A stretch of DNA of 64,000 nt, from the NCBI RefSeq assembly GCF_009649955.1, contig NZ_CP045875.1, positions 2,860,001-2,924,000 of the forward strand, in the 5' to 3' direction. The notes below the pieces were generated by a model. That model was not told where the DNA came from and did not search any database. It saw only the letters and a program-made list of their open reading frames with translations. Positions 1-64,000 of this stretch are shown here, piece after piece (the first letter of the stretch is position 1; every line of letters begins with the position of its first letter). The position numbers were made by a program, and so were the translations under genes. This stretch comes from Heliorestis convoluta (GTDB taxonomy: Bacteria; Bacillota; Desulfitobacteriia; Heliobacteriales; Heliobacteriaceae).

Positions 1-2
1 TT

Positions 3-995
3 GTATGTCGAGCTGATAAACCTTGTTTTATCTTAGGAATTGCACGAGATGTGACAAAGTATAAAGCCTTAACGCGTCAACTGGCTGAACACCAAGCTCT
101 TCTGAAAAGCTTGATGAATTCTATGCCTGACATAGTTTTCTATAAAGATACAGAAGGCCATTATCTTGGTTGTAACAAAGATTTTGAAAAACTTGTCGGA
201 AAAACCGAAAGTGAAATCGTCGGCCTTAAAGATGTCGATCTCTTTCCTCCAGAAATAGTAGCGCTATACCAGGAGCAAGAACACCTCTTAATGAAAACGA
301 AAAAAACGCAACGGGTAGAAGTTTTTCTTACCAATGCAAAAAGACAACGCCGTTTTTACGATACGATGAAAACCCTTTTCACAGGTCCGCGTGGTGAAGA
401 GTTTGGGTTGATTGGCGTTAATAGGGATATTACTGAATTGGTTCAAGCCAAGTTAGAGGCAGAAATCGCTAGAGATGAAGCGCAACATATGGCCTCTACC
501 GATTTTCTTACAGGTGTTCTAACGAGAAGAGCTTTGATCCAGCGATTAGAAGGTGAAATTAATCGAACGCGGCGCCACACAAATTCTGTGCTTAGTATGA
601 TTTTCACCGATATCGATTATTTCAAAAAAGTCAATGATACCTACGGTCACCAAGCCGGTGATCGTGTATTACAGGTGGTAACACAACTCTTACAGAGTCG
701 TTTGCGTTCTTACGATACCATCGGTCGCTCTGGCGGGGAAGAATTTATGATTATTTTACCAGATACACCAAGAGAAGGTGCGTTCAAGGTTGCCGAGGAG
801 CTCCGCTTAATCTTGTCCACAACGCCGATCGAGCTTTTTACGAACAAGAATCAAAAGACGGTTGTTCAAGTTACAGCTAGCTTTGGTGTGGCTACCATGT
901 TGGATTCGGAGTGTAAAGAAATTGATGATCTGATTCGTGAAGGTGACCACGCTCTCTACAAAGCCAAAGAAAAGGGCCGTAATCGCGTAGAGTAA
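3..995 (+). CDS. PAS-GGDEF diguanylate cyclase, 5' truncated by window edge
   Basis: Probable cyclic-di-GMP synthase. The frame is open from base 3 without a stop, and the first residues (GIARDVTKYK) read like the end of a preceding PAS/PAC domain, so the true start lies left of the window; the GTG at 51 is not a good start. Numbering from that GTG, a PAS domain spans about residues 15-130 and a GGDEF domain about 150-310. The active-site motif is GGEEF (228-232) and an RxxD product-inhibition site (RSYD, 219-222) lies exactly five residues before it, so the enzyme should be catalytically active and feedback-inhibited. No EAL domain follows. The sensed signal is unknown. A nitrilase gene follows after about 80 bp. 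Confidence 0.9.
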   Translation, partial: VCRADKPCFILGIARDVTKYKALTRQLAEHQALLKSLMNSMPDIVFYKDTEGHYLGCNKDFEKLVGKTESEIVGLKDVDLFPPEIVALYQEQEHLLMKTKKTQRVEVFLTNAKRQRRFYDTMKTLFTGPRGEEFGLIGVNRDITELVQAKLEAEIARDEAQHMASTDFLTGVLTRRALIQRLEGEINRTRRHTNSVLSMIFTDIDYFKKVNDTYGHQAGDRVLQVVTQLLQSRLRSYDTIGRSGGEEFMIILPDTPREGAFKVAEELRLILSTTPIELFTNKNQKTVVQVTASFGVATMLDSECKEIDDLIREGDHALYKAKEKGRNRVE

Positions 996-1078
996 ATCTT
1001 TTACTATGATTCCTAAGGAAGAATCAAAGTGAGTTTTTTTTGAGATTCGTAAAATTAAAAGGTCTGGGGGAAGTTGAC

Positions 1079-1939
1079 ATGAAAGTTCGTGTATCAGCTG
1101 TTCAGTATCATTTGCATCGCATTCATCACTTTGATGATTTTAAGGCCCAAGTAATGCACTATGTAAAGACAGCAGAGGAATTTGATACGGATATTCTATT
1201 GTTTCCAGAGTTTATGACAACACAATTGCTCTCTATGGGTAAAAAAGATGGCAGTCCTATGACCATTCAGGATTTGCCGGACTTTACAGAGTCTTATATC
1301 TCTTTCTTCAAGGATGTGGCTACTAACAGGAAGTTGATTGTTGCAGCAGGTACTCATGTCATTTCAGAAGGCGGTAAGTTATATAACGTTGCTTTTATGT
1401 TTCAACCTGATGGTACGGTTTCTCAGCAAGCCAAACTGCATATTACACCAACAGAAAAAAAGGCCTGGAATATGACAGAAGGTAATGACGTAGCCCTGTT
1501 CGAAACAGAAAAAGGAACTATCGCTTTGTTGACTTGCTATGATATTGAGTTTCCAGAAGTAGTGCGTATGGTTAGAGCCAAGGGGGCAGATCTTATTCTT
1601 TGCCCTTCCTGTACTGACAATGAGCAGGGCTTTTATCGTGTCCGCTATTGTTGTCATGCTAGAGCCATTGAGAACCAGATCTATGTGGTTAATACAGGTA
1701 CTGTTGGTGCTTTACATGAAGTTGATTTTATGCGCTCTAATTATGGTCAAGCTGCATTGATTACACCTAACGATATTCCCTTCCCCCCTCGAGGCATTAT
1801 GGTAGAAGGTGTTTTGAATCAAGACATGGTCGTAACAGGCGATTTGGATCTCGATCTTCTCTATGAAGTTCGTGAAAAGGGCTCTGTAAGAACTTGGCTC
1901 GATCGTAGACTCGATCTTTATCCTTCTTTTCAATCTTAA
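1079..1939 (+). CDS. Carbon-nitrogen hydrolase (nitrilase superfamily)
   Basis: Hydrolyses a C-N bond in an amide or nitrile; substrate unknown. The Glu-Lys-Cys triad is visible: Glu in LLFPEFM (about residue 44), Lys in AKLHITPTE (about 119) and Cys in LLTCYDIEFPE (about 153). An in-frame start exists at 1040, but the ATG at 1079 preceded by GGGGGAAG gives the usual family N-terminus (MKVRVSAVQY) and a 286-residue protein, so it is preferred. The next gene is a GNAT acetyltransferase; in Bacillus YhcX-like proteins the two domains are fused, which suggests that these two products act together. Confidence 0.88.
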   Translation: MKVRVSAVQYHLHRIHHFDDFKAQVMHYVKTAEEFDTDILLFPEFMTTQLLSMGKKDGSPMTIQDLPDFTESYISFFKDVATNRKLIVAAGTHVISEGGKLYNVAFMFQPDGTVSQQAKLHITPTEKKAWNMTEGNDVALFETEKGTIALLTCYDIEFPEVVRMVRAKGADLILCPSCTDNEQGFYRVRYCCHARAIENQIYVVNTGTVGALHEVDFMRSNYGQAALITPNDIPFPPRGIMVEGVLNQDMVVTGDLDLDLLYEVREKGSVRTWLDRRLDLYPSFQS

Positions 1940-2011
1940 TTCTTTACTTCAGCTTACTTTTGTAGCCACTTACAAATTCATTGGAGGTACGATTCATAGG
2001 AGGTACGAAAG

Positions 2012-2674
2012 TTGAATAAAGAAATCTTTGTTTTTAACGGAAAAAGTCATCAGAAAGTACGAATTCGCAATTATACCAAAGATGACTTTGACGGATTAAT
2101 TCGTGTTCAACAAGAAAGTTATCCACCGCCTTTTCCTCCTGAGTTATGGTGGAATCAAGAACAGCTAGAAAATCATTGTACACTCTTTCCTAAAGGTGCT
2201 TTATGTGTAGAAGTAGATGGCCGGATTGCTGGTTCTATGACGGGATTGATCGTTCCTTTTGATCCAGCTCATCCTGTCCATACTTGGGAAGAAGTTACCG
2301 ATAACGGCTATATTCGCAATCATAATCCCCAAGGTGACACTTTGTATGTTGTAGACATCTCTGTAAGCCCTTTGTACCGTCAGTTAGGCCTGGGCAGATG
2401 GCTGATGTTTTCAATGTATGAAGTGGTAATTCAACTCCGCTTGAAGCGTCTACTAGGTGGCAGTCGCATGCCAGGTTATCACAAAAAAAGTAAAGATTTG
2501 ACGGCCCAGGCTTACGTAGAGGCCTTGTTACGAGGCGACTTTCATGATCCCGTCGTATCTTTTCTTCTTCGCTGCGGTCGCATGCCGATTGCGGTGATTC
2601 CAGAATATCTAGAAGATGAGGAATCTTGTAATTATGCTGTTCTCATGGAATGGCGCAATCCTTTTATCTCTTGA
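2012..2674 (+). CDS. GNAT-family N-acetyltransferase
   Basis: Predicted acetyl-CoA-dependent N-acetyltransferase of 220 residues, acceptor unknown. The acetyl-CoA-binding segment is visible as VSPLYRQLGLGRWLM (about residues 118-132). It starts at TTG 2012 behind a strong AGGAGGT; the block GGAGGTACGA occurs twice just upstream, about 16 bp apart, only the second at working distance. It lies 72 bp after the nitrilase gene and before a strong terminator, so the two probably form one transcript. Pairing of these two families suggests modification and hydrolysis of the same small amine or amide (inference). Confidence 0.85.
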   Translation: MNKEIFVFNGKSHQKVRIRNYTKDDFDGLIRVQQESYPPPFPPELWWNQEQLENHCTLFPKGALCVEVDGRIAGSMTGLIVPFDPAHPVHTWEEVTDNGYIRNHNPQGDTLYVVDISVSPLYRQLGLGRWLMFSMYEVVIQLRLKRLLGGSRMPGYHKKSKDLTAQAYVEALLRGDFHDPVVSFLLRCGRMPIAVIPEYLEDEESCNYAVLMEWRNPFIS

Positions 2675-2700
2675 TAGACCACATGACCTATAGCAACATA

Positions 2701-2750
2701 AAAACCGACTCCAATCTCACACAGCGTAGAGTATTGGAGTCGGTTTTCTT
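2701..2750. terminator. Bidirectional intrinsic terminator
   Basis: A perfect 15-bp stem, AAAACCGACTCCAAT with ATTGGAGTCGGTTTT, lies between convergent genes. The T-rich flanks on both strands make it suitable for both the acetyltransferase (plus) and the acidic membrane protein (minus). Confidence 0.85.
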
Positions 2751-2778
2751 ATATTCTTTATACTTGCGTAAGAAGAAC

Positions 2779-4389
2779 TTAGGAGGACTTGTCTTCCTCA
2801 ATAGGACGTTGCTTATCGATAAGCGCATTCAGTTCTTTGGAAAGAGCGTGCAACTCCTGAAATGCTGTGATCAGTGGAATCAAGTGATCTTCCATTCGAA
2901 CCATTTGATTATAAAGCTTATCTATCTTGATGCCTTTTTCGCTAAGTTCAACCACTGCGTCTAAGCTATCGTGATAAGAGTCTAACAAGGATTGAAGGAC
3001 TTTTCCTGAATTAGTAACCCGCTCTGTAAACTGTACTGCCTGTTCCTTGGCTTTTTCCCAAGCATCGCGATCCTGATGAATCATGTCATCGGCAATACCG
3101 CGCATCGTGTTTAGGAAAGTGCGATCCTGCAGTACTTTTGTCAGAGCGATCAAGGTATCTTCTGTCATTGCTGCTGGGATAACTTTTGGAGAGGCCTCTA
3201 TAGCAGTTCTTGAAACTTCTTCTGTAACTGCTACTTCTGTTGCTTCTTTCACGGACTTTGGTTCTTTTGCTTCCGGTTCTTTTGTTTCCGTTACTTCAGC
3301 GACTCTTTCTTCTATAGCTTCTACCTGTTCTGTAGCTTCTGTTTCTGTCGTCGTTGCTACAGCCATTATGTTTTCTTGGCTCTCTACAGGTTCAGACTGG
3401 CTATCTTCAACAGGCACAACAGCTTCAACTGGTTCTTCCACTTCTGTTGGTTCAAGCACTCTTTCAGGTTCAACTTTTTCAAGCTCAACCTTTTCCTCTT
3501 GTTCGGCGTCTTCAACCTTTTCAAGTTCAACAATAACTTCCGCAGGCTCTACATTTGTTTCTGCTGTCTCAGCGAAGCCCGAATCTTCCTTCTTCTCGAA
3601 TGACTCTGCTTCTATGACATCAGAATCATCATCACGCCGGCAGGCAGAAAGAAGCCACTCTTTTTCTTCCACTGTTAAAGCAGCAGAGGGCACATTCACT
3701 GTTATTTCCCGTTCTTCTATCATGGCTTGTTCAACAGGCCCATAGGATGTGCCGGATAGGTCTGTCGTTCCCTGTGCATCGTAAGCTTTTTCATCAATCG
3801 CAGAGGCTTGCGCCGTTGCGGTTTCAGGCACTTTCATTTCCACCTTTTCCTTTCCGTTCATTTCGTTAAGAGCCACAATAGGCTCTGGCACGATATCAGG
3901 ACGAGTTGGTTCGGTGTTATCAGGTGAAATGACGGCTGCAACTTCGGTGGTTCTATCTAGTATAGATGCGTCCTGCTCATCTTTTCTATCTTCCGTATCA
4001 AAAGAAGCCGCACTGCTTTCTTCCGTCTTAGGCATTGCCCATAAAGCAAGAGCAGAGGCGATAAAGCCCATTACGGCTAACAAGTGAACCCACCAGAGCG
4101 CTTCAGCCATAAGCCACCACAATACTAAAACACAGGAAGCTATGCTAGAAATGGCCCATGCAACAAAGACAACCATACCTTGAGATGGACCCATCCTTCG
4201 TGCAAGAGCTGTGGCAGCCACTCCTATCCCATCATTAATTGCACGGATCCAAAGATTTCTTTCTAATTCTCCGGAAGTCCAAGTGGATAGGATTATGATT
4301 ACAAATGATACAAATGCGCCAGCAGCCAAGCCCACAAGAAATTGGCGCGGAGTAGAATTGAAGCCTTTTATCGATTCTGCGGTAGGCAA
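2779..4389 (-). CDS. Membrane protein with long Glu/Val-rich acidic region and helical C-terminus
   Basis: Not recognised. The N-terminal part has two or three membrane segments (around FLVGLAAGAFVSFVIIIL and WAISSIASCVLVLWWLMAE). About 300 residues of low complexity follow, dominated by E, V, T, K and P in repeats such as EKVEPERVLEPTEVEE, and the last 125 residues (from about EDTLIALTKVLQ) look like a folded or coiled-coil helical domain. Start choice: the ATG at 4440 has no ribosome-binding site, whereas TTG 4389 has AGGGGAG 11 bases upstream, so TTG is preferred with low certainty. The neighbouring PRC-barrel protein has a similar acidic tail, which hints at a shared role at the membrane. 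Confidence 0.7.
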   Translation of the reverse strand: MPTAESIKGFNSTPRQFLVGLAAGAFVSFVIIILSTWTSGELERNLWIRAINDGIGVAATALARRMGPSQGMVVFVAWAISSIASCVLVLWWLMAEALWWVHLLAVMGFIASALALWAMPKTEESSAASFDTEDRKDEQDASILDRTTEVAAVISPDNTEPTRPDIVPEPIVALNEMNGKEKVEMKVPETATAQASAIDEKAYDAQGTTDLSGTSYGPVEQAMIEEREITVNVPSAALTVEEKEWLLSACRRDDDSDVIEAESFEKKEDSGFAETAETNVEPAEVIVELEKVEDAEQEEKVELEKVEPERVLEPTEVEEPVEAVVPVEDSQSEPVESQENIMAVATTTETEATEQVEAIEERVAEVTETKEPEAKEPKSVKEATEVAVTEEVSRTAIEASPKVIPAAMTEDTLIALTKVLQDRTFLNTMRGIADDMIHQDRDAWEKAKEQAVQFTERVTNSGKVLQSLLDSYHDSLDAVVELSEKGIKIDKLYNQMVRMEDHLIPLITAFQELHALSKELNALIDKQRPIEEDKSS

Positions 4390-4530
4390 GACTTGCTCAA
4401 CTCCCCTATGTTCAATTGACGCGCTATCTCTAAAGCACATTCATTGAACAAAATGAACATTTCAAGGTAATGAAATAGCTGTCTAAAAAATAAGGACCAT
4501 AGCATGATACTTGAAAGAGAGTTCTTATAA

Positions 4531-5223
4531 TTAACTCTCCAGCGTTTCAAAAATCGAACGTGGTAGACGGGAAGCTCTAGATTCCTTTTTCTCTAGTTCC
4601 TGTTCAGCATTCTCGTTCTCTTCAGAAGCGCTTTCTTTCACTTCTTTTACTTCTTCTGTTACAACTGTTTCTGCTTTTTCAGTGACTTCAACAGTCTCTT
4701 CTACAACTGTAGCCACAAAAGCTTCTGAAAAAAGCTCTAGGCTCTCTTCGTTGAGATCTTCCACAACAACCAGTATGTCACGACCGAAGGTAACTACACT
4801 ATCGACAGGAATGATGCGCTCACCCAAGTCTTTTTTTGCTGGTACAAGCAAACAACCGCTGATCTTTCCAGAATTAACGTCAACAAAGTACTCATCAACA
4901 TTTCCGATCATACGGCCATGCTTGGTCAATACTTTGGTTCCTGTAATTTTTACATTCCGTTTAATGAGCTCTTGAACTTCTTGAAGATCATGTAGTCGTT
5001 GTAAAGATGCTTCACTTTCAATGGTAGCAGCGTACTCTCCTACGCCTTGTAACTCTTGAAAAGGAATTACATCTGCACCGAGATACCAGGAGTCGTTTTC
5101 AACTATCAAATACTCCACGGCCCGCTTTTCAGGGTTGATAATTAAATTACGTACTATCCCCAGTTCTCGACCATCGTTGATACTAATAATAGCCAATCCA
5201 ATGATATTTTGGCTGTTGGTCAT
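4531..5223 (-). CDS. PRC-barrel domain protein with acidic tail
   Basis: A cytoplasmic protein of 230 residues with two PRC-barrel-type modules: about residues 1-75 (IIGLAIISINDGRELGIVRN) and about 85-160 (ITGTKVLTKHGRMIGNVDEY), followed by a Glu/Val/Thr-rich tail of about 60 residues. PRC-barrels commonly mediate protein or RNA contacts in envelope, photosynthetic and ribosome-maturation contexts; the specific role here is unknown. The ATG at 5223 is chosen because AGGAGG lies 9-10 bases upstream; the longer frame to 5292 lacks such a site. The gene lies upstream of the acidic membrane protein on the same strand, with a gap of about 140 bp. Confidence 0.8.
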   Translation of the reverse strand: MTNSQNIIGLAIISINDGRELGIVRNLIINPEKRAVEYLIVENDSWYLGADVIPFQELQGVGEYAATIESEASLQRLHDLQEVQELIKRNVKITGTKVLTKHGRMIGNVDEYFVDVNSGKISGCLLVPAKKDLGERIIPVDSVVTFGRDILVVVEDLNEESLELFSEAFVATVVEETVEVTEKAETVVTEEVKEVKESASEENENAEQELEKKESRASRLPRSIFETLES

Positions 5224-5327
5224 GAAGCTTGTCCTCCTCTCAGATAAAAAAACATCTTTCAGATGTACCGCGACTGCTTTACCATTTTTCATGTATTGGT
5301 ATAGCTATTTGGATTTACTGGTACAAC

Positions 5328-5357
5328 ATAATGGTATCTTTCGACAGAAAAAATCAA
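5328..5357 (-). promoter_or_regulatory. Possible sigma-A promoter for the PRC-barrel gene
   Basis: On the minus strand, TTGATT is followed after 18 bases by CATTAT, about 105 bases before the ATG. The match is moderate. The remaining intergenic bases (5224-5630) are AT-rich and hold no convincing gene. Confidence 0.4.
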
Positions 5358-5500
5358 AACCCTTCAAAACACGTTACACGAATCGATAAAGAAAAAATAT
5401 TTTTATTTGAACATCATTGTATTATTGTAGCAAGATAGACCTAATTAATGCAATACACAGACAGGTTAGATTTCATAAAAAACGTTAATAGGTACAGTGC

Positions 5501-5529
5501 TTGATCTTTCCAAGAATTTGGTATATATT
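5501..5529 (+). promoter_or_regulatory. Probable sigma-A promoter for the polysaccharide deacetylase
   Basis: TTGATC and TATATT are separated by 17 bases and lie about 100 bases before the GTG start of the deacetylase gene. Confidence 0.5.
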
Positions 5530-5630
5530 CAGTATTGTAAAATGTAGTAATAATGTTCAATGTATTCGAAGTCATCTATGAATATTTTTGTACGCTTCGA
5601 TTACATAATTGAGGGGAAGGGTCTTTCATT

Positions 5631-6539
5631 GTGAAGAAAAAGTCACCTATCGTAGGTCTTCCTCTAATGAAGTTGTTTCTTCTGTCTATGTCATTCTTCT
5701 TATTGATTCAGTCTGTCTCTTATCTTTATCAGCTAGCTCCCGAACGAAGGACAGAGATTATTTCTTCTATAACAACTTCATCTTTTTCTACCGGTGTCGT
5801 CGCCATGGCCGAAGAGCGCGTTGCCTCGGAAACAGATGCTATTTTATGGGAAGAAGTTGAAGAGGAAAGCAGTGCCCTTACAATACTTATAAAAGAAGAA
5901 GATGAGCTTGTAGAAGAAACAGTAGAGAAAAAGACTGTTTATCTAACTTTCGATGACGGTCCTAGCTCCATTACACCTTTTGTATTAGACATTTTGCAGG
6001 CTTATAATGTGCCAGCTACTTTTTTTGTAATTGGCAACCAGGTGGAGAGATATCCAGAGATTGTGCAACGCATGGTTGACGATGGGCATCTCGTTGGCAA
6101 CCACACTTACTCTCATCGATATCGCGTAATTTACGCTTCACCACAAGCTTTCATTGACGATTTAGTAAAGTCAGAAGAAGTTCTTTACAACACCATTGGT
6201 ATAAGGCCGAACATTGTCCGTGCTCCCGGCGGAACCCAGGGTAACGTTAGTAAAGCATTGGCGAAAATACTTGTAGAGCAAGGCTACATCCTCCACGACT
6301 GGAACGTTGATTCGAGAGACTCAAAAACTTCTCTCGTACCAGCTGCTTACATCCAAAAACAAGTACATATGCAGACGATGAATAAAAAAAGCGCTGTTAT
6401 CCTCTTCCACGATGGTGTCGGTAAAACAACCTTGCCTGTCGCCTTACCTCCTATTATCGAGGATTTGCAAAGCAGAGGATTTACATTTAAGACGTTAGAT
6501 GAACATCCTCAACCGATTACCTTTATAAAAATGGAATAG
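5631..6539 (+). CDS. Polysaccharide deacetylase (NodB/CE4 family), membrane-anchored
   Basis: Predicted cell-surface deacetylase acting on peptidoglycan or other N-acetylated glycans. A single N-terminal membrane segment (about residues 10-30) anchors an extracellular CE4 domain from about residue 100. All motifs are present: TFDDGP (metal-binding Asp), HTYSH (two metal-binding His), RAPGG, DWNVDSRD and LFHDG. The 302-residue length fits PdaA/YlxY-type proteins. It starts at GTG 5631, with GAGGGGAAGG ten bases upstream. It is monocistronic, ending in a hairpin terminator. In spore formers such enzymes can modify cortex or cell-wall peptidoglycan; which applies here is not shown. Confidence 0.9.
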   Translation: MKKKSPIVGLPLMKLFLLSMSFFLLIQSVSYLYQLAPERRTEIISSITTSSFSTGVVAMAEERVASETDAILWEEVEEESSALTILIKEEDELVEETVEKKTVYLTFDDGPSSITPFVLDILQAYNVPATFFVIGNQVERYPEIVQRMVDDGHLVGNHTYSHRYRVIYASPQAFIDDLVKSEEVLYNTIGIRPNIVRAPGGTQGNVSKALAKILVEQGYILHDWNVDSRDSKTSLVPAAYIQKQVHMQTMNKKSAVILFHDGVGKTTLPVALPPIIEDLQSRGFTFKTLDEHPQPITFIKME

Positions 6540-6550
6540 TTGAACCTTGT

Positions 6551-6582
6551 AATCAGATCTCTTTCATGGGATCTGATTTTTT
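6551..6582 (+). terminator. Intrinsic terminator of the deacetylase gene
   Basis: A 9-bp stem, AATCAGATC with GATCTGATT, is followed by TTTTTT, 12 bases after the stop codon. Confidence 0.8.
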
Positions 6583-6611
6583 ATATGGATTGCGTTTTAT
6601 CACTTCTAGCG

Positions 6612-6651
6612 ATAAAAAACAAGAGCTCTGAATCATTATTCAGAGCTCTTG
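6612..6651 (-). terminator. Intrinsic terminator of tRNA-Leu
   Basis: A 14-bp stem (CAAGAGCTCTGAAT with its complement) is followed on the minus strand by a run of T. It lies 16 bases downstream of the tRNA-Leu 3' end. Confidence 0.85.
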
Positions 6652-6666
6652 TAACTTGTTATGTTA

Positions 6667-6754
6667 TGGTGCCGGAGGCCGGACTCGAACCGGCACGGAT
6701 TATTCGTCCGCGGGATTTTAAGTCCCGTGCGTCTACCAATTCCGCCACTCCGGC
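6667..6754 (-). tRNA. tRNA-Leu (anticodon UAA)
   Basis: The minus strand folds as a class II tRNA beginning GCCGGAGTGGCGGAATTGG. The anticodon loop CTTAAAA gives UAA, there is a long variable arm, the T-loop reads GGTTCGAGTCC, and the 3' CCA is encoded. It has its own promoter and terminator. Confidence 0.97.
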
Positions 6755-6782
6755 AGCTTGCGTGGTTCTAACCACAAGGAAG

Positions 6783-6811
6783 AGTATAACACAGATTGAC
6801 TACATCGTCAA
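6783..6811 (-). promoter_or_regulatory. Sigma-A promoter of tRNA-Leu
   Basis: On the minus strand, TTGACG and TATACT are separated by exactly 17 bases and lie about 30 bases before the tRNA 5' end. This is a near-consensus promoter, as expected for a stable RNA. Confidence 0.85.
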
Positions 6812-6879
6812 CAAGAAAAATGAACCAGTTTCATCATCCCTTGTTCAAGCAACACTAGTTGAAGACAGGAGGTGATATT

Positions 6880-7113
6880 GTGACGACACACTACATTGAA
6901 ATTACACCTGCTACGGACCAACTGGGTATTCTATCCGATAGAATCCGAGAGCTCGATAGACAGGATGAACTGGTTATCATCATGAATGCCAAAGACGCCC
7001 ATCAACACGACAAGGTCTTCGAATTCTTACGAGCCCGCGGCCTAGACTATCAACCCCAAGGTTCTCACGACGGCAACGAGTACCGCGTCATAGCCAGACG
7101 ACGATTTCATTGA
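6880..7113 (+). CDS. Small hypothetical protein, 77 aa
   Basis: Not recognised. The GTG at 6880 has a very strong ribosome-binding site (AGGAGGTGA), so the gene is likely real despite its size. The product is soluble, with no signal peptide, and has an alternating helix/strand look (YIEITPATDQLGILSDRIRE, ELVIIMNAKD, EYRVIARRRFH), like a small alpha/beta fold of the TusA size class, but the TusA Cys-Pro motif is absent. It sits alone on the plus strand between two tRNA transcription units, and a hairpin terminator follows. Confidence 0.65.
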   Translation: MTTHYIEITPATDQLGILSDRIRELDRQDELVIIMNAKDAHQHDKVFEFLRARGLDYQPQGSHDGNEYRVIARRRFH

Positions 7114-7149
7114 TGAATCTATGTCGGCGGTCGTCGACAAAGTCTTGTA

Positions 7150-7174
7150 AAAAGCCACCATACAGGTGGCTTTC
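7150..7174. terminator. Bidirectional hairpin terminator
   Basis: The stem AAAGCCACC with GGTGGCTTT has a loop of five bases. On the minus strand a T-run follows, ending the Asp-Phe-Gly tRNA transcript; on the plus strand it follows the 77-residue gene. Confidence 0.7.
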
Positions 7175-7185
7175 CTGTTCAACCA

Positions 7186-7260
7186 TGGAGCGGGAAACGA
7201 GATTCGAACTCGCGACCCTCGCCTTGGCAAGGCGATGCTCTACCACTGAGCTATTCCCGC
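7186..7260 (-). tRNA. tRNA-Gly (anticodon GCC)
   Basis: The minus-strand cloverleaf begins GCGGGAATAGCTCAGTGG. The anticodon loop TTGCCAA gives GCC, and the 3' CCA is encoded. It is the last member of a three-tRNA unit. Confidence 0.97.
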
Positions 7261-7264
7261 AAAA

Positions 7265-7340
<76 letters not shown>

Positions 7341-7351
7341 AATATATAAGA

Positions 7352-7428
7352 TGGCGGAGCTGACGGGATTCGAACCCGCGGTCTCCTGCGTGACAGGCAG
7401 GCATGTTAGGCCTCTACACCACAGCTCC
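7352..7428 (-). tRNA. tRNA-Asp (anticodon GUC)
   Basis: The minus-strand cloverleaf begins GGAGCTGTGGTGTAGAGG. The anticodon loop CTGTCAC gives GTC, and CCA is encoded. It is the first member of the three-tRNA unit. Confidence 0.97.
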
Positions 7429-7443
7429 CTCGCAACAAAGAGA

Positions 7444-7473
7444 ATTATACAACAAGCTCGAAGGAAACGTCAA
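7444..7473 (-). promoter_or_regulatory. Sigma-A promoter of the Asp-Phe-Gly tRNA unit
   Basis: On the minus strand, TTGACG and a perfect TATAAT are separated by 18 bases, just before the tRNA-Asp 5' end. Confidence 0.8.
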
Positions 7474-7547
7474 CTACTTTTTTAATATTTTTACGAAGGG
7501 GTGCTTGAAAAATCTTTCCAAAACACCCCGCTCGCTTGTTTATCTTC

Positions 7548-8405
7548 TTACCAGAACGATAAAATCGCTTCTCGAATTACTTTCGCTGCTAAAAGAGACG
7601 TACGGTCGGACAAGTCGGCCGAGGGAGCTACTTCAACAAGATCAAAGCCGACAATATCGAGCTGACCCAACAACCGCATCGCTTCAAACATTTCTCGAGG
7701 TGTACAACCACCAGGCTCTGGCGTTCCTGTTCCAGGTGCATAGGCTGGGTCGAGTACATCTATATCTAAAGTAACATAGACGGGACGACCTTTCAGCTTA
7801 TCAACAACCTTCTGTAAAGCAGGAAAGATTTCGTCTACATACATATGCGTATTCTCACGAGCAAAAGCAAATTCTTCTCTCGTTCCAGAACGAATTCCAA
7901 ACTGATAGACATTGTCGCCACCGATTAAGTCTACCACTTTGCGAATCACAGTAGCATGAGAGTTTGTTTCGCCCAGATAATCGGTTCGCAGATCTGCATG
8001 AGCATCAAAGTGAATGACGGCTAGATCAGCATAGCGGTCTGCAAAAGGCTTTACAATCGGATAGGTAACCAAATGTTCTCCACCGATAAAAATCGGTTTT
8101 TTGCCTTCTTGAAGTAGGTCGGCCGCTACTTCTTCTATCCGTTCTAGCGATCCTGTTACGTTTCCAAAGGGCAACGCAATATCACCAGCGTCATAGTACT
8201 TCTTATCTATCAAGTCTTTATCTTGATAGACACTATACTCTTCGATTCCATAAGATACGAGACGAATCTGCTGGGGACCCATTCGAGATCCTGGGCGAAA
8301 GCTAACGGTAAAGTCCATGGGAATGCCTACAAGGACTACATCTGCTTCTGCATAGTCTTCCGTGGCTCCCATGAATCCTGTTAGGCGTTCAAGATATCTG
8401 TTCAA
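7548..8405 (-). CDS. speB: Agmatinase (agmatine ureohydrolase)
   Basis: Converts agmatine to putrescine and urea in the arginine-based polyamine route. The ureohydrolase signatures are intact: GGEH (about residue 108), HFDAHADLR (132-140) and LDIDVLDPAYAPGTGTPEPGG-type metal-binding residues in the last third, supplying the binuclear manganese ligands. At 285 residues it has the usual length. It starts at TTG 8405, with GGAGGG upstream inside the end of speE; the 2-bp spacing implies translational coupling. Its partners pdaD and speE precede it, so one transcript encodes arginine to agmatine, agmatine to putrescine, and putrescine to spermidine. Confidence 0.93.
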   Translation of the reverse strand: MNRYLERLTGFMGATEDYAEADVVLVGIPMDFTVSFRPGSRMGPQQIRLVSYGIEEYSVYQDKDLIDKKYYDAGDIALPFGNVTGSLERIEEVAADLLQEGKKPIFIGGEHLVTYPIVKPFADRYADLAVIHFDAHADLRTDYLGETNSHATVIRKVVDLIGGDNVYQFGIRSGTREEFAFARENTHMYVDEIFPALQKVVDKLKGRPVYVTLDIDVLDPAYAPGTGTPEPGGCTPREMFEAMRLLGQLDIVGFDLVEVAPSADLSDRTSLLAAKVIREAILSFW

Positions 8406-8407
8406 GC

Positions 8408-9247
8408 TTACTTGCCCTCCGTTAGATTTCGGACAAATTGGGGAAGGGCAAAGGCTGCTTTGTGCAGGTAGGGGGTGTAATACTTGGTATCAAGCTCTGC
8501 CAATTCCCGAGGCTCAATGGCTTCTGGGTCGTAGACTTTCGAGCCCACTGTAAAGCTCCAGAGACCGGACGGATAAGTAGGAATTGAAGCTAAATAAAGC
8601 TTGGTAATAGGGAAAATAGAGCCTATGGTAGGAAATACAGTTTGAATCAATTCTTGGTTATAAAAAGGAGATTCTGTCTGTGCCACCATAATACCATCGG
8701 GCTTTAACGCCTCTGAAACAGCTTGATAAAACTCTGCTGTAAATAGCACTGCCCCAGGGCCGATGGGTTCACTAGAATCCACGAGAATCACGTCGTATTC
8801 TTCTTTTGCTTCTTTGACATGCTTAATGCCATCAGCAACCAGGATATCAACTTTGGGATGTCCCGTGAGCACAGAAGCTATCTCTGGGAAATACTTTTTC
8901 GATGCTTCGATGACTTGCCCATCGATTTCACAAAGCACTGCTTTTTCTACTTTGGCGTGTTTTACCACTTCTCGAATGGTCCCACCATCGCCGCCGCCAA
9001 TAACCAGCACTTTCTTGGGATTGGGATGGCTGTTCATCGCGACATGGCTGATCATTTCATGGTAGACAAACTCATCTTTGTCAGTTGTCATAACCAGGTT
9101 GTCGAGAAGCAACATGCGCCCCCACTGCAAGGTCTCTACAACAGCTAGATCTTGAAAATCTGTTTTTTCACTGTGCAGTATATTGTTAATTCGACAGCCA
9201 AAGCGAATATTGGCTGTTTGTTCTTCTGTAAACCACATTCCTGACAT
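8408..9247 (-). CDS. speE: Spermidine synthase (putrescine aminopropyltransferase)
   Basis: Transfers an aminopropyl group from decarboxylated S-adenosylmethionine to putrescine. The 279-residue protein shows the family start WFTEEQTANIRFGCRI, the nucleotide-binding loop VLVIGGGDGGTIREV (about residues 80-95) and the acidic catalytic region ILVDSSEPIGPG (about 155). The ATG at 9247 has GAAGGAAGGA upstream. It is the middle gene of the pdaD-speE-speB operon. The enzyme needs decarboxylated AdoMet, but no AdoMet decarboxylase gene is seen in this window. Confidence 0.93.
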   Translation of the reverse strand: MSGMWFTEEQTANIRFGCRINNILHSEKTDFQDLAVVETLQWGRMLLLDNLVMTTDKDEFVYHEMISHVAMNSHPNPKKVLVIGGGDGGTIREVVKHAKVEKAVLCEIDGQVIEASKKYFPEIASVLTGHPKVDILVADGIKHVKEAKEEYDVILVDSSEPIGPGAVLFTAEFYQAVSEALKPDGIMVAQTESPFYNQELIQTVFPTIGSIFPITKLYLASIPTYPSGLWSFTVGSKVYDPEAIEPRELAELDTKYYTPYLHKAAFALPQFVRNLTEGK

Positions 9248-9262
9248 GGTGCATCCTTCCTT

Positions 9263-9721
9263 CTAGTACCACAAAGGAGCGGCAGCAAAAGCACAGCCGA
9301 TTTTCTCTACTTTATGTTCTACTGCATTCACTTTGACTTCTTTTAGGGCCATACCACGAACTTCAAAAGCTTCTTCAACCATACGAGTGATTGTTGCTTC
9401 TGCTTCTTCTTTGGAGCACTTGCCTGTAAACTCCATGATCACACCAAAACTATCTTCCGATACACCAACTGCAACAGCAGCAGCAATCGTTTCACCGGGA
9501 ATCTCAGATACAATCGAGCCATAGGCCGTCGGCACAAGAGAGCCTGGAGCAATCTTTAAGCCCGGAGTGAATTCAGCCTCTGGGGGCAGAATACTGCTGA
9601 CCCGCACCAGGTTGACGTTGCCGATTCCTGCTTTCAATAGAGCATTGTCAAAGGCTGTTAGTTTGCTTTTTCCTTCTGCCGATGCAGCGGTAATAAAATA
9701 CTTCTTGGGTACGGGTAGCAT
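9263..9721 (-). CDS. pdaD: Pyruvoyl-dependent arginine decarboxylase
   Basis: Converts arginine to agmatine using a self-generated pyruvoyl group. The conserved self-cleavage region LVRVSSILPPEAEF is present, where the second Ser should become the pyruvoyl residue. The fold-typical segments KYFITAASAEGKSKLTAFD and PGSLVPTAYG are also visible. The start at ATG 9721 is chosen because GGAGG lies eight bases before it; this removes a ten-residue extension and gives 152 residues, typical of archaeal-type PvlArgDC. It is the first gene of the polyamine operon. Why this archaeal-like type rather than a PLP enzyme is used cannot be told from here. Confidence 0.92.
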   Translation of the reverse strand: MLPVPKKYFITAASAEGKSKLTAFDNALLKAGIGNVNLVRVSSILPPEAEFTPGLKIAPGSLVPTAYGSIVSEIPGETIAAAVAVGVSEDSFGVIMEFTGKCSKEEAEATITRMVEEAFEVRGMALKEVKVNAVEHKVEKIGCAFAAAPLWY

Positions 9722-9772
9722 GCGCCATTCCTCCAACGTTGTTATAATCAAATTTTGTCATAAACCGTGTTT

Positions 9773-9800
9773 ATTATACCAGAACCGACTAAAAAATAAA
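9773..9800 (-). promoter_or_regulatory. Probable promoter of the pdaD-speE-speB operon
   Basis: On the minus strand there is an extended -10, TGGTATAAT, about 50 bases before the pdaD ATG, with a weak -35 (TTTATT) 16 bases upstream. Confidence 0.45.
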
Positions 9801-9812
9801 CTAAAATTTGTG

Positions 9813-9851
9813 TTAAAAAATTTAAATAGGAAGACTTGTGTCTTCCTATTT
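9813..9851 (-). terminator. Intrinsic terminator of the glycosyltransferase gene
   Basis: An 11-bp stem, AAATAGGAAGA with TCTTCCTATTT, is followed on the minus strand by AAATTTTTT. It overlaps the glycosyltransferase stop codon. Confidence 0.8.
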
Positions 9852-11090
9852 AATCACTTCGTTATAAGAGAGCCCTCTGGTGTGCACAGTGTGGCTCCAG
9901 TCCCTTTTGTTACGATGCAAGAAACCGAGAAAAACAATAGGTACCCAGGTGTAGATAAAGAATGGGTAGAGAAGAACCCACTTAAAGGCTCTTCGATCGA
10001 CTTTGTCTAACAGTAAGGCTGCAAAAGGTAAGGCCAATTGTACATAAGATAAAAGCTGCCACAAGCTCAGATCATTCATTAAGCCAAAGACTTGGGTGTA
10101 AGAACCATGCAAGAAAAAATTCATCATAAGAAAAAAAGTTACAATCATAACCAGGGCAGGTTGGAAAAGGTGAATCGCGCCATCTAACATGGAAAAATTC
10201 CCTGTTCGTAACCCTTTCCAAAGCAACTGCGGAAAATAACGAAAAAAGCAGTCTACATGACCTTGGGCCCATCGTTTGCGCTGATTCCAGGATTGCTTGA
10301 ACTTGAGGGGCTTTTCGTCGTAAATAATCGCTTCATGAGCCCATGTGGTTTTTACTCCGTTTAATAAGGCTTTCATGGAAAACTCTAGATCTTCCGTGAG
10401 CGATGTGGCACCCCAGCCATATTGACGAAGGGTCTCTGTAGAAATACACATGCCTGTTCCACCAAGAATATTCGACAGGCCAAGGTTGTAACGAGCCAGT
10501 TGAATGAGACGATTAATGTGCCAGAAGGCGATAGAGAAGGTAGCTGTCACCCAAGTGTCGAAAGGATTCTTGGAATCTAAATAGCATTGTACAATTTGAT
10601 GACCTTGTTCAAGCTTTGTATTCATCTCGAGTAAAAAATTAGGCTTGACCAGATTGTCGGCATCAAAGATGACAACCGCATCAAATTGTCGTTCCATGCG
10701 AAAGATTTTTTCGAACATCCACTCTAAGGCATAACCTTTTCCTCGCTGTTCCTCATTAAACCTCTCATGTACTTGTGCGCCTGCTTCTCTTGCAATGGCC
10801 GCTGTACGGTCACTACAGTTGTCAGCAACAATAAAGATTTCGTACAGTTCCCGCGGGTACTCTAATTCTTTCAAGTTCTCTACCAGCGGTCCGATGACGG
10901 CTTCTTCATTATGAGCTGCTACCACTAGGGCAAAGCTCTTGCTTGGAGATGCTGGGGGCCCTTCTTTTTTCCTCCAAAAACCGAAAAGTGATAAAATCAA
11001 GTAATAGAAAGTACAGAAGATGATAAGGAATTGTAAAGGAACCATAAAAAAGTCATATTTTTCAAGAAAAAGTGATTGCCAGAGCTCCAA
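9846..11090 (-). CDS. Membrane glycosyltransferase family 2
   Basis: Predicted processive or transferase enzyme using an NDP-sugar at the cytoplasmic face of the membrane. There is an N-terminal membrane segment (about residues 18-38), then a GT-A domain with FALVVAAHNEEAV, the metal-binding DADN (about 145), LTEDLEF and the QRKRW motif (about 275), and three or four C-terminal membrane segments. This layout matches the cellulose synthase/poly-GlcNAc synthase type. It starts at TTG 11090 with GGAGAG upstream. The product polymer or glycolipid is unknown. It is monocistronic, with a good promoter and a terminator. Confidence 0.87.
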   Translation of the reverse strand: MELWQSLFLEKYDFFMVPLQFLIIFCTFYYLILSLFGFWRKKEGPPASPSKSFALVVAAHNEEAVIGPLVENLKELEYPRELYEIFIVADNCSDRTAAIAREAGAQVHERFNEEQRGKGYALEWMFEKIFRMERQFDAVVIFDADNLVKPNFLLEMNTKLEQGHQIVQCYLDSKNPFDTWVTATFSIAFWHINRLIQLARYNLGLSNILGGTGMCISTETLRQYGWGATSLTEDLEFSMKALLNGVKTTWAHEAIIYDEKPLKFKQSWNQRKRWAQGHVDCFFRYFPQLLWKGLRTGNFSMLDGAIHLFQPALVMIVTFFLMMNFFLHGSYTQVFGLMNDLSLWQLLSYVQLALPFAALLLDKVDRRAFKWVLLYPFFIYTWVPIVFLGFLHRNKRDWSHTVHTRGLSYNEVIK

Positions 11091-11177
11091 TGCTTAACTC
11101 TCCTTTCCCTTCCCCAGACCTGTGAAGGGGAGAGACGATTCCCAAGAGCGGAAAATATAGGTTATCCCGCTTGCTGT

Positions 11178-11206
11178 ATTGTACCGAATCGTACCAACTT
11201 CGTCAA
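11178..11206 (-). promoter_or_regulatory. Sigma-A promoter of the glycosyltransferase gene
   Basis: On the minus strand, TTGACG and TACAAT are separated by 17 bases and lie about 90 bases upstream of the start codon. Confidence 0.65.
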
Positions 11207-11277
11207 TTGATAAATCAATTGTTCGTGGAACCTTTTCTATCCTTTCCGTGGACATACATAAAGATTACCTCGGCTAT

Positions 11278-11922
11278 CTAGGCAGGCAAAAAATACATCT
11301 TGCGTCCCTGCAACACCATGATTGGCCAATTCATTTTTGAGCATGATTCATCTAAATTGTGTTCCTGCAAGTTATGGTGCTCTACTTTACCATCTAAAAT
11401 AATAGGGACAGGCAGACCTTCATACTTTGTGGAAATTCCCATATCAGCAGGGGTAAGCGGCCGTTTTTGCGATTTAGGAATGATACTTAATGTCCCTGAT
11501 GTTTCAAGAACGGCAAATTCTACGTCTTGAACGTTGGGTGTTCCACGGTCTCGAAGTTGACTTAATAGATCGTCTAGGTTATAACGGCTACGACGCATAG
11601 CTTCTTCTTGAATTTTTCCATCGCGAATGATAACTGTCGCTGTGCCGGTCAGCCAAGAGCGCATTTTCGGAGATCTGAGCTGTAATAAGGAAAAGCCAAT
11701 CTCTGCAAACATGAGTACAAACATCGGCACCAAGGCATGATAGATCGGCGTTTCCATATCTTCCATGGGTATAGCTGCGAGCTCCGCAATCATAATGGCA
11801 ACAACAAGATCGACTGGCGATAACTGGCCAATCTCTCTCTTGCCCATGATGCGCATGATCAAGAGCACAGCCATATAAATGAGTAGGGTCCGTGAAATGA
11901 TTACAATGACTTCTTGAACCAT
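11278..11922 (-). CDS. DUF421 (YetF-like) membrane protein
   Basis: A 214-residue protein of the DUF421 family. Three N-terminal membrane helices (about residues 5-75, including LSPVDLVVAIMIAELAAIPMED) are followed by a soluble domain carrying the family features RSPKMRSWLTG, VIIRDGKI, LSQLRDRG and VQDVEFAVLETSG. Family members in Bacillus (YetF, YdfS, YrbG) include spore-associated proteins; the biochemical role is not established. The ATG at 11922 has AAGGTGG upstream. It stands alone, without an obvious functional neighbour. Confidence 0.88.
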   Translation of the reverse strand: MVQEVIVIISRTLLIYMAVLLIMRIMGKREIGQLSPVDLVVAIMIAELAAIPMEDMETPIYHALVPMFVLMFAEIGFSLLQLRSPKMRSWLTGTATVIIRDGKIQEEAMRRSRYNLDDLLSQLRDRGTPNVQDVEFAVLETSGTLSIIPKSQKRPLTPADMGISTKYEGLPVPIILDGKVEHHNLQEHNLDESCSKMNWPIMVLQGRKMYFLPA

Positions 11923-12043
11923 AATGCCACCTTGAGATCATAATCGCTATATGCCTCTCTTATTATGACCTTTACGTAGCGATTTATGAGAGAACCATTA
12001 TTTACTATTCCACAAGCCCCTATAAATACCTTCCATATTATAA

Positions 12044-12634
12044 CTATAAAGGATCGTACAAATGACGATAGATCTGGTAATCCGCTAAGACACCTTTGAC
12101 GTATTCTCTTGTTTCAGGGTAAGGGATTTGATCCAATGATTGCACCTGGCCTGTCCAATGCTTTTCTTCCAGCCATTGACGAACATTGCCTCGACCACCA
12201 TTATAAGCAGCAATCACAAGTACCATATTTCCTTGAAACTCTTGCTTTAAATTGGCCAGATACCAGCAGGCCATTTTTATGTTCCGATCGGGTTCATAGA
12301 GCTTTTCAAGCTCATAATCATCCATTTTCATCTCATGGGCGATCCACTCTGCTGTTTGTGGCATTAATTGCATGAGACCTCTGGCGCCTTGTGGACTTTC
12401 TGCCCAGATCCAAAATTTGCTTTCTCTTCTCATAATGGCTGTTACGAGATAAGGATCGAGATTGTACTGCGCCGCATACTTGAAAATGGTTTGCTTGTGA
12501 GGAATGGGATAGAATATCTTTTGAACCCAAGGACTAAACCAAAAAAAGTTGCCCAATATGATCAGCGCCAAAATGGCTACTGCCATGCGGGGCCGTGATA
12601 GCCTGTAGTAGACAACAAGAGGTCCTCTCAGCAA
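12044..12634 (-). CDS. Lytic murein transglycosylase (SLT domain)
   Basis: Cleaves peptidoglycan glycan strands to 1,6-anhydro ends. A single N-terminal membrane anchor (MAVAILALIILGNFFWF) precedes an SLT domain with the catalytic Glu in MRRESKFWIWAES and the motifs GARGLMQLMPQTAEWIA and VIAAYNGGRGNV. The start is taken as TTG 12634, which has GGAGG seven bases upstream within the end of coaE; the ATG at 12652 contains that GGAGG and is less likely. It overlaps the coaE stop by a few bases, implying translational coupling. Length 196 residues, typical of small Gram-positive SLT proteins. Confidence 0.88.
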   Translation of the reverse strand: MLRGPLVVYYRLSRPRMAVAILALIILGNFFWFSPWVQKIFYPIPHKQTIFKYAAQYNLDPYLVTAIMRRESKFWIWAESPQGARGLMQLMPQTAEWIAHEMKMDDYELEKLYEPDRNIKMACWYLANLKQEFQGNMVLVIAAYNGGRGNVRQWLEEKHWTGQVQSLDQIPYPETREYVKGVLADYQIYRHLYDPL

Positions 12635-13224
12635 CAGGTCGCCTCCTTCCATAGAGTCGCTACCTGATCAAACATATCCTCTTTGCCTACATTGGCATCA
12701 ATGATTTTATCAGCCTTTTTTATCTTTTCTTCCAGAGGCATTTGCGCTTTGATGCGAGCCATTGCCTCTCCCTGTTCGAGTTGATCTCTTTGAATCACTC
12801 TTTCTACTTGTTGTTCTTCTTTCACAGCAACCACCCATACTTCATCGACCATCTTGTCCATACCTGTTTCTAATAATAAGGGCACATCCCAAACAATCGC
12901 GGGAAGCCCTTTTTTTGACCATTCTTCTGTTTCTGTTCGAAATTGTTCTCTAACTCGAGGGTGGATGATCTTGTTGAGCTGTTCTCGCGCTTTCGCATCG
13001 AAAAATACGAGTTTCCCAAGGGCTCTTCGATCGAGCTGCTGATCCGGTAAAAAATAGCGCGGTCCGAAGTATTCTTGAATGTCTCGCCAGGCTCTTTCTC
13101 CTGGAGCAACGACTTGACGGGCCACATGGTCGGCGTCGATAACTTGTGCTCCTAATTCCCGTAAATAATTGGATACGGTTGTCTTTCCGCTGGCAATGCC
13201 ACCCGTCAAACCGATGATTCTCAC
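12628..13224 (-). CDS. coaE: Dephospho-CoA kinase
   Basis: Catalyses the last step of coenzyme A synthesis, ATP-dependent 3'-phosphorylation of dephospho-CoA. The P-loop GLTGGIASGKTTVSN is at the N-terminus, the family segment VIDADHVARQVV follows (about residue 33), and PLLLETGMD (about 115) and VIQRDQLEQGEAMARIKAQM complete the pattern. The 198-residue length is standard. It begins at GTG 13224 with only a weak ribosome-binding site. It is commonly located near polA and mutM in Firmicutes; here ytaF and an ABC-F gene lie between. Confidence 0.93.
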   Translation of the reverse strand: MRIIGLTGGIASGKTTVSNYLRELGAQVIDADHVARQVVAPGERAWRDIQEYFGPRYFLPDQQLDRRALGKLVFFDAKAREQLNKIIHPRVREQFRTETEEWSKKGLPAIVWDVPLLLETGMDKMVDEVWVVAVKEEQQVERVIQRDQLEQGEAMARIKAQMPLEEKIKKADKIIDANVGKEDMFDQVATLWKEATCC

Positions 13225-13287
13225 CTCAGGCTCACGCTCTCTTTACTGTAAGATATGAATGATTTCGTTAGGGAACACCCATGGATG

Positions 13288-13593
13288 CTATAAAAAAATT
13301 TTGCTGGCACCAAGAGATAGCAACACAAAGCCAGCGAGATAAGAAATCCAGGGGCCACCGGCCCAGCGAGCATTGTTGTGACCCCACCAGAGGCCGGCAA
13401 CAACGAGGAAAAATAGTGTAATGCCTACGATTAGCGGTGCAAACAGTGGAATTCCACCCAGCAAAGAAGCCCCAAAACCTGCCGCTAGAGCATCCATACT
13501 AAGGGCCAGCCCTAAAAGAAAGGCTTCTTTGAAACTTAGTTCCCCCGATGAGTCTAGATCAGCATCTGTCGGTTCTCGAAAAATCTGAATCAC
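13288..13593 (-). CDS. C-terminal half of a split YtaF/MntP-like membrane protein
   Basis: A continuation, in another frame, of the ORF ending at 13590. It reads VIQIFREPTDADLDSSG then SFKEAFLLGLALSMDALAAGFGASLLGG, the standard second half of YtaF-type (DUF204/MntP-like) proteins, with three membrane helices. Taken alone it would begin at a GTG that overlaps the upstream TGA as GTGA, with no clear ribosome-binding site of its own. Either the gene is truly split into two coupled subunits, or a single-base frameshift (natural or sequencing error) breaks one gene of about 235 codons. Confidence 0.65.
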   Translation of the reverse strand: MIQIFREPTDADLDSSGELSFKEAFLLGLALSMDALAAGFGASLLGGIPLFAPLIVGITLFFLVVAGLWWGHNNARWAGGPWISYLAGFVLLSLGASKIFL

Positions 13594-14003
13594 CAACCAA
13601 AGGGAGGCAGTGTAAGAGAAAAGACTCTTTCTCTTTCCCCTGCTGTCTCTGTGATCCGTGCAGAAGCATTCACAGGAAGATCTGTGCTTTTCGTTGGAGG
13701 AACCTCTTCTGCTTGCTCTTTGTCTTTTCCAATCTGCTTTTTTCTCTTACTATTGTAGATTTGAAAAAGCCCTAAGAAGATTAAAATCGCTCCACCTAAA
13801 TTGCCGATCCAGGCTTCTGGCAAAAAAGTAGATAAGCCTTTTCCTGCTAGTAAGGCGACTGCCATGGCAGCAGTCGAACAGAGGCAGATAATCAGCAGAG
13901 AAAAAAAAGGAACACGAATTCTTTTCAGTCCGTAAGCAACGGCTGCTGCAAAGCCATCTAAACTTAATGCAAATGCCAGACCGAATATGGACCATGTAGA
14001 CAC
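13590..14003 (-). CDS. ytaF: N-terminal half of split sporulation membrane protein YtaF
   Basis: A 137-residue ORF starting at GTG 14003 behind GGGAGGGA. It has three membrane helices with the family motif ALSLDGFAAAVAYGLKRIRVPF (split here into FALSLDGFAAA and YGLKRI) and GKGLSTFLPEAWIGNLGGAIL, followed by a charged linker. It stops at TGA just where homologues continue with a -LGLVIQIL- type segment; that segment is found in the next frame (see the ORF at 13288-13593). YtaF is annotated as a sporulation membrane protein and is related to the MntP manganese exporter family; direct function is unproven. Confidence 0.7.
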   Translation of the reverse strand: MSTWSIFGLAFALSLDGFAAAVAYGLKRIRVPFFSLLIICLCSTAAMAVALLAGKGLSTFLPEAWIGNLGGAILIFLGLFQIYNSKRKKQIGKDKEQAEEVPPTKSTDLPVNASARITETAGERERVFSLTLPPFGW

Positions 14004-14075
14004 GTACTGTCCCTCCCGGGTTCACCTTTGCCTTATACTATGCAAAGGGTAAGAAAAGGGCACTTGTACAGTGGC

Positions 14076-16058
14076 TTACAGGGATTCCATAAGGCTTTCC
14101 CATTCTTCATACGCTTTCGCTAGCGCTTCTTGCGCTTCTTCAAATTCTTGAGACAATGCCTTGGCTTTATCTCCATCTCTATAGGTCTCTTCATCACCAA
14201 GAAGAAGGGTCAGTTCTTGAATTCGCGCTTCTAGTTCTTGAATCATTTTTTCGCTTTTTCCAATGGCTTCTTCTCTTTTCCACGGATTTGTTATTTTTCT
14301 TGCTTTTTTCTCCCTAGATTCTTCTGAAAGCTCCTTTTTCGTTGGCTCTTTTCGCTGAGCCGCTCCCTCTTTCGGCCCATTGGCCATCTTTTTGCGCTTT
14401 TCATCGGCCAGAGCTTCCGCTTCTGCTTTCGCTTGTGCCAATTCTTCTTTCTTTCTGCGATAGTCAGAATAGTTGCCTAGGTAGGTTGTAAAGGCACCCT
14501 CTTCTAGCTCTAAGACCCGATCGGCCAAACGATCGAGAAAATAACGATCGTGAGAGATAACCATTAAAGTACCTTCAAAATCAGCCAACGCTTCTTCTAA
14601 TGCTTCTTTGGCTTCAATATCAAGATGGTTTGTCGGTTCATCAAGCAGCAGAAAGTTAGCACCGGTTAGAAAAAGCCTTGCAAAGATTAATCGGCTTTTT
14701 TCACCACCACTGAGGACATCTACGGTCTTGTAAACGTCTTCACCGCGGAACAAAAATTGCCCCAATAAAGTCCTCGCTTCTTCTTCTGTCATGGGCCGCA
14801 TCTGGCGCAATGCTTCTAGAACCGTTTGCTGTCCTTGTAGCTCTTCTTGCTCTTGGGCATAGTAGGCCGGCTTGACTCGCATCCCAAAGACGATGTCACC
14901 CTCTTCGGGCTGTAGTTCTCCAAGAAGAACACGAAAAAGGGATGTCTTCCCTACGCCATTTCTACCGAGAATGGCCACACATTCTCCTTTTCGCACTGTT
15001 AGATTTAGGTTCTTAAAAAGGGCTTTTCCTGGATAAGAAGCGGCCAAATCATGGGTCACCAAGACTTGCTCTGCACTGGGTATGTGCGGTATGAACTTTA
15101 AATCTTTTAAGCTCCTTCGTTCGACAGGCTTTTCTATGCGTTGTCGTCGAGCTAGTATGGTTTCCCGACCTCTTGCTTGTTTGGATTTGATACCTGCTTT
15201 GTAACGTCGTATATACGCTTCAATTTTGGCGATCTCGGCTTGATCTTTGGCATAAGCTCTCTGCCGCGCCATCATTCTATCTTCACGCAACTGTAAGAAG
15301 CGGGAATAATTGCCGCTGTATTCTTCTAACTTTCCTTGTTCCAAATGAAAAGTTCGTTTACATACTTTGTCCAAGAAGTATCGATCGTGAGAAATAACAA
15401 GTACAGCGCCTCCATAGTCGCGCAAGTACTCTTCCAACCATTCTACAGCCGTTAAGTCAAGGTGGTTGGTCGGCTCATCTAAAATAATAAGATCATGCCG
15501 TCGAAGCAGCAGTCGTGCTAGAGCGAGGCGCCTCTTTTGCCCTCCACTGAAAACTTCCACGGAACGGGGAAAATCTTCTTCTGTAAAGCCCAAGCCTTTT
15601 AAGACGGAGCGCACACGAGCCTCAGCGCCATAGCCTTCTTTTTTCTCATATTCTTCTACCGTTTCAGCATAAAGGGTCATCAACTCTTCAAGCCTTTGTG
15701 GATCTCTATGGGCTTCTGAGCTCTCCATGGCTTTTTCTAATTCCGTCATTTTTACTCGTAAGTCCAACAGGTCAGACAGCTCATTGATGGCCACTTGAAA
15801 GAGGCTTTGCCCTTCTGGTACCTGGTTCAACTGACTGACATAGCCGACTTCTATGCCGTTGCTCCAGTGCAGAGTCCCTTCTGTGCTTTCTTCTTCTTCT
15901 GTCATCACTCGAATTAAGCTGGTCTTGCCAGCGCCATTCGGTCCAACGAGGCCGATTTTATCATTTTCGTGAATGAGAAATGAAACATTGTCGAAGATGG
16001 CGTTGCTCCCATAGGATAGGGCTAAGTTTCTGGCTTGTACGATAATTTTGTTGCTCAT
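14076..16058 (-). CDS. ABC-F family ATPase (YdiF/Uup-like)
   Basis: A ribosome-associated type ATPase with two tandem ABC domains and no membrane segments. Domain 1: Walker A GLVGPNGAGKTS (about residue 38), signature FSGGQKRRLALARLLL, Walker B ILDEPTNHLD. A charged linker follows. Domain 2: Walker A AILGRNGVGKTS (about 365), signature LSGGEKSRLIFARLFL, Walker B LLDEPTNHLD. The C-terminal 130 residues form a Lys/Glu-rich coiled coil, as in YdiF and Uup. The second ATG (16058) is chosen, with GGGGAG upstream. ABC-F proteins act on stalled or antibiotic-bound ribosomes; the subtype is not decided. Confidence 0.92.
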   Translation of the reverse strand: MSNKIIVQARNLALSYGSNAIFDNVSFLIHENDKIGLVGPNGAGKTSLIRVMTEEEESTEGTLHWSNGIEVGYVSQLNQVPEGQSLFQVAINELSDLLDLRVKMTELEKAMESSEAHRDPQRLEELMTLYAETVEEYEKKEGYGAEARVRSVLKGLGFTEEDFPRSVEVFSGGQKRRLALARLLLRRHDLIILDEPTNHLDLTAVEWLEEYLRDYGGAVLVISHDRYFLDKVCKRTFHLEQGKLEEYSGNYSRFLQLREDRMMARQRAYAKDQAEIAKIEAYIRRYKAGIKSKQARGRETILARRQRIEKPVERRSLKDLKFIPHIPSAEQVLVTHDLAASYPGKALFKNLNLTVRKGECVAILGRNGVGKTSLFRVLLGELQPEEGDIVFGMRVKPAYYAQEQEELQGQQTVLEALRQMRPMTEEEARTLLGQFLFRGEDVYKTVDVLSGGEKSRLIFARLFLTGANFLLLDEPTNHLDIEAKEALEEALADFEGTLMVISHDRYFLDRLADRVLELEEGAFTTYLGNYSDYRRKKEELAQAKAEAEALADEKRKKMANGPKEGAAQRKEPTKKELSEESREKKARKITNPWKREEAIGKSEKMIQELEARIQELTLLLGDEETYRDGDKAKALSQEFEEAQEALAKAYEEWESLMESL

Positions 16059-16079
16059 CATCTCTCCCCAGATTCTTCT

Positions 16080-16904
16080 TTATTGTTGGCAGCAAGGGCA
16101 GAAGTGCGTACTTCTGCCGGCTCTTTTTTCTCGTATAATCTTTTCGTGACAGCGACGACAAGCTTCACCTTCTCGTCCGTAGACCCAAAGTTGATTCTGA
16201 AAGTCTCCTTTTTGACCTTCACCATCAACATAGTCGCGAAAAGAGGTCCCTCTGGCTTCAATACCTTCACGTAATACTTCTTGTATGCTTTGATAGAGCT
16301 TCTGCCCTTCTTCTTCTTGTAAGGACTGGGCCAGGCGGTCGGGATGAAGGCCCGCTCGTGCCAAAGCTTCATCAACGTAGATGTTGCCCAGACCTGCTAG
16401 AAAATGTTGGTTAAGTAGCAGTGGCTTTAGTTTGCTCTTTTTTTGGGAGAGTGCTTTTAGAAATATTTGAACTGTAAAATCTTCTGATAAAGGTTCTGGT
16501 CCTAGGCTCATTAAGCCGGACAAATCTGTGAGCTGATTGGAAGGACGTAAAGTAAGCGTACCAAACTGACGAACGTCGCTATAGCGAAGTTCTACCTCTT
16601 GACTTAGTTGAAAAATTACATGGCAATGAGGAAGAAGAGGCTCCTCTTTGGGCGATGCGACCAGGCGCCCCGTCATGCGCAAATGAATAACGAGACTATA
16701 GTCTCCTGAGAGTTGAAAAATCAAATATTTGCCCCGCCGCTTTATGGCCTCAATGGTACGCCCTAGAAGGGTTTCAGCAAAATCTTCTCCTGGCAAGCTG
16801 CTTACCATTTTGGCTAGCTTAATGGTGACGCCTTCTATCTTGTGACCGACGACTTTCTTTTCTAAAGTGCGTCGAACTGTTTCTACTTCTGGCAATTCAG
16901 GCAT
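16080..16904 (-). CDS. mutM: Formamidopyrimidine-DNA glycosylase
   Basis: Removes 8-oxoguanine and formamidopyrimidines from DNA, with AP-lyase activity. The catalytic N-terminus PELPEVETVRR is present (Pro1 nucleophile after Met removal, Glu2), as are the helix-two-turn-helix LAGLGNIYVDEALARAGLHP (about residues 165-185) and the C-terminal zinc finger with Cys pairs CRRC and CPCC. At 274 residues the length is standard. It lies 3 bp after polA, with GGAGG upstream, so the two repair genes are co-transcribed. Confidence 0.95.
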   Translation of the reverse strand: MPELPEVETVRRTLEKKVVGHKIEGVTIKLAKMVSSLPGEDFAETLLGRTIEAIKRRGKYLIFQLSGDYSLVIHLRMTGRLVASPKEEPLLPHCHVIFQLSQEVELRYSDVRQFGTLTLRPSNQLTDLSGLMSLGPEPLSEDFTVQIFLKALSQKKSKLKPLLLNQHFLAGLGNIYVDEALARAGLHPDRLAQSLQEEEGQKLYQSIQEVLREGIEARGTSFRDYVDGEGQKGDFQNQLWVYGREGEACRRCHEKIIREKRAGRSTHFCPCCQQ

Positions 16905-16907
16905 GAC

Positions 16908-19631
16908 TTAGGCCTCCTCAGGAAGAGGATAGGGCGTCATGTCATACCAGTTTTGTCCGATTTTCATATCAACGACGAGAGGTACTGATAGTACAATCGT
17001 TGTTTCCATTACATTTTGGATCATTGGTGCTATTTCTGTCAATTCTTTCCTTGGTACTTGGAAGATTAATTCATCGTGAACTTGTAAAATCATACGAGTG
17101 GCTGCTTGTTTCTCTTGTAAAAGCCGATCAATGGCTACCATGGCTGCTTTAATAATATCGGAAGCCGTACCTTGGATGGGTGTATTCATAGCCATCCGCT
17201 CTCCAAAAGCTTGGCGAACTTTGTTACGCACTGCCAGTTCTGGCAGGTGCCTCCGCCGGCCTAATAAAGTGGTAACATAACCGTCTTTTCTGGCTGTTGC
17301 AATTGTTTTTTCAATGTAATCTTTAACGCCGCCATAGCGAGCAAAGTATCCTTCTATATAGTGTTTTGCTTCTGCTCGACTTACTGACAAGTCTCTACTT
17401 AAGCCAAAGTCGCTAATGCCATAAACAATGCCAAAGTTGACGGCTTTGGCGCGCCGTCTCATTTCTGAAGTGACTTCTTCCATGGGTACAGCAAAGACTT
17501 CGCTGGCTGTGCGCGTGTGAATATCTTGCTCTTTGGCAAAAGCATCAATTAAAGAGGCGTCACCAGAAAGATGGGCTAAAATTCGTAGCTCGATTTGCGA
17601 GTAATCGGCTGCAACCAATAGAGTTTCTTCTGCTGGTGCTATAAAGGCTTTGCGGATCTTGCGCCCTTCTTCTAAACGAATGGGAATGTTTTGAAGGTTG
17701 GGATCTGTTGAGGAAAGGCGCCCTGTTGCTGTGACTGTCTGATTTAAGGTACTGTGAATACATCCATCTGCTTCGATGAGCGGCAATAGACCTTCCACGT
17801 AGGTTGAATGAAGCTTCATGAGCTGTCGATACTCTATTACTTTCTCCACAATGGGATGGCGGTCTCTTAGTTCTTCGAGCACTTCTACGTCTGTGGAGTA
17901 ACCTGTTTTTGTTTTTTTGATAACCGGTAGGCATAGCTTTTCAAAAAGGATCTTGCCGAGTTGTTGGGTTGAGTTGATGTTAAAGCTTTCATCGGCTAGA
18001 TCATGGATGCTTTGCCGCAATCCTTCGAGATGAACGCGCAGCTCTTCGGACATTTCTTGCAATACTGTTGGGTCTACGGCAAAGCCTTCTTTTTCCATGG
18101 CTGCTAAGATGGAAGCGAGCGGCAGCTCCACTTCTTGATAGAGTGTGAAAAGCGCCTGTTCTTGCAATGCTTTTTCTAGGATTGGTATCAAGGCAAACAA
18201 AGCAGCCCCAAAGGAAGCTTTCTCTCCATCTGATGGCGCTTCATCTTTCCCTGTACTGTCTATGTTCCAGCCTAAATATTTTTCTGCCAACTCTGATAGA
18301 CTGTAGCGATTGGTAACAGGGTCCAGCAAGTAGGCTGCAAGAAGGGCATCGCCCCGTACGCCTTTGAGGTCAATGCCTGCTTGTTGGAAAAGTAGCCAGT
18401 AGGCTTTGGCATCGAAAAAGACTTTTTGACCTTCTTGGCTTGACCAAAAAGGTTCTGTTGCTTGGAAAAAAGCATAGGGATCATCGATAATGTGCACTGT
18501 CGGTACTGCTTCAATGGCGCCATAGGCGAGGACGAGCTTTTCTAGCTTTCCTTTCCGTGGGATCCCTTCCCAGGTTCCCCAGAGGGCTACGAGCTCCTCT
18601 TTTTTTGTGCCCTTTTCTTGTAGTATCTCTAACAAAGCGCCATAGTCAGAAGACGCTAGAAGTGTATAATCGCTTGTCTTTGCCAAAGAAGCCTTCTTAG
18701 CTTCATTCTCTCCATTTCCGGCAGAAGAACTATGACTTTGCTTGCTTGCACTTTCTCCTTCCTTTTCTACTCCGGGCAAGTTGCGAAGCAACGTACGAAA
18801 CTGAAGATGCTCATACTTTTCTCGCAGCCTTTCATAGTCTGGTTCTTGCAAAGCACAACTGGACCACTGCAAAGGCAGTTCCATATCTTGCTTAATGGTT
18901 GCCAGTTCTTTGGAAAGCAAGGCTTGTTCTTGATGGAGACGCAGTTTTTCTTGTAGCTTTCCTTTGACTGCATCAATTTGCTCGTAGAGCTTTTCTATGG
19001 AGTCGAATTGTTTGAGCAGTTTAAGAGCTGTTTTTTCGCCGACGCCTGGTACGCCTGGGATATTGTCAGAGCTATCGCCCATTAATCCTTTGAAGTCAAT
19101 TACTTGCTGCGGCGCTAGACCTACTTTTTCTTGCAAGAGAGCTTCATCATAGCGCTCTATTTCACTAATTCCTTTTCGCGTCAACAAGACTTCTACGTCT
19201 GCTGTAATCAGTTGCCAGGCGTCACGATCACCTGTGACGATGAGGCTATGAAACCCTTCTTGTTCGGCTTTGCGGCTGAGCGTACCAATGATGTCATCGG
19301 CTTCATAACCCTCTTCTTCAAAAAGAGCAATGCGATGCAATGCCATGACTTCTTTAAGCAAAGCAAACTGTGGTCGGAGCTCTTCCGGCGTAGCACCCCG
19401 ATTGGCTTTGTAGGCTTCATAGGTCTGGTTACGAAAGGTTTTTCTACTTTTATCAAGAGCTACTGCCAAATAGTCCGGCTTGTATTCCCTCTTAAGCCTT
19501 TCTAACATATTCAAAAAGCCATAGACGGCGTTGGTCGGTATACCTGCACTGTTTGAAAGCGGCGGTATGGCATAAAAAGCACGATGCAGCAAACTGCTAC
19601 CGTCGATAATCATAAAAAGGGGTTTGTTCAC
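16908..19631 (-). CDS. polA: DNA polymerase I
   Basis: A 907-residue repair and Okazaki-processing polymerase. The N-terminal 5'-3' exonuclease domain (residues 1 to about 290) has IIDGSSLLHRAFYA, GYEADDIIGT and LMGDSSDNIPGVPGVGEKTA. The middle 3'-5' exonuclease-like domain appears degenerate: the position of motif Exo I reads LVALWGTWEG without the Asp-x-Glu pair, as in several Bacillus-type Pol I enzymes. The polymerase domain has motif A AADYSQIELRILAHLSGD, motif B RRRAKAVNFGIVYG and motif C LQVHDELIFQ. It starts at GTG 19631 with AAAGGAG upstream. It is followed by mutM in the same operon. Confidence 0.95.
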   Translation of the reverse strand: MNKPLFMIIDGSSLLHRAFYAIPPLSNSAGIPTNAVYGFLNMLERLKREYKPDYLAVALDKSRKTFRNQTYEAYKANRGATPEELRPQFALLKEVMALHRIALFEEEGYEADDIIGTLSRKAEQEGFHSLIVTGDRDAWQLITADVEVLLTRKGISEIERYDEALLQEKVGLAPQQVIDFKGLMGDSSDNIPGVPGVGEKTALKLLKQFDSIEKLYEQIDAVKGKLQEKLRLHQEQALLSKELATIKQDMELPLQWSSCALQEPDYERLREKYEHLQFRTLLRNLPGVEKEGESASKQSHSSSAGNGENEAKKASLAKTSDYTLLASSDYGALLEILQEKGTKKEELVALWGTWEGIPRKGKLEKLVLAYGAIEAVPTVHIIDDPYAFFQATEPFWSSQEGQKVFFDAKAYWLLFQQAGIDLKGVRGDALLAAYLLDPVTNRYSLSELAEKYLGWNIDSTGKDEAPSDGEKASFGAALFALIPILEKALQEQALFTLYQEVELPLASILAAMEKEGFAVDPTVLQEMSEELRVHLEGLRQSIHDLADESFNINSTQQLGKILFEKLCLPVIKKTKTGYSTDVEVLEELRDRHPIVEKVIEYRQLMKLHSTYVEGLLPLIEADGCIHSTLNQTVTATGRLSSTDPNLQNIPIRLEEGRKIRKAFIAPAEETLLVAADYSQIELRILAHLSGDASLIDAFAKEQDIHTRTASEVFAVPMEEVTSEMRRRAKAVNFGIVYGISDFGLSRDLSVSRAEAKHYIEGYFARYGGVKDYIEKTIATARKDGYVTTLLGRRRHLPELAVRNKVRQAFGERMAMNTPIQGTASDIIKAAMVAIDRLLQEKQAATRMILQVHDELIFQVPRKELTEIAPMIQNVMETTIVLSVPLVVDMKIGQNWYDMTPYPLPEEA

Positions 19632-19656
19632 AGTTATAGACTCCTTTCGGCATCAG

Positions 19657-19691
19657 AAAAGGGGACGGCCTTTGTAAAAAGTGCCGTCCCT
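19657..19691 (-). terminator. Intrinsic terminator of the formate dehydrogenase operon
   Basis: The stem GGGACGGC with GCCGTCCC is followed on the minus strand by CTTTTC. It lies between fdhA and polA. Confidence 0.65.
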
Positions 19692-19761
19692 CTCTAGTAT
19701 CTCTTTGATTGGGAGCAAAAAAACGTCAAAATCCTTGCTCTGGAGAAGGCGCTCTTGCTCA

Positions 19762-22545
19762 TTATACCAAAATTCTTTTATAGCGCCCTTCTCTCTTTGA
19801 CCAATCTTTTTCTTTTTCTATTCTTACGGCACAATGCTTTAGTTCTGGTATCTTCGCAATGGGATCGCGAGCACCGTTGGTTAGTTCATTAATTCGACTT
19901 TCCCTAAAGTGAAAAGAAGAAAAAACAAGACCAGGCGCAACGCCTTCTGTCAAGTATACCGGTAAAGTTACAGCACCTCGTCGCGAGTGAAGGGTAACAA
20001 GGTCGCCCGTTCGTAAACCTTCTTGTGCGCCATCTTTTGGGTGCATCTCTAGGTGTTCTTCCGGGTAAGCCCAGTGAAGGGCCCCTCGACGAGTCATAGA
20101 CCCCCCGTGATAGTGAAAAAGCCGTCTACCTGTCGAGAGGATGTAGGGATAGTTCTGGCAAGGTTCCTCTGCAGGACCTAGGTAGGGCACGCCATGAAAC
20201 TTTCCTTTTCCTCGTGAAAAGCTTTCTTCATGAAGGCGTGCTGTTCCAGGATGATCAGAACTGGGGCAGGGCCAACAGAGGCTGCCTTCTTTATGTAGCC
20301 TTTCGGGCGTTATGCCACCGTAGGCGCTGTTGACCAGGTTAATCTCTTCTAGAATTTCTGCCGGGCTTTCATAATTCATGGGATAGCCCAATCGACAAGA
20401 TAGTTCTGTGAGAATTTTCCAGTCAGGACGGGCTTCTCCTCTTTGTTCAATGGCTTTATGCAAAGATTGTACTCTTCGTTCTGTATTGGTAAAGGTGCCT
20501 TCTTTTTCAGCAAAAGAGGCAGCCGGTAAGACCACATGGGCTAGCTCTGCTGTTTCTGTTAAAAAGATATCAGCCACAACGAGTATGTCTAACTTTTGCA
20601 ATGCTTTGACGACATGACTGCTGTTGGCATCTGCTAAGACAGGGTTTTCTCCCATGATAAACATAGCTTTGATGGTCCCTTCAGCAGCACCATCTATCAT
20701 CTCACCGACAGTACAGCCGGGTCGAATCGATAGTTTTTCTTCTTCTACAGCCCAAAGTGACGCCATCTTGCGCCGTATTTTTTCATCTTGTACAGCTTGA
20801 TAGCCTGGATAGACGTCGGGCAAAGCGCCCATGTCACAGGCGCCTTGTACGTTATTTTGACCGCGCAAAGGATTGACGCCTGTGCCTGGACGTCCTATAT
20901 GGCCTGTGAGCAAAGCAAGGTTGGCAATGGCCATTACGTTGTAAGTGCCTGTAAAGCGCTGTGTTATGCCCATGGTGTAGTAAATGGCGGCTTTTTTTGC
21001 GCGACTGTAGGCTCTTGCTACAGCTATGATTTGTTCTGGTCGAAGACCTGTGATTTCGGCAGCCCATTGGGGCGTACAAGGAGCGACGGCTGCTGCTAGC
21101 GCCTTAAAGTTCTCTGTTCTCTCTTCAACAAATCTATTGTTATAAAGTTTTTCTTCTATGATCACATGGGCTAGGCTATTTAAGAAAGCGAGATCGGTCC
21201 CTGCTTTGATTTGTATATGTTCTTGGGCCAGTTGTGCTATCTCTGTCTTGCGCGGGTCAATGACAATGGCCTGGCTTCCTTTCTTGATGGCTTGAATCAT
21301 TTGCTGGGCAATTACAGGATGGGTCTCTGTGGTGTTTGAACCAAGGACGAGAAAGGTGTCGCTTTTTTCAATATCTTTGATCGGATTGGTCATAGCACCT
21401 GAGCCAAATGCAGCAGCAAGACCGGCTACAGAAGCGCTGTGACAGAGACGAGCGCAGTGATCGATGTTATTCGTACCAATAACAGCACGGCTGATCTTGT
21501 TAAGCAGATAATTCTCTTCGTTCGTTGTTCTAGCAGAAGCTAAAAAGGCAAAAGCATCGGGCCCTTCTGCTTGCAACAGATCTTTGAATTTCTTTGCAAT
21601 CGTAGAAAAGGCTTCTTCCCAAGTCGTTTCTATCAGTTTTCCATTTTTACGAATCAAAGGCTTGGTTAATCGTTCAGGATGGTGAATAAAGCCCATGCCA
21701 AAGCGCCCTTTGGCACAAAGCGATCGTCCATTGACAATGCCCCCACCATGGGACGGCGCACTGGCCGCTATGACTTCTCGGACACCCTTTTTCTGTACCA
21801 CTTCTAATTCGATGGTACAGCCTGTTCCACAGTAGGGACAGAGGGTAGGGACTTTTTCAATCTCCCAGCTTCGCGCTTTGCCTTTTTTCGTTTTATCGAT
21901 CAAAGCACCGGTCGGACATACCTGAAGACAGGCACCACAAAAAACACAAGGCGAGTCCTGCAAAAGGCCGTCGCCTTCGCTCACGACTTTGGTGGCAAAG
22001 CCTCGATAGGCATAGTCTAGAACGTGCCGCCCCTGTTCTTCTTGACAGATGGTTACACATTTGCCACAAAGAATGCACTTGGTCATATGGCGTTCTATAA
22101 AAGGATTGCTGTCATCGCTGGCATATTGATTTTTCTTCCCTTGATCTTGTTCCGCAGGAAAGTCCACACCGTATTCATAGGCATATTGCTGCAATGCGCA
22201 GTGGCCTGCTTTTTCACAGCGCAAGCAATCGTTCGGATGGTTGGCTAACAAAAGTTCTAGAATTGTTTTCCTCGCTTCTATTGCGTCTTCTGAATCTGTT
22301 TCTATGATGAAACCGGGCTGAACAGGGGTGACGCAAGCCGGTTCAAGTCTTTTCTCATTTGTTTTTCCATCAATGACCGTAACGACGCAAAGGCGACAGG
22401 ATCCTTGGTTCGAAAGAAATGGATCGTGACAAAGCGTAGGGATTTCTAGGTTCAGCTTACGAGCGACTTGAAGCACTGTCATGCCTGGTGATACGGTCTG
22501 CTGCTGGCCATTGATGGTGATGGTGATGTCTTGCACTTTTTGCAT
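19762..22545 (-). CDS. fdhA: NAD-linked formate dehydrogenase, catalytic (molybdopterin) subunit, Cys form
   Basis: Predicted to oxidise formate (or reduce CO2) at a Mo/W-bis-pterin site. Order: N-terminal [2Fe-2S] domain (CHDPFLSNQGSCRLC), the His-Cys cluster motif (CLRCEKAGHC), two [4Fe-4S] ferredoxin motifs (CILCGKCVTIC and CVFCGACLQVC), a [4Fe-4S] motif (CPYCGTGC, about residue 230), then the molybdopterin domains. The metal-ligand position reads ARLCHSASV, so the residue is Cys and no in-frame TGA/selenocysteine is needed. At 927 residues it matches NAD-dependent FDH alpha chains. NuoF- and NuoE-like partners lie upstream in the same operon. A hydrogenase is excluded because no H-cluster motifs are present. 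Confidence 0.88.
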   Translation of the reverse strand: MQKVQDITITINGQQQTVSPGMTVLQVARKLNLEIPTLCHDPFLSNQGSCRLCVVTVIDGKTNEKRLEPACVTPVQPGFIIETDSEDAIEARKTILELLLANHPNDCLRCEKAGHCALQQYAYEYGVDFPAEQDQGKKNQYASDDSNPFIERHMTKCILCGKCVTICQEEQGRHVLDYAYRGFATKVVSEGDGLLQDSPCVFCGACLQVCPTGALIDKTKKGKARSWEIEKVPTLCPYCGTGCTIELEVVQKKGVREVIAASAPSHGGGIVNGRSLCAKGRFGMGFIHHPERLTKPLIRKNGKLIETTWEEAFSTIAKKFKDLLQAEGPDAFAFLASARTTNEENYLLNKISRAVIGTNNIDHCARLCHSASVAGLAAAFGSGAMTNPIKDIEKSDTFLVLGSNTTETHPVIAQQMIQAIKKGSQAIVIDPRKTEIAQLAQEHIQIKAGTDLAFLNSLAHVIIEEKLYNNRFVEERTENFKALAAAVAPCTPQWAAEITGLRPEQIIAVARAYSRAKKAAIYYTMGITQRFTGTYNVMAIANLALLTGHIGRPGTGVNPLRGQNNVQGACDMGALPDVYPGYQAVQDEKIRRKMASLWAVEEEKLSIRPGCTVGEMIDGAAEGTIKAMFIMGENPVLADANSSHVVKALQKLDILVVADIFLTETAELAHVVLPAASFAEKEGTFTNTERRVQSLHKAIEQRGEARPDWKILTELSCRLGYPMNYESPAEILEEINLVNSAYGGITPERLHKEGSLCWPCPSSDHPGTARLHEESFSRGKGKFHGVPYLGPAEEPCQNYPYILSTGRRLFHYHGGSMTRRGALHWAYPEEHLEMHPKDGAQEGLRTGDLVTLHSRRGAVTLPVYLTEGVAPGLVFSSFHFRESRINELTNGARDPIAKIPELKHCAVRIEKEKDWSKREGRYKRILV

Positions 22546-22557
22546 TGCTTTTCCCTC

Positions 22558-24342
22558 CTATACCCGAACAATGGCCTTGTATTTACAACTTTCTAGGCAG
22601 GCAGCGCATTTGATACAACGGATGCTGTCGATGCGGTGGGCTTCTTTCGCCTTTCCTTCGATGCATCTAGTGGGACAGCGCCGTGCACAGAGGGTACAGC
22701 CAACACAGCGTTCCGGCAAAATGGTATAGCGTAATAAGGCGGTACAAGCACCGGCGGGACAGCGCTTTTCTCTAATATGACTTTCGTATTCAGAGCGAAA
22801 ATACCGTAGTGTCGTTAGGACAGGATTGGGTGCTGTCTGTCCCAAGCCACAGAGAGAGGTCTTCTTGACGACGGCAGCCAATCGTTCTAGCTTTTTCAAG
22901 TCTTCTTCTTGCCCTTGTCCTGCCTTGATCTTTTCTAGTATTTCAAGCATACGCAAGGTGCCTTCACGACAAGGTGTGCATTTGCCACAAGACTCTTTCT
23001 GCGTAAAATTAAGGAAAAACCGAGCAATATCGACCATACAAGTGCTTTCATCCATAACAACAAGTCCACCTGATCCAACCATAGCGCCGGCCTTCTTTAA
23101 GCTATCGTAATCAACTGGAAGGTCGAGCAGTTCCTCCGGCAAGCATCCACCTGAGGGGCCACCAATTTGTACTGCTTTGAAAGCTTTTCCATCTTTGACA
23201 CCACCACCAATATCCATGATGATGTCTCGCAAAGACAGTCCCATGGGCACTTCAACCAAGCCTGTGTTGTTTACTTTGCCTGTTAAAGCAAAGACTTTTG
23301 ATCCTTTGGAGTTATCTGTGCCCATGGAAGAAAACCAAGCAGCGCCTTTTCGTAAGATGGCAGGGATGTTGGCAAAGGTTTCTACGTTGTTAATGTTTGT
23401 TGGCTTTCCCCAGAGACCTTGAGTGGAGGGATAAGGCGGACGCTTGCGAGGCATGCCTCGCTGCCCTTCCATCGAGGCAATTAAGGCACTTTCTTCGCCA
23501 CAGACAAAGGCGCCTGCACCGGCTTTGATTTCTATTGTAAAGTTAAAAGTGCTTTGTAAGGTTTTTGCACCGAGGAACCTTTTGGCATTTGCTTGATCAA
23601 TTGCTTTTTGCAATCGTTCAATGGCCAGTGGATATTCCGCTCTGACGTAGACATAGCCTTTTTGCGCTCCAATGGCATAGCCTGCTATCATCATTCCTTC
23701 TAAGACAGCATGGGGATCGCCTTCTAGGACAGAACGATCCATGAATGCACCGGGATCGCCTTCGTCAGCATTGCAGATTATGTACTTTTCATCGCCTGCT
23801 GCTTCTGCAGTAAGCTGCCATTTCAGTCCCGTGGGAAAACCGCCACCACCGCGTCCGCGCAGTTCTGAACGCTTTATTTCGTCGATCACCTGGCGTGGTG
23901 TCATCGATAAGGCTTTTTTTAGACCTTTATATCCCTCTTGGGCTACATAGTCTTCTATTTTTTCAGGGTCGATGCGTCCACAATTGCGAAGGACCGTTCT
24001 TTCTTGCTTGCTATAAAAATTGATGTCTTCATATGTTTCAACGTTTCTTCCTGTAAGGGCATCTTGGTAGAGCAAGGGAGTGATAATTTTTTGGTTTATT
24101 AGATGGCTTTCTACAATCTCTTGAACATCTTTTTCTTCTACTCGACAGTAGAAGACTTTTTCAGGCTCTATGATGACGAGCGGACCTTGTTCGCAAAATC
24201 CATGACAGCCTGTTAGGACAATCTCGAGAGTCTTATGAAGCTCCCTTTCTTCTAATGCTTTCTGAAATGCTTTTTCTACTTTTTTCGCACCCGAAGCAAT
24301 GCAACCTGTGCCGGCGCAAATCAAGATACGCCTTTGATCCAA
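22558..24342 (-). CDS. NuoF/HymB-like NAD- and FMN-binding subunit
   Basis: The diaphorase subunit linking the formate dehydrogenase to NAD(P). The N-terminal thioredoxin-like domain (CAGTGCIASGA ... TGCHGFC) binds [2Fe-2S]. The central flavin/NADH domain shows RGRGGGGFPTGLKW (about residue 170) and ICNADEGDPGAFMDR. The [4Fe-4S] motif ESCGKCTPCREGT lies at about 460, and two C-terminal [4Fe-4S] motifs (CVGCTLCARRC, CIKCAACLESC) are present. It has 594 residues. It starts at TTG 24342, with GGGAGGG eight bases upstream, and lies 12 bp before fdhA. The same subunit type also serves in bifurcating hydrogenases, but the adjacent catalytic subunit is FDH. Confidence 0.9.
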   Translation of the reverse strand: MDQRRILICAGTGCIASGAKKVEKAFQKALEERELHKTLEIVLTGCHGFCEQGPLVIIEPEKVFYCRVEEKDVQEIVESHLINQKIITPLLYQDALTGRNVETYEDINFYSKQERTVLRNCGRIDPEKIEDYVAQEGYKGLKKALSMTPRQVIDEIKRSELRGRGGGGFPTGLKWQLTAEAAGDEKYIICNADEGDPGAFMDRSVLEGDPHAVLEGMMIAGYAIGAQKGYVYVRAEYPLAIERLQKAIDQANAKRFLGAKTLQSTFNFTIEIKAGAGAFVCGEESALIASMEGQRGMPRKRPPYPSTQGLWGKPTNINNVETFANIPAILRKGAAWFSSMGTDNSKGSKVFALTGKVNNTGLVEVPMGLSLRDIIMDIGGGVKDGKAFKAVQIGGPSGGCLPEELLDLPVDYDSLKKAGAMVGSGGLVVMDESTCMVDIARFFLNFTQKESCGKCTPCREGTLRMLEILEKIKAGQGQEEDLKKLERLAAVVKKTSLCGLGQTAPNPVLTTLRYFRSEYESHIREKRCPAGACTALLRYTILPERCVGCTLCARRCPTRCIEGKAKEAHRIDSIRCIKCAACLESCKYKAIVRV

Positions 24343-24357
24343 GGTACCGTCCCTCCC

Positions 24358-24852
24358 TTATGGGTATTGTTGTAAGATAGCAGTGACTTGGTCCGGCTTC
24401 AAGCGTCCATAGGTGTCTTCGTTAATTGTAATAACGGGCGCTAAACCACAAGCACCGATGCAAGCAACCGATTCTAAGGTAAAGCGGCCATCTTCTGTTG
24501 TTTCACCGTCTCCAATGACCAGTTCTTCCTGCAATGCTGCAAAAATTTTATCACCGCCACGGACGTGACAAGCTGTGCCCATGCAGATACGAATGATATG
24601 GCGGCCTCTTGGACTTACGTGAAATTGGCTGTAAAAAGTGGTCACGCCATAGACTTGGACAAGAGCGATATCTTGACTTTTTGCAATCAAGGGCAGCACT
24701 TCTTCTGGCAAATATCCATAGAGGGTCTGTGTTTCTTGCAAAAGGGCGATGAGTGCACCTTTTTTTCCTTTGTACTTTTGTAAGATCTCTTGCAAAGCTT
24801 GGTCTTTCTGCTGGGAAGAGTTTTTAGAGGCACTGTTACAACAACGATTCAT
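24358..24852 (-). CDS. NuoE/HymA-like [2Fe-2S] subunit
   Basis: A thioredoxin-like electron-transfer subunit of the formate dehydrogenase complex. The [2Fe-2S] ligands are visible as CMGTACHVRGG and CIGACGLAP, and the family segment YGYLPEEVLPLIA lies near residue 45. The longer frame to 24927 is rejected because ATG 24852 has AAGAAGG upstream and gives the expected N-terminus; 164 residues result. It overlaps the end of the upstream folate ligase by 17 bp and is 15 bp from the NuoF-like gene, so all four genes look like one operon. Confidence 0.9.
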   Translation of the reverse strand: MNRCCNSASKNSSQQKDQALQEILQKYKGKKGALIALLQETQTLYGYLPEEVLPLIAKSQDIALVQVYGVTTFYSQFHVSPRGRHIIRICMGTACHVRGGDKIFAALQEELVIGDGETTEDGRFTLESVACIGACGLAPVITINEDTYGRLKPDQVTAILQQYP

Positions 24853-25507
24853 GAGCAAAACCTTCTTTCTGAATCTTTTTTTGCCTCTGCCCCAACTCGG
24901 CCAGGGACTGGCCGAGTTCGCAATCAATCCAACCTTTTTCTGTCACAATGTGATTAACAGGAATGTCATGGGGTTCCGATAAGAGCTTATGAACGATCTG
25001 TATTTGGTAGGCCAATCCGATTTTTATTGTTTTATCATGGATCTGGGTAAAAAAGCGGTCATAATAACCAGCGCCATAACCCAATCGATGACCTTGTCGA
25101 TCGAAAGCCAGGGCCGGAACAAAGATTAGATCGATTTCCGTAGGTGCGACCAGAGATAAACTTTCTTTTCGTGGCTCTAAAATCCCCCAAGTACCGGCGA
25201 CAAGGTCGTCCTGGCTTTTTATCTCACAAGGTAGAATTGCTTTTTCCGAGGGATGACACAAAGGCATCACCATTCTTTTGCCTTGCTGTAAAGTTACGTC
25301 AATCAGTTCTCTTGTGTCTACTTCTTGGCGAAAGCTGGCGTAAGCCATAATTACTTTTGCATCATAGAAGAGCCTTGACTGCACGATGATCTCGGTAATC
25401 TTTTTACTTTTTTCCTCTTGCTCCTCTAGACTCATTTGTTTTCGCTGATGAAGGATCTGAGCCCGTAATTTTGCTTTATCTTCTTTTCTATCATATATAT
25501 ATGACAA
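24836..25507 (-). CDS. 5-formyltetrahydrofolate cyclo-ligase
   Basis: ATP-dependent conversion of 5-formyl-THF to 5,10-methenyl-THF. The family motifs are clear: an N-terminal Lys-rich helix, AYASFRQEVDTRELI (about residue 55), and the C-terminal FVPALAFDRQGHRLGYGAGYYDRF (shown in part; about 130-153). It has 223 residues. The only in-frame start near the usual N-terminus is TTG 25507, with a weak ribosome-binding site. As first gene of the formate dehydrogenase operon it suggests a link between formate and one-carbon folate metabolism (inference). Confidence 0.9.
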   Translation of the reverse strand: MSYIYDRKEDKAKLRAQILHQRKQMSLEEQEEKSKKITEIIVQSRLFYDAKVIMAYASFRQEVDTRELIDVTLQQGKRMVMPLCHPSEKAILPCEIKSQDDLVAGTWGILEPRKESLSLVAPTEIDLIFVPALAFDRQGHRLGYGAGYYDRFFTQIHDKTIKIGLAYQIQIVHKLLSEPHDIPVNHIVTEKGWIDCELGQSLAELGQRQKKIQKEGFAHESLL

Positions 25508-25647
25508 GCTTTCTCACTACTTTCTGAAGCTTGCTGTTCAGGCAAGTGCTTATGATAACTATATAGTATTCGTGAGGAAGTGCTGAAAATCCTCGAAGAA
25601 AAGGTTTCCTTTTAATCTTTGCTCTTTCTTCTTCTTGTGGAAAAAGA

Positions 25648-25679
25648 CAAAAAAAAAGACCCCACAATGGGTCTTTTTG
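25648..25679 (-). terminator. Intrinsic terminator of rex
   Basis: The stem AAAAAGACCC with GGGTCTTTTT is followed on the minus strand by a long T-run, about 30 bases after the rex stop codon. Confidence 0.8.
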
Positions 25680-25705
25680 CCAGGTAGCAACAGTAACGAT
25701 GTGGA

Positions 25706-26389
25706 CTACCGTACAGCCAGTCCTCGTAAAGAAGAAGACTGTGGTCGAAGTCCGTCTTGTTCATTTAAGTTGGATGTGAATCTCATTAAATCGAAGAAGA
25801 CCGTTAGGTCGACGTTTTGCACTTGGGCTTTAGTGGCTGGTACTTTAAGGATGATGGGTGAGAAATTCAGAATGGCTTCGATGCCCAGATCAATCATACG
25901 CTGAGCAACAGACTGTACTGCATCGGGCGGTACAGCTAAAATTGCCATTCGTACGCCTTGTTCCTTGATCAGCTTCTCCGCTCCAGCCCAATCTATAACA
26001 GGGTGTCCCTGAATTTCTGTACCTGCAAGGGCAGGATCAGAATCAACGATTGCTTCAATAGAGAAACCTCGCTGGGTAAATCCAGGATAAGCGGCTAATG
26101 AAGAGCCTAAGTGGCCTGCACCTACAATAATGACCGGCCAACTCCGATCTTGTCCCAGAAGCTTGCGGATATTGTCACGTAACTCTCTAACGTTGTAACC
26201 GACTCCACGAACGCCAAATTCGCCAAACATAGACAGGTCTTTACGAACGACGCCGGAGTTAATGCCGACTGCATCGCCAAGTTCCACAGAAGAAATAATA
26301 GGTACGCCTCGTTCTTCCAGTTGCTCAAGAATTCGTGAATACAACGATAATCTCATAATCGTTGGTTCTGGAACTTTAAAAAATTTCAT
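25706..26389 (-). CDS. rex: Redox-sensing transcriptional repressor Rex
   Basis: A repressor that senses the NADH/NAD+ ratio and controls fermentation and electron-transfer genes. The N-terminal winged helix (SSVELGDAVGINSGVVRKDL, about residues 33-52) and the Rossmann motif IIVGAGHLGSSLAAY (about 85-100) are both intact. The start at ATG 26389 (MKFFKVPEPTIMRL) is chosen because GGGGGAT lies upstream and it gives 227 residues, close to the normal size; the frame runs 20 codons further. No canonical TTGTGA-N6-TCACAA operator was found in the adjacent intergenic regions. It is monocistronic, with a promoter and a terminator. Confidence 0.94.
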   Translation of the reverse strand: MKFFKVPEPTIMRLSLYSRILEQLEERGVPIISSVELGDAVGINSGVVRKDLSMFGEFGVRGVGYNVRELRDNIRKLLGQDRSWPVIIVGAGHLGSSLAAYPGFTQRGFSIEAIVDSDPALAGTEIQGHPVIDWAGAEKLIKEQGVRMAILAVPPDAVQSVAQRMIDLGIEAILNFSPIILKVPATKAQVQNVDLTVFFDLMRFTSNLNEQDGLRPQSSSLRGLAVR

Positions 26390-26487
26390 TGAATCCCCAT
26401 CCCCCTCAAATGATGTCAATACTCGCGTTGTCAGCTGCCTTTGTCCCAAAGGAAATGGATAATTGGCAGTTATATATGTCTGAATTA

Positions 26488-26516
26488 ACTATACATGCGA
26501 AAGTTTCCACTTGCAA
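26488..26516 (-). promoter_or_regulatory. Probable sigma-A promoter of rex
   Basis: On the minus strand, TTGCAA and TATAGT are separated by 17 bases, about 100 bases upstream of the rex ATG. Confidence 0.55.
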
Positions 26517-26657
26517 TACCTTTTTGCACATTTTGCTAAAACTTTGATCGACTTTTTTTAATCCTTTCTATATCTTCTAACATATTAGAGAAAGAAAATA
26601 TTCAATTGGTACTTTATGGTGGTCATGGTAGATTGGTAACAATTTTTTCGCTCCCCC

Positions 26658-26687
26658 TTGACACCCTATACCCCTATCAGGTATATT
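26658..26687 (+). promoter_or_regulatory. Promoter with embedded CsoR/CstR-like operator
   Basis: TTGACA and TATATT are separated by 18 bases. The inverted repeat TATACCCCTATCAGGTATA (26667-26685) fills the spacer and enters the -10 hexamer. The same 19-mer, with two differences and in identical geometry, occurs at 34157-34175 in another promoter. Operators of this AT-flanked C-run/G-run type are bound by CsoR/CstR-family repressors; the regulator gene is not in the window, so this is inferred. Confidence 0.65.
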
Positions 26688-26725
26688 TTTTAAGCATAGA
26701 AAGAACATAAAGGAGGCTCACAAGT

Positions 26726-27718
26726 ATGAGCAACCTAACGCGGCGTAACTTTTTTAAAAGAACGGCCATTTCAGGTGTCGTCGGTGCTGCCGTTTTAACA
26801 GCAGGGAAAGAAGCTCTCGCTTCGCCTTCTGAAATTGGTACTGTCGGTACCCTGATTGATTTAACTCGTTGTGATGGCTGTGTCCATGAAAACACACCAC
26901 AATGTGTATCAGCCTGTAGACAGAAGAACCAGCGTCGTTTTCCCGAACCAGAAAAGCCCATTCTTGATTATTGGCCTCACAAAACCCATGAAGATTGGTC
27001 CGACAAAAGAGAGCTCACCAATCGCCTGACTCCTTACAATTGGACTTATGTACAGAATGTAAAAGTGCAAAAAGACGGTGAAACGAAAGAAGTCTTCGTT
27101 CCTCGCCGCTGTATGCACTGTGAAAATCCACCTTGTGCTCATATCTGCCCTTTTAGTGCCAATACCAAAACAGCAGAAGGCGTCGTAGTGATCGATGATG
27201 AAATCTGTTTCGGTGGCGCCAAATGTCGCGATGTTTGCCCTTGGGAAATCCCGGCCCGCCAAGCTGGTGTGGGACTTTATATGAAGTTTGCACCGAAGTT
27301 CGGTGGCGGCGGCGTTATGTACAAGTGTGATCTTTGCATTGATCGTCTCCGTGCTGGCAAGGCACCGGCCTGTGTCGATGCCTGTCCCAATCAAGCGATT
27401 CTATATGGTCAAAAAGAAGCGCTTTACCATGAAGCCCTGACCAGAGCGAAAGCAATCAACGGTTATGTTTATGGTGATAAAGAAAATGGTGGTACTACAA
27501 CCTTCTACGTCTCTGAAGTACCCTTTGAAGATCTTCATCAGGCGATGGTAGAGCAGTCGATAGACGGCAAGCCCGGTCGTTCTGGCATGCCTGTTGGCGT
27601 TGGTAACGCTATGGACAATGCCAACAATTTGGCCAAAGCAGTTCTTTATGCGCCTTTTGCTGGTATGGTAGCAGCCGGAGTGGCAGCTTATCGAACCATG
27701 AAAGGAGATGATAAGTAG
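26726..27718 (+). CDS. Tat-exported four-cluster ferredoxin-like electron-transfer subunit
   Basis: A 330-residue iron-sulfur protein of the FdhB/HybA/PsrB class. A twin-arginine signal (SNLTRRNFFKRTAISG) indicates export or insertion at the outer membrane face. Cys motifs follow for about four [4Fe-4S] clusters: CDGCVHENTPQCVSAC, CMHCENPPCAHIC, CFGGAKCRDVC and CDLCIDR with CVDAC. A hydrophobic C-terminal stretch (VLYAPFAGMVAAGVAAY) may be a membrane anchor. The start has AAAGGAGG upstream. It overlaps the cytochrome b gene by one base. No molybdopterin or hydrogenase catalytic subunit is adjacent, so its electron donor or acceptor is unknown. Confidence 0.88.
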   Translation: MSNLTRRNFFKRTAISGVVGAAVLTAGKEALASPSEIGTVGTLIDLTRCDGCVHENTPQCVSACRQKNQRRFPEPEKPILDYWPHKTHEDWSDKRELTNRLTPYNWTYVQNVKVQKDGETKEVFVPRRCMHCENPPCAHICPFSANTKTAEGVVVIDDEICFGGAKCRDVCPWEIPARQAGVGLYMKFAPKFGGGGVMYKCDLCIDRLRAGKAPACVDACPNQAILYGQKEALYHEALTRAKAINGYVYGDKENGGTTTFYVSEVPFEDLHQAMVEQSIDGKPGRSGMPVGVGNAMDNANNLAKAVLYAPFAGMVAAGVAAYRTMKGDDK

Positions 27719-28482
27719 TGGCTCCTAGATTTAAAGAGAGTGAAAAGATTCTGGAAAACGGTAAAGTACTACGGCATGGCAAAACAACGCGATTGCTGCA
27801 CTGGCTCATTGCCTTATCAATTTTTTCTCTTTTCTTTTCGGGATTTGGGCAGATGCCCATGTATAAGCGTTACATGCTCGTCGATGTACCCGGCATGGCT
27901 TGGACAGGCGATTACGCCCTGACGCTGGTGCTTCATTATGTCGGTGCCATTGCCTTAATTGTCCTTGTGGCTTTTCATCTTTTTTATCATGCTTTTCGCC
28001 GAGAATTTGATATTGTACCCCGCAAAGGCGACGTGGGTGAATCAGTGCAAATTATGAAAGCCATGGTAACAGGCAAAGACGAACCACCTTCTCATAAATA
28101 TCTAGCCGAACAGCGTCTCGCTTATGCTTTTATTGGTGTGAGCATTCTAGGTGTCATCATTACAGGCATGGTGAAAGTCTACAAGAATCTTCCCGGTGTT
28201 GATCTAGCCGAAAATACAATCTTCTGGATGACACAACTACACAACATCACAGCCATGATGATCTTACTCGGCATCGTCTTACACCTTGCCGCTTTCCTAG
28301 TACCAGCAAACCGCAAGCTTATTCCTTCTATGTTCAGCGGTGAAGTCGATGCTTCTTACGTAGAACATCGCCACAGCAAATGGTGGGCACAATTGCTTGC
28401 TAAAAGCACCGGTTCATCAACAGGCACAACAAGAGCATCTACCTCTTCTTCTGATAAGAGTTCAAAAAACATCTCTTCTTAA
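27718..28482 (+). CDS. Formate dehydrogenase gamma-like cytochrome b
   Basis: An integral membrane di-haem cytochrome b561/FdnI-type protein of 254 residues. Four membrane helices are apparent, with haem-ligand-like His residues in RLLHWLIAL (about residue 24), VLHYVGAIALIVLVAFHLFYHAF and LHNITAMMILLGIVLHL. The Ser/Thr-rich tail of about 25 residues is unusual. Its GTG start shares one base with the stop of the FeS subunit, so the two form a translationally coupled quinone-linked module. Promoter and operator are described at 26658-26687, and a strong terminator follows. Confidence 0.87.
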   Translation: MAPRFKESEKILENGKVLRHGKTTRLLHWLIALSIFSLFFSGFGQMPMYKRYMLVDVPGMAWTGDYALTLVLHYVGAIALIVLVAFHLFYHAFRREFDIVPRKGDVGESVQIMKAMVTGKDEPPSHKYLAEQRLAYAFIGVSILGVIITGMVKVYKNLPGVDLAENTIFWMTQLHNITAMMILLGIVLHLAAFLVPANRKLIPSMFSGEVDASYVEHRHSKWWAQLLAKSTGSSTGTTRASTSSSDKSSKNISS

Positions 28483-28540
28483 AAACTAACTCCTCTTTCA
28501 AAGCAATTATGGCCGGACGGTCACAACCAAAGATGAACTT

Positions 28541-28590
28541 AAGAAAAAGGGCCGATTGATCAAGACTGATCAATCGGCCCTTTTTCTTCT
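28541..28590. terminator. Strong bidirectional terminator
   Basis: A 22-bp perfect stem beginning AAGAAAAAGGGCCGATTGAT with a four-base loop lies between the convergent cytochrome b and MBL-hydrolase genes. Confidence 0.9.
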
Positions 28591-28591
28591 A

Positions 28592-29296
28592 TCACTTGAT
28601 TACAAAACTATCGCCTGGCTCCATCAACTGACACTGGGCATCACTACCCTCATGAACCATTTTCTTAAAAGCTTCGCCGTCTTGTTGCAGCAAAGGAAAG
28701 GTATTGTAATGCATAGGAACAACATAGCGAGGATGAAGCCACTTGGTCGCAAAGATTGCATCTTCCGGCCCCATTACATAATTGTCCCCAATTGGCAGAA
28801 GCGCTACATCAAGACGTTGACTTTTGAGGTGACAAAGGTTGATCAATTCCATATCTCGAAAAAGCCCTGTGTCACCAGCATGATAAATACTTTTACCGCT
28901 CATTTGAATTAAAAAGCCACAAGGATTGCCACCGTAAATCATTCGGTCACCTTCTATAATGGCCGATCCATGGTGAGCCGTTGTAAGTCGCACTCTCCCA
29001 AAGTCAAAGTCATGCTTGCCCCCAATGTGCATACCATGAACTTTAGCGCCTTTGGTACTGCAATAGTGAGCAATCTCATGGTTCGTAATAATGGTAGCAT
29101 CACAACGTTTGGCAATATCAATGGCATCTCCGAGATGGTCTCCATGGCCATGGGTAACCAATATATATTGTGCCTGTATTTGATCAGCTTTCGTAGGACT
29201 AGCAGGGTTGCCTGTAAACCAAGGGTCGACAAGCACTTTGTATTTGCCATCGTCTAAAAGAAAGTTGGCGTGACCGTAAAAGGTAAGCATGAGCAT
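28592..29296 (-). CDS. UPF0173 metal-dependent hydrolase (metallo-beta-lactamase fold)
   Basis: A cytoplasmic MBL-fold protein of about 234 residues in the UPF0173/UlaG-like family. The metal-binding motif THGHGDHLGD (about residue 50), TAHHGSAI (about 108) and YHAGDTGLF (about 135) are visible, along with the family start LTFYGHANFLL. The ATG at 29296 is chosen, 11 bases after AAGGAGG; the TTG at 29305 is too close to that site. Substrate is unknown. It stands alone between the cytochrome b operon and the aldehyde oxidoreductase genes. Confidence 0.87.
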   Translation of the reverse strand: MLMLTFYGHANFLLDDGKYKVLVDPWFTGNPASPTKADQIQAQYILVTHGHGDHLGDAIDIAKRCDATIITNHEIAHYCSTKGAKVHGMHIGGKHDFDFGRVRLTTAHHGSAIIEGDRMIYGGNPCGFLIQMSGKSIYHAGDTGLFRDMELINLCHLKSQRLDVALLPIGDNYVMGPEDAIFATKWLHPRYVVPMHYNTFPLLQQDGEAFKKMVHEGSDAQCQLMEPGDSFVIK

Positions 29297-29345
29297 AAAT
29301 AACAAGGCCTCCTTAACACTAACTCCATCTCGTTACATTAGATCC

Positions 29346-31151
29346 CTATACATCAATTCTAGGCGAACCACCCGATGGTAGATCTTCTCGATCGGGTACA
29401 GGTCGATGGCCGCCCCGGTTTTCTTGGTCAATTTTCTGCCATAAAGCGACTAGCTTCTCAAATTGCTTGCGTTCAAGCTTGCCTTTATAGCTTGGTGTTT
29501 CAAAAAGACGATCCGGTAAATCTTTCGGATCCACTTTATAACCTAATTTTTCTTTGATTCGCCACTTGATCTGATGGATCTCTTCGCCAAGCCAGTCCAG
29601 CTCTTCGTCACTTCGTCCCATGCCGACGGCATCAAGGCATTCACGAACAGAATTGCGATCATAAGCTTTGCGAGAGAAAAGACAAATGGTGAGACAGTTT
29701 AAGACATTGCGCTCTTTTTCTTCGGCTAGCAGGGCCTTGACAAGCTCTTCATCATCTAGAGGTGGTCGTTGTTGATCAAGGGCGTAGCCTGCGTTATCAA
29801 GGTGAGAGTGTCGGGCCCCTACAAGCTGCCCAAGCAAGTTGCCATAGCCTGTATGGTATCCTGCCATCTCCAATCCCCCAATGGCGCAGGCATACTCTTC
29901 CCCGCCATATTTTGCCGTAACATGAGGTAGCCCTTTCCCCAGAGCAACATAGAAATCATTGGTTCCATTGCAAAGATGACCCAATGCTTCGTTAAACCCT
30001 TTGAAATCACCAAAGCGAACGGGCGTTACCGTTTCTTTCTCTGTGATCAAGCCTCTTTCAAAAGCTTCTGCCGTCCAAGCCAAGACGACACCCGAAGTAA
30101 TTGCGTCCAAGCCATCTAATTCTACTCTTTCAATCAAGCCTAGAATATCTTCACGATTGCCTAAGCCTAACATAGAGCCGAAAGAATAGACCAGTTCATG
30201 ATCGTACGATAGATGGACTGACTCATATTCATAAGGTTCAGCAAATTGACGACGATGCAGGGCAATGTGAATACAGCCAATGGGGCAACCGGAGCAGGCA
30301 ATTTTTCGAATTAAGTTATGCTCGGCAAAAGCTTCCCCAGAGATACTTTCTGCTTCTTCAAAGCTTCCAGATTGACAGTTGTTTGTCGGCAAGCCACCTA
30401 TTTCACTTAGCGGAATGACATTGCCGGCTGTGCCTAAGCCATGATATTTGAGCATGACATCGGTGTCATTAATTTTATGATACATATTGCGATACACTTT
30501 GGCATAAGCGCTTTTGTTTTCGATAGGGTACGATTCGGTGCCATGGACGACAATGGCTTTAATATATTTTGAACCTAAAACAGCACCGAGGCCAAGTCGC
30601 CCCCAATGTCGGAAGGTATCAACAACGACGTTGGCAAAAGGAATTTGTCTTTCTCCAGCAATCCCTATACGAACAATGGAACGCTTTCCCGTCCCTTCTT
30701 CCAGATCGCGCAAGATGCGGGCCGATTCTTCGGAGGACAATCCCCAGATACCTATGCCGTTTTTGAAGTCAACGCCCTGGGCTTTAATAGAAAGATAGAT
30801 CGGTCCATCGGCTTTACCGGTAATTACAATGGCATCCCAGCCTGAGAAGCGCATGGCCATGCCAAAGCGAAGGCCAGCATAAGATTCTCCCAGTTCCCCT
30901 GTCTGAGGAGAGACAAAAAGAGCAGGCACTTTCGTTATGACAGGATAGAGAAAGTTAAGAGCCCCATTGGCAAAGACAACAGGTTGTTCGGGATGGAGTG
31001 GAGGAAGGCCGGGCTTGCATTGTTCTTCAAAAAGCTTGATACCGACACCGAGACCACCGAGATAGGGATAGAGATCTTTTCGGTTCTCAAATCGAACAGT
31101 CTGATCTGAAACATTAATATAGAGAACACGAATGTAATCTTTGTTTAACAC
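29346..31151 (-). CDS. Aldehyde:ferredoxin oxidoreductase family protein
   Basis: A tungsten/molybdopterin enzyme that interconverts aldehydes and carboxylic acids with ferredoxin. The N-terminal domain shows YLGGLGVGIKLFEEQ; the [4Fe-4S] ligands are CSGCPIGC (about residue 285) and a distal Cys in LNCLTIC (about 490); pterin-binding stretches such as WGRLGLGAVLGSK (about 185) and GLEMAGYHTGYGN are present. The 601-residue length is typical. It starts at GTG 31151 with GAGGAG upstream. The ferredoxin-like gene just upstream is its probable electron partner. The exact aldehyde substrate cannot be read from the sequence. Confidence 0.9.
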   Translation of the reverse strand: MLNKDYIRVLYINVSDQTVRFENRKDLYPYLGGLGVGIKLFEEQCKPGLPPLHPEQPVVFANGALNFLYPVITKVPALFVSPQTGELGESYAGLRFGMAMRFSGWDAIVITGKADGPIYLSIKAQGVDFKNGIGIWGLSSEESARILRDLEEGTGKRSIVRIGIAGERQIPFANVVVDTFRHWGRLGLGAVLGSKYIKAIVVHGTESYPIENKSAYAKVYRNMYHKINDTDVMLKYHGLGTAGNVIPLSEIGGLPTNNCQSGSFEEAESISGEAFAEHNLIRKIACSGCPIGCIHIALHRRQFAEPYEYESVHLSYDHELVYSFGSMLGLGNREDILGLIERVELDGLDAITSGVVLAWTAEAFERGLITEKETVTPVRFGDFKGFNEALGHLCNGTNDFYVALGKGLPHVTAKYGGEEYACAIGGLEMAGYHTGYGNLLGQLVGARHSHLDNAGYALDQQRPPLDDEELVKALLAEEKERNVLNCLTICLFSRKAYDRNSVRECLDAVGMGRSDEELDWLGEEIHQIKWRIKEKLGYKVDPKDLPDRLFETPSYKGKLERKQFEKLVALWQKIDQENRGGHRPVPDREDLPSGGSPRIDV

Positions 31152-31174
31152 TTATTATTCACTCCTCTTCGGTC

Positions 31175-31777
31175 TCAGTTCCCATCATGAACTAGATCAT
31201 TTGGATTTTTCCTCTTTGACGAGGGACCTTCTAGCTCCTTAATAGGAAAAGCACCGCCAGGGGCATTTTCTTCTGCGTGAGGACTTACTTCCATTGTCAA
31301 GCATTCATGAGGACAAAAGCTAGCACAGTTACCACATTGAATACAGATAATAGCTTTTTTCTCATCTTCATCATAGTCAATGACTTGAACGACACAAGCG
31401 TCGGCACATTTTCTACAGCCAATACAACGATCTCGATGATAGCGTATCCCGCCGCCGGCTCTTGGAACAAGGGCCTGCACACAGCAAGCTCGCGCGCAAG
31501 GCGGATCGATACAAGCTCGACATATGTTGGCTACAAATTTGCTCGTATAGCCGCCTCTTGTTAGGATTTTAATGGCGCTTTTGTGCATCGAGTAGCTGCG
31601 ATAAACCATGCGAGCACAAGCTTGCATGCACGAGTAGCAGGCGATACACCGATTCATGCCTGGTGCCATTAAGACGCGAGGGCGACGCTTCTGGTCCCCT
31701 TCTTTCTTCTGAGCAACCACAGGACCGGCTTCACCTGTTACAACCTTTTCTTTGTCATTCTTTTCATCCACTGCCAT
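31175..31777 (-). CDS. Four-cluster ferredoxin, partner of aldehyde oxidoreductase
   Basis: An AorB/HycB-like soluble ferredoxin of about 200 residues. [4Fe-4S] motifs are visible: CIACYSCMQAC, CRACIDPPCARAC, CIGCRKCADAC and CIQCGNCASFC. No signal peptide or membrane segment is seen, so it should act in the cytoplasm. The frame is open to 31903 but lacks a good start there; ATG 31777 or GTG 31771 follow a GAGGTG block and are more plausible. It lies 23 bp before the aldehyde oxidoreductase gene, in one operon, and downstream of a cluster of DnaA-box-like sequences. Confidence 0.85.
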   Translation of the reverse strand: MAVDEKNDKEKVVTGEAGPVVAQKKEGDQKRRPRVLMAPGMNRCIACYSCMQACARMVYRSYSMHKSAIKILTRGGYTSKFVANICRACIDPPCARACCVQALVPRAGGGIRYHRDRCIGCRKCADACVVQVIDYDEDEKKAIICIQCGNCASFCPHECLTMEVSPHAEENAPGGAFPIKELEGPSSKRKNPNDLVHDGN

Positions 31778-31872
31778 CACCTCAAAACCATTATGAACCA
31801 TTTTAGTGTTACTATGCAAGGTATTTCCTATAGCAAGAACGTAACATCGTCGAATGTATGTATGGCTTATCT

Positions 31873-31957
31873 TTATCCCCAATCTTGTCCTTATATTTTC
31901 CACAGCATAAAAGCCGATTATATATAGTTATTAACAGACTTATACACATTATCCACA
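31873..31957 (+). other. Cluster of four DnaA-box-like 9-mers
   Basis: Within 85 bp and in one orientation lie TTATCCCCA (31873), TTTTCCACA (31896), TTATACACA (31940) and TTATCCACA (31949). The last matches the DnaA-box consensus exactly and the third directly abuts it. The site is upstream of the aldehyde oxidoreductase operon, not near dnaA. A DnaA-titration or regulatory site is possible; chance enrichment in AT-rich DNA is the alternative. Confidence 0.45.
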
Positions 31958-32021
31958 GGTTTTTCATGCACACCCTAGCAGGCGAAGGTATGTTTGGTGT
32001 TAAGAACCTTCCTTTGCTATA

Positions 32022-32056
32022 GAAAAAAGGCCTGAGGTTCTAGCACCTCGGCCTTC
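32022..32056 (-). terminator. Intrinsic terminator of the class II aldolase gene
   Basis: The stem AAGGCCGAGGT with ACCTCAGGCCTT (one bulge) is followed on the minus strand by TTTTTTC. Confidence 0.75.
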
Positions 32057-32076
32057 TCTATTCTTCTCTATCGATA

Positions 32077-32736
32077 TTAGGCTTGCCCATATTTTCCTTG
32101 TAACCACTTGATTTCTTCTTCTACTTCTTTTTCTGTTAGGGCTACGGGACCACCGGCCAAAAAAGATAGGAGATAGATCTGGGCACATTCTTCCAATAGC
32201 TCGGCCATGAGAAAGGCTTGGCTAAGGTCTTTACCAACAGCCACAGCCCCGTGATTGGCCATGAGGGCTACGGGTCTTTCTCCCAGGGCTTTCACTACAT
32301 TGTCAGCCAAAGATAAGGAACCGATGGGGGCGTGCGGTGCTGTTATAACGCCTCCACCGAAATAGGCTACCATGTTGTCTAGAACAGGTGGTATGTCATT
32401 CCGTGTTGCTGCGACAGCACTGGCATGTTTGGAGTGACAATGCACAATGGCCTGAACATCGGGCCTTGCTTGTAAAATGGCTCGATGCAATCCTTTTTCA
32501 ATGGATGGTTTCCTGTGCCCCTCTACAACGTCTCCTGTCTCAATATCCATAATGACCAAATCTTCTAGTTGAAGCTTGTCATAGGCCATACCACTCGGCG
32601 TAATCAACATTTTTTTCCCTTCCGGTAAACGATGACTGATGTTTCCGCCTGATCCACTTACAAGTCCCTGGGCAATGAGCTTTTTGCCGTAATCTATAAT
32701 TTTTTCTCCAAGGGCTCCGATTTCTTTATTGACCAT
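32077..32736 (-). CDS. Class II aldolase/adducin family protein (fuculose-phosphate aldolase-like)
   Basis: A zinc-dependent aldolase-fold protein of 219 residues. The phosphate-binding SGSGGNISHRL (about residues 28-38), zinc-binding HCHSKHASAVA (about 94-104) and MANHGAVAVG (about 156) motifs match L-fuculose-1-phosphate aldolase-like enzymes, including those in methylthioribose or 5'-deoxyribose salvage. The catalytic Glu candidate lies near KPSIEKGLHRAI. No sugar kinase or isomerase is adjacent, so the substrate is open. It lies 24 bp after tsaD on the same strand. Confidence 0.83.
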   Translation of the reverse strand: MVNKEIGALGEKIIDYGKKLIAQGLVSGSGGNISHRLPEGKKMLITPSGMAYDKLQLEDLVIMDIETGDVVEGHRKPSIEKGLHRAILQARPDVQAIVHCHSKHASAVAATRNDIPPVLDNMVAYFGGGVITAPHAPIGSLSLADNVVKALGERPVALMANHGAVAVGKDLSQAFLMAELLEECAQIYLLSFLAGGPVALTEKEVEEEIKWLQGKYGQA

Positions 32737-32760
32737 CTGTTGCTTACTGCCTCTTTTCCA

Positions 32761-33810
32761 TTACGATTCTGTTCTGATTAAAGGTAAGTTGGCCTGGCCA
32801 TTTAAGTCACTGCCTGCTCGTTCTCCTCTTTGCAGGCGATAATAGCCAGCACAAGCGATCATAGCAGCATTGTCTGTGCATAACTCTAGTGGTGGAACGA
32901 AGAGCTTCTTATCTTTCTTTTGTAGAGCTTTTTCTAAGCGCTGGCGTAGGTAGCCATTGGCAGCAACGCCACCGGCTAAGAGAACCGTTGATATCTGCAG
33001 ACTTTCTGCGGCACTGCAAGTTTTCTCTACCAGTACATCGACAACAGCTTCTTGGAAAGAAGCCGCTAGAGCCGCTTTGTCTACTTCTTCCCCTTTTAGC
33101 TTGGCTCGATTGAGCAAGTTAAGAACGGATGATTTTAAGCCACTGAAGCTAAAATCATAGCTATCTTTGAGCCAAGCTCGCGGCAGCTCATAAGCAGTAG
33201 GGTCGCCTTGGCGAGCTAACTTTTCAATGAGTGGCCCACCAGGATACCCTAAGCCGAGTGCTCTGGCAATCTTGTCATAGGCCTCTCCGGCTGCATCATC
33301 ACGGGTTGACCCAAGAATTTTCATCGTTCCGTGATCTTGTAGATAGATCAAGTGGCTATGACCGCCTGAGACAACGAGACAGAGAAGCGGAAAGGAAAGC
33401 TGAGGATATTGTAGAAAATTGGCATAGATATGCCCTTCAATATGATGAACCCCTACAAGGGGCAATTCTCTAGCCATTGCAACGCCTTTGGCATAAGCAA
33501 CACCGACAAGAAGAGCACCGACAAGACCAGGCCCTTGGGTAACCGCGAGGGCTGTCACATCAGACCAACGACATTGTCCTTCTTCTAGCGCCCGATCAAC
33601 GACAGCCGTAATACTTTCCATATGCTTTCTCGAAGCAATCTCCGGTACAACACCACCAAAAACCTGATGCGTCGCCACCTGAGATGCAATAATGTTCGAA
33701 CGAATCTTATGTCCTTCTTCAACAATCGCAGCTGAGGTCTCGTCACAACTCGTCTCTATAGCTAATATCACTTTCCCTTCTGGGAAAGCTGGGGAAGCAT
33801 GGCCTGTCAA
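32761..33810 (-). CDS. tsaD: tRNA threonylcarbamoyladenosine transferase TsaD
   Basis: Transfers threonylcarbamoyl to A37 of ANN-decoding tRNAs, working with TsaB and TsaE (both encoded near 36-37 kb). The ASKHA-fold core shows AIETSCDETSAAIV at the N-terminus, the iron/metal-binding motif HHIEGHIYAN (about residue 120), VVSGGHSHLIYL and LLAGGVAANGYLR (about 275). The 349-residue length is standard. It starts at TTG 33810, with GAGGTGG eight bases upstream. It is separated from tsaE-tsaB-rimI by three other genes on the same strand. Confidence 0.95.
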   Translation of the reverse strand: MTGHASPAFPEGKVILAIETSCDETSAAIVEEGHKIRSNIIASQVATHQVFGGVVPEIASRKHMESITAVVDRALEEGQCRWSDVTALAVTQGPGLVGALLVGVAYAKGVAMARELPLVGVHHIEGHIYANFLQYPQLSFPLLCLVVSGGHSHLIYLQDHGTMKILGSTRDDAAGEAYDKIARALGLGYPGGPLIEKLARQGDPTAYELPRAWLKDSYDFSFSGLKSSVLNLLNRAKLKGEEVDKAALAASFQEAVVDVLVEKTCSAAESLQISTVLLAGGVAANGYLRQRLEKALQKKDKKLFVPPLELCTDNAAMIACAGYYRLQRGERAGSDLNGQANLPLIRTES

Positions 33811-33823
33811 CGTCTAATCCACC

Positions 33824-34120
33824 TCATAATCGTACATTTTCAACTTCAAGCCCATGAGGAAACCAACCCTCGCTGCTTGTGATTCGAGCGGGTCTTTCTT
33901 CTGCAATCAAGAATAGCTTGTGGGGATAGTAAAGGGTAACTTCATCGACCTTTACTACATTGTAGGGTGCTTCATCCTCAGGCTTGCCTTCCACGACCAC
34001 AGGGAGATATTGATCGATACAGCAACAACCTCCGCCAACGACACAGCGCAAATCAATCGTTACGATATTACCGAGTGCAGCAATTTTCACTTTTCCTTCT
34101 TCTGTGATCTCCCATCGCAT
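33824..34120 (-). CDS. Small Cys-cluster protein (CC/Se-motif-like)
   Basis: A 98-residue protein with the motif CVVGGGCCCIDQYLP (about residues 26-40), then a C-terminal beta-rich part (VVKVDEVTLYYPHKLF). This layout resembles the small HesB-fold 'CC/Se motif' (seleno)protein family, seen mostly in anaerobes; the assignment is tentative and no biochemical role is established. Cys-Cys pairs suggest redox, persulfide or metal binding. The ATG at 34120 has a GGGGG block upstream. Its promoter contains the same CsoR/CstR-like operator as the FeS/cytochrome b operon, which supports a sulfur- or metal-stress role (inference). Confidence 0.7.
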   Translation of the reverse strand: MRWEITEEGKVKIAALGNIVTIDLRCVVGGGCCCIDQYLPVVVEGKPEDEAPYNVVKVDEVTLYYPHKLFLIAEERPARITSSEGWFPHGLEVENVRL

Positions 34121-34154
34121 CGTAGATGCCCCCTTATTCGAAACTTCTCTTCCT

Positions 34155-34184
34155 ATTATACCCCCATTAGGTATATGTTTGCAA
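34155..34184 (-). promoter_or_regulatory. Promoter with embedded CsoR/CstR-like operator
   Basis: On the minus strand, TTGCAA and TATAAT are separated by 18 bases. The inverted repeat TATACCCCCATTAGGTATA (plus strand, 34157-34175) occupies the spacer and runs into the -10. In both this promoter and that at 26658-26687, exactly three bases separate the -35 from the repeat. Confidence 0.65.
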
Positions 34185-34237
34185 AACTTTCCTTATAGAA
34201 CACTTTCACCGCGTCACAAGGCTTCATCAACTATGCC

Positions 34238-35032
34238 CTACGTAAGCAACCCTTCATGAAAAGACATCATATACTCCCGAAAACCAGGATCTTTCTGCAT
34301 AAGCGCCTGGGCCGCTCGCAAAGAAGACATAATCGTCTTATTCTCTGGATCAAGAATGGCGCTATCAAGACCTGCACCAATGGCCAAAGTAAGAAAAGTT
34401 CTGTTTAAGAGGGAGCGCACAGGCAAACCAAAAGAAACATTGGAGAGGCCACAGAGAATATGAACGTCCGGCAGCTCTTTACGAAGCCTTTGAATGACTT
34501 CTAGAGCGAAGGCAGCCCAATGTTCACCATGCACAACAGGTCGCAGTAGAGGGTCGAGGTAGATGTCGTCCATTTGAACTCCATCAGAAAGAAGTCTATC
34601 TACAAGGCGCAAAGAAACATCAACTTGCTCCTCTACAGTTTCGGCAAGACCGCGATCGTCGAGACACAAAGCAATTACGCGACAGTGATACTGCTTTACC
34701 AAAGGAATAAAGATACGATAGCGACTTTCCTCCGCAGAGATAGCATTAAGCCACGCTCTCCCTCGGTGTACTTTCAAAGCTCCTTCTATAGCCAAGGGAT
34801 TGGGACTGTCTAGACAGACTGGATCATCTACAATGTTTTGTACCGTTTCTACGAGCCAAGCCAAACCTTCTGGTTCTTTTTGCCGCAATGTGGTGCAATT
34901 GAGGTCCATAACATGAGCACCCGATAATTTTTGGCGCAATGTCAGTTCTTGTATCAATGCTGCATTGTGAGACAATACAGCGCTTTCTATGCCGGGCCGA
35001 CTTGTATGAATCTTTTCCCCAATGATGAGCAT
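34238..35032 (-). CDS. Methyltetrahydrofolate methyltransferase (AcsE/MeTr-like)
   Basis: A TIM-barrel pterin-binding protein of 264 residues resembling the methyltetrahydrofolate:corrinoid/iron-sulfur protein methyltransferase. Shared landmarks are LIIGEKI, MDLNC, CLDSPN, LDPLLRP and GLSNVSFGLPVRSLLNRTF, including the Asn that contacts N5 of the folate. The start at ATG 35032 is chosen because the upstream ATG (35041) is too close to the AAGGAAGG site. No corrinoid protein, CODH or other Wood-Ljungdahl gene is adjacent, so its methyl acceptor is unknown. The gene downstream encodes the CCC-motif protein. Confidence 0.82.
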   Translation of the reverse strand: MLIIGEKIHTSRPGIESAVLSHNAALIQELTLRQKLSGAHVMDLNCTTLRQKEPEGLAWLVETVQNIVDDPVCLDSPNPLAIEGALKVHRGRAWLNAISAEESRYRIFIPLVKQYHCRVIALCLDDRGLAETVEEQVDVSLRLVDRLLSDGVQMDDIYLDPLLRPVVHGEHWAAFALEVIQRLRKELPDVHILCGLSNVSFGLPVRSLLNRTFLTLAIGAGLDSAILDPENKTIMSSLRAAQALMQKDPGFREYMMSFHEGLLT

Positions 35033-35089
35033 TCTATCCATCCTTCCTTGCTGTCACGAACTCATCTGGATCTTTGTGAATTCTTTCGC

Positions 35090-35116
35090 CAAAAAAACCC
35101 TGCTCTATGCAGGGTT
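35090..35116 (-). terminator. Intrinsic terminator of the CBS-domain gene
   Basis: The stem AACCCTG with CAGGGTT is followed on the minus strand by TTTTTT. Confidence 0.75.
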
Positions 35117-35121
35117 CTTGA

Positions 35122-35541
35122 TTATGATGGGTCTACTTGTTCTTGTTCTTTTATCTCTTTTTCTTCTAGCAATTCATAGCAAAGGTTCATAATATCACTT
35201 ACCGAAAGAATGCCTACTACTTCTTCTCCTTCTAGAACAGGTAAGCAGCTGACTTTGTACTTTTTCATCATGACTACCGCATCGGCCAGCCTTTTCGACC
35301 GATCAACCGACACAGGATTGCGAGTCATCACCCATTCTACAGGCGTATAAGCAATAACACCTGGTGCCCGCATGGCTCGATCAATATCATGGTGGGTAAC
35401 AATTCCAACCAAGCGACCTTGATCATCTACCACAGGCAAGCGTCGAATGATACGCTCGGTCATAACACGTAGCGCTTCAGAGATAGGCGTTGTCATTGTT
35501 GTGGTAATGGCTGGAGAGATCATCTTTGCTTCTACAAGCAT
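35122..35541 (-). CDS. CBS-pair domain protein
   Basis: A soluble protein of about 139 residues made of two CBS motifs (about residues 8-65 and 70-130) with the typical strands IIRRLPVVDDQGRLVGIVTHHDI and VSCLPVLEGEEVVGILSVSDI (given as two separate stretches). CBS pairs bind adenosyl nucleotides and usually regulate a partner; no partner domain is attached. ATG 35541 or 35547 are both possible, following AGGCAGGGA. A second, similar CBS protein is encoded at 42.9 kb. Confidence 0.86.
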   Translation of the reverse strand: MLVEAKMISPAITTTMTTPISEALRVMTERIIRRLPVVDDQGRLVGIVTHHDIDRAMRAPGVIAYTPVEWVMTRNPVSVDRSKRLADAVVMMKKYKVSCLPVLEGEEVVGILSVSDIMNLCYELLEEKEIKEQEQVDPS

Positions 35542-35624
35542 GGCCATTCCCTGCCTTTCTACTTTAACCCCATTACTAGGTTATAATAAAAATACATTCG
35601 CCACAAAGATTACAAATCCTTCTC

Positions 35625-36122
35625 TTACCGGACTTCTAGGCTAGAATCCTCTTGCAAGCTGCGCCACATAATAAGCGCGTCTTCACCATTGTCACTATAG
35701 TAGTTCGGCCTGCGACCAACGCTTCGAAAGCCCATTTTATGATAAAGAGCCAGTGCACTGCCATTGGACGGTCTTACTTCGAGCGTAATCCGCTCTCCAC
35801 CTAAAAGAGATGCTTCTAAAAATAGATAGCGTAAAAAAGCTTCTCCCACACCTTGTTGCCGCCAAGTATGGGCAATCGCTATGGTAGTGATGTGAGCCTC
35901 ATCGAAAATAAGCCATAAACCGGCATAGCCGATGATCTCTTCACGTTCCTCGCATCTCGTTGCAGCCACCCAATAATGAGCTAGGCGACTCTCTGTTAAC
36001 TCATCTTGAAAAATCTGACGACTCCAAGGTGCAGGAAAAGAAGCTTCTTCGATCTCCAAAACTGGATCAAGATCGGCTATAACCATGGTACGAAAATAAA
36101 CTTGACCGCCTTCCACTTCCAT
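35625..36122 (-). CDS. rimI: Ribosomal protein bS18-alanine N-acetyltransferase
   Basis: A GNAT-fold enzyme of 165 residues that acetylates the N-terminus of ribosomal protein S18 in characterised members. The acetyl-CoA loop HTWRQQGVGEAFLRYLF (about residues 83-99) and the substrate-side ERITLEVRPSNGSALALYHKMGF region are typical. The ATG at 36122 has AAGGAG upstream. It lies 11 bp after tsaB, in the conserved tsaE-tsaB-rimI order of Firmicutes, which supports the name. Confidence 0.9.
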   Translation of the reverse strand: MEVEGGQVYFRTMVIADLDPVLEIEEASFPAPWSRQIFQDELTESRLAHYWVAATRCEEREEIIGYAGLWLIFDEAHITTIAIAHTWRQQGVGEAFLRYLFLEASLLGGERITLEVRPSNGSALALYHKMGFRSVGRRPNYYSDNGEDALIMWRSLQEDSSLEVR

Positions 36123-36133
36123 CTCTGCTCTCC

Positions 36134-36865
36134 TTATGTTGTAGCACCTTTGAGGGCTTGCTGCTTTTTGTAATTTACTTCTGCTTCAGAAGGTCGAATG
36201 TAAAGAGGTGCTAGTTCATGAAGTGAATCTTCTTCCCCGCTCTGCAGTCGTTGCCAGCCTAGACGAGCTACCTGGCTGCCCCGAGGATAGGCTAGCTCTG
36301 GTGGAGCAAAAAGCGCCGAAGGTCCCATTGCCTCTTCTAGATAGGACCGATAAACGGGCACCGCATCGCCAAGAAACAGTATAGGCTTCTTCTGCTCTTT
36401 CCATTTGCTTTCTAATTGCTGGATCAGTTGTTGAGGTGATAGAGCTTCATAAGGGCTCAGCCTTTTCATGCCTTCTCCTTCCGCTTCGTATAAGGCCGTA
36501 TAGACTTCAGATTTGCGAGCATCAAGAATGGGGCAAATGAAAGCAGAGCTATGGGCAATGTTGCGAGCCAATGCATCGAGAGTCGGTATCGCTACCACAG
36601 GTAGGCCTAGCGGATGAGCCATACCTTTGACAGAAGCTAGGGCTATGCGCAGCCCTGTAAAAGAACCTGGACCAATTGCGACAGCAAAACCATGCAAATC
36701 GGAAAGCTTACACCGCGATAAAGCAAGGGTTTGCTCTAAGGCCGGCATCAAGCGTTCTGAATGAGTCCCCTGGGTATGTAGAAAGGTCTCGGCAATCACC
36801 TTTTCATCACTGACTATCGCAATGGTTGTTACGGTTGTTGAGCAATCCAATCCAAGGACGTACAT
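36134..36865 (-). CDS. tsaB: tRNA threonylcarbamoyladenosine biosynthesis protein TsaB
   Basis: The non-catalytic partner of TsaD in t6A37 formation. The ASKHA-fold N-terminus VLGLDCSTTVTTIAIV and the family segment AIGPGSFTGLRIALASVKGMA (about residues 63-83, quoted in part by its core GPGSFTGLRI) are clear. The start at ATG 36865 is preferred, 11 bases after AAGGGAG; the GTG four codons upstream is too close. It overlaps tsaE by about 37 bp, implying coupling. Length 243 residues. Confidence 0.92.
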   Translation of the reverse strand: MYVLGLDCSTTVTTIAIVSDEKVIAETFLHTQGTHSERLMPALEQTLALSRCKLSDLHGFAVAIGPGSFTGLRIALASVKGMAHPLGLPVVAIPTLDALARNIAHSSAFICPILDARKSEVYTALYEAEGEGMKRLSPYEALSPQQLIQQLESKWKEQKKPILFLGDAVPVYRSYLEEAMGPSALFAPPELAYPRGSQVARLGWQRLQSGEEDSLHELAPLYIRPSEAEVNYKKQQALKGATT

Positions 36866-37344
36866 GCTTGATTCCACTCCCTTACGATTTGCTGGGCCTT
36901 TTCTCCAGAACCATTAAGTTCCATGCGGCGGGCAATTTCACCATTGCTTCGTTCAATTGGTACCAATCTCACTTGTAGAGCTTCCTCCGGCATAAGATGA
37001 CCCAGTCGCTCCGGCCACTCTATGCAAAGCAGACCTTGTCCTTGCAGATAATGAGACCAGCCGATGTCCCATACTTCTTCTGGCTCTGTGAGCCGATACA
37101 GATCAAAATGATAAATTGGTATATTCCCTTCGTATTCATGAACGAGGGTAAAGGTAGGGCTTGTCACAGCTCCATCATAGCCAAGTGCGCGAACAAGCGC
37201 TTGTACAAGCGTTGTCTTGCCGGCACCTAAATCTCCAAAAAGCAGCAAAATATCATCTTTGGCCATATATTGTGCCAACCAGCAACCAAAAGCATCTGTC
37301 GCTTTTTCATCGATAAGAATCCCTTGACCCACTTCTCTTTGCAA
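36829..37344 (-). CDS. tsaE: tRNA threonylcarbamoyladenosine biosynthesis ATPase TsaE
   Basis: The ATPase that drives t6A synthesis with TsaB and TsaD. The P-loop LLFGDLGAGKTTLVQAL (about residues 34-50), the switch-like SPTFTLVHEY and the Walker B-like IYHFDLYRL are intact. It has 171 residues. It starts at TTG 37344, eight bases after AAAGGAG. It is first in tsaE-tsaB-rimI. Confidence 0.93.
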   Translation of the reverse strand: MQREVGQGILIDEKATDAFGCWLAQYMAKDDILLLFGDLGAGKTTLVQALVRALGYDGAVTSPTFTLVHEYEGNIPIYHFDLYRLTEPEEVWDIGWSHYLQGQGLLCIEWPERLGHLMPEEALQVRLVPIERSNGEIARRMELNGSGEKAQQIVREWNQACTSLDWIAQQP

Positions 37345-37411
37345 GTTAACGGCTCCTTTGCATCATCTTCTTTTAAGGATATTGCCAAATTCGGTTATAT
37401 TATACAGAAAG

Positions 37412-37443
37412 AAAAAAGAAACCCCCTTAGATAAGGAGGTTTA
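37412..37443 (-). terminator. Intrinsic terminator of the response-regulator gene
   Basis: The stem AAACCTCCTTA with TAAGGGGGTTT (one G-T pair) is followed on the minus strand by CTTTTTTC. Confidence 0.75.
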
Positions 37444-37872
37444 ACGAAAAGCTTCCTGGCTCACGGTCCCACTCTGTTCTTTTCTCTCTATTAGAATAGA
37501 TTGCCATAGTTGCTCTACGCGGCTACTGATACTGTATACATCAAAAGGCTTGGTCAAACAGTCTACAGCGCCTTCACGCAAAGCTCGTTGGACAAGACTT
37601 TCATCGGTATAAGCCGTCATCAGAATGACTTTGATAGAGGGGCTCGCTTTTACCATTCTAAGCATGGATTGAAATCCATCAAGCCCTGGCATCCGGACAT
37701 CCATCAATACAATCGGTGGGTGATTCTTTTCTACGATATCGACGGCTTCTAAACCATTAACAGCTGTCAATACATTAAAGCCTGCTTCTCGAAATATAAT
37801 CTGTAATAGTGATCGAACACCTTGTTGATCATCCACTACGAGAATGGTTTTGGCATCGATTTCCACACTCAC
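37441..37872 (-). CDS. Single-domain response regulator (Spo0F-like)
   Basis: A receiver-only protein of 143 residues. The phosphorylation pocket is complete: the Asp pair in LVVDDQQGVRSLL, phospho-acceptor Asp in IVLMDVRMPGLDGF (about residue 56), Thr in ILMTAYTDESLV and Lys in DCLTKPFD. No output domain is present, so it should pass phosphate on, as Spo0F does in the sporulation phosphorelay. The start GTG 37872 is taken, eight bases after GGAGG. No histidine kinase is adjacent. Identity as true Spo0F is likely but not proven. Confidence 0.85.
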   Translation of the reverse strand: MSVEIDAKTILVVDDQQGVRSLLQIIFREAGFNVLTAVNGLEAVDIVEKNHPPIVLMDVRMPGLDGFQSMLRMVKASPSIKVILMTAYTDESLVQRALREGAVDCLTKPFDVYSISSRVEQLWQSILIERKEQSGTVSQEAFR

Positions 37873-37983
37873 TGGAATCACCTCCGTAAAAAAAGAAGGC
37901 TTTCAATAACTGCCTTTTATTTCCCATTTCGTCATGATTTATCAATTTCCTTCTTTTTTTATGTATTTTTTAGAAGTCCTTTC

Positions 37984-39132
37984 TTAGAGCACTTGCTTTC
38001 CAGCAATCCATGCTTTTGCTACTTTACTCCGACTGTCAAAAGGGTGACCCTCCCAAAGGACCAGATCCGCTTCTTTTCCGACTTCTAAGGTTCCTAAACG
38101 GTGCTCAAGACCTAGAATTCTTGCTGCGCCTATGGTTATGGCTTGCAAAGCCCTTTCTTCCTCTAAGCCATGCTTCACAGCAAGGCCTGCACAGAGGGGT
38201 AAGTACTGGATTGGAATAACGGGGTGATCTGTCATAATGGCAAAAGGAACGGACGCTTCTTCTAAAACTGCAGCGGTCCGAGGCGTAATTTCTTTCATTT
38301 CCACTTTGGCTCGATGGACAAGGGAAGGTCCAACGACAGCTGCTACCCCGGCTTGGGCCAATTCTGCTGCAATGAGATGACCCTCTGTACAGTGTTCAAT
38401 CACCAGAGTAAGGTCAAACTCCTGCGCGATGCGCAGTGCTGTAAGAATATCATCGGCTCGATGGGCATGTACACGCAAGGGTACTTTTTTTTCAAAAAGA
38501 AGATCCAGTGCGTCCCAACGTAGATCCACATCCTGTTCAGGTGCTGCTTTTTTTTGCTGATATCTTTTTGCTTTTGTTAAAGCTTCTCTTAGCAAGGCAG
38601 CTGAAGCCATTCTTGTAATAGGTGCTTTGTTCTTTTCACCATAGACTCGCTTTGGATTTTCGCCAAGGGCGCATTTGATGGCACTTTTTTCATTGACAAC
38701 ACGTTGAGAAAAGCTTTGCTGACCTGCTTTCATAACAACAGCTTGTCCTCCAATGATATTGGCACTGCCTGGTAAAATACATAAAGTGGTGACCCCGCCT
38801 GTGAGAGCGTCTTCAAAAGCGGGATCAAAAGGATTAATTCCGTCTAGCGCTCTCATCTGCGGGGTTATAGGATCGGATGTTTCATTCAAGTCGTTGCCTT
38901 CGATGGGCGCATTTTCTTCCAGCAGCCCTACATGACAGTGCGCTTCGATAAAGCCCGGTAGTAATAAAAAGCCACGGCCATCGATGATTTCTCCCTCTTC
39001 TTCAAGCGTTGTCAGAGGTGGACAAGGTCCTACATGAGTAATAATTCCATGCTCATTAAAAGCAAGTAGTCCTTCTTCAATCGTTTCGCCCTTCATTGTC
39101 TTAATGGTAGCGCCGTATATGATTTTTTTCAT
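37984..39132 (-). CDS. Amidohydrolase family protein
   Basis: A metal-dependent hydrolase of 382 residues. The N-terminal small beta domain is followed by the metal-binding GFIEAHCHVGLLEE (about residue 60), VHAHRADDI (about 222), VIEHCTEGH (about 243) and IMTDHPVIP (about 300). The C-terminal GTLEVGKEADLVLWEGHPFD is standard for imidazolonepropionase/dihydroorotase-like members. The substrate is unknown. It is followed downstream on the minus strand by the Spo0F-like gene, and an asparaginase lies just upstream (15 bp), so a shared amide-breakdown role is possible. Confidence 0.86.
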   Translation of the reverse strand: MKKIIYGATIKTMKGETIEEGLLAFNEHGIITHVGPCPPLTTLEEEGEIIDGRGFLLLPGFIEAHCHVGLLEENAPIEGNDLNETSDPITPQMRALDGINPFDPAFEDALTGGVTTLCILPGSANIIGGQAVVMKAGQQSFSQRVVNEKSAIKCALGENPKRVYGEKNKAPITRMASAALLREALTKAKRYQQKKAAPEQDVDLRWDALDLLFEKKVPLRVHAHRADDILTALRIAQEFDLTLVIEHCTEGHLIAAELAQAGVAAVVGPSLVHRAKVEMKEITPRTAAVLEEASVPFAIMTDHPVIPIQYLPLCAGLAVKHGLEEERALQAITIGAARILGLEHRLGTLEVGKEADLVLWEGHPFDSRSKVAKAWIAGKQVL

Positions 39133-39147
39133 CTCTGCATTCCTTCA

Positions 39148-40149
39148 CTATGACTCTAAAGTAAATGCGGCTCTCATCTCGCCTACTTTATCACGTAAGT
39201 TGTTTTTTATTATTTTGGTATCATGATGAGCCAAGGCTTCCCGTTGTTCTGCCGTCAGTAAGCCCAGTTGACTCAATGCTTCAAGGACAATGGGTCCTAA
39301 CGCATTCATATTACCATCGGCTACTTTGACAGCCATGCCCCAACCTTTCTCCGGGGCAGCCAAGGCATAGACACCATCGGCACCAATTTTGGCGACGATG
39401 GCGCCTTTGGTAACTGTCATAAGATCGCTATCTAACCGTCCTGTTCCGGCTACCAAAAAGGGATGATTTACCATGGCTTTCACAATTCTTGCGCAAGCTT
39501 TTTTTCGTCTTTCTGAGCCACTGCTAGCAAGGCCAAAGCGTCCAAAAGCGTATGCAATATTTTCCAGCGGCATGCCATATACAGGGATGCCACAGCCATC
39601 GACACCGATAATAACTTCTTCGGGTCTTAGTTCAGCAAGCGAAGCAACGGCTGCTAGTATATCTTTTTCAGCAGGATGCTCGGAAGAGACATAGTTTTCT
39701 AAGGGATAGCCCTGAAGCAAGCAGTAGGCTAAAACACCAGTATGTTTACCGGAACAGTTACAGTGTAGTAGCGTTGGTTTTTCTCCTGCTTTTAACAAAG
39801 CTTCTGCCGTTTTACGATCAAAAGGTCGATGGGTCCCACAAGCCAGCATTGTCTCTTCTAAGCCAATTTTCTGAATGCTATCAAGGACCCAGTGGCGATG
39901 CTCTTCTTCCCCTGTATGAGAACTCGTAAAAATCGCCAGGTTCTCTTCCGTGAAATTGAATTTTTCCATGCCGCCATTTTCTACGAGCGGTATCATCATG
40001 AGCGGTTTTGAAGAGGATCGCATATAAGTGATGCCTCCCTGCCCAGCTCGAGCTACGGTACGACCATCTTGATCAACGACGACGATCGATCCATAATGAC
40101 GATTTTCTACCATGGGTCCTCTCGTAACTTCTACAAGTAAGGTGCTCAT
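39148..40149 (-). CDS. Asparaginase II family protein
   Basis: A 333-residue member of the bacterial/plant 'asparaginase II' family (Rhizobium AnsA type), which is distinct from the classical L-asparaginases. Typical segments are LVEVTRGPMVENRHYG, MRSSSKPLMMIPLVE, SSHTGEEEHR, CNCSGKHTGVLAYC and GVDGCGIPVYG, carrying the Ser/Lys/Cys residues conserved in the family. The ATG at 40149 follows AAAGGAG closely; the longer frame is not supported. It is next to an amidohydrolase and a glutamine-amidotransferase-like hydrolase. Confidence 0.85.
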   Translation of the reverse strand: MSTLLVEVTRGPMVENRHYGSIVVVDQDGRTVARAGQGGITYMRSSSKPLMMIPLVENGGMEKFNFTEENLAIFTSSHTGEEEHRHWVLDSIQKIGLEETMLACGTHRPFDRKTAEALLKAGEKPTLLHCNCSGKHTGVLAYCLLQGYPLENYVSSEHPAEKDILAAVASLAELRPEEVIIGVDGCGIPVYGMPLENIAYAFGRFGLASSGSERRKKACARIVKAMVNHPFLVAGTGRLDSDLMTVTKGAIVAKIGADGVYALAAPEKGWGMAVKVADGNMNALGPIVLEALSQLGLLTAEQREALAHHDTKIIKNNLRDKVGEMRAAFTLES

Positions 40150-40235
40150 GTCCTGGCTCCTTTCGATATCTATGGTTCTAGGCAGGATCATTGTCTTTCT
40201 GTGGCAGGGAAAGCCCCAGTCATTCTTTTGTTATC

Positions 40236-40967
40236 TTATGCTTCCCCATTTTGCGAAAAAATGCACCGCTTGTATTGCTTGCAAGCTTCCGCAAAGAGTC
40301 GGAACAAGGCTTTTGCTTCTTGATCATTGCGGAAAAGATCTTCAGGATGCCATTGGACAGCCATAATAAAGGATTCACCTTGCCCTTCTATCGCTTCAAC
40401 GATGCCATCAGCAGAGTGGGCGACAGCTTGAAGACCTTTTCCGAGACGATCAATGGCTTGATGATGAAAGCTGTTCACTTGTCCTGTTCCATTACGATAT
40501 ATCTGATGCAATTGGGAGCGTTCCACAATGTCAATGTTATGACTTTTATGCCAACGTGGAGATTTTTGTTGATGACGCAAAGCAGATGGTTTTTGCCGTG
40601 GTATATCTTGAATCAGCGTACCGCCTCGGGCAATGTTTAAGACTTGTAAGCCTCGACATATGGCTAGAACGGGCATTTTTCTTTGCAGTGCCTGGGCTAA
40701 AACAGCAAAATCTAAGCGATCTCTTTCGGGATCTACTTCTCCCAAAGCAGCATGCGGTTGTTGGTGATAGTAGATGGGATCGACATCACCACCACCAGAT
40801 AAGACAAGGCCCTGGGCTTGTTGACAATAAGATTCTACTTCTTCAATTCCTTCAATGGATATGGGCCAGGGGAGCAAGCCTCCTTCTTGTAAGGCTTGTA
40901 GGTATTCACGACGGACTATGAGACGACCTCTTTCAAATGAGGGTGTGATGAGGACCAATGGTTTCAT
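40236..40967 (-). CDS. Gamma-glutamyl-GABA hydrolase family protein (class I glutamine amidotransferase-like)
   Basis: A 243-residue PuuD-like hydrolase. The nucleophile elbow is LAICRGLQVLNIARGG (about residues 95-110), the catalytic His-Glu is in AVQWHPEDLF (about 215), and the loop LSGGGDVDPIYY (about 55) is typical of the family. Physiological substrates in characterised members are gamma-glutamyl amides. The start ATG 40967 lies 11 bases after GGAGG. Its neighbours are the asparaginase II and amidohydrolase genes downstream. Confidence 0.88.
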   Translation of the reverse strand: MKPLVLITPSFERGRLIVRREYLQALQEGGLLPWPISIEGIEEVESYCQQAQGLVLSGGGDVDPIYYHQQPHAALGEVDPERDRLDFAVLAQALQRKMPVLAICRGLQVLNIARGGTLIQDIPRQKPSALRHQQKSPRWHKSHNIDIVERSQLHQIYRNGTGQVNSFHHQAIDRLGKGLQAVAHSADGIVEAIEGQGESFIMAVQWHPEDLFRNDQEAKALFRLFAEACKQYKRCIFSQNGEA

Positions 40968-40985
40968 TGGAACGAACACCTCCAT

Positions 40986-41013
40986 AAAAAAAGCGCCCGG
41001 GATGTCCCGAGCG
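40986..41013 (-). terminator. Intrinsic terminator after the EndoA toxin gene
   Basis: The stem CGCTCGGGA with TCCCGGGCG is followed on the minus strand by seven T. Confidence 0.8.
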
Positions 41014-41020
41014 GATGGTG

Positions 41021-41374
41021 TTAGAGATCGATCAGACCCAGGCTTATTTCTAGAGCCTGCGCAACCTTGCTCATCATATCTTCGTCTAGTAATCCAATCT
41101 TTTCACGCAACCGAGTCTTATCGATGGTTCGAATCTGTTCCAGCAGTACGACTGAATCCCGATCTAGCCCGCTTCTGCTCGATGGCACTTCAACATGGGT
41201 CGGCAACTTGGCTTTGCTGATCTGAGACGTAATAGCTGCCACAATGGTAGTGGGTGAATATTGATTGCCGATGTCATTTTGAATGATCAGAACAGGGCGG
41301 GTACCTCCCTGCTCTGAGCCAACTACAGGGTTCAGTTCTGCGTAGTAGACTTCTCCGCGACGTATATGGGCCAT
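41021..41374 (-). CDS. ndoA: mRNA interferase EndoA (MazF/PemK family toxin)
   Basis: A sequence-specific endoribonuclease toxin of 117 residues. The family start [29 protein letters not shown] and LPTHVEVP are nearly as in Bacillus NdoA, including the active-site Arg and Thr region. It lies 5 bp after its ribbon-helix-helix antitoxin and downstream of alr, the same order (alr-ndoAI-ndoA) as in Bacillus. This synteny makes a chromosomal stress module more likely than a mobile one. A terminator follows. Confidence 0.94.
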
Positions 41375-41379
41375 CTTAC

Positions 41380-41649
41380 TTACCTAGCCAGCCTAGCCTC
41401 AAACAATCGCTCGACGTCAACCTCAGCTGTAAACCCTTCTAAGGCTAACTCCAAATTGATTCGGGCCATTTCGATATATCCACGACGCATCTGGTCACGT
41501 AACACCTTTCGTTTGTGCTCAATCATATACAGGTTAACAGCTTCCCGAATCAGTTGACTGCGGTTCATCTTTTCGGCCATCAATACTCGATCAAGTTCTG
41601 TCAACAACGTTTCCGGCAAGGTAACCTGAATGCGTTTTAAATCGGGCAC
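41380..41649 (-). CDS. ndoAI: EndoAI-type ribbon-helix-helix antitoxin
   Basis: The antitoxin and autorepressor for EndoA. An 89-residue protein starts at GTG 41649, which has GGGAGGTG upstream; the longer frame to 41733 is rejected. The N-terminal ribbon-helix-helix ([18 protein letters not shown]) and [18 protein letters not shown] are typical CopG/MetJ-type DNA-binding elements, and the acidic/hydrophobic C-terminus ([12 protein letters not shown]) should bind the toxin. It is placed between alr and ndoA. Confidence 0.9.
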
Positions 41650-41766
41650 GCAGTGCACCTCCCAGGGAAATTCCGCTCTCGTACTACCCATTATATAAAC
41701 ATTGTACCCATGAAAGCAAGAGGGTTTATACAAGCAGAATCATCCAAATAATTGTATCTATGACAA

Positions 41767-42918
41767 TCAGCGATAGATACGGGGCACTCTGTTAGAAATC
41801 CCAGTCATGATCTCATAAGAAATCGTACCAGACAATTGCGCCCATTTCTCCATTGTAAGTTCAGGCAAAGCTTTTGGTTCCGAACCTTGACCTAGGAGAA
41901 TGATTTCATCACCTTCTTCAAGCGGGGCATCGGCAATGTCAAAAACCATCTGATCCATACATATTCGTCCTACCTGGCAAATCATGCTTCCTTTTCCATA
42001 CGCTTTTATTTTTCCAGAGAGAACCCTTGGTACACCATCGGCGTAACCGAGTGGAACCGTTGCAACACGGGTTGCTCGTGGACAACGATAGGTGCAACCA
42101 TAACTAATGGGACTTTGAGCGGCTACTTTTTTGACTTGGACAATCTTTGCTTTTACTGTCATTAAAGGCTGTAAGTCTATTTTGGTCGCGCTTGCAGGAG
42201 AAGGGTAATGTCCATAGATGGCCAAGCCCGCTCGTACTGCATTGTAGTGGGAGTCTGGTATTTCAAGAAGCGCTGCCGAGTTAGCCATATGACACAGTGG
42301 CACTTGCAGCCCTTCTTTTTCCAGTTGCCGCAATAAGATATTAAAAGACTCTAGTTGATAATAGGCAAAGCTTTTGTCTTCTTCGTCAGCTGTGGCAAAG
42401 TGACTAAAAACTCCTTCAATCTCAAGTCCAGGAAGTCTGGCTACAGCGAGAAGATCTGAGAGACCTTGAAGTGCTGTAAAGCCGACACGGCTCATGCCTG
42501 TGTCTACTTTGAGATGTACTTTGACTTTTTTTCCGCTGGCAACAGCGGCTACTGAAAGCTCTTCTGCTGCTTTTCGAGTAAATATGGTCTGCGTTAGCTT
42601 TTCTTCAGCAAGGATAGGGAGTTGCGCAGGCGTGGTATATCCTAAGATAAGTATTGGCACCTTTACACCGGCTCTTCGTAATGCAATTGCTTCATCTAGA
42701 AGAGCTACCACAATGCCATCGACACCTTCTTGAGAAGCGATTTTGGCAAGTTGAACAGCACCGTGACCGTAGCCATTGGCTTTTAAGACAGCGAAAAACT
42801 GCGTTCCAGAACTGGTAAATTTTTTTAAGGATTTTATATTATGTGCAAAAGCGCTTACATTTATTTCTGCCCAGGCAGGTCTATTTTCTATATACCCTTT
42901 CTGTGCTGTCTCCTCCAT
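41767..42918 (-). CDS. alr: Alanine racemase
   Basis: A PLP enzyme making D-alanine for peptidoglycan. The PLP-lysine motif FFAVLKANGYGHGAVQLAK (about residues 42-60), LKVDTGMSRVGF (about 138), the second catalytic Tyr region SPISYGCTYRC (about 268) and VGRICMDQMVFD are present. The 383-residue length is standard. It is the first gene of the alr-ndoAI-ndoA cluster and lies 16 bp downstream of a CBS protein gene. Confidence 0.95.
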   Translation of the reverse strand: MEETAQKGYIENRPAWAEINVSAFAHNIKSLKKFTSSGTQFFAVLKANGYGHGAVQLAKIASQEGVDGIVVALLDEAIALRRAGVKVPILILGYTTPAQLPILAEEKLTQTIFTRKAAEELSVAAVASGKKVKVHLKVDTGMSRVGFTALQGLSDLLAVARLPGLEIEGVFSHFATADEEDKSFAYYQLESFNILLRQLEKEGLQVPLCHMANSAALLEIPDSHYNAVRAGLAIYGHYPSPASATKIDLQPLMTVKAKIVQVKKVAAQSPISYGCTYRCPRATRVATVPLGYADGVPRVLSGKIKAYGKGSMICQVGRICMDQMVFDIADAPLEEGDEIILLGQGSEPKALPELTMEKWAQLSGTISYEIMTGISNRVPRIYR

Positions 42919-42934
42919 CCCTGTGGCCCCCGTT

Positions 42935-43405
42935 TTATAAGGATTCTTCTGATAGTGCTTTGATGATGTCCGCCCGGGTCACAATGCCAACAAGCTTACC
43001 TTGACGAACCACAGGAAGTCGATTAATCCGTTGTTCTGTCATAATGGCTGCCATATCGGTGACTAAGGTATCTTCTTCTACAGTAATGACATCTTGGGTC
43101 ATGATCTCTTCGGCACGTAATGCAATCATTTTGCGAAATTCTTCTTCAAATCGCTTTGGACTTTCTAAATAGACAAGGCCACCTAGCAAAGCAATATAGG
43201 AAGGATATTTTACTTCTCGATCTTTATAGAGCAGATCGCCTTCCGATACAATGCCGATGACTTCTCCTTTACTCGAGATAACAGGGACACCACTGATTTT
43301 CTTTTCTGTGAGCAATTTGGCTACTTCGTTAATGGGGCTATCTCCGTAGACAGAATACACTTCACGCGTCATGATTTGAGACGCTTTTATTGTTTGGGGA
43401 CTCAC
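42935..43405 (-). CDS. CBS-pair domain protein
   Basis: A soluble protein of about 156 residues with two CBS motifs (about residues 5-60 and 92-150), ending VVRQGKLVGIVTRADIIKAL. A short insertion (IALLGGLVYLESPKRFEEEF) separates them. The frame is open to 43465 inside the end of nnrDE, but GTG 43405 (start SPQTIKASQIM) avoids the overlap and follows a TGGTGG block; this is the preferred but uncertain start. Such proteins are common between nnrDE and alr in Clostridia. Ligand and partner are unknown. Confidence 0.84.
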   Translation of the reverse strand: MSPQTIKASQIMTREVYSVYGDSPINEVAKLLTEKKISGVPVISSKGEVIGIVSEGDLLYKDREVKYPSYIALLGGLVYLESPKRFEEEFRKMIALRAEEIMTQDVITVEEDTLVTDMAAIMTEQRINRLPVVRQGKLVGIVTRADIIKALSEESL

Positions 43406-43418
43406 AAAAACACCACCA

Positions 43419-44966
43419 TCAATCTTCTTCGATTCTTTTCCAGGCTGCTGGCAAAGATGCGACAATATCGCCTGCTTTCATGGCCTTATGTCCATACAAT
43501 TCTACAGCAATATCACCAGCCAAACCATGGACATATACAGCCAGTGCAGCGCCTTGTGCTGGGCTGTAGCCCTGTGCTAACAGGCTGCCTAGAACGCCTG
43601 CCAGCACATCACCACTGCCTGCCGTCGCCATGCCAGGGTTGCCTGTGGGGTTGATAAATAGTTCACCTTCAGCAGTCGCAATTAAAGTTCGAGCACCTTT
43701 TAAAGCGATGGTTACGCCCCAGTCCTTTGCAAAATGGGTGACGACTTGAAGACGGTTCTGTTGTATTTCTTCTATCGTTAAGCCTGTAAGTCGAGCCATC
43801 TCGCCCGGATGTGGTGTAAGTACGAGAGGCCCCTGGGCTGCCGCCAGACTTTCTATGTTACCTTCGAGAGCCATGAGTGCATCGGCATCGATAACGACAG
43901 GTCCCTTTGTTTTTTCGAGAAATTCTTGTAGAAAGAGGGCAGCTTCGCCATAACGACCCAGACCAGGTCCTACTACAAAACTGGTAAAAGAATCAAAAGA
44001 TTTGCCCTCCAAAGCCGAAGCTTCCAATCGACCTTGGGGAGCCGATAAAGACAAGCTCATGGCTTCAGAAACCTGGGGAATGACGTAGGAGGCAATGCCC
44101 TCTGGCACAGCAACGGTCGTTTTTCCTGTACCGGAACGCAAAGCACCTTGTACTGTTAAGGTGATGGCCCCAGCCATGCCATTGCTGCCCCCCATGATCA
44201 AAAGATGGCCAAAATTTCCTTTATGCGCTTCAGGGTCTCTCTGACGTAACCAGCTTTTGCAAACTTTTGAGGTCAATAACCTTCGAGTAAGCAAAGGATT
44301 GTCTAGCAAATCTCTTGGGATAGATATATCGACCACAACAAGTTTTCCTGCAACAGATGCACCAGGCTCTAAGAGCAGCCCCAGCTTGGGCAGGCCAAAT
44401 GTGACGGTCATAGTTGCTTTCAAGCAGATATTGCTAATTTTTCCTGTATTGACTTCAAGACCAGAGGGTACATCGACAGCAAGGGTTGGCAAAGCCAGCT
44501 CATTGAGCATCTCTATGGCTCGTGTAATTAGTTTTGGAACAGTACCGGAAAAGCCTGTGCCATAAATTGCATCTACGACAAGATGGGTTGATAACAAGCC
44601 CATTCGCAACGCATTGAGATCTTTCTGATCCATTAAGGCGTAGATTTTCCCGCCCATTCGTTTGTAAATGGTTAGGTTGGTGAGAGCATCGCCTCGTACA
44701 TCTCTTTCGGGGGCTAGTAGGAACAGCTTCACGTCGGCGCCTTTGTTTAGAAGATGGCGCGCTACAACGAAGCCATCCCCTCCATTGCTTCCTTTTCCAC
44801 AGAGGATTAAGATACTTTTACCTTCACAGGTACCTCCTAAGAGCTTGGTAACTTGCTTCGCAACTTCTATACCTGCATTCTCCATAAGCAATAGAGAAGG
44901 AATCCCATACTCTTCTGTGGCTCTTTGGTCCATGCGGTTCATTTCAGCAGCTGTTACTACTCGCAT
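43419..44966 (-). CDS. nnrDE: Bifunctional NAD(P)H-hydrate epimerase/dehydratase
   Basis: Repairs hydrated NAD(P)H. The N-terminal epimerase domain (residues 1 to about 215, YjeF_N) shows CGKGSNGGDGFVVARHL and VVDAIYGTGFSG. The C-terminal ADP/ATP-dependent dehydratase domain (about 225-515) shows HKGNFGHLLIMGGS, VVGPGLGRYG, LTPHPGEMARLTG and NPTGNPGMATAGSGDVLAG (the phosphate-binding and catalytic loop). The 515-residue length is standard for the fused form. The ATG at 44966 has AGAGGT upstream. It overlaps the end of acpS by 10 bp, the conserved acpS-nnrDE order. Confidence 0.95.
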   Translation of the reverse strand: MRVVTAAEMNRMDQRATEEYGIPSLLLMENAGIEVAKQVTKLLGGTCEGKSILILCGKGSNGGDGFVVARHLLNKGADVKLFLLAPERDVRGDALTNLTIYKRMGGKIYALMDQKDLNALRMGLLSTHLVVDAIYGTGFSGTVPKLITRAIEMLNELALPTLAVDVPSGLEVNTGKISNICLKATMTVTFGLPKLGLLLEPGASVAGKLVVVDISIPRDLLDNPLLTRRLLTSKVCKSWLRQRDPEAHKGNFGHLLIMGGSNGMAGAITLTVQGALRSGTGKTTVAVPEGIASYVIPQVSEAMSLSLSAPQGRLEASALEGKSFDSFTSFVVGPGLGRYGEAALFLQEFLEKTKGPVVIDADALMALEGNIESLAAAQGPLVLTPHPGEMARLTGLTIEEIQQNRLQVVTHFAKDWGVTIALKGARTLIATAEGELFINPTGNPGMATAGSGDVLAGVLGSLLAQGYSPAQGAALAVYVHGLAGDIAVELYGHKAMKAGDIVASLPAAWKRIEED

Positions 44967-45391
44967 GATTCTGACCTCTTTGGATCGTCATGCCAGCACA
45001 AAACAACGGCCATAGCATGACTTCTTTCATGAGACAAACTGACAGACCAACCTTTCCAGCCTATAGAATCGATATACTCTTTCGTTTTTCCACGAAAATG
45101 AACTTGAGGTTTCCCTTTTTGGTGAGGGCGAATGACTTCAATTTCATCAAAAGCAGGAATGAAGTCACCAGGCATCGCTTTGATGACCGCTTCTTTGGCA
45201 GCAAAGCGTGCTGCGAAAGAGGGCCATGGATCTGTTTTTTGATGACATTCTGCTCTCTCTGCATCTGTAAAAATTCTTGATAAAAAGCGAGAATGTCGCT
45301 CCGCTGCTTTTTGAATGCGCTTGATCTCTACAATATCACAACCAATATGCAGGGGTGCCTCTGCAAGAATGGAAAAGTTAACCTTTTTCAT
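44957..45391 (-). CDS. acpS: Holo-[acyl-carrier-protein] synthase
   Basis: Transfers 4'-phosphopantetheine from CoA to acyl carrier protein. The Mg-binding HIGCDIVEIKRI with its Asp, FLSRIFTDAE and the catalytic FAARFAAKEAVIKA (Glu and Lys) are all visible. The frame extends to 45475 inside cheW, but the ATG at 45391 gives 144 residues, nearer to the family size; about 15 residues precede the usual N-terminus. The last part WKGWSVSLSHERSHAMAVVL matches the family. It is coupled to nnrDE by overlap. Confidence 0.88.
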   Translation of the reverse strand: MKKVNFSILAEAPLHIGCDIVEIKRIQKAAERHSRFLSRIFTDAERAECHQKTDPWPSFAARFAAKEAVIKAMPGDFIPAFDEIEVIRPHQKGKPQVHFRGKTKEYIDSIGWKGWSVSLSHERSHAMAVVLCWHDDPKRSESCE

Positions 45392-45447
45392 AAGCCTAGT
45401 ATGACCACCCTGTACAGAGGAAAAACCTAGTTCTAAAGCCATCCTTT

Positions 45448-45948
45448 CTAGGCTTTGTTCGTATTCCCTGCACATGCTTCTGAAGCCGATAATTGTTCCT
45501 TTTCTTTGTCTGATAAAATTTTATCGAGATCGAGCAATATGAGCAAACGCTCGCCTACCTTCCCTACGCCTTTGAGGTAGTCAACAGAAATGGAGCTAAT
45601 CATCGGTGGAGGTGGCTCTAAGGCTGCTGTAGAGAGGCGCAGAACTTCTGTAACAGCATCTACGATCACGCCGACGGTGTTCTCGCCAATGTTAATCACG
45701 ATAATGCGTGTATTGGCCGTATGATCGGCAAGGGTTAAGCCAAAGCGCTTCTTCAAGTCTATAACCGGAATAATTTTTCCCCGTAAATTGATAATACCTT
45801 CTACGAAGGGCGGTGCTTGTGGTATTTTCGTTGGCGTCATCAGTCGATTGATCTCTTGGACCTGCGTGATGGGAACGCCATATTCCTCAGAGCCTAGCTT
45901 AAAGACAACGAGTTGTATTTCTGTCGTTTCACTATTACTTTGACTCAT
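45448..45948 (-). CDS. cheW: Chemotaxis coupling protein CheW
   Basis: An adaptor between chemoreceptors and CheA kinase, 166 residues. The CheW SH3-like motifs are clear: VVFKLGSEEYGVPITQVQEI, EGIINLRGKIIPVIDLKKRF and NTVGVIVDAVTEVLRL. Its ATG shares one base with the stop of the upstream RsbW-like kinase (TAATG), so the pair is translationally coupled. No cheA or cheY is adjacent, so it is an isolated copy; a methyl-accepting receptor lies 10 kb away. It may serve an alternative signalling pathway instead of motility. Confidence 0.92.
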   Translation of the reverse strand: MSQSNSETTEIQLVVFKLGSEEYGVPITQVQEINRLMTPTKIPQAPPFVEGIINLRGKIIPVIDLKKRFGLTLADHTANTRIIVINIGENTVGVIVDAVTEVLRLSTAALEPPPPMISSISVDYLKGVGKVGERLLILLDLDKILSDKEKEQLSASEACAGNTNKA

Positions 45949-46421
45949 TATGATTTCCTCCTCTCAGAAGTGGAAAGCGGATTCTGCTCGTATAGAGCTT
46001 TTTTGTCATAGGATGGCAAAGTAACTTTTTGTGGTATATACTTAGTCATGTAAATCGTAGTCCCTTTTTCGTTATAGGAAACTTCGTCCATCGATGCATT
46101 GATAAGCAAAATACCTCGACCTGATTCACTCAATAAATCCAGTTCTCCCACTTCTTTGGGAGAAAAACCTTTGCCTTCGTCAGAAATCTCTAGGTGTAAA
46201 GCCTCTTCTTTCACTTCATAAGCCAGTCTTACTTTTTTATTCAAACATTCTTTATTCCCATGAACGACGGCGTTTACCAATGCTTCGATCATAGCTAGCT
46301 TAATGAAGTCTAGGTCGCCCTTATCCCAAGGAAGATCTTTGATATCTTCGATAACCTCGTTGACAATTTTTTCAACATTAAACCGACTGCTGGCAAAATA
46401 AAGCTCTTTTCTTGCTATCAT
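45948..46421 (-). CDS. RsbW/SpoIIAB-like anti-sigma serine kinase (HATPase)
   Basis: A GHKL ATPase-domain protein of 157 residues. The N-box MIEALVNAVVHGNKE (about residues 44-58), G1 box EISDEGKGF (about 90) and G2-like LSESGRGILLINASMDEV (about 106) are present. Proteins of this type phosphorylate STAS anti-sigma antagonists and bind sigma factors, but no STAS gene or sigma factor is adjacent. It is followed by an overlapping cheW, an unusual partner. The ATG has GCAGGA upstream and overlaps the stop of a small upstream ORF. Confidence 0.86.
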   Translation of the reverse strand: MIARKELYFASSRFNVEKIVNEVIEDIKDLPWDKGDLDFIKLAMIEALVNAVVHGNKECLNKKVRLAYEVKEEALHLEISDEGKGFSPKEVGELDLLSESGRGILLINASMDEVSYNEKGTTIYMTKYIPQKVTLPSYDKKALYEQNPLSTSERRKS

Positions 46422-46543
46422 TGCTTCATTCCTGCTTTCCCCGCCTCGTTGCTAGAACCTCTGGCTCCTGCCACAGAATGGAAGAAGGTTCTATCTAAGC
46501 TATGAGACAGGCAGCGTCCTTGATTCCTTTTGGAGCTCAACAT
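46418..46543 (-). CDS. Possible small leader ORF, 41 aa
   Basis: The ORF starts at ATG 46543 with a strong GAGGGGGG three to four bases upstream and ends in TGA that overlaps the ATG of the RsbW-like gene as ATGA. The peptide (MLSSKRNQGRCLSHSL ...) is basic and polar and matches no family I know. The overlap and the ribosome-binding site argue for translation; the odd composition argues for chance. The rest of the 46.4-46.75 kb intergenic region holds an AT-rich stretch and a hairpin at 46689-46713 before copZ. Confidence 0.4.
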   Translation of the reverse strand: MLSSKRNQGRCLSHSLDRTFFHSVAGARGSSNEAGKAGMKQ

Positions 46544-46746
46544 TCTGCCCCCCTCATCAAGTAATACTCTGGATCTGGAGCAGTATCCTCTTGTACTTTT
46601 ATAATACAATTATTTCGATATTTAACACAGTAAATCCTTTTTATATTTTGCCTTTTCTTAATAGTTACCCTACATTATGCTCCCTTCAGCAGCAGCCGAA
46701 ATGGCTGTGCTGCCCAATTTAATCATATTTTTTAGGAGGTTTCTCA

Positions 46747-46956
46747 ATGTTAGAATTAACGCTTCATGTAGAAGGTATGTCTTGTGGTCATTGTAAAGCT
46801 GCCGTAGAAGGCGCTCTTCAAAAGGTTGAAGGTGTTAAAGAGGTTGCTGTTTTTTTGGAAGAAGGTACCGTGACCATCCGCTTTGATGCTGAAAAGACCG
46901 CACCCGAAGTACTGATTGAGTTGATTGAAGAGGAAGGATACGAAGTACTTGATTAA
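46747..46956 (+). CDS. copZ: Heavy-metal-associated (HMA) copper chaperone, CopZ-like
   Basis: A 69-residue ferredoxin-like HMA domain protein. The metal-binding GMSCGHCKAAVEGAL (MxCxxC, about residues 10-24) and the C-terminal EVLIELIEEEGYEVLD are typical. It probably passes Cu(I) to a P-type ATPase, though none is adjacent. The ATG at 46747 has TTAGGAGGT upstream. It stands alone on the plus strand before rpsF. Mercury-binding MerP-like function is an alternative, but no mer genes are near. Confidence 0.88.
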   Translation: MLELTLHVEGMSCGHCKAAVEGALQKVEGVKEVAVFLEEGTVTIRFDAEKTAPEVLIELIEEEGYEVLD

Positions 46957-47009
46957 TTTGCGCAGAAAGGCTTGCTAAAAATACTTTATAATGCTATATT
47001 ATAAAAATG

Positions 47010-47056
47010 TGGCTTAAAGCCATCAATCCCTGCTCTATCCGTAGAGATAGGGCCAT
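47010..47056 (+). promoter_or_regulatory. Structured leader of rpsF (candidate S6:S18-type leader)
   Basis: Two hairpins precede rpsF: TGGC-TTAAA-GCCA (47010-47022) and CTCTA-TCCG-TAGAG (47033-47046), the second inside a CCCT/AGGG outer helix. Ribosomal proteins S6 and S18 bind a CCG-containing leader in other bacteria; the TCCG loop fits loosely, and this is only a candidate. Confidence 0.35.
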
Positions 47057-47079
47057 TTGTCCGAAGGGAGGTGCCTGGT

Positions 47080-47379
47080 TTGCGGAATTACGAAGCGATG
47101 ATTTTAGTTCGCCCCAATCTTGAAGAAGAAGCTTTTCAAGCTGTAGTGGACAAGTTTACGAACCTCATTGCCCAAGAGGGTGGCGAGATCGTCAAAGTTG
47201 ACAAGTGGGGCAAGCGCAGGCTTCAGTATGAGATTAACAAGCTCAAAGAAGCCTTCTATGTTCTCGTCTACTTCAAAGGAGAACCTGCTGTGGCGCAAGA
47301 ATTAGAGCGTGTTATGAAGATTTCTGATGACATCGTTCGTTTCTTGGTCATTCGTATGGAAGAAAAGAACGCGAAGTAG
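47080..47379 (+). CDS. rpsF: 30S ribosomal protein bS6
   Basis: A small-subunit ribosomal protein that pairs with S18. It begins at TTG 47080 (LRNYEAMILVRPN), eight bases after GGGAGG; the GTG at 47071 overlaps that site and is rejected. The signature KVDKWGKRRLQYEINK and FYVLVYFKGE are conserved. It has 99 residues, normal for the family. rpsR follows after only 49 bp; the usual ssb gene between them is absent. Confidence 0.96.
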   Translation: MRNYEAMILVRPNLEEEAFQAVVDKFTNLIAQEGGEIVKVDKWGKRRLQYEINKLKEAFYVLVYFKGEPAVAQELERVMKISDDIVRFLVIRMEEKNAK

Positions 47380-47428
47380 CACTGTTCAACAGACCATCTT
47401 GTACACTGAAGGGTAAAGGAGGGTTATC

Positions 47429-47692
47429 ATGCAAGATCGAAGTGAAAAGCCAGAGCGCAGAGGCGGTCGTAGAGGCCGTCGTCCTCGCCGCCGCATTTGC
47501 TTCTTCTGTGTCGATAAAATCGACGCTGTTGATTACAAAGAAGTGGGCAAGCTGCGTAAGTATATTACGGAGCGAGGTAAAATTTTACCTCGTCGTGTTT
47601 CCGGTTGCTGCGCCAAGCATCAACGCCAGTTAACACAAGCGATTAAGCGTTCCCGCCACGTTGCTTTGTTACCTTTTACGACGAACGAGTAA
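47429..47692 (+). CDS. rpsR: 30S ribosomal protein bS18
   Basis: The 87-residue S6 partner in the platform of the 30S subunit. A basic Arg-rich N-terminus is followed by the zinc-type motif [26 protein letters not shown], and [19 protein letters not shown] with the second Cys pair and His, so it is the Cys-containing (zinc-binding, C+) form. The ATG at 47429 has AAAGGAGG upstream. A strong terminator follows, so rpsF-rpsR forms a short operon. Confidence 0.96.
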
Positions 47693-47705
47693 TAAGTTCG
47701 CCGTT

Positions 47706-47752
47706 GAAAAAAAGGCACTGTAGAGATAGATTCTCTGCAGTGCCTTTTTTTT
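47706..47752 (+). terminator. Intrinsic terminator of rpsF-rpsR
   Basis: The stem AAAAGGCACTG(T)AGAGA with TCTCTGCAGTGCCTTTT is followed by a T-run. Confidence 0.9.
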
Positions 47753-47843
47753 GTTTTTTTTGCTTTTTATTTTGTAACATCATGACCACTCAAAGGGGCA
47801 CACTCTTAGATAAAAAGGTCGCAGAGAAAGGAGTGGTGTCAAC

Positions 47844-48068
47844 ATGCAATTGCAGTTTAAACCCAATGTGGGTCAAATCGATCGCTTGATTCGCCTTTTT
47901 CTGGGTGCTCAGTTGTTGCTGTTAGCCTTCCTCTTCCCTGTGTCTGCTCCAATCACGCAAACTCTGATTGCATCGCTTGGACTCTGGCAAATGATCCAAG
48001 GCCTTTTAGGCTACTGCTTTGTCTATGATCTTCTGGGTTATTCTAGCCTAAAAGCAGCCTTGAAGTAA
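47844..48068 (+). CDS. DUF2892 small membrane protein
   Basis: A 74-residue protein with two membrane helices (LIRLFLGAQLLLLAFLFPV and TLIASLGLWQMIQGLLGYCFVYDLLG, each quoted in part). The N-terminal NVGQIDRLIRL and C-terminal GYCFVYDLLG match the DUF2892 family, which is also found as the membrane part of YgaP-type rhodaneses. The ATG has AAAGGAG upstream. It sits next to the sulfate transporter on the opposite strand, ending 4 bp from cysA. A role in sulfur or thiol handling would be inference from family context. Confidence 0.82.
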   Translation: MQLQFKPNVGQIDRLIRLFLGAQLLLLAFLFPVSAPITQTLIASLGLWQMIQGLLGYCFVYDLLGYSSLKAALK

Positions 48069-48071
48069 TTG

Positions 48072-49175
48072 TTATGCTTGTGCTGCTTGACCGAGATCTT
48101 CAATGTCTTTTCGTTTCTGAAGCAAAGTTAAGGCTGGTGTTCGCTCTTTTGTAAAGAGTTTGCTTGAGATGATTTTTACCGACACCCAATCTTGGGGCTG
48201 GATCACCCAGCCCTGTTCTTTTGGAACTGTGGCAATTATGCTTTGTTGATCGGCTATGACCATTTCTACTTTGAAAAAGTCACCTAGAAAGGTTGTTTGG
48301 CGTACCTGTGCTTTCACATCGGCTTTCTCATGATAAGGTTCTATACGGACATCTTCTGGGCGGATTACTACTTCAACGTCGCTGCCTTCTATCAGCCTGT
48401 AAGCTCGAATCTGTAAGGCACCAAGATCTGCATTGCCATTTTTTACTTTCGTTCGATAGTAATTAACATCACCAACAAAACTCGCCACAAAAGGTGTTGC
48501 AGGACGATGGTAAATTTCTCTTGGTGTCCCCAATTGCTCTAGTTTCCCTAGGTTAAAGACAGCCACTCTGTCAGCCACTTCTAAGGCTTCTTGTTGATCG
48601 TGCGTTACAAAAATACTTGTTAACTTCAATTCTTCATGAAGCTTCACGATCCACTGCCGTAACTCTTTGCGCAGCTTGGCGTCAACGGCCGCAAAAGGTT
48701 CGTCTAAAAGAAGCAACTTAGGCTCCGATGCAAGTGCTCTTGCTAAAGCGACTCGTTGTTGTTGTCCCCCTGACAATTGATGGGGATAACGATTCTCTAA
48801 GCCTTGTAGAGCCATTTTCTCTAAAAACATAAAGACCTTTTCGTGAATGGTATCTTTATCTTTTTTCTTAATCTTGAGGCCAAAAGCAATGTTATCATAG
48901 ACTGTCATGTGTTGAAAAAGAGCATAGTTCTGAAAGACAAAGCCAATGCCTCGTTGCTGCGGTGGCAAGAGATCGACTCGCTTCCCCATGATATGAATCT
49001 CTCCTGCACAGGGTTGTTCTAGTCCTGCAATAATTCGCAATAAGGTCGTTTTTCCACTGCCGCTAGGACCTAATAAAGCTGTCATTTCTTCTTCTTCCAG
49101 TTGAAAAGATAGGTCTTTGAGGACTTCCGTTCCACCTGGAAATTTTTTGACTACGTTTTTGACTACAATACTCAT
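48072..49175 (-). CDS. cysA: Sulfate/thiosulfate ABC transporter, ATP-binding subunit
   Basis: Energises sulfate or thiosulfate import. Walker A LLGPSGSGKTTLLRIIAG (about residues 33-50), signature LSGGQQQRVALARAL and Walker B LLLDEPFAAVDAKLRKEL are intact, and the C-terminal TOBE-like domain (VVIRPEDVRIEPY, EVEMVIADQQ-type strands) is typical of CysA. It has 367 residues. It overlaps the upstream permease gene by 4 bp (ATGA). It is last in the four-gene operon sbp-cysT-cysW-cysA. The alternative reading, molybdate or iron transport, is less likely given the CysT/CysW-like permeases. Confidence 0.93.
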   Translation of the reverse strand: MSIVVKNVVKKFPGGTEVLKDLSFQLEEEEMTALLGPSGSGKTTLLRIIAGLEQPCAGEIHIMGKRVDLLPPQQRGIGFVFQNYALFQHMTVYDNIAFGLKIKKKDKDTIHEKVFMFLEKMALQGLENRYPHQLSGGQQQRVALARALASEPKLLLLDEPFAAVDAKLRKELRQWIVKLHEELKLTSIFVTHDQQEALEVADRVAVFNLGKLEQLGTPREIYHRPATPFVASFVGDVNYYRTKVKNGNADLGALQIRAYRLIEGSDVEVVIRPEDVRIEPYHEKADVKAQVRQTTFLGDFFKVEMVIADQQSIIATVPKEQGWVIQPQDWVSVKIISSKLFTKERTPALTLLQKRKDIEDLGQAAQA

Positions 49176-49972
49176 GACTCTATCACTCCCTTCTTGCGCT
49201 TTAATAATTCAAGAAAAATCAATATCACAAAAGAAGTGCCTGCTAGCACCAAAGATACAGCAAAAGCAGCTGCCATATTAAAGTCCGTAGCGGCCTGGTA
49301 CACATACAGTGTTGCCGATTGCGTGGCCATAATGATATTGCCAGAAACGACCAGCACTGCTCCAAATTCTCCCAAAGAACGGGCGATTGTTAAAACCATG
49401 CCATATAAAACGCCCCACTTGATTGACGGTAAAGTTACTTTCCAGAAAGTCATCCATCGTGAGGCGCCGAGTGTGTAGGCCACTTCTTCTTGACTTTTAC
49501 CCATTTCTTGTAATAAAGGCATTACTTCGCGCACCATAAAGGGATAGGTAATAAAAAGTGTAGCAATGATCATACCCGGTAAGGCAAAGATAATGGAAAA
49601 GGTCATTTCGCTGAAAAACATTCCAATTATACCCTGTGGTCCATAGAGCAATAAGATCATTAAGCCTGCAATGACTGGAGATACGGCAAAGGGAAGGTCC
49701 ACCAAGCCGTTAATAAAATTCTGACCCCAAAACTTTTGTCTTGTCATGACATAGGCCGTCAGTAGCCCTAAAAGGGTATTAATACAAAGAACAATTACGG
49801 TAATAATAAAAGTTAACTTCAATGCATGAATGGCTTCCGGTCTTGTTATTTCATGCCAGAAACTATCGAGCCCATAACCAACTGTTCCTACGACCAAAGC
49901 ACCTACAGGAGCAATTAAAAAAAGGGTAAACCAGACATACAAAAGACCGGCGAAAATTCTGTTTTTTTTCAT
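49172..49972 (-). CDS. cysW: Sulfate ABC transporter permease CysW
   Basis: An inner-membrane subunit of the sulfate/thiosulfate importer, 266 residues with six predicted helices. The EAA loop VAYTLGASRWMTFWKVTLPSI (core GASRWMTFWKVTLP, about residue 165) contacts CysA, and ARSLGEFGAVLVVSGNI (about 208) is the typical sulfate-permease segment. The start shares a base with the end of cysT. Two related permeases form a heterodimer. Confidence 0.92.
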   Translation of the reverse strand: MKKNRIFAGLLYVWFTLFLIAPVGALVVGTVGYGLDSFWHEITRPEAIHALKLTFIITVIVLCINTLLGLLTAYVMTRQKFWGQNFINGLVDLPFAVSPVIAGLMILLLYGPQGIIGMFFSEMTFSIIFALPGMIIATLFITYPFMVREVMPLLQEMGKSQEEVAYTLGASRWMTFWKVTLPSIKWGVLYGMVLTIARSLGEFGAVLVVSGNIIMATQSATLYVYQAATDFNMAAAFAVSLVLAGTSFVILIFLELLKRKKGVIES

Positions 49973-50811
49973 CAGCCGTCCCTACCTTTTCCAGCAAACC
50001 AGCGGCTTTGAAGATAAAGCAAGCTAAAAGAAAAGAAGAGCAAAACAACAGATACAGCCGAAGCGCCTAGCAGATTAAAGCTTTCTACTTCTCCGTAGAT
50101 GTACACGGAAGCGACTTGTGTTTGCAAGGGAATGTTACCAGCCACAATAACAATCGATCCGAATTCCGCCAAAGCGCGAGAAAAGGTTAATGAAAATCCT
50201 GAAGCAATACCCGGCCAGAGCGAAGGCAACGTAATTTTCCGAAAAGTTTGCCATCGACTTGCGCCGAGGGTATGAGCCACTTCTTCTTTATCCTTGCCCA
50301 TTTCCATTAAAAGGGGTTGCACAGCTCGGATAGAAAAGGGAAAGGTGACAAAAATCATTGCCAGGAGAATGCCCGGAACAGCATAGATAATGTCAATGCC
50401 CCGTTCGGAAAGCCAAGATCCAATGGGACTTTGTGGACCATAAAGAATTAAAAGCATTAAACCACTGACAGCTGTAGGTATGGCAAAAGGGAGATCGACG
50501 AGAGAATTAAGAATTGTTTTTCCTTTTACAGGATAACGAACGAGCACATAGGCGGCAAAAGTACCTGCAATCGCGTTAACAATCGCTGTAAAGAGAGCTA
50601 AGAAAAAGGTAAACAACAACGTAAAGGTAGCATCGGGCTTATTAATTGAGTGCCAGAATCCAGCCCATCCTTCTCGGAAAGCTTCGGCAAAAATATGACT
50701 CAGAGGGAGCACAATCAACAGTAAAAGGTAGCCAAATAGAATGCTACGCAATGCTAGAGCCGTTAAATTGTAGTTTGTTCCAGTCTGCAATCGATTCAAG
50801 TCCCCTTTCAC
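49972..50811 (-). CDS. cysT: Sulfate ABC transporter permease CysT
   Basis: The second permease of the sulfate importer, 279 residues and about six helices. DLPFAIPTAVSGLMLLILYG, the EAA loop VAHTLGASRWQTFRKITLP and SRALAEFGSIVIVAGNIP are characteristic of CysT/CysU. It overlaps sbp by 4 bp and cysW by 1 bp, so translation of the operon is tightly coupled. Confidence 0.92.
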   Translation of the reverse strand: MKGDLNRLQTGTNYNLTALALRSILFGYLLLLIVLPLSHIFAEAFREGWAGFWHSINKPDATFTLLFTFFLALFTAIVNAIAGTFAAYVLVRYPVKGKTILNSLVDLPFAIPTAVSGLMLLILYGPQSPIGSWLSERGIDIIYAVPGILLAMIFVTFPFSIRAVQPLLMEMGKDKEEVAHTLGASRWQTFRKITLPSLWPGIASGFSLTFSRALAEFGSIVIVAGNIPLQTQVASVYIYGEVESFNLLGASAVSVVLLFFSFSLLYLQSRWFAGKGRDG

Positions 50812-51881
50812 CTCCCCTTGCTTTCAATAATTTGGGTCCAAGCGCCATGTGGTCCAAAAAGATTCTTTCTTACTTCATCCCAACCACCAAGATAGTCTAT
50901 GGAAAAGAGCAACTCCGGTTCTACATATTGGTCTTTTCTTGCCTTTATCACTTCTTCATGTACCGGTCGGAAGCCATAGGTAGCAAGGATTTGTTGCGCT
51001 TCTTCACTCCATAAATAATCCAAAAATGCTTCGGCAACTTCTCTGTTTCCTTTTCTATCTACGTTTTTATCTATAATTGCAATCGGATTTTCAATTCGAA
51101 TTGTTGCTTTTGGATAGACGATGTCATACAGTTTTTCTTCACGATTGCGCAGCAAGAGTTCATTTTCATAGGTGACGATGAGGTGACCGAGCCCCTGTTC
51201 AAACGTTGTCATCGATTCTCGAGCGCTTTTGTCCATAACACGTACTCTTTCTTGAATCGCTTGAAGACGTTGTAGCGCTTTTTGCGAATCTGGCTCCCCT
51301 GTTGCTGTTTCGCTTTCGATGAGCGCAGAGCCGTATATGGCATTAATGATCCACATGGCGCCACCAGACGTTCTAGGACTGGGATAGATGACTTCAATGC
51401 CTTCTTGCGTTAAGTCAGACCAATCTTGGATTCCCATGGGATTACCAGGTCGTACGCCAATGGCAACGAGTGAATGTGTTACCATGCCGCCATAGTTTCT
51501 CTCTTTCCAAGGCTCTGTGATCAAGCCTTTTTCAGCAATCAAATTCATATCATTTTCCAGTGCAAGAAAAGCAATATCGGCTCGTAAGCCGCCTACGATG
51601 GCTCGCGCCTGGGCTCCCGAAGGACCATAGGATTGTCGAATGGTTACTTGCTCACCTTTTTCCTCCAACCAGTATTTTTGAAAAGCAGGAATTACTTCGC
51701 CTTCTAATGCTTCTTTTACAACAGAGTAGGCTGATAAGGTTAGAACTACTTCATTCGGTTTTTCTTTTCTGTTAACGTTTTTACTTTCTATCGAACAAGC
51801 CGTAGCGACCAAGGCAAGGGTAAAAAAAAAGATCACGCAATAAATTAGTTTTTTTATTAAACTTTTATTTTTTTCTTTCAA
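50808..51881 (-). CDS. Sulfate/thiosulfate-binding lipoprotein
   Basis: The extracellular substrate-binding component of the sulfate importer, 357 residues. A signal with lipobox ALVATACS (Cys at about residue 29) predicts a membrane-anchored lipoprotein. Typical Sbp/CysP segments are present: RQSYGPSGAQARAIVGGL, DIAFLALENDM, IYPSPRTSGGAMWIINAIYG and TYENELLLRNREEK. It starts at TTG 51881 behind GAGGTGAG, which itself directly follows a (CTAT)n repeat. It is first in sbp-cysT-cysW-cysA. Sbp and CysP cannot be separated by eye. Confidence 0.92.
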   Translation of the reverse strand: MKEKNKSLIKKLIYCVIFFFTLALVATACSIESKNVNRKEKPNEVVLTLSAYSVVKEALEGEVIPAFQKYWLEEKGEQVTIRQSYGPSGAQARAIVGGLRADIAFLALENDMNLIAEKGLITEPWKERNYGGMVTHSLVAIGVRPGNPMGIQDWSDLTQEGIEVIYPSPRTSGGAMWIINAIYGSALIESETATGEPDSQKALQRLQAIQERVRVMDKSARESMTTFEQGLGHLIVTYENELLLRNREEKLYDIVYPKATIRIENPIAIIDKNVDRKGNREVAEAFLDYLWSEEAQQILATYGFRPVHEEVIKARKDQYVEPELLFSIDYLGGWDEVRKNLFGPHGAWTQIIESKGR

Positions 51882-51896
51882 TCTATTCTCACCTCG

Positions 51897-51918
51897 CTAT
51901 CTATCTATCTATCTATCT
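51897..51918. repeat. (CTAT)n tetranucleotide repeat
   Basis: Five full CTAT units plus CT lie immediately upstream of the ribosome-binding site of the sulfate-binding protein gene, where it reads (ATAG)n on the coding strand. Slipped-strand change in copy number could alter expression. Confidence 0.85.
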
Positions 51919-51930
51919 GTGGAAGGCAAA

Positions 51931-51984
51931 GAAAAAACCCCCGTATTGGTCTTCATAGTATGTTGAAGAACATCGGGGGGTTCT
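51931..51984 (-). terminator. Intrinsic terminator of the metI-metC operon
   Basis: On the minus strand, AACCCCCCG pairs with CGGGGGTT across a loop with an inner CTTCA/TGAAG helix, followed by TTTTCTTT. Confidence 0.7.
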
Positions 51985-52012
51985 TTATATCTTATATGGA
52001 TTTTATTTTTTC

Positions 52013-53158
52013 TTATCTATCTAGTCTTTGTAAGGCTTGTTCTAAGTCATCGATTAGATCCTGGGGGTCCTCTAAACCTACAGAGAGCCTCAAGAGTCCA
52101 GGTCCAATACCTCTTTTGATTCGTTCTTCCGGCTCCATAGCACCATGCGACATGGTCGTGGGATAAGACAGAATCGACTCGACGCCGCCTAGGCTTACAG
52201 CAACGAGCGGCAATTTTACCTGGCTAAGAAACTGTTTGACTCTCTCTCGGCTGCCTAGATCAAAGGATAGCACAGCGCCTGGCCCAGCTGCTTGCTTTTG
52301 TTGTAACTCATAGCCTTTATGACTTTCTAGACCTGGATAGTAGACTTGTTCGATTTGTTTGTGTCCTTCCAGATAACGAGCAACGATTTCTGCTCCTTTT
52401 TGAGAAGCTTCCATGCGAACTGCTAGCGTTTTTAAGCCTCTGAGCAAGAGCCAGCTATCATGAGGACTAAGGATGGCGCCAAAGGCGTTTTGATAAAAAG
52501 AAATTGCTTTTCCTAGCTTTTCATCTTTGACAACAATGGCACCGGCAACAAGATCACTATGTCCACCTAAAAACTTCGTGGCACTGTGTACAACCACGTC
52601 GACGCCCAGATTAAGGGGCTGTTGCAGATAGGGCGTCATAAAGGTATTGTCAATGATAGTACGCCATTTTCTTTCTTTGGCCAGAGCAACAGCGCCTGCT
52701 ATATCGGTAATCGCCATCGTAGGGTTAGAAGGCGATTCTAGAATCAAGCCTTTTGTGTTGGGGCGAGCCGCTTTGGCAATCGCCTCTACGTCTGTGGCAT
52801 CTACAAAGGTTGTCTCCACACCAAAGTGAGGCCAAACTTTAGAAAGAAGGCGATAGGTGCCGCCGTAAATGTCACGGGAAGCAATTACATGATCGCCGGC
52901 GCCAAAGAGGGCCATCGCAGTCGTCATGGCTGCCATCCCAGAAGCTAAAGCAAAGCCCCTTGTTCCACCTTCTAGCGTAGCAAGGGATATTTCCACGGCT
53001 TCTCTGGTGGGATTGCCAGAACGAGAATATTCATAAGGCGGGATTTCATCAATATCCTTCTGGTGAAAGGTAGAAGCCATGAAAATTGGCACACTCGATG
53101 CACCTGTATGTTTTTCCGGTTCTACACCGGTGTGAATCACTTGCGTTGCTTTTTTCAT
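52013..53158 (-). CDS. metC: Cys/Met metabolism PLP enzyme (cystathionine beta-lyase/gamma-lyase type)
   Basis: A trans-sulfuration family PLP enzyme of 381 residues. The PLP-lysine motif VVHSATKFLGGHSDLVAG (about residues 198-215), the YSRSGNPTREAVE phosphate/Tyr region (about 44-56) and the C-terminal LSYPTTMSHGAM are conserved. It lies second in a SAM-riboswitch-controlled pair, as in Bacillus metI-metC, so cystathionine beta-lyase is the likely assignment; gamma-lyase or homocysteine-forming activities are possible. It is 45 bp downstream of its paralogue. Confidence 0.85.
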   Translation of the reverse strand: MKKATQVIHTGVEPEKHTGASSVPIFMASTFHQKDIDEIPPYEYSRSGNPTREAVEISLATLEGGTRGFALASGMAAMTTAMALFGAGDHVIASRDIYGGTYRLLSKVWPHFGVETTFVDATDVEAIAKAARPNTKGLILESPSNPTMAITDIAGAVALAKERKWRTIIDNTFMTPYLQQPLNLGVDVVVHSATKFLGGHSDLVAGAIVVKDEKLGKAISFYQNAFGAILSPHDSWLLLRGLKTLAVRMEASQKGAEIVARYLEGHKQIEQVYYPGLESHKGYELQQKQAAGPGAVLSFDLGSRERVKQFLSQVKLPLVAVSLGGVESILSYPTTMSHGAMEPEERIKRGIGPGLLRLSVGLEDPQDLIDDLEQALQRLDR

Positions 53159-53203
53159 TTTTCTCTGTCCTTCCTCTATTCTAGCTATCCCACTTTGAAT
53201 TAA

Positions 53204-54334
53204 TTAGCCTAGAGCTTCCTCCAGATCGGCGATCAGGTCATCTACATTCTCAATACCTACGGAAAGTCGCAAGAGCGTCGATGTAACACCTGTTTGTTGT
53301 CGCAATTCTTCTGGAATGTCAGCATGGGTTTGGCGAGCCGGAAAGGTGATCAGCGATTCCACACCACCTAAACTCTCAGCAAAAGAAATCAGTTGAACGC
53401 GAGATAACACTTCTTCGACTTTTTTTTCTTCGCGAACGGCAAAAGAAACCATGGCGCCTGCGCCACGTGCTTGTTCAAAATGAACGTCTCTACCAGGATG
53501 ACCAGGCAATCCTAGGTAATAGACTTGCTCAACTGCCTTGTGCTCTTGTAACCACTGGGCGATTTTTTGTGCACTGGTCTGACTTTGTTCCATTCTCAAG
53601 GCCAAGCTTTTCATGCCTCGAAGCAAGAGCCATGCATCGAAGGGGCCTAAGACAGCACCAATGGCATTTTGCATAAAGTACAGCTTTTCACCGAGTTCTT
53701 CCGTTGCTGCAACAACAAGGCCTGCTACCACATCGTTGTGCCCTCCTAGGTATTTGGTTCCACTGTGCACAACAATATGGGCTCCTAACTCAATGGGTTG
53801 CTGCAGATAAGGACTCATAAACGTGTTATCTACTATAAGAAGCAAGGAATGCTCCTGACACAACTTGTTAAGTGCTCGCAGATCGGTAATATGCATTGTC
53901 GGATTCGTAGGCGTCTCTACGAAAATGGCTTTTGTCTTTTCTGTAACGGCGTCAGCAATTTTGTGGCTCCAGCGAGTGTCAACGTAGGTAGCTGTAAGGC
54001 CTAGAGGCTTGTAGATTTGTTCCATCAATCGATAGGTCCCACCGTATAAATCTTGACAAAAAATGATGTGATCACCTGGCGCAAAGATAGACAAGCAGTT
54101 GGCAATGGCAGCCATACCTGAAGAAAACGCAAGTCCCCTTTTCCCTTTCTCTAGTTGAGCAATTGCTTCTTCTAAGACTTGTCTTGTCGGATTGCCAGAA
54201 CGGCTATAGTCATAACCTGTGCTTTCCCCTAAAGCAGGATGGCGGAAGGTGGCAGAGGGATAAATCGGGTAACTTACAGCACCAGTATGATCTTTTCCAT
54301 TCCCTAGTTGAGCTAGTAAAGTCTCTATGCGCAT
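53204..54334 (-). CDS. metI: Cys/Met metabolism PLP enzyme (cystathionine gamma-synthase type)
   Basis: A paralogue of the next gene, 376 residues. PLP-lysine is in VVHSGTKYLGGHNDVVAGL (about residue 195), with YDYSRSGNPTRQVLEEA near the N-terminus and SLGGVESLITFPARQTHADI near the C-terminus. The start ATG 54334 is preferred because the ATG at 54343 directly abuts AAGGAGG. As first gene behind the SAM riboswitch it is probably cystathionine gamma-synthase/O-acetylhomoserine thiolyase (MetI-like), opening the methionine pathway. Divergent cysK supplies cysteine. Confidence 0.86.
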   Translation of the reverse strand: MRIETLLAQLGNGKDHTGAVSYPIYPSATFRHPALGESTGYDYSRSGNPTRQVLEEAIAQLEKGKRGLAFSSGMAAIANCLSIFAPGDHIIFCQDLYGGTYRLMEQIYKPLGLTATYVDTRWSHKIADAVTEKTKAIFVETPTNPTMHITDLRALNKLCQEHSLLLIVDNTFMSPYLQQPIELGAHIVVHSGTKYLGGHNDVVAGLVVAATEELGEKLYFMQNAIGAVLGPFDAWLLLRGMKSLALRMEQSQTSAQKIAQWLQEHKAVEQVYYLGLPGHPGRDVHFEQARGAGAMVSFAVREEKKVEEVLSRVQLISFAESLGGVESLITFPARQTHADIPEELRQQTGVTSTLLRLSVGIENVDDLIADLEEALG

Positions 54335-54363
54335 GTACCGCATCCTCCTTCTTGTGTTACATT

Positions 54364-54393
54364 AAAAAAAGTCTTCCCTGTTGAAGAGAAGAC
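54364..54393 (-). terminator. Riboswitch expression-platform terminator
   Basis: The minus-strand stem GTCTTC with GAAGAC is followed by TTTTTTT, directly after the SAM aptamer and 30 bases before metI. It should terminate when SAM is bound. Confidence 0.85.
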
Positions 54394-54404
54394 CTTGTCT
54401 TGCT

Positions 54405-54513
54405 TGCGATCTTATCTTCCAGGGTGATCCCCGCAGGATGTAGCACCTTGCAGTATTTCTGCCGGTTGCCGGGCTTCACAGGGCCTGTCCCTCCGCCACT
54501 CTTGATAAGAGAC
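54405..54513 (-). promoter_or_regulatory. SAM-I (S-box) riboswitch
   Basis: The minus strand carries the complete S-box pattern: CTCTTATCAAGAGTGGCGGA, GGGAC, GAAGCCCGGCAACC, CAAGGTGCTA, TCC and the closing GATAAG. The order and core nucleotides match the SAM-I aptamer. A terminator follows, so the metI-metC pair is predicted to be switched off by S-adenosylmethionine. Confidence 0.96.
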
Positions 54514-54606
54514 CATATGCAGTTCCAGATATTAGAGTAAGCGCTAATTCTTAAAAGGTCAAGACTTTTTTGCACGGGCATGGCGGTTACATTAAAATGT
54601 TTAATT

Positions 54607-54630
54607 GTTACTTTGTGGTGGGAGCATGGC
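54607..54630 (+). repeat. Solo left-end copy of the 58-kb structured repeat
   Basis: TTACTTTGTGGTGGGAGCAT matches the left flank of the elements at 58.1-58.5 kb (TACCTTGTGGTGGGGACAGG and TTACTTTGTGCAGGGGCC). No core follows. It lies 30 bp upstream of the cysK promoter. Confidence 0.45.
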
Positions 54631-54660
54631 GAGTTAGCAATAAATTGTCAAAAGCATGTA

Positions 54661-54720
54661 TTGACAAAGCACTCTATTACCAGTATCATGAACTCAAGAG
54701 ATATCGTTAATATCCGATAT
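54661..54720 (+). promoter_or_regulatory. cysK promoter with downstream inverted repeat
   Basis: TTGACA and TATCAT are separated by 17 bases (54661-54689). The inverted repeat ATATCG-N8-CGATAT (54701-54720) lies just after the expected transcription start, a normal place for a repressor operator. It does not match the CymR consensus that I know. Confidence 0.6.
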
Positions 54721-54758
54721 GATTAGTTGGGATTAAAAGCATAAGGAGTGACTTTGTT

Positions 54759-55688
54759 ATGGCTTTGATAGCAAATAACGTCAGTGAGCTAATTGGAAAA
54801 ACCCCGATGGTGCAGTTGAATCGCATTGTAGAGGCTGACAATGTAGAAGTCATCGCTAAGTTAGAATCATTCAATCCTGGTGGCAGTGTGAAAGATCGTA
54901 TCGGATTGAATATGATTGTAGATGCCGAGCAAAAAGGATTGCTCAAAGAAGGTTCCGTCATCATTGAGCCAACAAGTGGCAATACGGGCATTGCTTTGGC
55001 TATGATTTCTGCCGTCAAAGGCTATAAGCTTATCCTCACAATGCCAGAAACAATGAGCGTAGAAAGAAGAAACTTGTTGAGTGCCTACGGCGCTGAACTC
55101 GTACTAACACCTGGTGCCGAAGGCATGAAAGGCGCTGTGCGTAAAGCAGAAGAATTGACCGAGACCATTGAAAATGCAGTCTTGCTACAACAGTTTGCCA
55201 ACTCTTCTAACCCAGCCATTCATGAAGTAACAACCGGTGAAGAAATCTGGAAAGATACAGAAGGAAACATCGATATTTTTGTTGCTGGTGTTGGTACGGG
55301 TGGTACCGTCACAGGCGCTGGTAAGACACTGAAAAAATATAACAGCAACATAAAAGTAGTTGCTGTAGAACCTGCAGCTTCTCCAGTACTCTCCGGTGGA
55401 AAACCAGGCCCTCACAAAATCCAAGGTATTGGAGCTGGCTTTGTCCCTCCTGTACTCAACCTTGATGTAGTCGATGAAATCATTACGGTCTTAGACGATC
55501 ATGCTCTGATTACAAGTCGTAGACTGGCCAAAGAAGAAGGCTTGCTCGTAGGCATTTCCGCAGGTGCTATTGCTTATGCAGCTCTCCAGATAGCCAAGCG
55601 TCCTGAAAATGCTGGGAAGCGCATCGTCGCTGTCCTTCCTGACACGGGCGAACGCTACTTGAGCACTGTACTGTTTACAGAAGCGTAA
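54759..55688 (+). CDS. cysK: Cysteine synthase (O-acetylserine sulfhydrylase)
   Basis: A PLP enzyme making cysteine from O-acetylserine and sulfide, 309 residues. The PLP-lysine is in [15 protein letters not shown] (about residues 35-49), the substrate loop is [12 protein letters not shown] (about 70), the phosphate-binding loop is [12 protein letters not shown] (about 175), and [12 protein letters not shown] lies near the C-terminus. The ATG has TAAGGAGTG upstream. It is divergent from the SAM-controlled metI-metC pair and close to the sulfate importer, forming a sulfur-assimilation region. A terminator follows. Confidence 0.95.
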
Positions 55689-55706
55689 GTGTTTTACGTA
55701 AAGATA

Positions 55707-55766
55707 AGAAAGAGTTCACCCTCACCAAATCATTGGATTTGCGGGGCGAACTCTTTCTTTTTTTGT
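55707..55766 (+). terminator. Intrinsic terminator of cysK
   Basis: The 14-bp stem GAAAGAGTTCACCC with GGGCGAACTCTTTC (one mismatch) is followed by TTTTTTT. Confidence 0.85.
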
Positions 55767-55800
55767 CATCCTATTAGAAATTGCTCAGGTACATCGTGCG

Positions 55801-56013
55801 TTAGCGGGGATCTTTCGAGATTTCTGGTAATGTATCATGCTCTTCAATCGTAGCCATACCAGGGTCAGATGGAATTCCTTGTAAACTATCGGGGTCAACG
55901 GCTGATGGTAAATTGGTTAGTTCATGATTTTGCAAAGGCTGGTCTTTCTTTTTGTCACTTTGTTCTGCCTGGTTGTGATAGCCATTCTCGCCTTTTTGGT
56001 GTTGATGATTCAT
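55801..56013 (-). CDS. Small hydrophilic hypothetical protein, 70 aa
   Basis: Not recognised. The ATG at 56013 follows a very strong AAGGAGGCG at good distance, so translation is likely. The protein is rich in His, Gln, Asp, Pro and Lys (start MNHQHQKGENGYHNQAEQSD), has no Cys or membrane segment and looks intrinsically disordered. It lies 46 bp downstream of the chemoreceptor gene on the same strand and may share its transcript. A small, acid-soluble, spore-type or desiccation-related protein is conceivable, but nothing in the sequence proves it. Confidence 0.6.
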   Translation of the reverse strand: MNHQHQKGENGYHNQAEQSDKKKDQPLQNHELTNLPSAVDPDSLQGIPSDPGMATIEEHDTLPEISKDPR

Positions 56014-56059
56014 TATAACGCCTCCTTTTCTTTTTTACTTTTTCCGAAGAAAAGGTGGC

Positions 56060-58087
56060 TCATGCTTCTTTATTGTCTTTCTTAACTTTAAAGCTTTCTG
56101 TCACTGCTTTTAATTCCATGGCCATCGCACTAGCTTCTTCTGTAGCGGCTGAGATGGTCTCCATGGCAGCAGAAGTCTCTTCAGCAGAGGAGGCTACATA
56201 TTGCGCTTTCTTGAATGTTTCTTCGATGGAAGTCGCCACAGAGTGAATTAGAGAAACTATCTTATCGGAGCTTGCCACTTCTTCTGCTGTTAGATCTACA
56301 ATATCTTGCACTGCTGTTTCCGCTTCTTTAACAGTGATTAAAATCTGTTGTAGTGCCTCTCCAGCTTTTCGAACGACAACAACCCCTTGCTCTACTTCAT
56401 CACGGCTTTCTTGCGTCGCTTCTACAGCAGCTTTTGTGTTTTGCTCTACTTTTTTTACCAGCGCTGCCACGTCTTCTGCGCCTCGACTGGATTGTTCTGC
56501 AAGCTTGCGAATCTCTTCCGCAACAACTGCAAAGCCTCGTCCTTCTTCACCGGCTCGTGCTGCTTCAATGGCTGCATTCAGCGCCAACAAGTTCGTTTGT
56601 CCTGCAATGTTGGTAATGGTTTCTGTGATCATGCTAATTTGCTTGGAGTAGTGATTCAGTGTTGCAATCTGCTCTTCTGTCTCTACGGTCTTTTTTCTAA
56701 TCTTGTCCATTCGCTCTACTGTTTCTTCAACAGTATTTTTCCCTTTTTCAGCAGCTTTTAAAGAGTCTCCCGTATAGTCGGCCGCTGCAACAGCTTTGCT
56801 CTTCGCAATTTGAATCAGCGAAGAAAGTTCTAACAGTACTTCGGAAGAATCCATGGTAGCCTGGTTGCCTTTCTCTGCATCTTCCGTAAGTTCTTGAATA
56901 TTCATGACTACTTCTTCCGTTGCCGCAGTGACTTCCTGCGTTGAAGCAGCCATTTCTTCAGAGCCTGCTGCTAGTTCATCAGCACTTTGACGAACTAGAG
57001 AAATGACAGTGGACTGCTTTTCGATCATCTGATTAAAAGAATTGGTTAAATCTCCGATTTCATCGCTAGAACGAACTGTCCCTTGTACTGTTAAGTCACC
57101 AGCACCTGCCTGGGCCATGAGATTTTGTAATTCTTTTACTGGTGCCACAATCTGGCGGGCAAAAAAGAGTCCAAGAAAGGCAGCTGCAGAAAAAATAACA
57201 AGGGCGGCCACAGTAGTCCGAAGGACCAAGGCAACTTGAATATCTCTAATCTCGGCACGAGGAATTGCCGTTCCAATCATACCAATAATTTGACCACTGG
57301 CACCTTGCAAAGGCATGTAGCCGGTGATGAAGTTGCTGTCAAAAGAGGCATTCATACCAACAAAAATTCGACCTTCCCCAAGTACGACCTGTGTTATCTC
57401 ATCGTTTTGTATCTCCGTGCCGAGTCGTCGTTTCCCCTGCTCATCTTCAGAGGTTGTCGCCACTCGCTCCGACCCCAAGAAGAGACTGAAAACAGCGTCA
57501 TACATATGTTGTGCTTGATCGACCATGTAATTTTGACTGGCCACGTAGCCCGTAGAAAGAGCTCCAATCAGTTGCCCTTCCTGATCATAGATGGGAGTGC
57601 CCGCTCGAACAGAGAGCCTGACAACACGCCCCTCTTCAATTCCTACAAAAGCGTTGCCTTGTAAAGCCTGCTGAATATTGGTTTGGTTCGAAATATTATC
57701 ATCTGCTGCAGGGATCCGCTCTGGCTCATGGGTCCTAATAATGACGTTGCCTTCTGGGTCTGTGATGACAAGGTAATCAAGTTTTCCTTGTTCCATCAAG
57801 GGTGTTGTCACTTCTAGCAGGTACGTAAAGTCTCTTTGCTGAACGCCTTCCATAATGAGAGGGTGCTTGGCTAAGTTGTTACTATGAGCCATTGCCTGTC
57901 TCTCATAGATTCGCAAAAGTTCTTCTAGGCCTTCTAGATTTTTTTCAATTCGTTCTACAAAAAACCGTTCAAAGCGATCGCTAGCCGTGAAAACAGAGAA
58001 AAGCCCGAAGACAGTTGTTGCTACGAATAAAATTCCTAAGACGAGTAGTAAGAGCTTTACTTGTAAGCTTTGTAAATAGTGATTCAT
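56060..58087 (-). CDS. Methyl-accepting chemotaxis protein with extracellular Cache-like sensor
   Basis: A transmembrane chemoreceptor of about 675 residues. An N-terminal helix (about 10-30) precedes a Cache-type sensor (about 40-280; [40 protein letters not shown]), a second helix (about 290-315), HAMP, and a long cytoplasmic helical bundle with the hairpin tip [20 protein letters not shown] (about 500-520), which binds CheW and CheA. The ATG at 58087 follows AAAGAAG by eight bases; ATG 58105 is possible but would be almost leaderless. The ligand is unknown, although Cache sensors often bind small carboxylates or amino acids. Confidence 0.9.
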
Positions 58088-58126
58088 AGGCATCGCTTCT
58101 TTCATTTATTGTAGTATAACATCAAA

Positions 58127-58282
58127 ATAGCTACCTTGTGGTGGGGACAGGCGTTATGAATTCCTTCCGAACGGACTCATCCCACGCCATAAGCGGCAGC
58201 AAGCTGCCGATGGCTGAGGTCTGAAGTCCTCTCTCCAGGAAGTCATAACGCCTGTCCCAGGTACATCTTACTGATTGTGACT
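58127..58282 (+). repeat. Structured repeat element, copy A
   Basis: The left flank TAGCTACCTTGTGGTGGGG is followed by a 16-bp arm GGGACAGGCGTTATGA (58144-58159) that pairs perfectly with TCATAACGCCTGTCCC (58243-58258). Inside lies a 57-nt core (58173-58229) with nested helices and the fixed internal-loop strands TCCCAC and TGAGGTC. The right flank contains TTACTGATTGT. An inverted second copy follows at 58366-58523. Core comparison shows five compensatory base-pair changes (see findings). Confidence 0.8.
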
Positions 58283-58365
58283 GCGTTTTGGCCTATTGCA
58301 AATACAAATACAATAGGCAGTTGCGTATATATCGCAGAAAGTTGCGCAAAGCAATGTCAACGGAA

Positions 58366-58523
58366 AGTAACAATCAGTAAAAAGCCCTCTGGGCCTGGGC
58401 ATCACGCTTTCCGCAGCGGGACTTGGGACCTCAGCTGTCGCCAGCTTGCTGGCGGTAACAGCGTGGGACCAGTCCAGAGCGGAGGAAAGCGTGATGACCA
58501 GGCCCCTGCACAAAGTAACCCCA
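58366..58523 (-). repeat. Structured repeat element, copy B (inverted)
   Basis: Read on the minus strand: left flank TTACTTTGTGCAGGGG, 22-bp arms (58484-58505 with 58391-58412, one mismatch), a 57-nt core (58475 to 58419) and right flank TTACTGATTGT. It is the same architecture as copy A, with different but fully paired arms. The arm is followed by CTTTTT on the minus strand, so it could also end transcription. Confidence 0.8.
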
Positions 58524-58592
58524 ACGTAATCAGGAAAAGCTGATTTTCATCAAATGGTTGTGCCCAACCGGGCATGGGGGGTTAACACGAAT

Positions 58593-58621
58593 ATAGCTAC
58601 CTTGTGGTGGGGTCAGGCCTT
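58593..58621 (+). repeat. Partial copy C (left end only) of the structured repeat
   Basis: ATAGCTACCTTGTGGTGGGG followed by TCAGGC repeats the left end of copy A with one change, but the arm and core are missing. Confidence 0.75.
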
Positions 58622-59161
58622 CAAATCCTATATCGTTTCTTTACATATCTTCGACTTTTATTACATATTTGACTTTTTTTTGATAACTTTTGTGTTTATA
58701 ATGAAGGTTTTTAAAAACCATCACCGAATCTGCAAAAGTTCTCAGAATTGATTGGTTTGTCGCAAGCCCGAAAGCTTGGACAATTTCGCACGCTTGACTT
58801 GTTTACAACTGTTTGATTTTCAAGGACCAAAACTTGTTTTTCTTGTGAATTGAGTTACATCTTAGCATTTTTATTCGCCTTTGTCAACCGTTATCTTGTG
58901 CCAATTTTGTCGAGCACGCTAGAAAAGGTTGGATATGCTTTTAATCGTTGCTTTTTTTGGCGAATGTTGTTCGCTCTGCGGCGACAACGAAATCTATTGT
59001 GCCACAGTTTCTAAAAGAATGCAAGTGTTATTTTTTGGAATAATGCATTTTGTTTTTTTATTTTGAAAAAACAAAGCAACTTCCCAATTAATTTCCACGA
59101 TTGAAAAGGATCAAGTCAACACAAAGTAACAGGGAAATCGCGAAAAACGGTTTCCCTTTTT
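58622..59161. other. Non-coding interval before the crtN region
   Basis: There is no convincing gene. The interval is T-rich, holds TATAAT-like boxes near 58695 and the text TTTGATTTTCAAGGACC near 58815, which resembles sequences flanking rRNA operons in Firmicutes, but no rRNA gene is present. A copy of GTTACTTTGTG (minus strand) lies at about 59118, and a plus-strand hairpin terminator ends the interval. Confidence 0.4.
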
Positions 59162-59162
59162 T
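59131..59162 (+). terminator. Orphan plus-strand hairpin terminator
   Basis: AGGGAAA pairs with TTTCCCT and is followed by TTTTT on the plus strand. No plus-strand gene precedes it for more than 3 kb, so it may end an unannotated transcript. Confidence 0.5.
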
Positions 59163-59422
59163 CAACTTCTCTGCATAGTATGCATTTGAAGTACAAAGTT
59201 AAGAGCTTTGAAAGCTTCCCTTTGGAGTAGTACTTTCGCTCGATATTGTTTTCTAGCAATTCCTATTGTGCGATTGGTGATACGTTGAACCTTCACCTGC
59301 CTCACCTTTTCAGGATTAAGGTAGGGGGGTTTAAATATAAAGGGCTCTGGAGGCGCTTGATATTGCGCTCCAGAGCCTATTAGCAATTCTATTGCTTTTG
59401 TTAAAAAGTCTCCTAAGAGCAC
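59162..59422 (-). CDS. Doubtful small ORF, 86 aa
   Basis: Not recognised. The frame begins at GTG 59422 without a clear ribosome-binding site. The peptide is basic (RQVKVQRITNRTIGIARKQY) with no known motif. Part of it coincides with a hairpin (59344-59378, GGCTCTGGAG with CTCCAGAGCC) that could instead be the transcription terminator of crtN. It lies 33 bp after crtN on the same strand. More likely a chance frame than a gene, but kept because of its length. Confidence 0.3.
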   Translation of the reverse strand: MLLGDFLTKAIELLIGSGAQYQAPPEPFIFKPPYLNPEKVRQVKVQRITNRTIGIARKQYRAKVLLQREAFKALNFVLQMHTMQRS

Positions 59423-59455
59423 TACCTTGTTACTGAACCAATGATTTTAAAGAGC

Positions 59456-61006
59456 TTATTGTGCGATGGAAGGCGAAAGCGTACTTACAGTTGCCCCGTG
59501 TTCTTGTAGAATCAATTCGGTAGCCAGTTTACCACATACCATAACAACAGGTACACCACCACCAGGATGTACGCTTGCACCAACAAAGTATAGATTTCTC
59601 ACTGTGTCCGATGTAATACTTGGTCTAAAGTAGCCAGATTGAAGCAGTGTTGGGGCCAGACCGAAAGCAGCACCTTGGTAAAGGTTAAAACGTTTTTCAA
59701 AAGTATGGGGCGTATAAACTTTCTCAAAATCAATTTGATTTCGCAGATCCGTTAGGCCATTTCGCTCTAACTTATCCATTACAACTTCTCTAAAAGACGC
59801 TAAGTCTTTGGACCAGTCAACGTTGCTCGTCAAGTTCGGCACAGGCACGAGCACATAGATGACATCTTTTCCTTCTGGTGCTACGGAGTTGTCAATTTTC
59901 GTTGGTGAATAAAGATAAATGGCCGGATCATCAGGCAATTTCTTTTCTTTGAAGATCTGATCAAGCGTTTCTTTATAGTTGCGGGTGAAGTAGATGTTAT
60001 GAACATCTAAGTGTTCATAACGACGATTCGTTCCTAAATAGAACATGAGCGCGCCACAAGAGTTGGTCATGCTTTCTAGTTTTTGATTTGTATATTTACC
60101 TCGATGAGGTTTGTCAATTAATTTTTCCATTGTCATGGGGAAATCAACATTAGAGATCACGACAGAAGCATAAAGTTCTTCACCTGTTGAAAGTCTAACA
60201 CCTTTGGCTCTGCCGTTTTCAATCAGAATTTGCGTTACTTCTGTATTCAAGCGTAAGGTACCGCCAAATTCATCGAGTAGCTTTACCATGGCTTTGCCGA
60301 TGGCATTCATGCCACCTTTGGGATACCAAACGCCACTTAAGCCATGTTCTACATAAGCGATGATTGTATAAATGGAAGGAGCGTCAAAAGGAGATATTCC
60401 CAGGTATATGGACTGAAAAGTCAAGGCGATACGCATCCGCTCATCTTTCACAAAGCGGCTGATATCGTGATACATATTGTTAAGTGTTTTCAGTTGCGCC
60501 ATACCTACAAGGGTATCAACATTCAAAAAATCTTCTAGCTTTGTCAAGGGCTTTTCAATAAACTTATGTCTTGCAGCGAGGTAGCGTCCATGAATCTGAG
60601 ATAGGTACTTTAAGTATCCTTCCACATCGTCTGGATTAATGCGTCGAATCTCATCAAGCAAGTCTTTCATATCGCTAGGCAAGGTCATTGTCGTGCCATC
60701 ATTGAAATGCAATTGATAAAGAGGGTTAAGCCGAACCAATTCTAGATAGTCTTCAATGTTTTTACCAATGTCTGTGAAGAATTGACGAAACACATCATCC
60801 ATCATCATAATAGTCGGACCAATATCTATGGTGTAACCCTTTTCTTCAACAGCACCCAACCGACCGCCGGGGTTACCCTCTTTTTCCAATACTGTTACAT
60901 CCCAACCTTGGTGGGCAAGACGGACTGCTGTACTTAGACCAGCTGCACCAGCTCCAACTACAATCACGGAACGGTCAGACTTGTCTGCAACTTCTATCGA
61001 TGTCAT
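59456..61006 (-). CDS. crtN: Diapophytoene/phytoene desaturase family enzyme (CrtN-like)
   Basis: A FAD-dependent carotenoid desaturase of 516 residues. The dinucleotide motif VIVVGAGAAGLSTAVRLAHQG (core GAGAAGLSTAVRL) is near the N-terminus, with NPGGRLG and IDIGPTIMMM following, and the C-terminal family signature YFVGASVHPGGGVPVV. Heliobacteria make the C30 carotenoid 4,4'-diaponeurosporene using CrtN, and the protein fits that type, but a C40 CrtI cannot be excluded by eye. The ATG at 61006 is chosen, 11 bases after GGAGAG. No crtM or other pigment gene is adjacent. Confidence 0.86.
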   Translation of the reverse strand: MTSIEVADKSDRSVIVVGAGAAGLSTAVRLAHQGWDVTVLEKEGNPGGRLGAVEEKGYTIDIGPTIMMMDDVFRQFFTDIGKNIEDYLELVRLNPLYQLHFNDGTTMTLPSDMKDLLDEIRRINPDDVEGYLKYLSQIHGRYLAARHKFIEKPLTKLEDFLNVDTLVGMAQLKTLNNMYHDISRFVKDERMRIALTFQSIYLGISPFDAPSIYTIIAYVEHGLSGVWYPKGGMNAIGKAMVKLLDEFGGTLRLNTEVTQILIENGRAKGVRLSTGEELYASVVISNVDFPMTMEKLIDKPHRGKYTNQKLESMTNSCGALMFYLGTNRRYEHLDVHNIYFTRNYKETLDQIFKEKKLPDDPAIYLYSPTKIDNSVAPEGKDVIYVLVPVPNLTSNVDWSKDLASFREVVMDKLERNGLTDLRNQIDFEKVYTPHTFEKRFNLYQGAAFGLAPTLLQSGYFRPSITSDTVRNLYFVGASVHPGGGVPVVMVCGKLATELILQEHGATVSTLSPSIAQ

Positions 61007-61182
61007 AATACTTTTTCTCTCCAATCTAAAAAAGATTGTTACAATGAATAACCATTACTAACTATTTATTTTAGCAAGAGCCTCCTCTTCCAACAAGCCT
61101 AGAATTTCAAATAATTTCTTGTACATGAAATTATTTGTCTCACAAGCGATGGTTTTCTTGACGCTGCCGTTGATTTGCTTGT

Positions 61183-61226
61183 AAAAAAGACCTCTGAGGA
61201 TACTTCTTCATCCTCAGAGGCCTTTT
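61183..61226 (-). terminator. Intrinsic terminator of the NamZ-like gene
   Basis: CCTCTGAGGAT pairs with ATCCTCAGAGG (11 bp), followed on the minus strand by TCTTTTTT. Confidence 0.85.
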
Positions 61227-61249
61227 TCTTCACTTATTTTATCTTTTTT

Positions 61250-62839
61250 TTACGATGTAAGCTCTATCAAAACGGTTCTAGTTTCCTCAATCCACTCTAC
61301 CGTAGCACCCATAGACTCTGCCACGTAGCGCGTCGGTACCATCGTTCGATCATGGCGGATAACTGGATGGGTATCGTAGACCATTCTTGTACCATTTACA
61401 TAGGCTATGTTGCTACCGATTGTAAATTGACTATTTCTATTCCCTTTGGTGATAGTAACCTTTTGGGTCGGGCCATGCCACTGTACTTGCGCACCCAAGG
61501 CTTCCACGATAAAGCGAACAGGAACCATAAGTCGATCATTTTGATCAATGTAGGGGTCTACATCAAAGTCAATTTCTTGATCATTAACAAAAACAGCAAT
61601 CCTCTGGGACATGGGCGGTTGATAACCCGGTGCATAACCATAGATCAGATAATTTTCACGCTCTGCTTTAAATCGCTCTAAAGCAGGTGCATAGCGAGCT
61701 TCTATTTCTTGTGGCGACATCTTTTGCTCTAAAAATTGGCCGATTTTGTTCGTTCCCATGACTTTATCAAACATAACAATGTTGCTGGCACTACTTTTCG
61801 GCACTTTAAAATCGCCAATCTGGTAGGCAAAGGCCAAAGCGTAAATGCCCGTTCGCGCTGGATTAAATTGATGATAGTCCGTTATATGCAGGCGAACGCC
61901 ACCAATGAGGCCGTTGTAGTACGGTTCTGCAATAAAGGTAACACCGGGCAAGCCAGCACTGTTTAATAAGTTGGCGTAGCGCTGGGCATTGAGATCGCGA
62001 CTTCCTATCCATTTGAAGGTATCTCTCATATGAATCCCTGTGCCTTCCCCCAGACCCGTGGCCATATAGCCGAATACAGATTCTATATCGGGTATATTGG
62101 GCGATGTTTGTACCCAGGAGAGGCCTGTGTCTTGATAGATCATATTGCGATTATAGCCTTCCATGGCGATTACGGTAATCGTAGCGTTGATATTTCTATT
62201 AAAGAAAAGTGCCATTTCACCGACTGTCATGCCATGAGCTTTCGGTATATTGTCGATACCGACAAATGATTTGTAAAGATCTTCAAGAACAGGACCCTCT
62301 ACATGAATGCCACCGACTGGGTTGGGACGATCCAGTATAATAACAGGCTTGTCGTATTTCTGTGCAGCCACCATGACGTTATGTAAGGTTGATATGTACG
62401 TATAGGTCCTTGCCCCGATGTCTTGTATATCAAAAAGTAGCACATCTACATTTCGCAACATATCTTCGGTCGGCATTCGAGTGCTGCCATAGAGGCTGTA
62501 GACAGGTATCTTTAGCTTAGGATGATCGTAAGACTTTACATGTTCGCCTGCTTTTGCTACACCATCAATGCCATGTTCCGGTGCATAAAGGGCTACCAAT
62601 TGAACAGTTAGATCCTTCGCCAGCACGTCAATGGTGCTCACGCCCTGACGGTTGACACCACTTTGGTTGGTAACAAGACCTACTTTTTTTCCTGCGATTA
62701 GATGGTGGTACTTCTCCATCAACACTTCATTGCCAAGCTTAAATTGCTGCGCTGCTTCACTGATTCCGGATGGAGAGAAAGTATGAAGTGGTAGAAGAAG
62801 CAAAGCTATCAAGATCAGGCTGAGCCATCTTTTTTTCAT
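61250..62839 (-). CDS. Secreted exo-beta-N-acetylmuramidase (NamZ/DUF1343) with stalk-type C-terminal domain
   Basis: A cell-wall recycling enzyme of 529 residues. After a Sec signal peptide (KKRWLSLILIALLLLPLH), the DUF1343 domain (about 30-400) shows VGLVTNQSGVNRQG, YAPEHGIDG, DVLLFDIQDIGARTYTY and LDRPNPVGG. The C-terminal 115 residues contain copper-amine-oxidase-N-like repeats (DRLMVPVRFIVEALGAQVQW and RTMVPTRYVAESMGATVEW, each a 'stalk' copy), common in secreted clostridial proteins. The start ATG 62839 follows AAAGGGGAAAGG; the frame runs further upstream without support. Characterised NamZ releases terminal MurNAc from glycan strands. Confidence 0.9.
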   Translation of the reverse strand: MKKRWLSLILIALLLLPLHTFSPSGISEAAQQFKLGNEVLMEKYHHLIAGKKVGLVTNQSGVNRQGVSTIDVLAKDLTVQLVALYAPEHGIDGVAKAGEHVKSYDHPKLKIPVYSLYGSTRMPTEDMLRNVDVLLFDIQDIGARTYTYISTLHNVMVAAQKYDKPVIILDRPNPVGGIHVEGPVLEDLYKSFVGIDNIPKAHGMTVGEMALFFNRNINATITVIAMEGYNRNMIYQDTGLSWVQTSPNIPDIESVFGYMATGLGEGTGIHMRDTFKWIGSRDLNAQRYANLLNSAGLPGVTFIAEPYYNGLIGGVRLHITDYHQFNPARTGIYALAFAYQIGDFKVPKSSASNIVMFDKVMGTNKIGQFLEQKMSPQEIEARYAPALERFKAERENYLIYGYAPGYQPPMSQRIAVFVNDQEIDFDVDPYIDQNDRLMVPVRFIVEALGAQVQWHGPTQKVTITKGNRNSQFTIGSNIAYVNGTRMVYDTHPVIRHDRTMVPTRYVAESMGATVEWIEETRTVLIELTS

Positions 62840-62912
62840 CGCCTTTCCCCTTTCTTTTAGTTTTTTTGATAGTACACTATAAGAATTCGTAAGGATAGTT
62901 GCTCTTTTGGAC

Positions 62913-62940
62913 AAAAAAGCCCACCTATAGAGGTGGGTTT
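62913..62940 (-). terminator. Intrinsic terminator of argG
   Basis: The stem AAACCCACC with GGTGGGCTT (loop of 6) is followed on the minus strand by TTTTT. Confidence 0.85.
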
Positions 62941-62967
62941 ACACAAATACTGTAAAAGAGGCAGACT

Positions 62968-64000
62968 TTAGCGCAAGCCTGCTTTTTGCTCCATAAGAGC
63001 CCGGACTTTGAGTGGCAGACCGAAGAGATTGATAAATCCTTCTGCATCTTTTTGGTTATAGACTTCATCGCGACCAAAGGTTGAGAGCTCTTCATCATAG
63101 AGAGAGTACGGCGATTTGGCACCGGCCGGTGTGCAACTTCCTTTATAAAGTTTCATGCGCACCTTTCCAGTAACCGTTTCTTGTGTTTTATCGACGAAAG
63201 CGTCTAAGGCTTCTCGAAGGGGATGATACCATACACCGTCGTATACCAACTCTGCATAACGAAGAGCTAGGATTTCTTTGTAGTGCATGGTTGCTCGATC
63301 AAGGCAGAGATACTCTAGTTCACGGTGCGCATTGTAAAGAATGGTACCGCCCGGTGTTTCATAGACACCGCGAGATTTCATACCGACGAGGCGATTTTCT
63401 GCGATGTCAATAATACCAACACCATGCGCGGCTGCTATTTCATTCAGCTTTTCCAGTAAAGCTACAGGTCCTAGTGCTTGCCCATTTACTTTGACTGGAA
63501 TTCCTTTTTCGAAATCAATTTCTACATATTCCGGCTGATCAGGTGCTTTTTCTGGCGGCACACAGATCAGATACAGATCATTTTGGGGTTCATTCCAAGG
63601 ATCTTCTAAGTCGCCACCTTCGTGACTTAGGTGCCATAAGTTCCGGTCCATGGAGTAGGGGCGCTTTTTCGTAACGGGAACGGGAATATTGCGCGCTTTG
63701 GCATAATCGATAGCATCTTCGCGGGAGCGAATATCCCATTCTCTCCAGGGTGCGATGATTTCTAGCTCTGGCGCCAACGCTTTTACAGTTAATTCAAAAC
63801 GAACTTGATCGTTGCCTTTGCCAGTGGCCCCGTGGGCAATGGCCACAGCGCCTTCTTGACGAGCAATCTCTACCAATCTTTTGGCAATGAGAGGGCGGGC
63901 AAAAGAAGTACCTAGGAGGTATTTTTTCTCATAGACAGCACCGGCTTTTAAGGTTGGCCAGATAAAGTCAGTAATAAATTCTTCTTTCACATCTTCAATA
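62968..64000 (-). CDS. argG: Argininosuccinate synthase, 5' truncated by window edge
   Basis: Joins citrulline and aspartate in arginine synthesis, using ATP. The frame stays open to the last base of the window (reading [13 protein letters not shown]), so the N-terminal 55-60 residues with the SGGLDTS ATP loop lie outside. Visible are [61 protein letters not shown] and [20 protein letters not shown] (each quoted in part or whole). It ends with a hairpin terminator. Arginine made here would feed the pdaD-speE-speB polyamine operon (metabolic inference). Confidence 0.94.

Follow-up and report, generated by a model that had tools for sequence, protein, structure and literature searches.

Two neighbouring promoters on the chromosome of Heliorestis convoluta HH, an alkaliphilic, photosynthetic heliobacterium of soda lakes, carry near-identical sites that are very probably operators of the repressor encoded by csoR-trxA. 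The best explanation of the data as a whole is that an autoregulated, thiol-based CsoR repressor controls thioredoxin, a CC/Se motif family (seleno)protein and a quinone-linked Fe-S/cytochrome b complex. We give this reading a probability of about 0.62. Judged by sequence, the regulon itself is strongly supported, and its effector would be of a persulfide or disulfide type. CsoR-family repressors are mostly known as copper sensors encoded beside copA or as persulfide sensors encoded beside sulfurtransferases; the evidence here points to a sulfur/thiol-stress circuit rather than a copper one.

Two probable operators and their class

The window is the whole stretch of H. convoluta DNA that was analysed, 64,000 nucleotides. 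Its features relevant here are:

26658..26687, + strand: sigma-70 promoter of the Tat-FeS operon, TTGACA-18-TATATT, with operator 1 over the spacer and -10
26667..26685, + strand: CsoR-type (type 2) operator 1, TATACCCCTATCAGGTATA
26668-26684, + strand: core of operator 1, ATACCCCTATCAGGTAT
26726..27718, + strand: Tat-exported multi-[4Fe-4S] protein (HmcB/HybA-like), below the NCBIfam cut-offs, with orthologues found
27718..28482, + strand: cytochrome b561-type membrane subunit (PF01292), second gene of the operon
32761..33810, - strand: tsaD, starting 13 bp downstream of the CC/Se gene
33824..34120, - strand: CC/Se motif family (seleno)protein (NF041239), 98 aa, GGGCCC motif
34155..34184, - strand: sigma-70 promoter of the CC/Se gene, TTGCAA-18-TATAAT, with operator 2 over the spacer and -10
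34157..34175, - strand: CsoR-type operator 2, TATACCCCCATTAGGTATA on the + strand and TATACCTAATGGGGGTATA on the gene strand

The preliminary description of this DNA had reported that 26667-26685 and 34157-34175 agree at 17 of 19 positions, and on the + strand they do. At up to three mismatches the window contains no further match to either 19-mer, and 100 shuffles give an expectation of 0. A scan of the surrounding 8.3 kb, which holds 16 promoters, ranks 26658-26687 first (11/12) and 34184-34155 on the minus strand joint second (10/12), and places the start of both repeats 3 bases past the -35, with each repeat overlapping the -10, as had been described. The further claim that the two promoters share one geometry holds for position and fails for the polarity of the C run, which differs between the two genes. 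When each operator is taken on the strand of its own gene, their orientations are opposite and they agree at only 12/19 positions. The repeat itself is imperfect and asymmetric, being self-complementary at 12/19. To call the promoters unlinked was too strong: the two units are syntenic neighbours 7.5 kb apart, and H. acidaminivorans keeps the same neighbourhood with the units 7.46 kb apart.

The type-2 operator consensus of Streptomyces lividans CsoR is ATATACCCCTNAGGGGTATAT, defined by a TAC-N9-GTA dyad, and the S. lividans csoR operator contains ATACCCCTGGTGGGTAT (PMC3902906), which fits the window pattern ATACCCC-N5-GGTAT exactly. The TAC and GTA arms of the window sites likewise stand 9 bp apart, as TAC-CCCTATCAG-GTA and TAC-CCCCATTAG-GTA with TA flanks. 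A type-2 operator also has a pair of G/C tracts 2-4 bases apart; here one arm carries a CCCC or CCCCC tract and the other just GG (AGG), with GGG or GGGG in other members of the set. Because of the exact fit to the S. lividans operator, we class the window sites, by their sequence, as type-2 CsoR operators with one short arm (GG). The type 1 operator of RcnR, a single G/C tract in TACT-G6-N-AGTA with arms 6-9 bp apart, was set aside, as the tract is broken here and TAC and GTA are 9 bp apart.

The csoR-trxA repressor and its probable signal

The regulator had been placed outside the window, and it is. The genome has exactly one CsoR-family gene (PF02583), about 2.35 Mb away at 531996-532274 of the chromosome when counted from a GTG start, in the order moeB/thiF-like gene, csoR, trxA (thioredoxin). 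A genome lacking any such gene had been named as a refuting outcome, and this outcome did not occur. A third perfect site, ATACCCCGTATGGGTAT, lies directly past the -10 of the TTGACA-17-TATAAT csoR promoter, just before the probable GTG start. A family search of named genomes with the heliobacterial CsoR as query gave 80 loci, in which the next gene encodes thioredoxin 47 times and a P-type ATPase 18 times. The site stands within 120 bp upstream of csoR in 43 of 46 trxA-linked loci (shuffle expectation 0.2), which are not independent because many come from closely related Desulfosporosinus strains. The csoR-trxA arrangement with its conserved autoregulatory operator occurs in heliobacteria, Desulfitobacteriaceae and other Clostridia. 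Such a site is also present at 11/18 copA-linked csoR loci.

Numbered from MDCTHS, the H. convoluta protein has C34, H59 and C63, an intact Cys-His-Cys ligand set. Both sensor cysteines are invariant among the trxA-linked proteins (47/47). The equivalent of His61 is Q or Y in 7/47, including Q in Heliophilum fasciatum, and the equivalent of Tyr35, which precedes the first Cys, is missing from 11/47, among them all heliobacteria, where Gly, Ala or Ser stands instead. In copper CsoR this Tyr is a second-shell residue. All 18 copA-linked proteins keep both Tyr and His. By Fisher test of the trxA-linked against the copA-linked set, Tyr loss gives P 0.03 and His loss P 0.18 (not significant); these sequences are phylogenetically non-independent, and we read the difference as suggestive only. 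In the CsoR tree one branch with support 97/88 splits the trxA-linked from the copA-linked group. It puts Geobacillus CsoR 4m1p, whose structure is known and which was deposited as a copper-sensitive operon repressor, with the copA-linked proteins and the Heliorestis protein with the trxA-linked ones. Long branches and an alignment of only 86 columns make the deeper placement of CstR, InrS and the CsoR of G003 unreliable; G003 is a genome of the same family, but more distant. The G003 CsoR (L175 2024-2311) has lost the second sensor Cys, reading SCHLVDQ in place of NHTRKC, and may therefore sense by a different chemistry.

The H. convoluta protein was compared with three family types and fits none of them in full. 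It has the Cys-His-Cys set of a copA-type copper CsoR, but the Tyr is absent, the downstream gene is trxA and the site was not found at the copA-type loci of its genome. FrmR has Pro2 next to Cys35, a feature not conserved among the relatives. CstR has two Cys and no His; H. convoluta has the His, and Heliophilum fasciatum (Q) and 6 more of the trxA-linked proteins lack it.

The operator does not identify the effector, since copper CsoRs use the same operator class. At somewhat better than even odds, the physiological signal is a thiol or sulfur species rather than copper or another agent. The preliminary description had offered copper or persulfide; copper efflux now appears disfavoured, given the lack of a site at the genome's copA-type loci, the separate protein group and the lost Tyr, and a thiol or persulfide signal is the better inference from sequence.

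A copper regulon, in which the single CsoR would sense Cu(I) and its targets answer copper-induced thiol and Fe-S damage, is unlikely. The ligand set is kept, so that Cu(I) binding by the H. convoluta protein is possible; copper CsoRs use this class of operator, and similar sites occur at copA-linked loci too. However, the three best-scoring copA-type ATPase loci of H. convoluta, taken with 1.5 kb flanks, have no site at up to two mismatches, and the sites that the genome has at 0-1 mismatch are all away from copA genes. A second CsoR, of the classical kind, is retained by H. modesticaldum, H. chlorum and H. mobile; in the first two its gene directly precedes copA, and at these two copA-linked csoR loci no site of this kind was seen. 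The trxA-linked proteins also group apart, with Tyr lost and His sometimes lost.

It is less likely still that the CsoR regulon senses some other electrophile or metal, such as formaldehyde or another aldehyde, Ni/Co, or selenite/tellurite. The stretch between the two targets contains an aldehyde ferredoxin oxidoreductase (AOR, 29346-31151) and an aldolase-like gene, and the C-H spelling without second Cys in the G003 protein is FrmR-like and could hint at aldehydes. An N-terminal Pro2 is a feature of FrmR (PMC5016687), and a GTG start would give the H. convoluta CsoR such a Pro2 (MPALDC). But this Pro2 would be present in H. convoluta only, its relatives starting MDC, MLDC or VNC; the AOR operon of the window has no site upstream at up to three mismatches; and the targets elsewhere are thioredoxin and thioredoxin reductase, not aldehyde genes.

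Genes that carry the site

A pattern search of the H. convoluta chromosome (3,218,981 bp) found exact ATACCCC-N5-GGTAT three times, before csoR-trxA, the Tat-FeS/cytochrome b operon and the CC/Se gene. Random placement had been named as a refuting outcome, and the perfect copies are not randomly placed: all are in promoters. Three were found against 0.36 expected, and the Poisson P of about 0.006 is a rough guide only, because the pattern was derived from two of the three sites. We take conservation in relatives to be far stronger evidence than this count. With up to three mismatches, ATACCCCYATYAGGTAT has 11 matches in the genome, no more than the 19 of a reversed-pattern control, and for this reason we relied on a site only if it was exact or if it lay in a promoter and was also kept in relatives. 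Perfect ATACC-N7-GGTAT sites within moeA-, trmFO- and carA-like genes are coding and were taken as chance. Two 1-mismatch promoter sites stand before genes whose orthologues carry sites in relatives, one at 1283537 (-) before a NapH-like Fe-S membrane protein gene and one at 1366435 (+), 185 bp upstream of a metallo-beta-lactamase-fold protein gene. Both genes are likely further members of the regulon.

Among 22 close orthologues of the Tat-FeS gene, from heliobacteria and two more family-level groups of the same class that include Desulfosporosinus/Desulfitobacterium-type genomes, 21 have the site at up to one mismatch, against a shuffle expectation of 0.045, and all 22 at up to two; the weaker paralogues have it in 0/8. 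The site likewise occupies the promoter spacer in H. acidaminivorans, Heliophilum and H. modesticaldum. In G003 it lies between csoR and the Tat-FeS operon, which point away from each other. The Fe-S protein is related to HmcB (140 bits, cut-off 420) and HybA (139.8 bits, cut-off 263), and is a member of neither family. No adjoining catalytic subunit was seen at the Tat-FeS loci inspected.

Some heliobacteria oxidise sulfide to sulfur without a recognised SQR or FccAB, and no gene of either kind is known in heliobacteria (PMC13209566). The Tat-FeS/cytochrome b pair could be the missing sulfide/persulfide-oxidising, quinone-reducing system, or part of it, with CsoR-trxA as its persulfide-responsive switch; we think this improbable. 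Heliophilum fasciatum is sulfide-sensitive (PMC9147875) and has the Tat-FeS operon with its site, and no Tat-FeS orthologue was found in H. chlorum or H. mobile; the presence of the operon thus does not follow sulfide tolerance.

With 44.3 bits against a cut-off of 40, the CC/Se protein is a member of NF041239, a family to which no function is assigned, and none of the solved structures compared is like it (best E 0.9). The site precedes all seven CC/Se genes of this type in heliobacteria, overlapping the TATAAT, four times perfect and three times with two mismatches. CC/Se paralogues elsewhere in the class have it in 0/30, a weak control, as upstream was taken in one locus orientation only. 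In Heliobacterium chlorum and H. mobile (L045, L046) an in-frame TGA (selenocysteine) replaces the first Cys of GGGCCC, which makes the first Cys of the CCC motif the likely reactive residue. In Heliomicrobium the motif is GGCSC, so that a series of Cys/Sec exchanges exists inside one family. The order CC/Se-tsaD is the same in H. acidaminivorans and H. chlorum, and tsaD is probably co-transcribed with the CC/Se gene from the second promoter.

Between the two operator units lie the AOR gene with a multi-Fe-S partner (together 29346-31903, -) and a UlaG-like metallo-beta-lactamase (28592-29305), and H. acidaminivorans (L077) keeps the entire block in synteny. A NuoE/NuoF/NuoG-like cluster occupies 19762-24927 (-) of the window, its NuoG-like subunit having 927 aa; the published genome paper on H. 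convoluta counts two nuoEFG copies in the species.

The site is also found in relatives before genes for a CoA_binding-TrxB fusion, trxB, small ferredoxins and the NapH-like Fe-S protein, upstream of an SBF-family permease gene and, in weaker form, before a TlpA-like protein gene. The fusion gene has it in H. modesticaldum, H. chlorum, H. mobile and others and only as a 2-mismatch site in Heliophilum; in H. convoluta and H. acidaminivorans none could be recognised. Going by their predicted products, the shared theme of the site-bearing genes is thiol redox plus Fe-S electron transfer. At one permease locus (L194, genome G017) the symmetric site ATACCCCCTAGGGGTAT lies within a long palindromic stretch. 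Two genomes, G019 and G021 (L183, L184), have a separate CstR-like gene of the CsoR family beside genes for an SQR-like flavoprotein and DsrE/TusA-like proteins, with the operator variant ATACC...GGGGGTAG or its complement. This locus is a second, CstR-type circuit in the same genomes.

The preliminary description's central proposal, a CsoR-family operator common to both promoters, is thus strongly supported by the site in the csoR promoter, by the relatives and by the fit to a published operator. Palindromes serve many regulator families, and the CsoR assignment here is made from DNA and protein sequence; even so, it is very improbable that the operators belong to an unrelated regulator and resemble CsoR operators by coincidence, given the third site in the csoR promoter, its retention in 43/46 loci, its position between csoR and the Tat-FeS operon in G003 and the exact match to published CsoR operators. 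That two promoter spacers are alike by chance has next to no likelihood: the window holds just two copies and about 0.36 perfect sites are expected per genome, but window shuffles give 0 and orthologous genes conserve the site in 21/22 and 43/46 cases, a phylogenetic footprint by which this reading is already contradicted.

Proposed circuit and known systems

In the thiol-based circuit that we favour, apo (reduced) CsoR would cover the spacer between -35 and -10 and block RNA polymerase, repressing by occlusion, and through the third copy of the site it would repress its own csoR-trxA operon. The likeliest agents to modify the conserved Cys pair would be persulfides or polysulfides (or some different thiol oxidant) building up at high sulfide. 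Modification would lower DNA affinity and release CsoR, as in CstR (PMC9405070) and YrkD (PMC9918477). Thioredoxin, the CC/Se (seleno)protein and the Tat-exported Fe-S/cytochrome b pair would then be expressed. Thioredoxin and the CC/Se protein may restore thiol redox balance, and the extracytoplasmic Fe-S protein and cytochrome b may exchange electrons with the quinone pool. This model fits its setting, as H. convoluta can grow with sulfide at 10 mM and forms sulfur globules (PMC7143216) in the absence of a known sulfide oxidoreductase (PMC13209566).

A csoR-trxA pair with a conserved autoregulatory operator is a third arrangement of the CsoR family, and the same operator is fixed before a two-gene Fe-S/cytochrome b module of unknown function. 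A regulator usually annotated as metal-sensitive gains a regulatory assignment, and the CC/Se (seleno)protein family, itself without an assigned function, is placed in a probable thiol-stress regulon. These genes are concrete candidates for sulfide handling in heliobacteria, whose published genomes report no SQR or FccAB. A CsoR-family regulon is known as a kind; the csoR-trxA arrangement with these targets was not found described in the literature searched, outside which lie many subscription journals.

The S. lividans CsoR regulon, with type-2 operators at csoR, copZA1 and copZA2, shares the TAC-N9-GTA dyad, C/G tracts (one of them short in the window sites), the TA repeats and a site at csoR itself (PMC3902906). 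It differs in its targets, which are copper efflux genes rather than trxA, an Fe-S/cytochrome b operon and a CC/Se (seleno)protein, and in its regulator, that of H. convoluta being in the trxA-linked group, apart from copA-linked CsoR. The CstR regulons (S. aureus cst, the cst-like regulon of E. faecalis with its CoA-persulfide reductase, and Bacillus YrkD) likewise join a dithiol CsoR-family repressor to thiol-redox targets, and the CoA_binding-TrxB fusion that carries the site in other heliobacteria is a possible functional analogue of CoAPR (PMC9405070). Unlike CstR, the H. convoluta protein keeps the His, and its gene is linked to trxA instead of to rhodanese, SQR or PDO genes; in Desulfitobacterium-like genomes the CstR-like gene is a separate one, next to a gene that is SQR-like. 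Thermus TTHA1953 is again a CsoR-family repressor of dispersed sulfur and cytochrome genes that is released by thiol oxidation (PMC10318464), although its operator, TACNNTACNNNNGTANNGTA, has no C/G run and its targets are sox genes.
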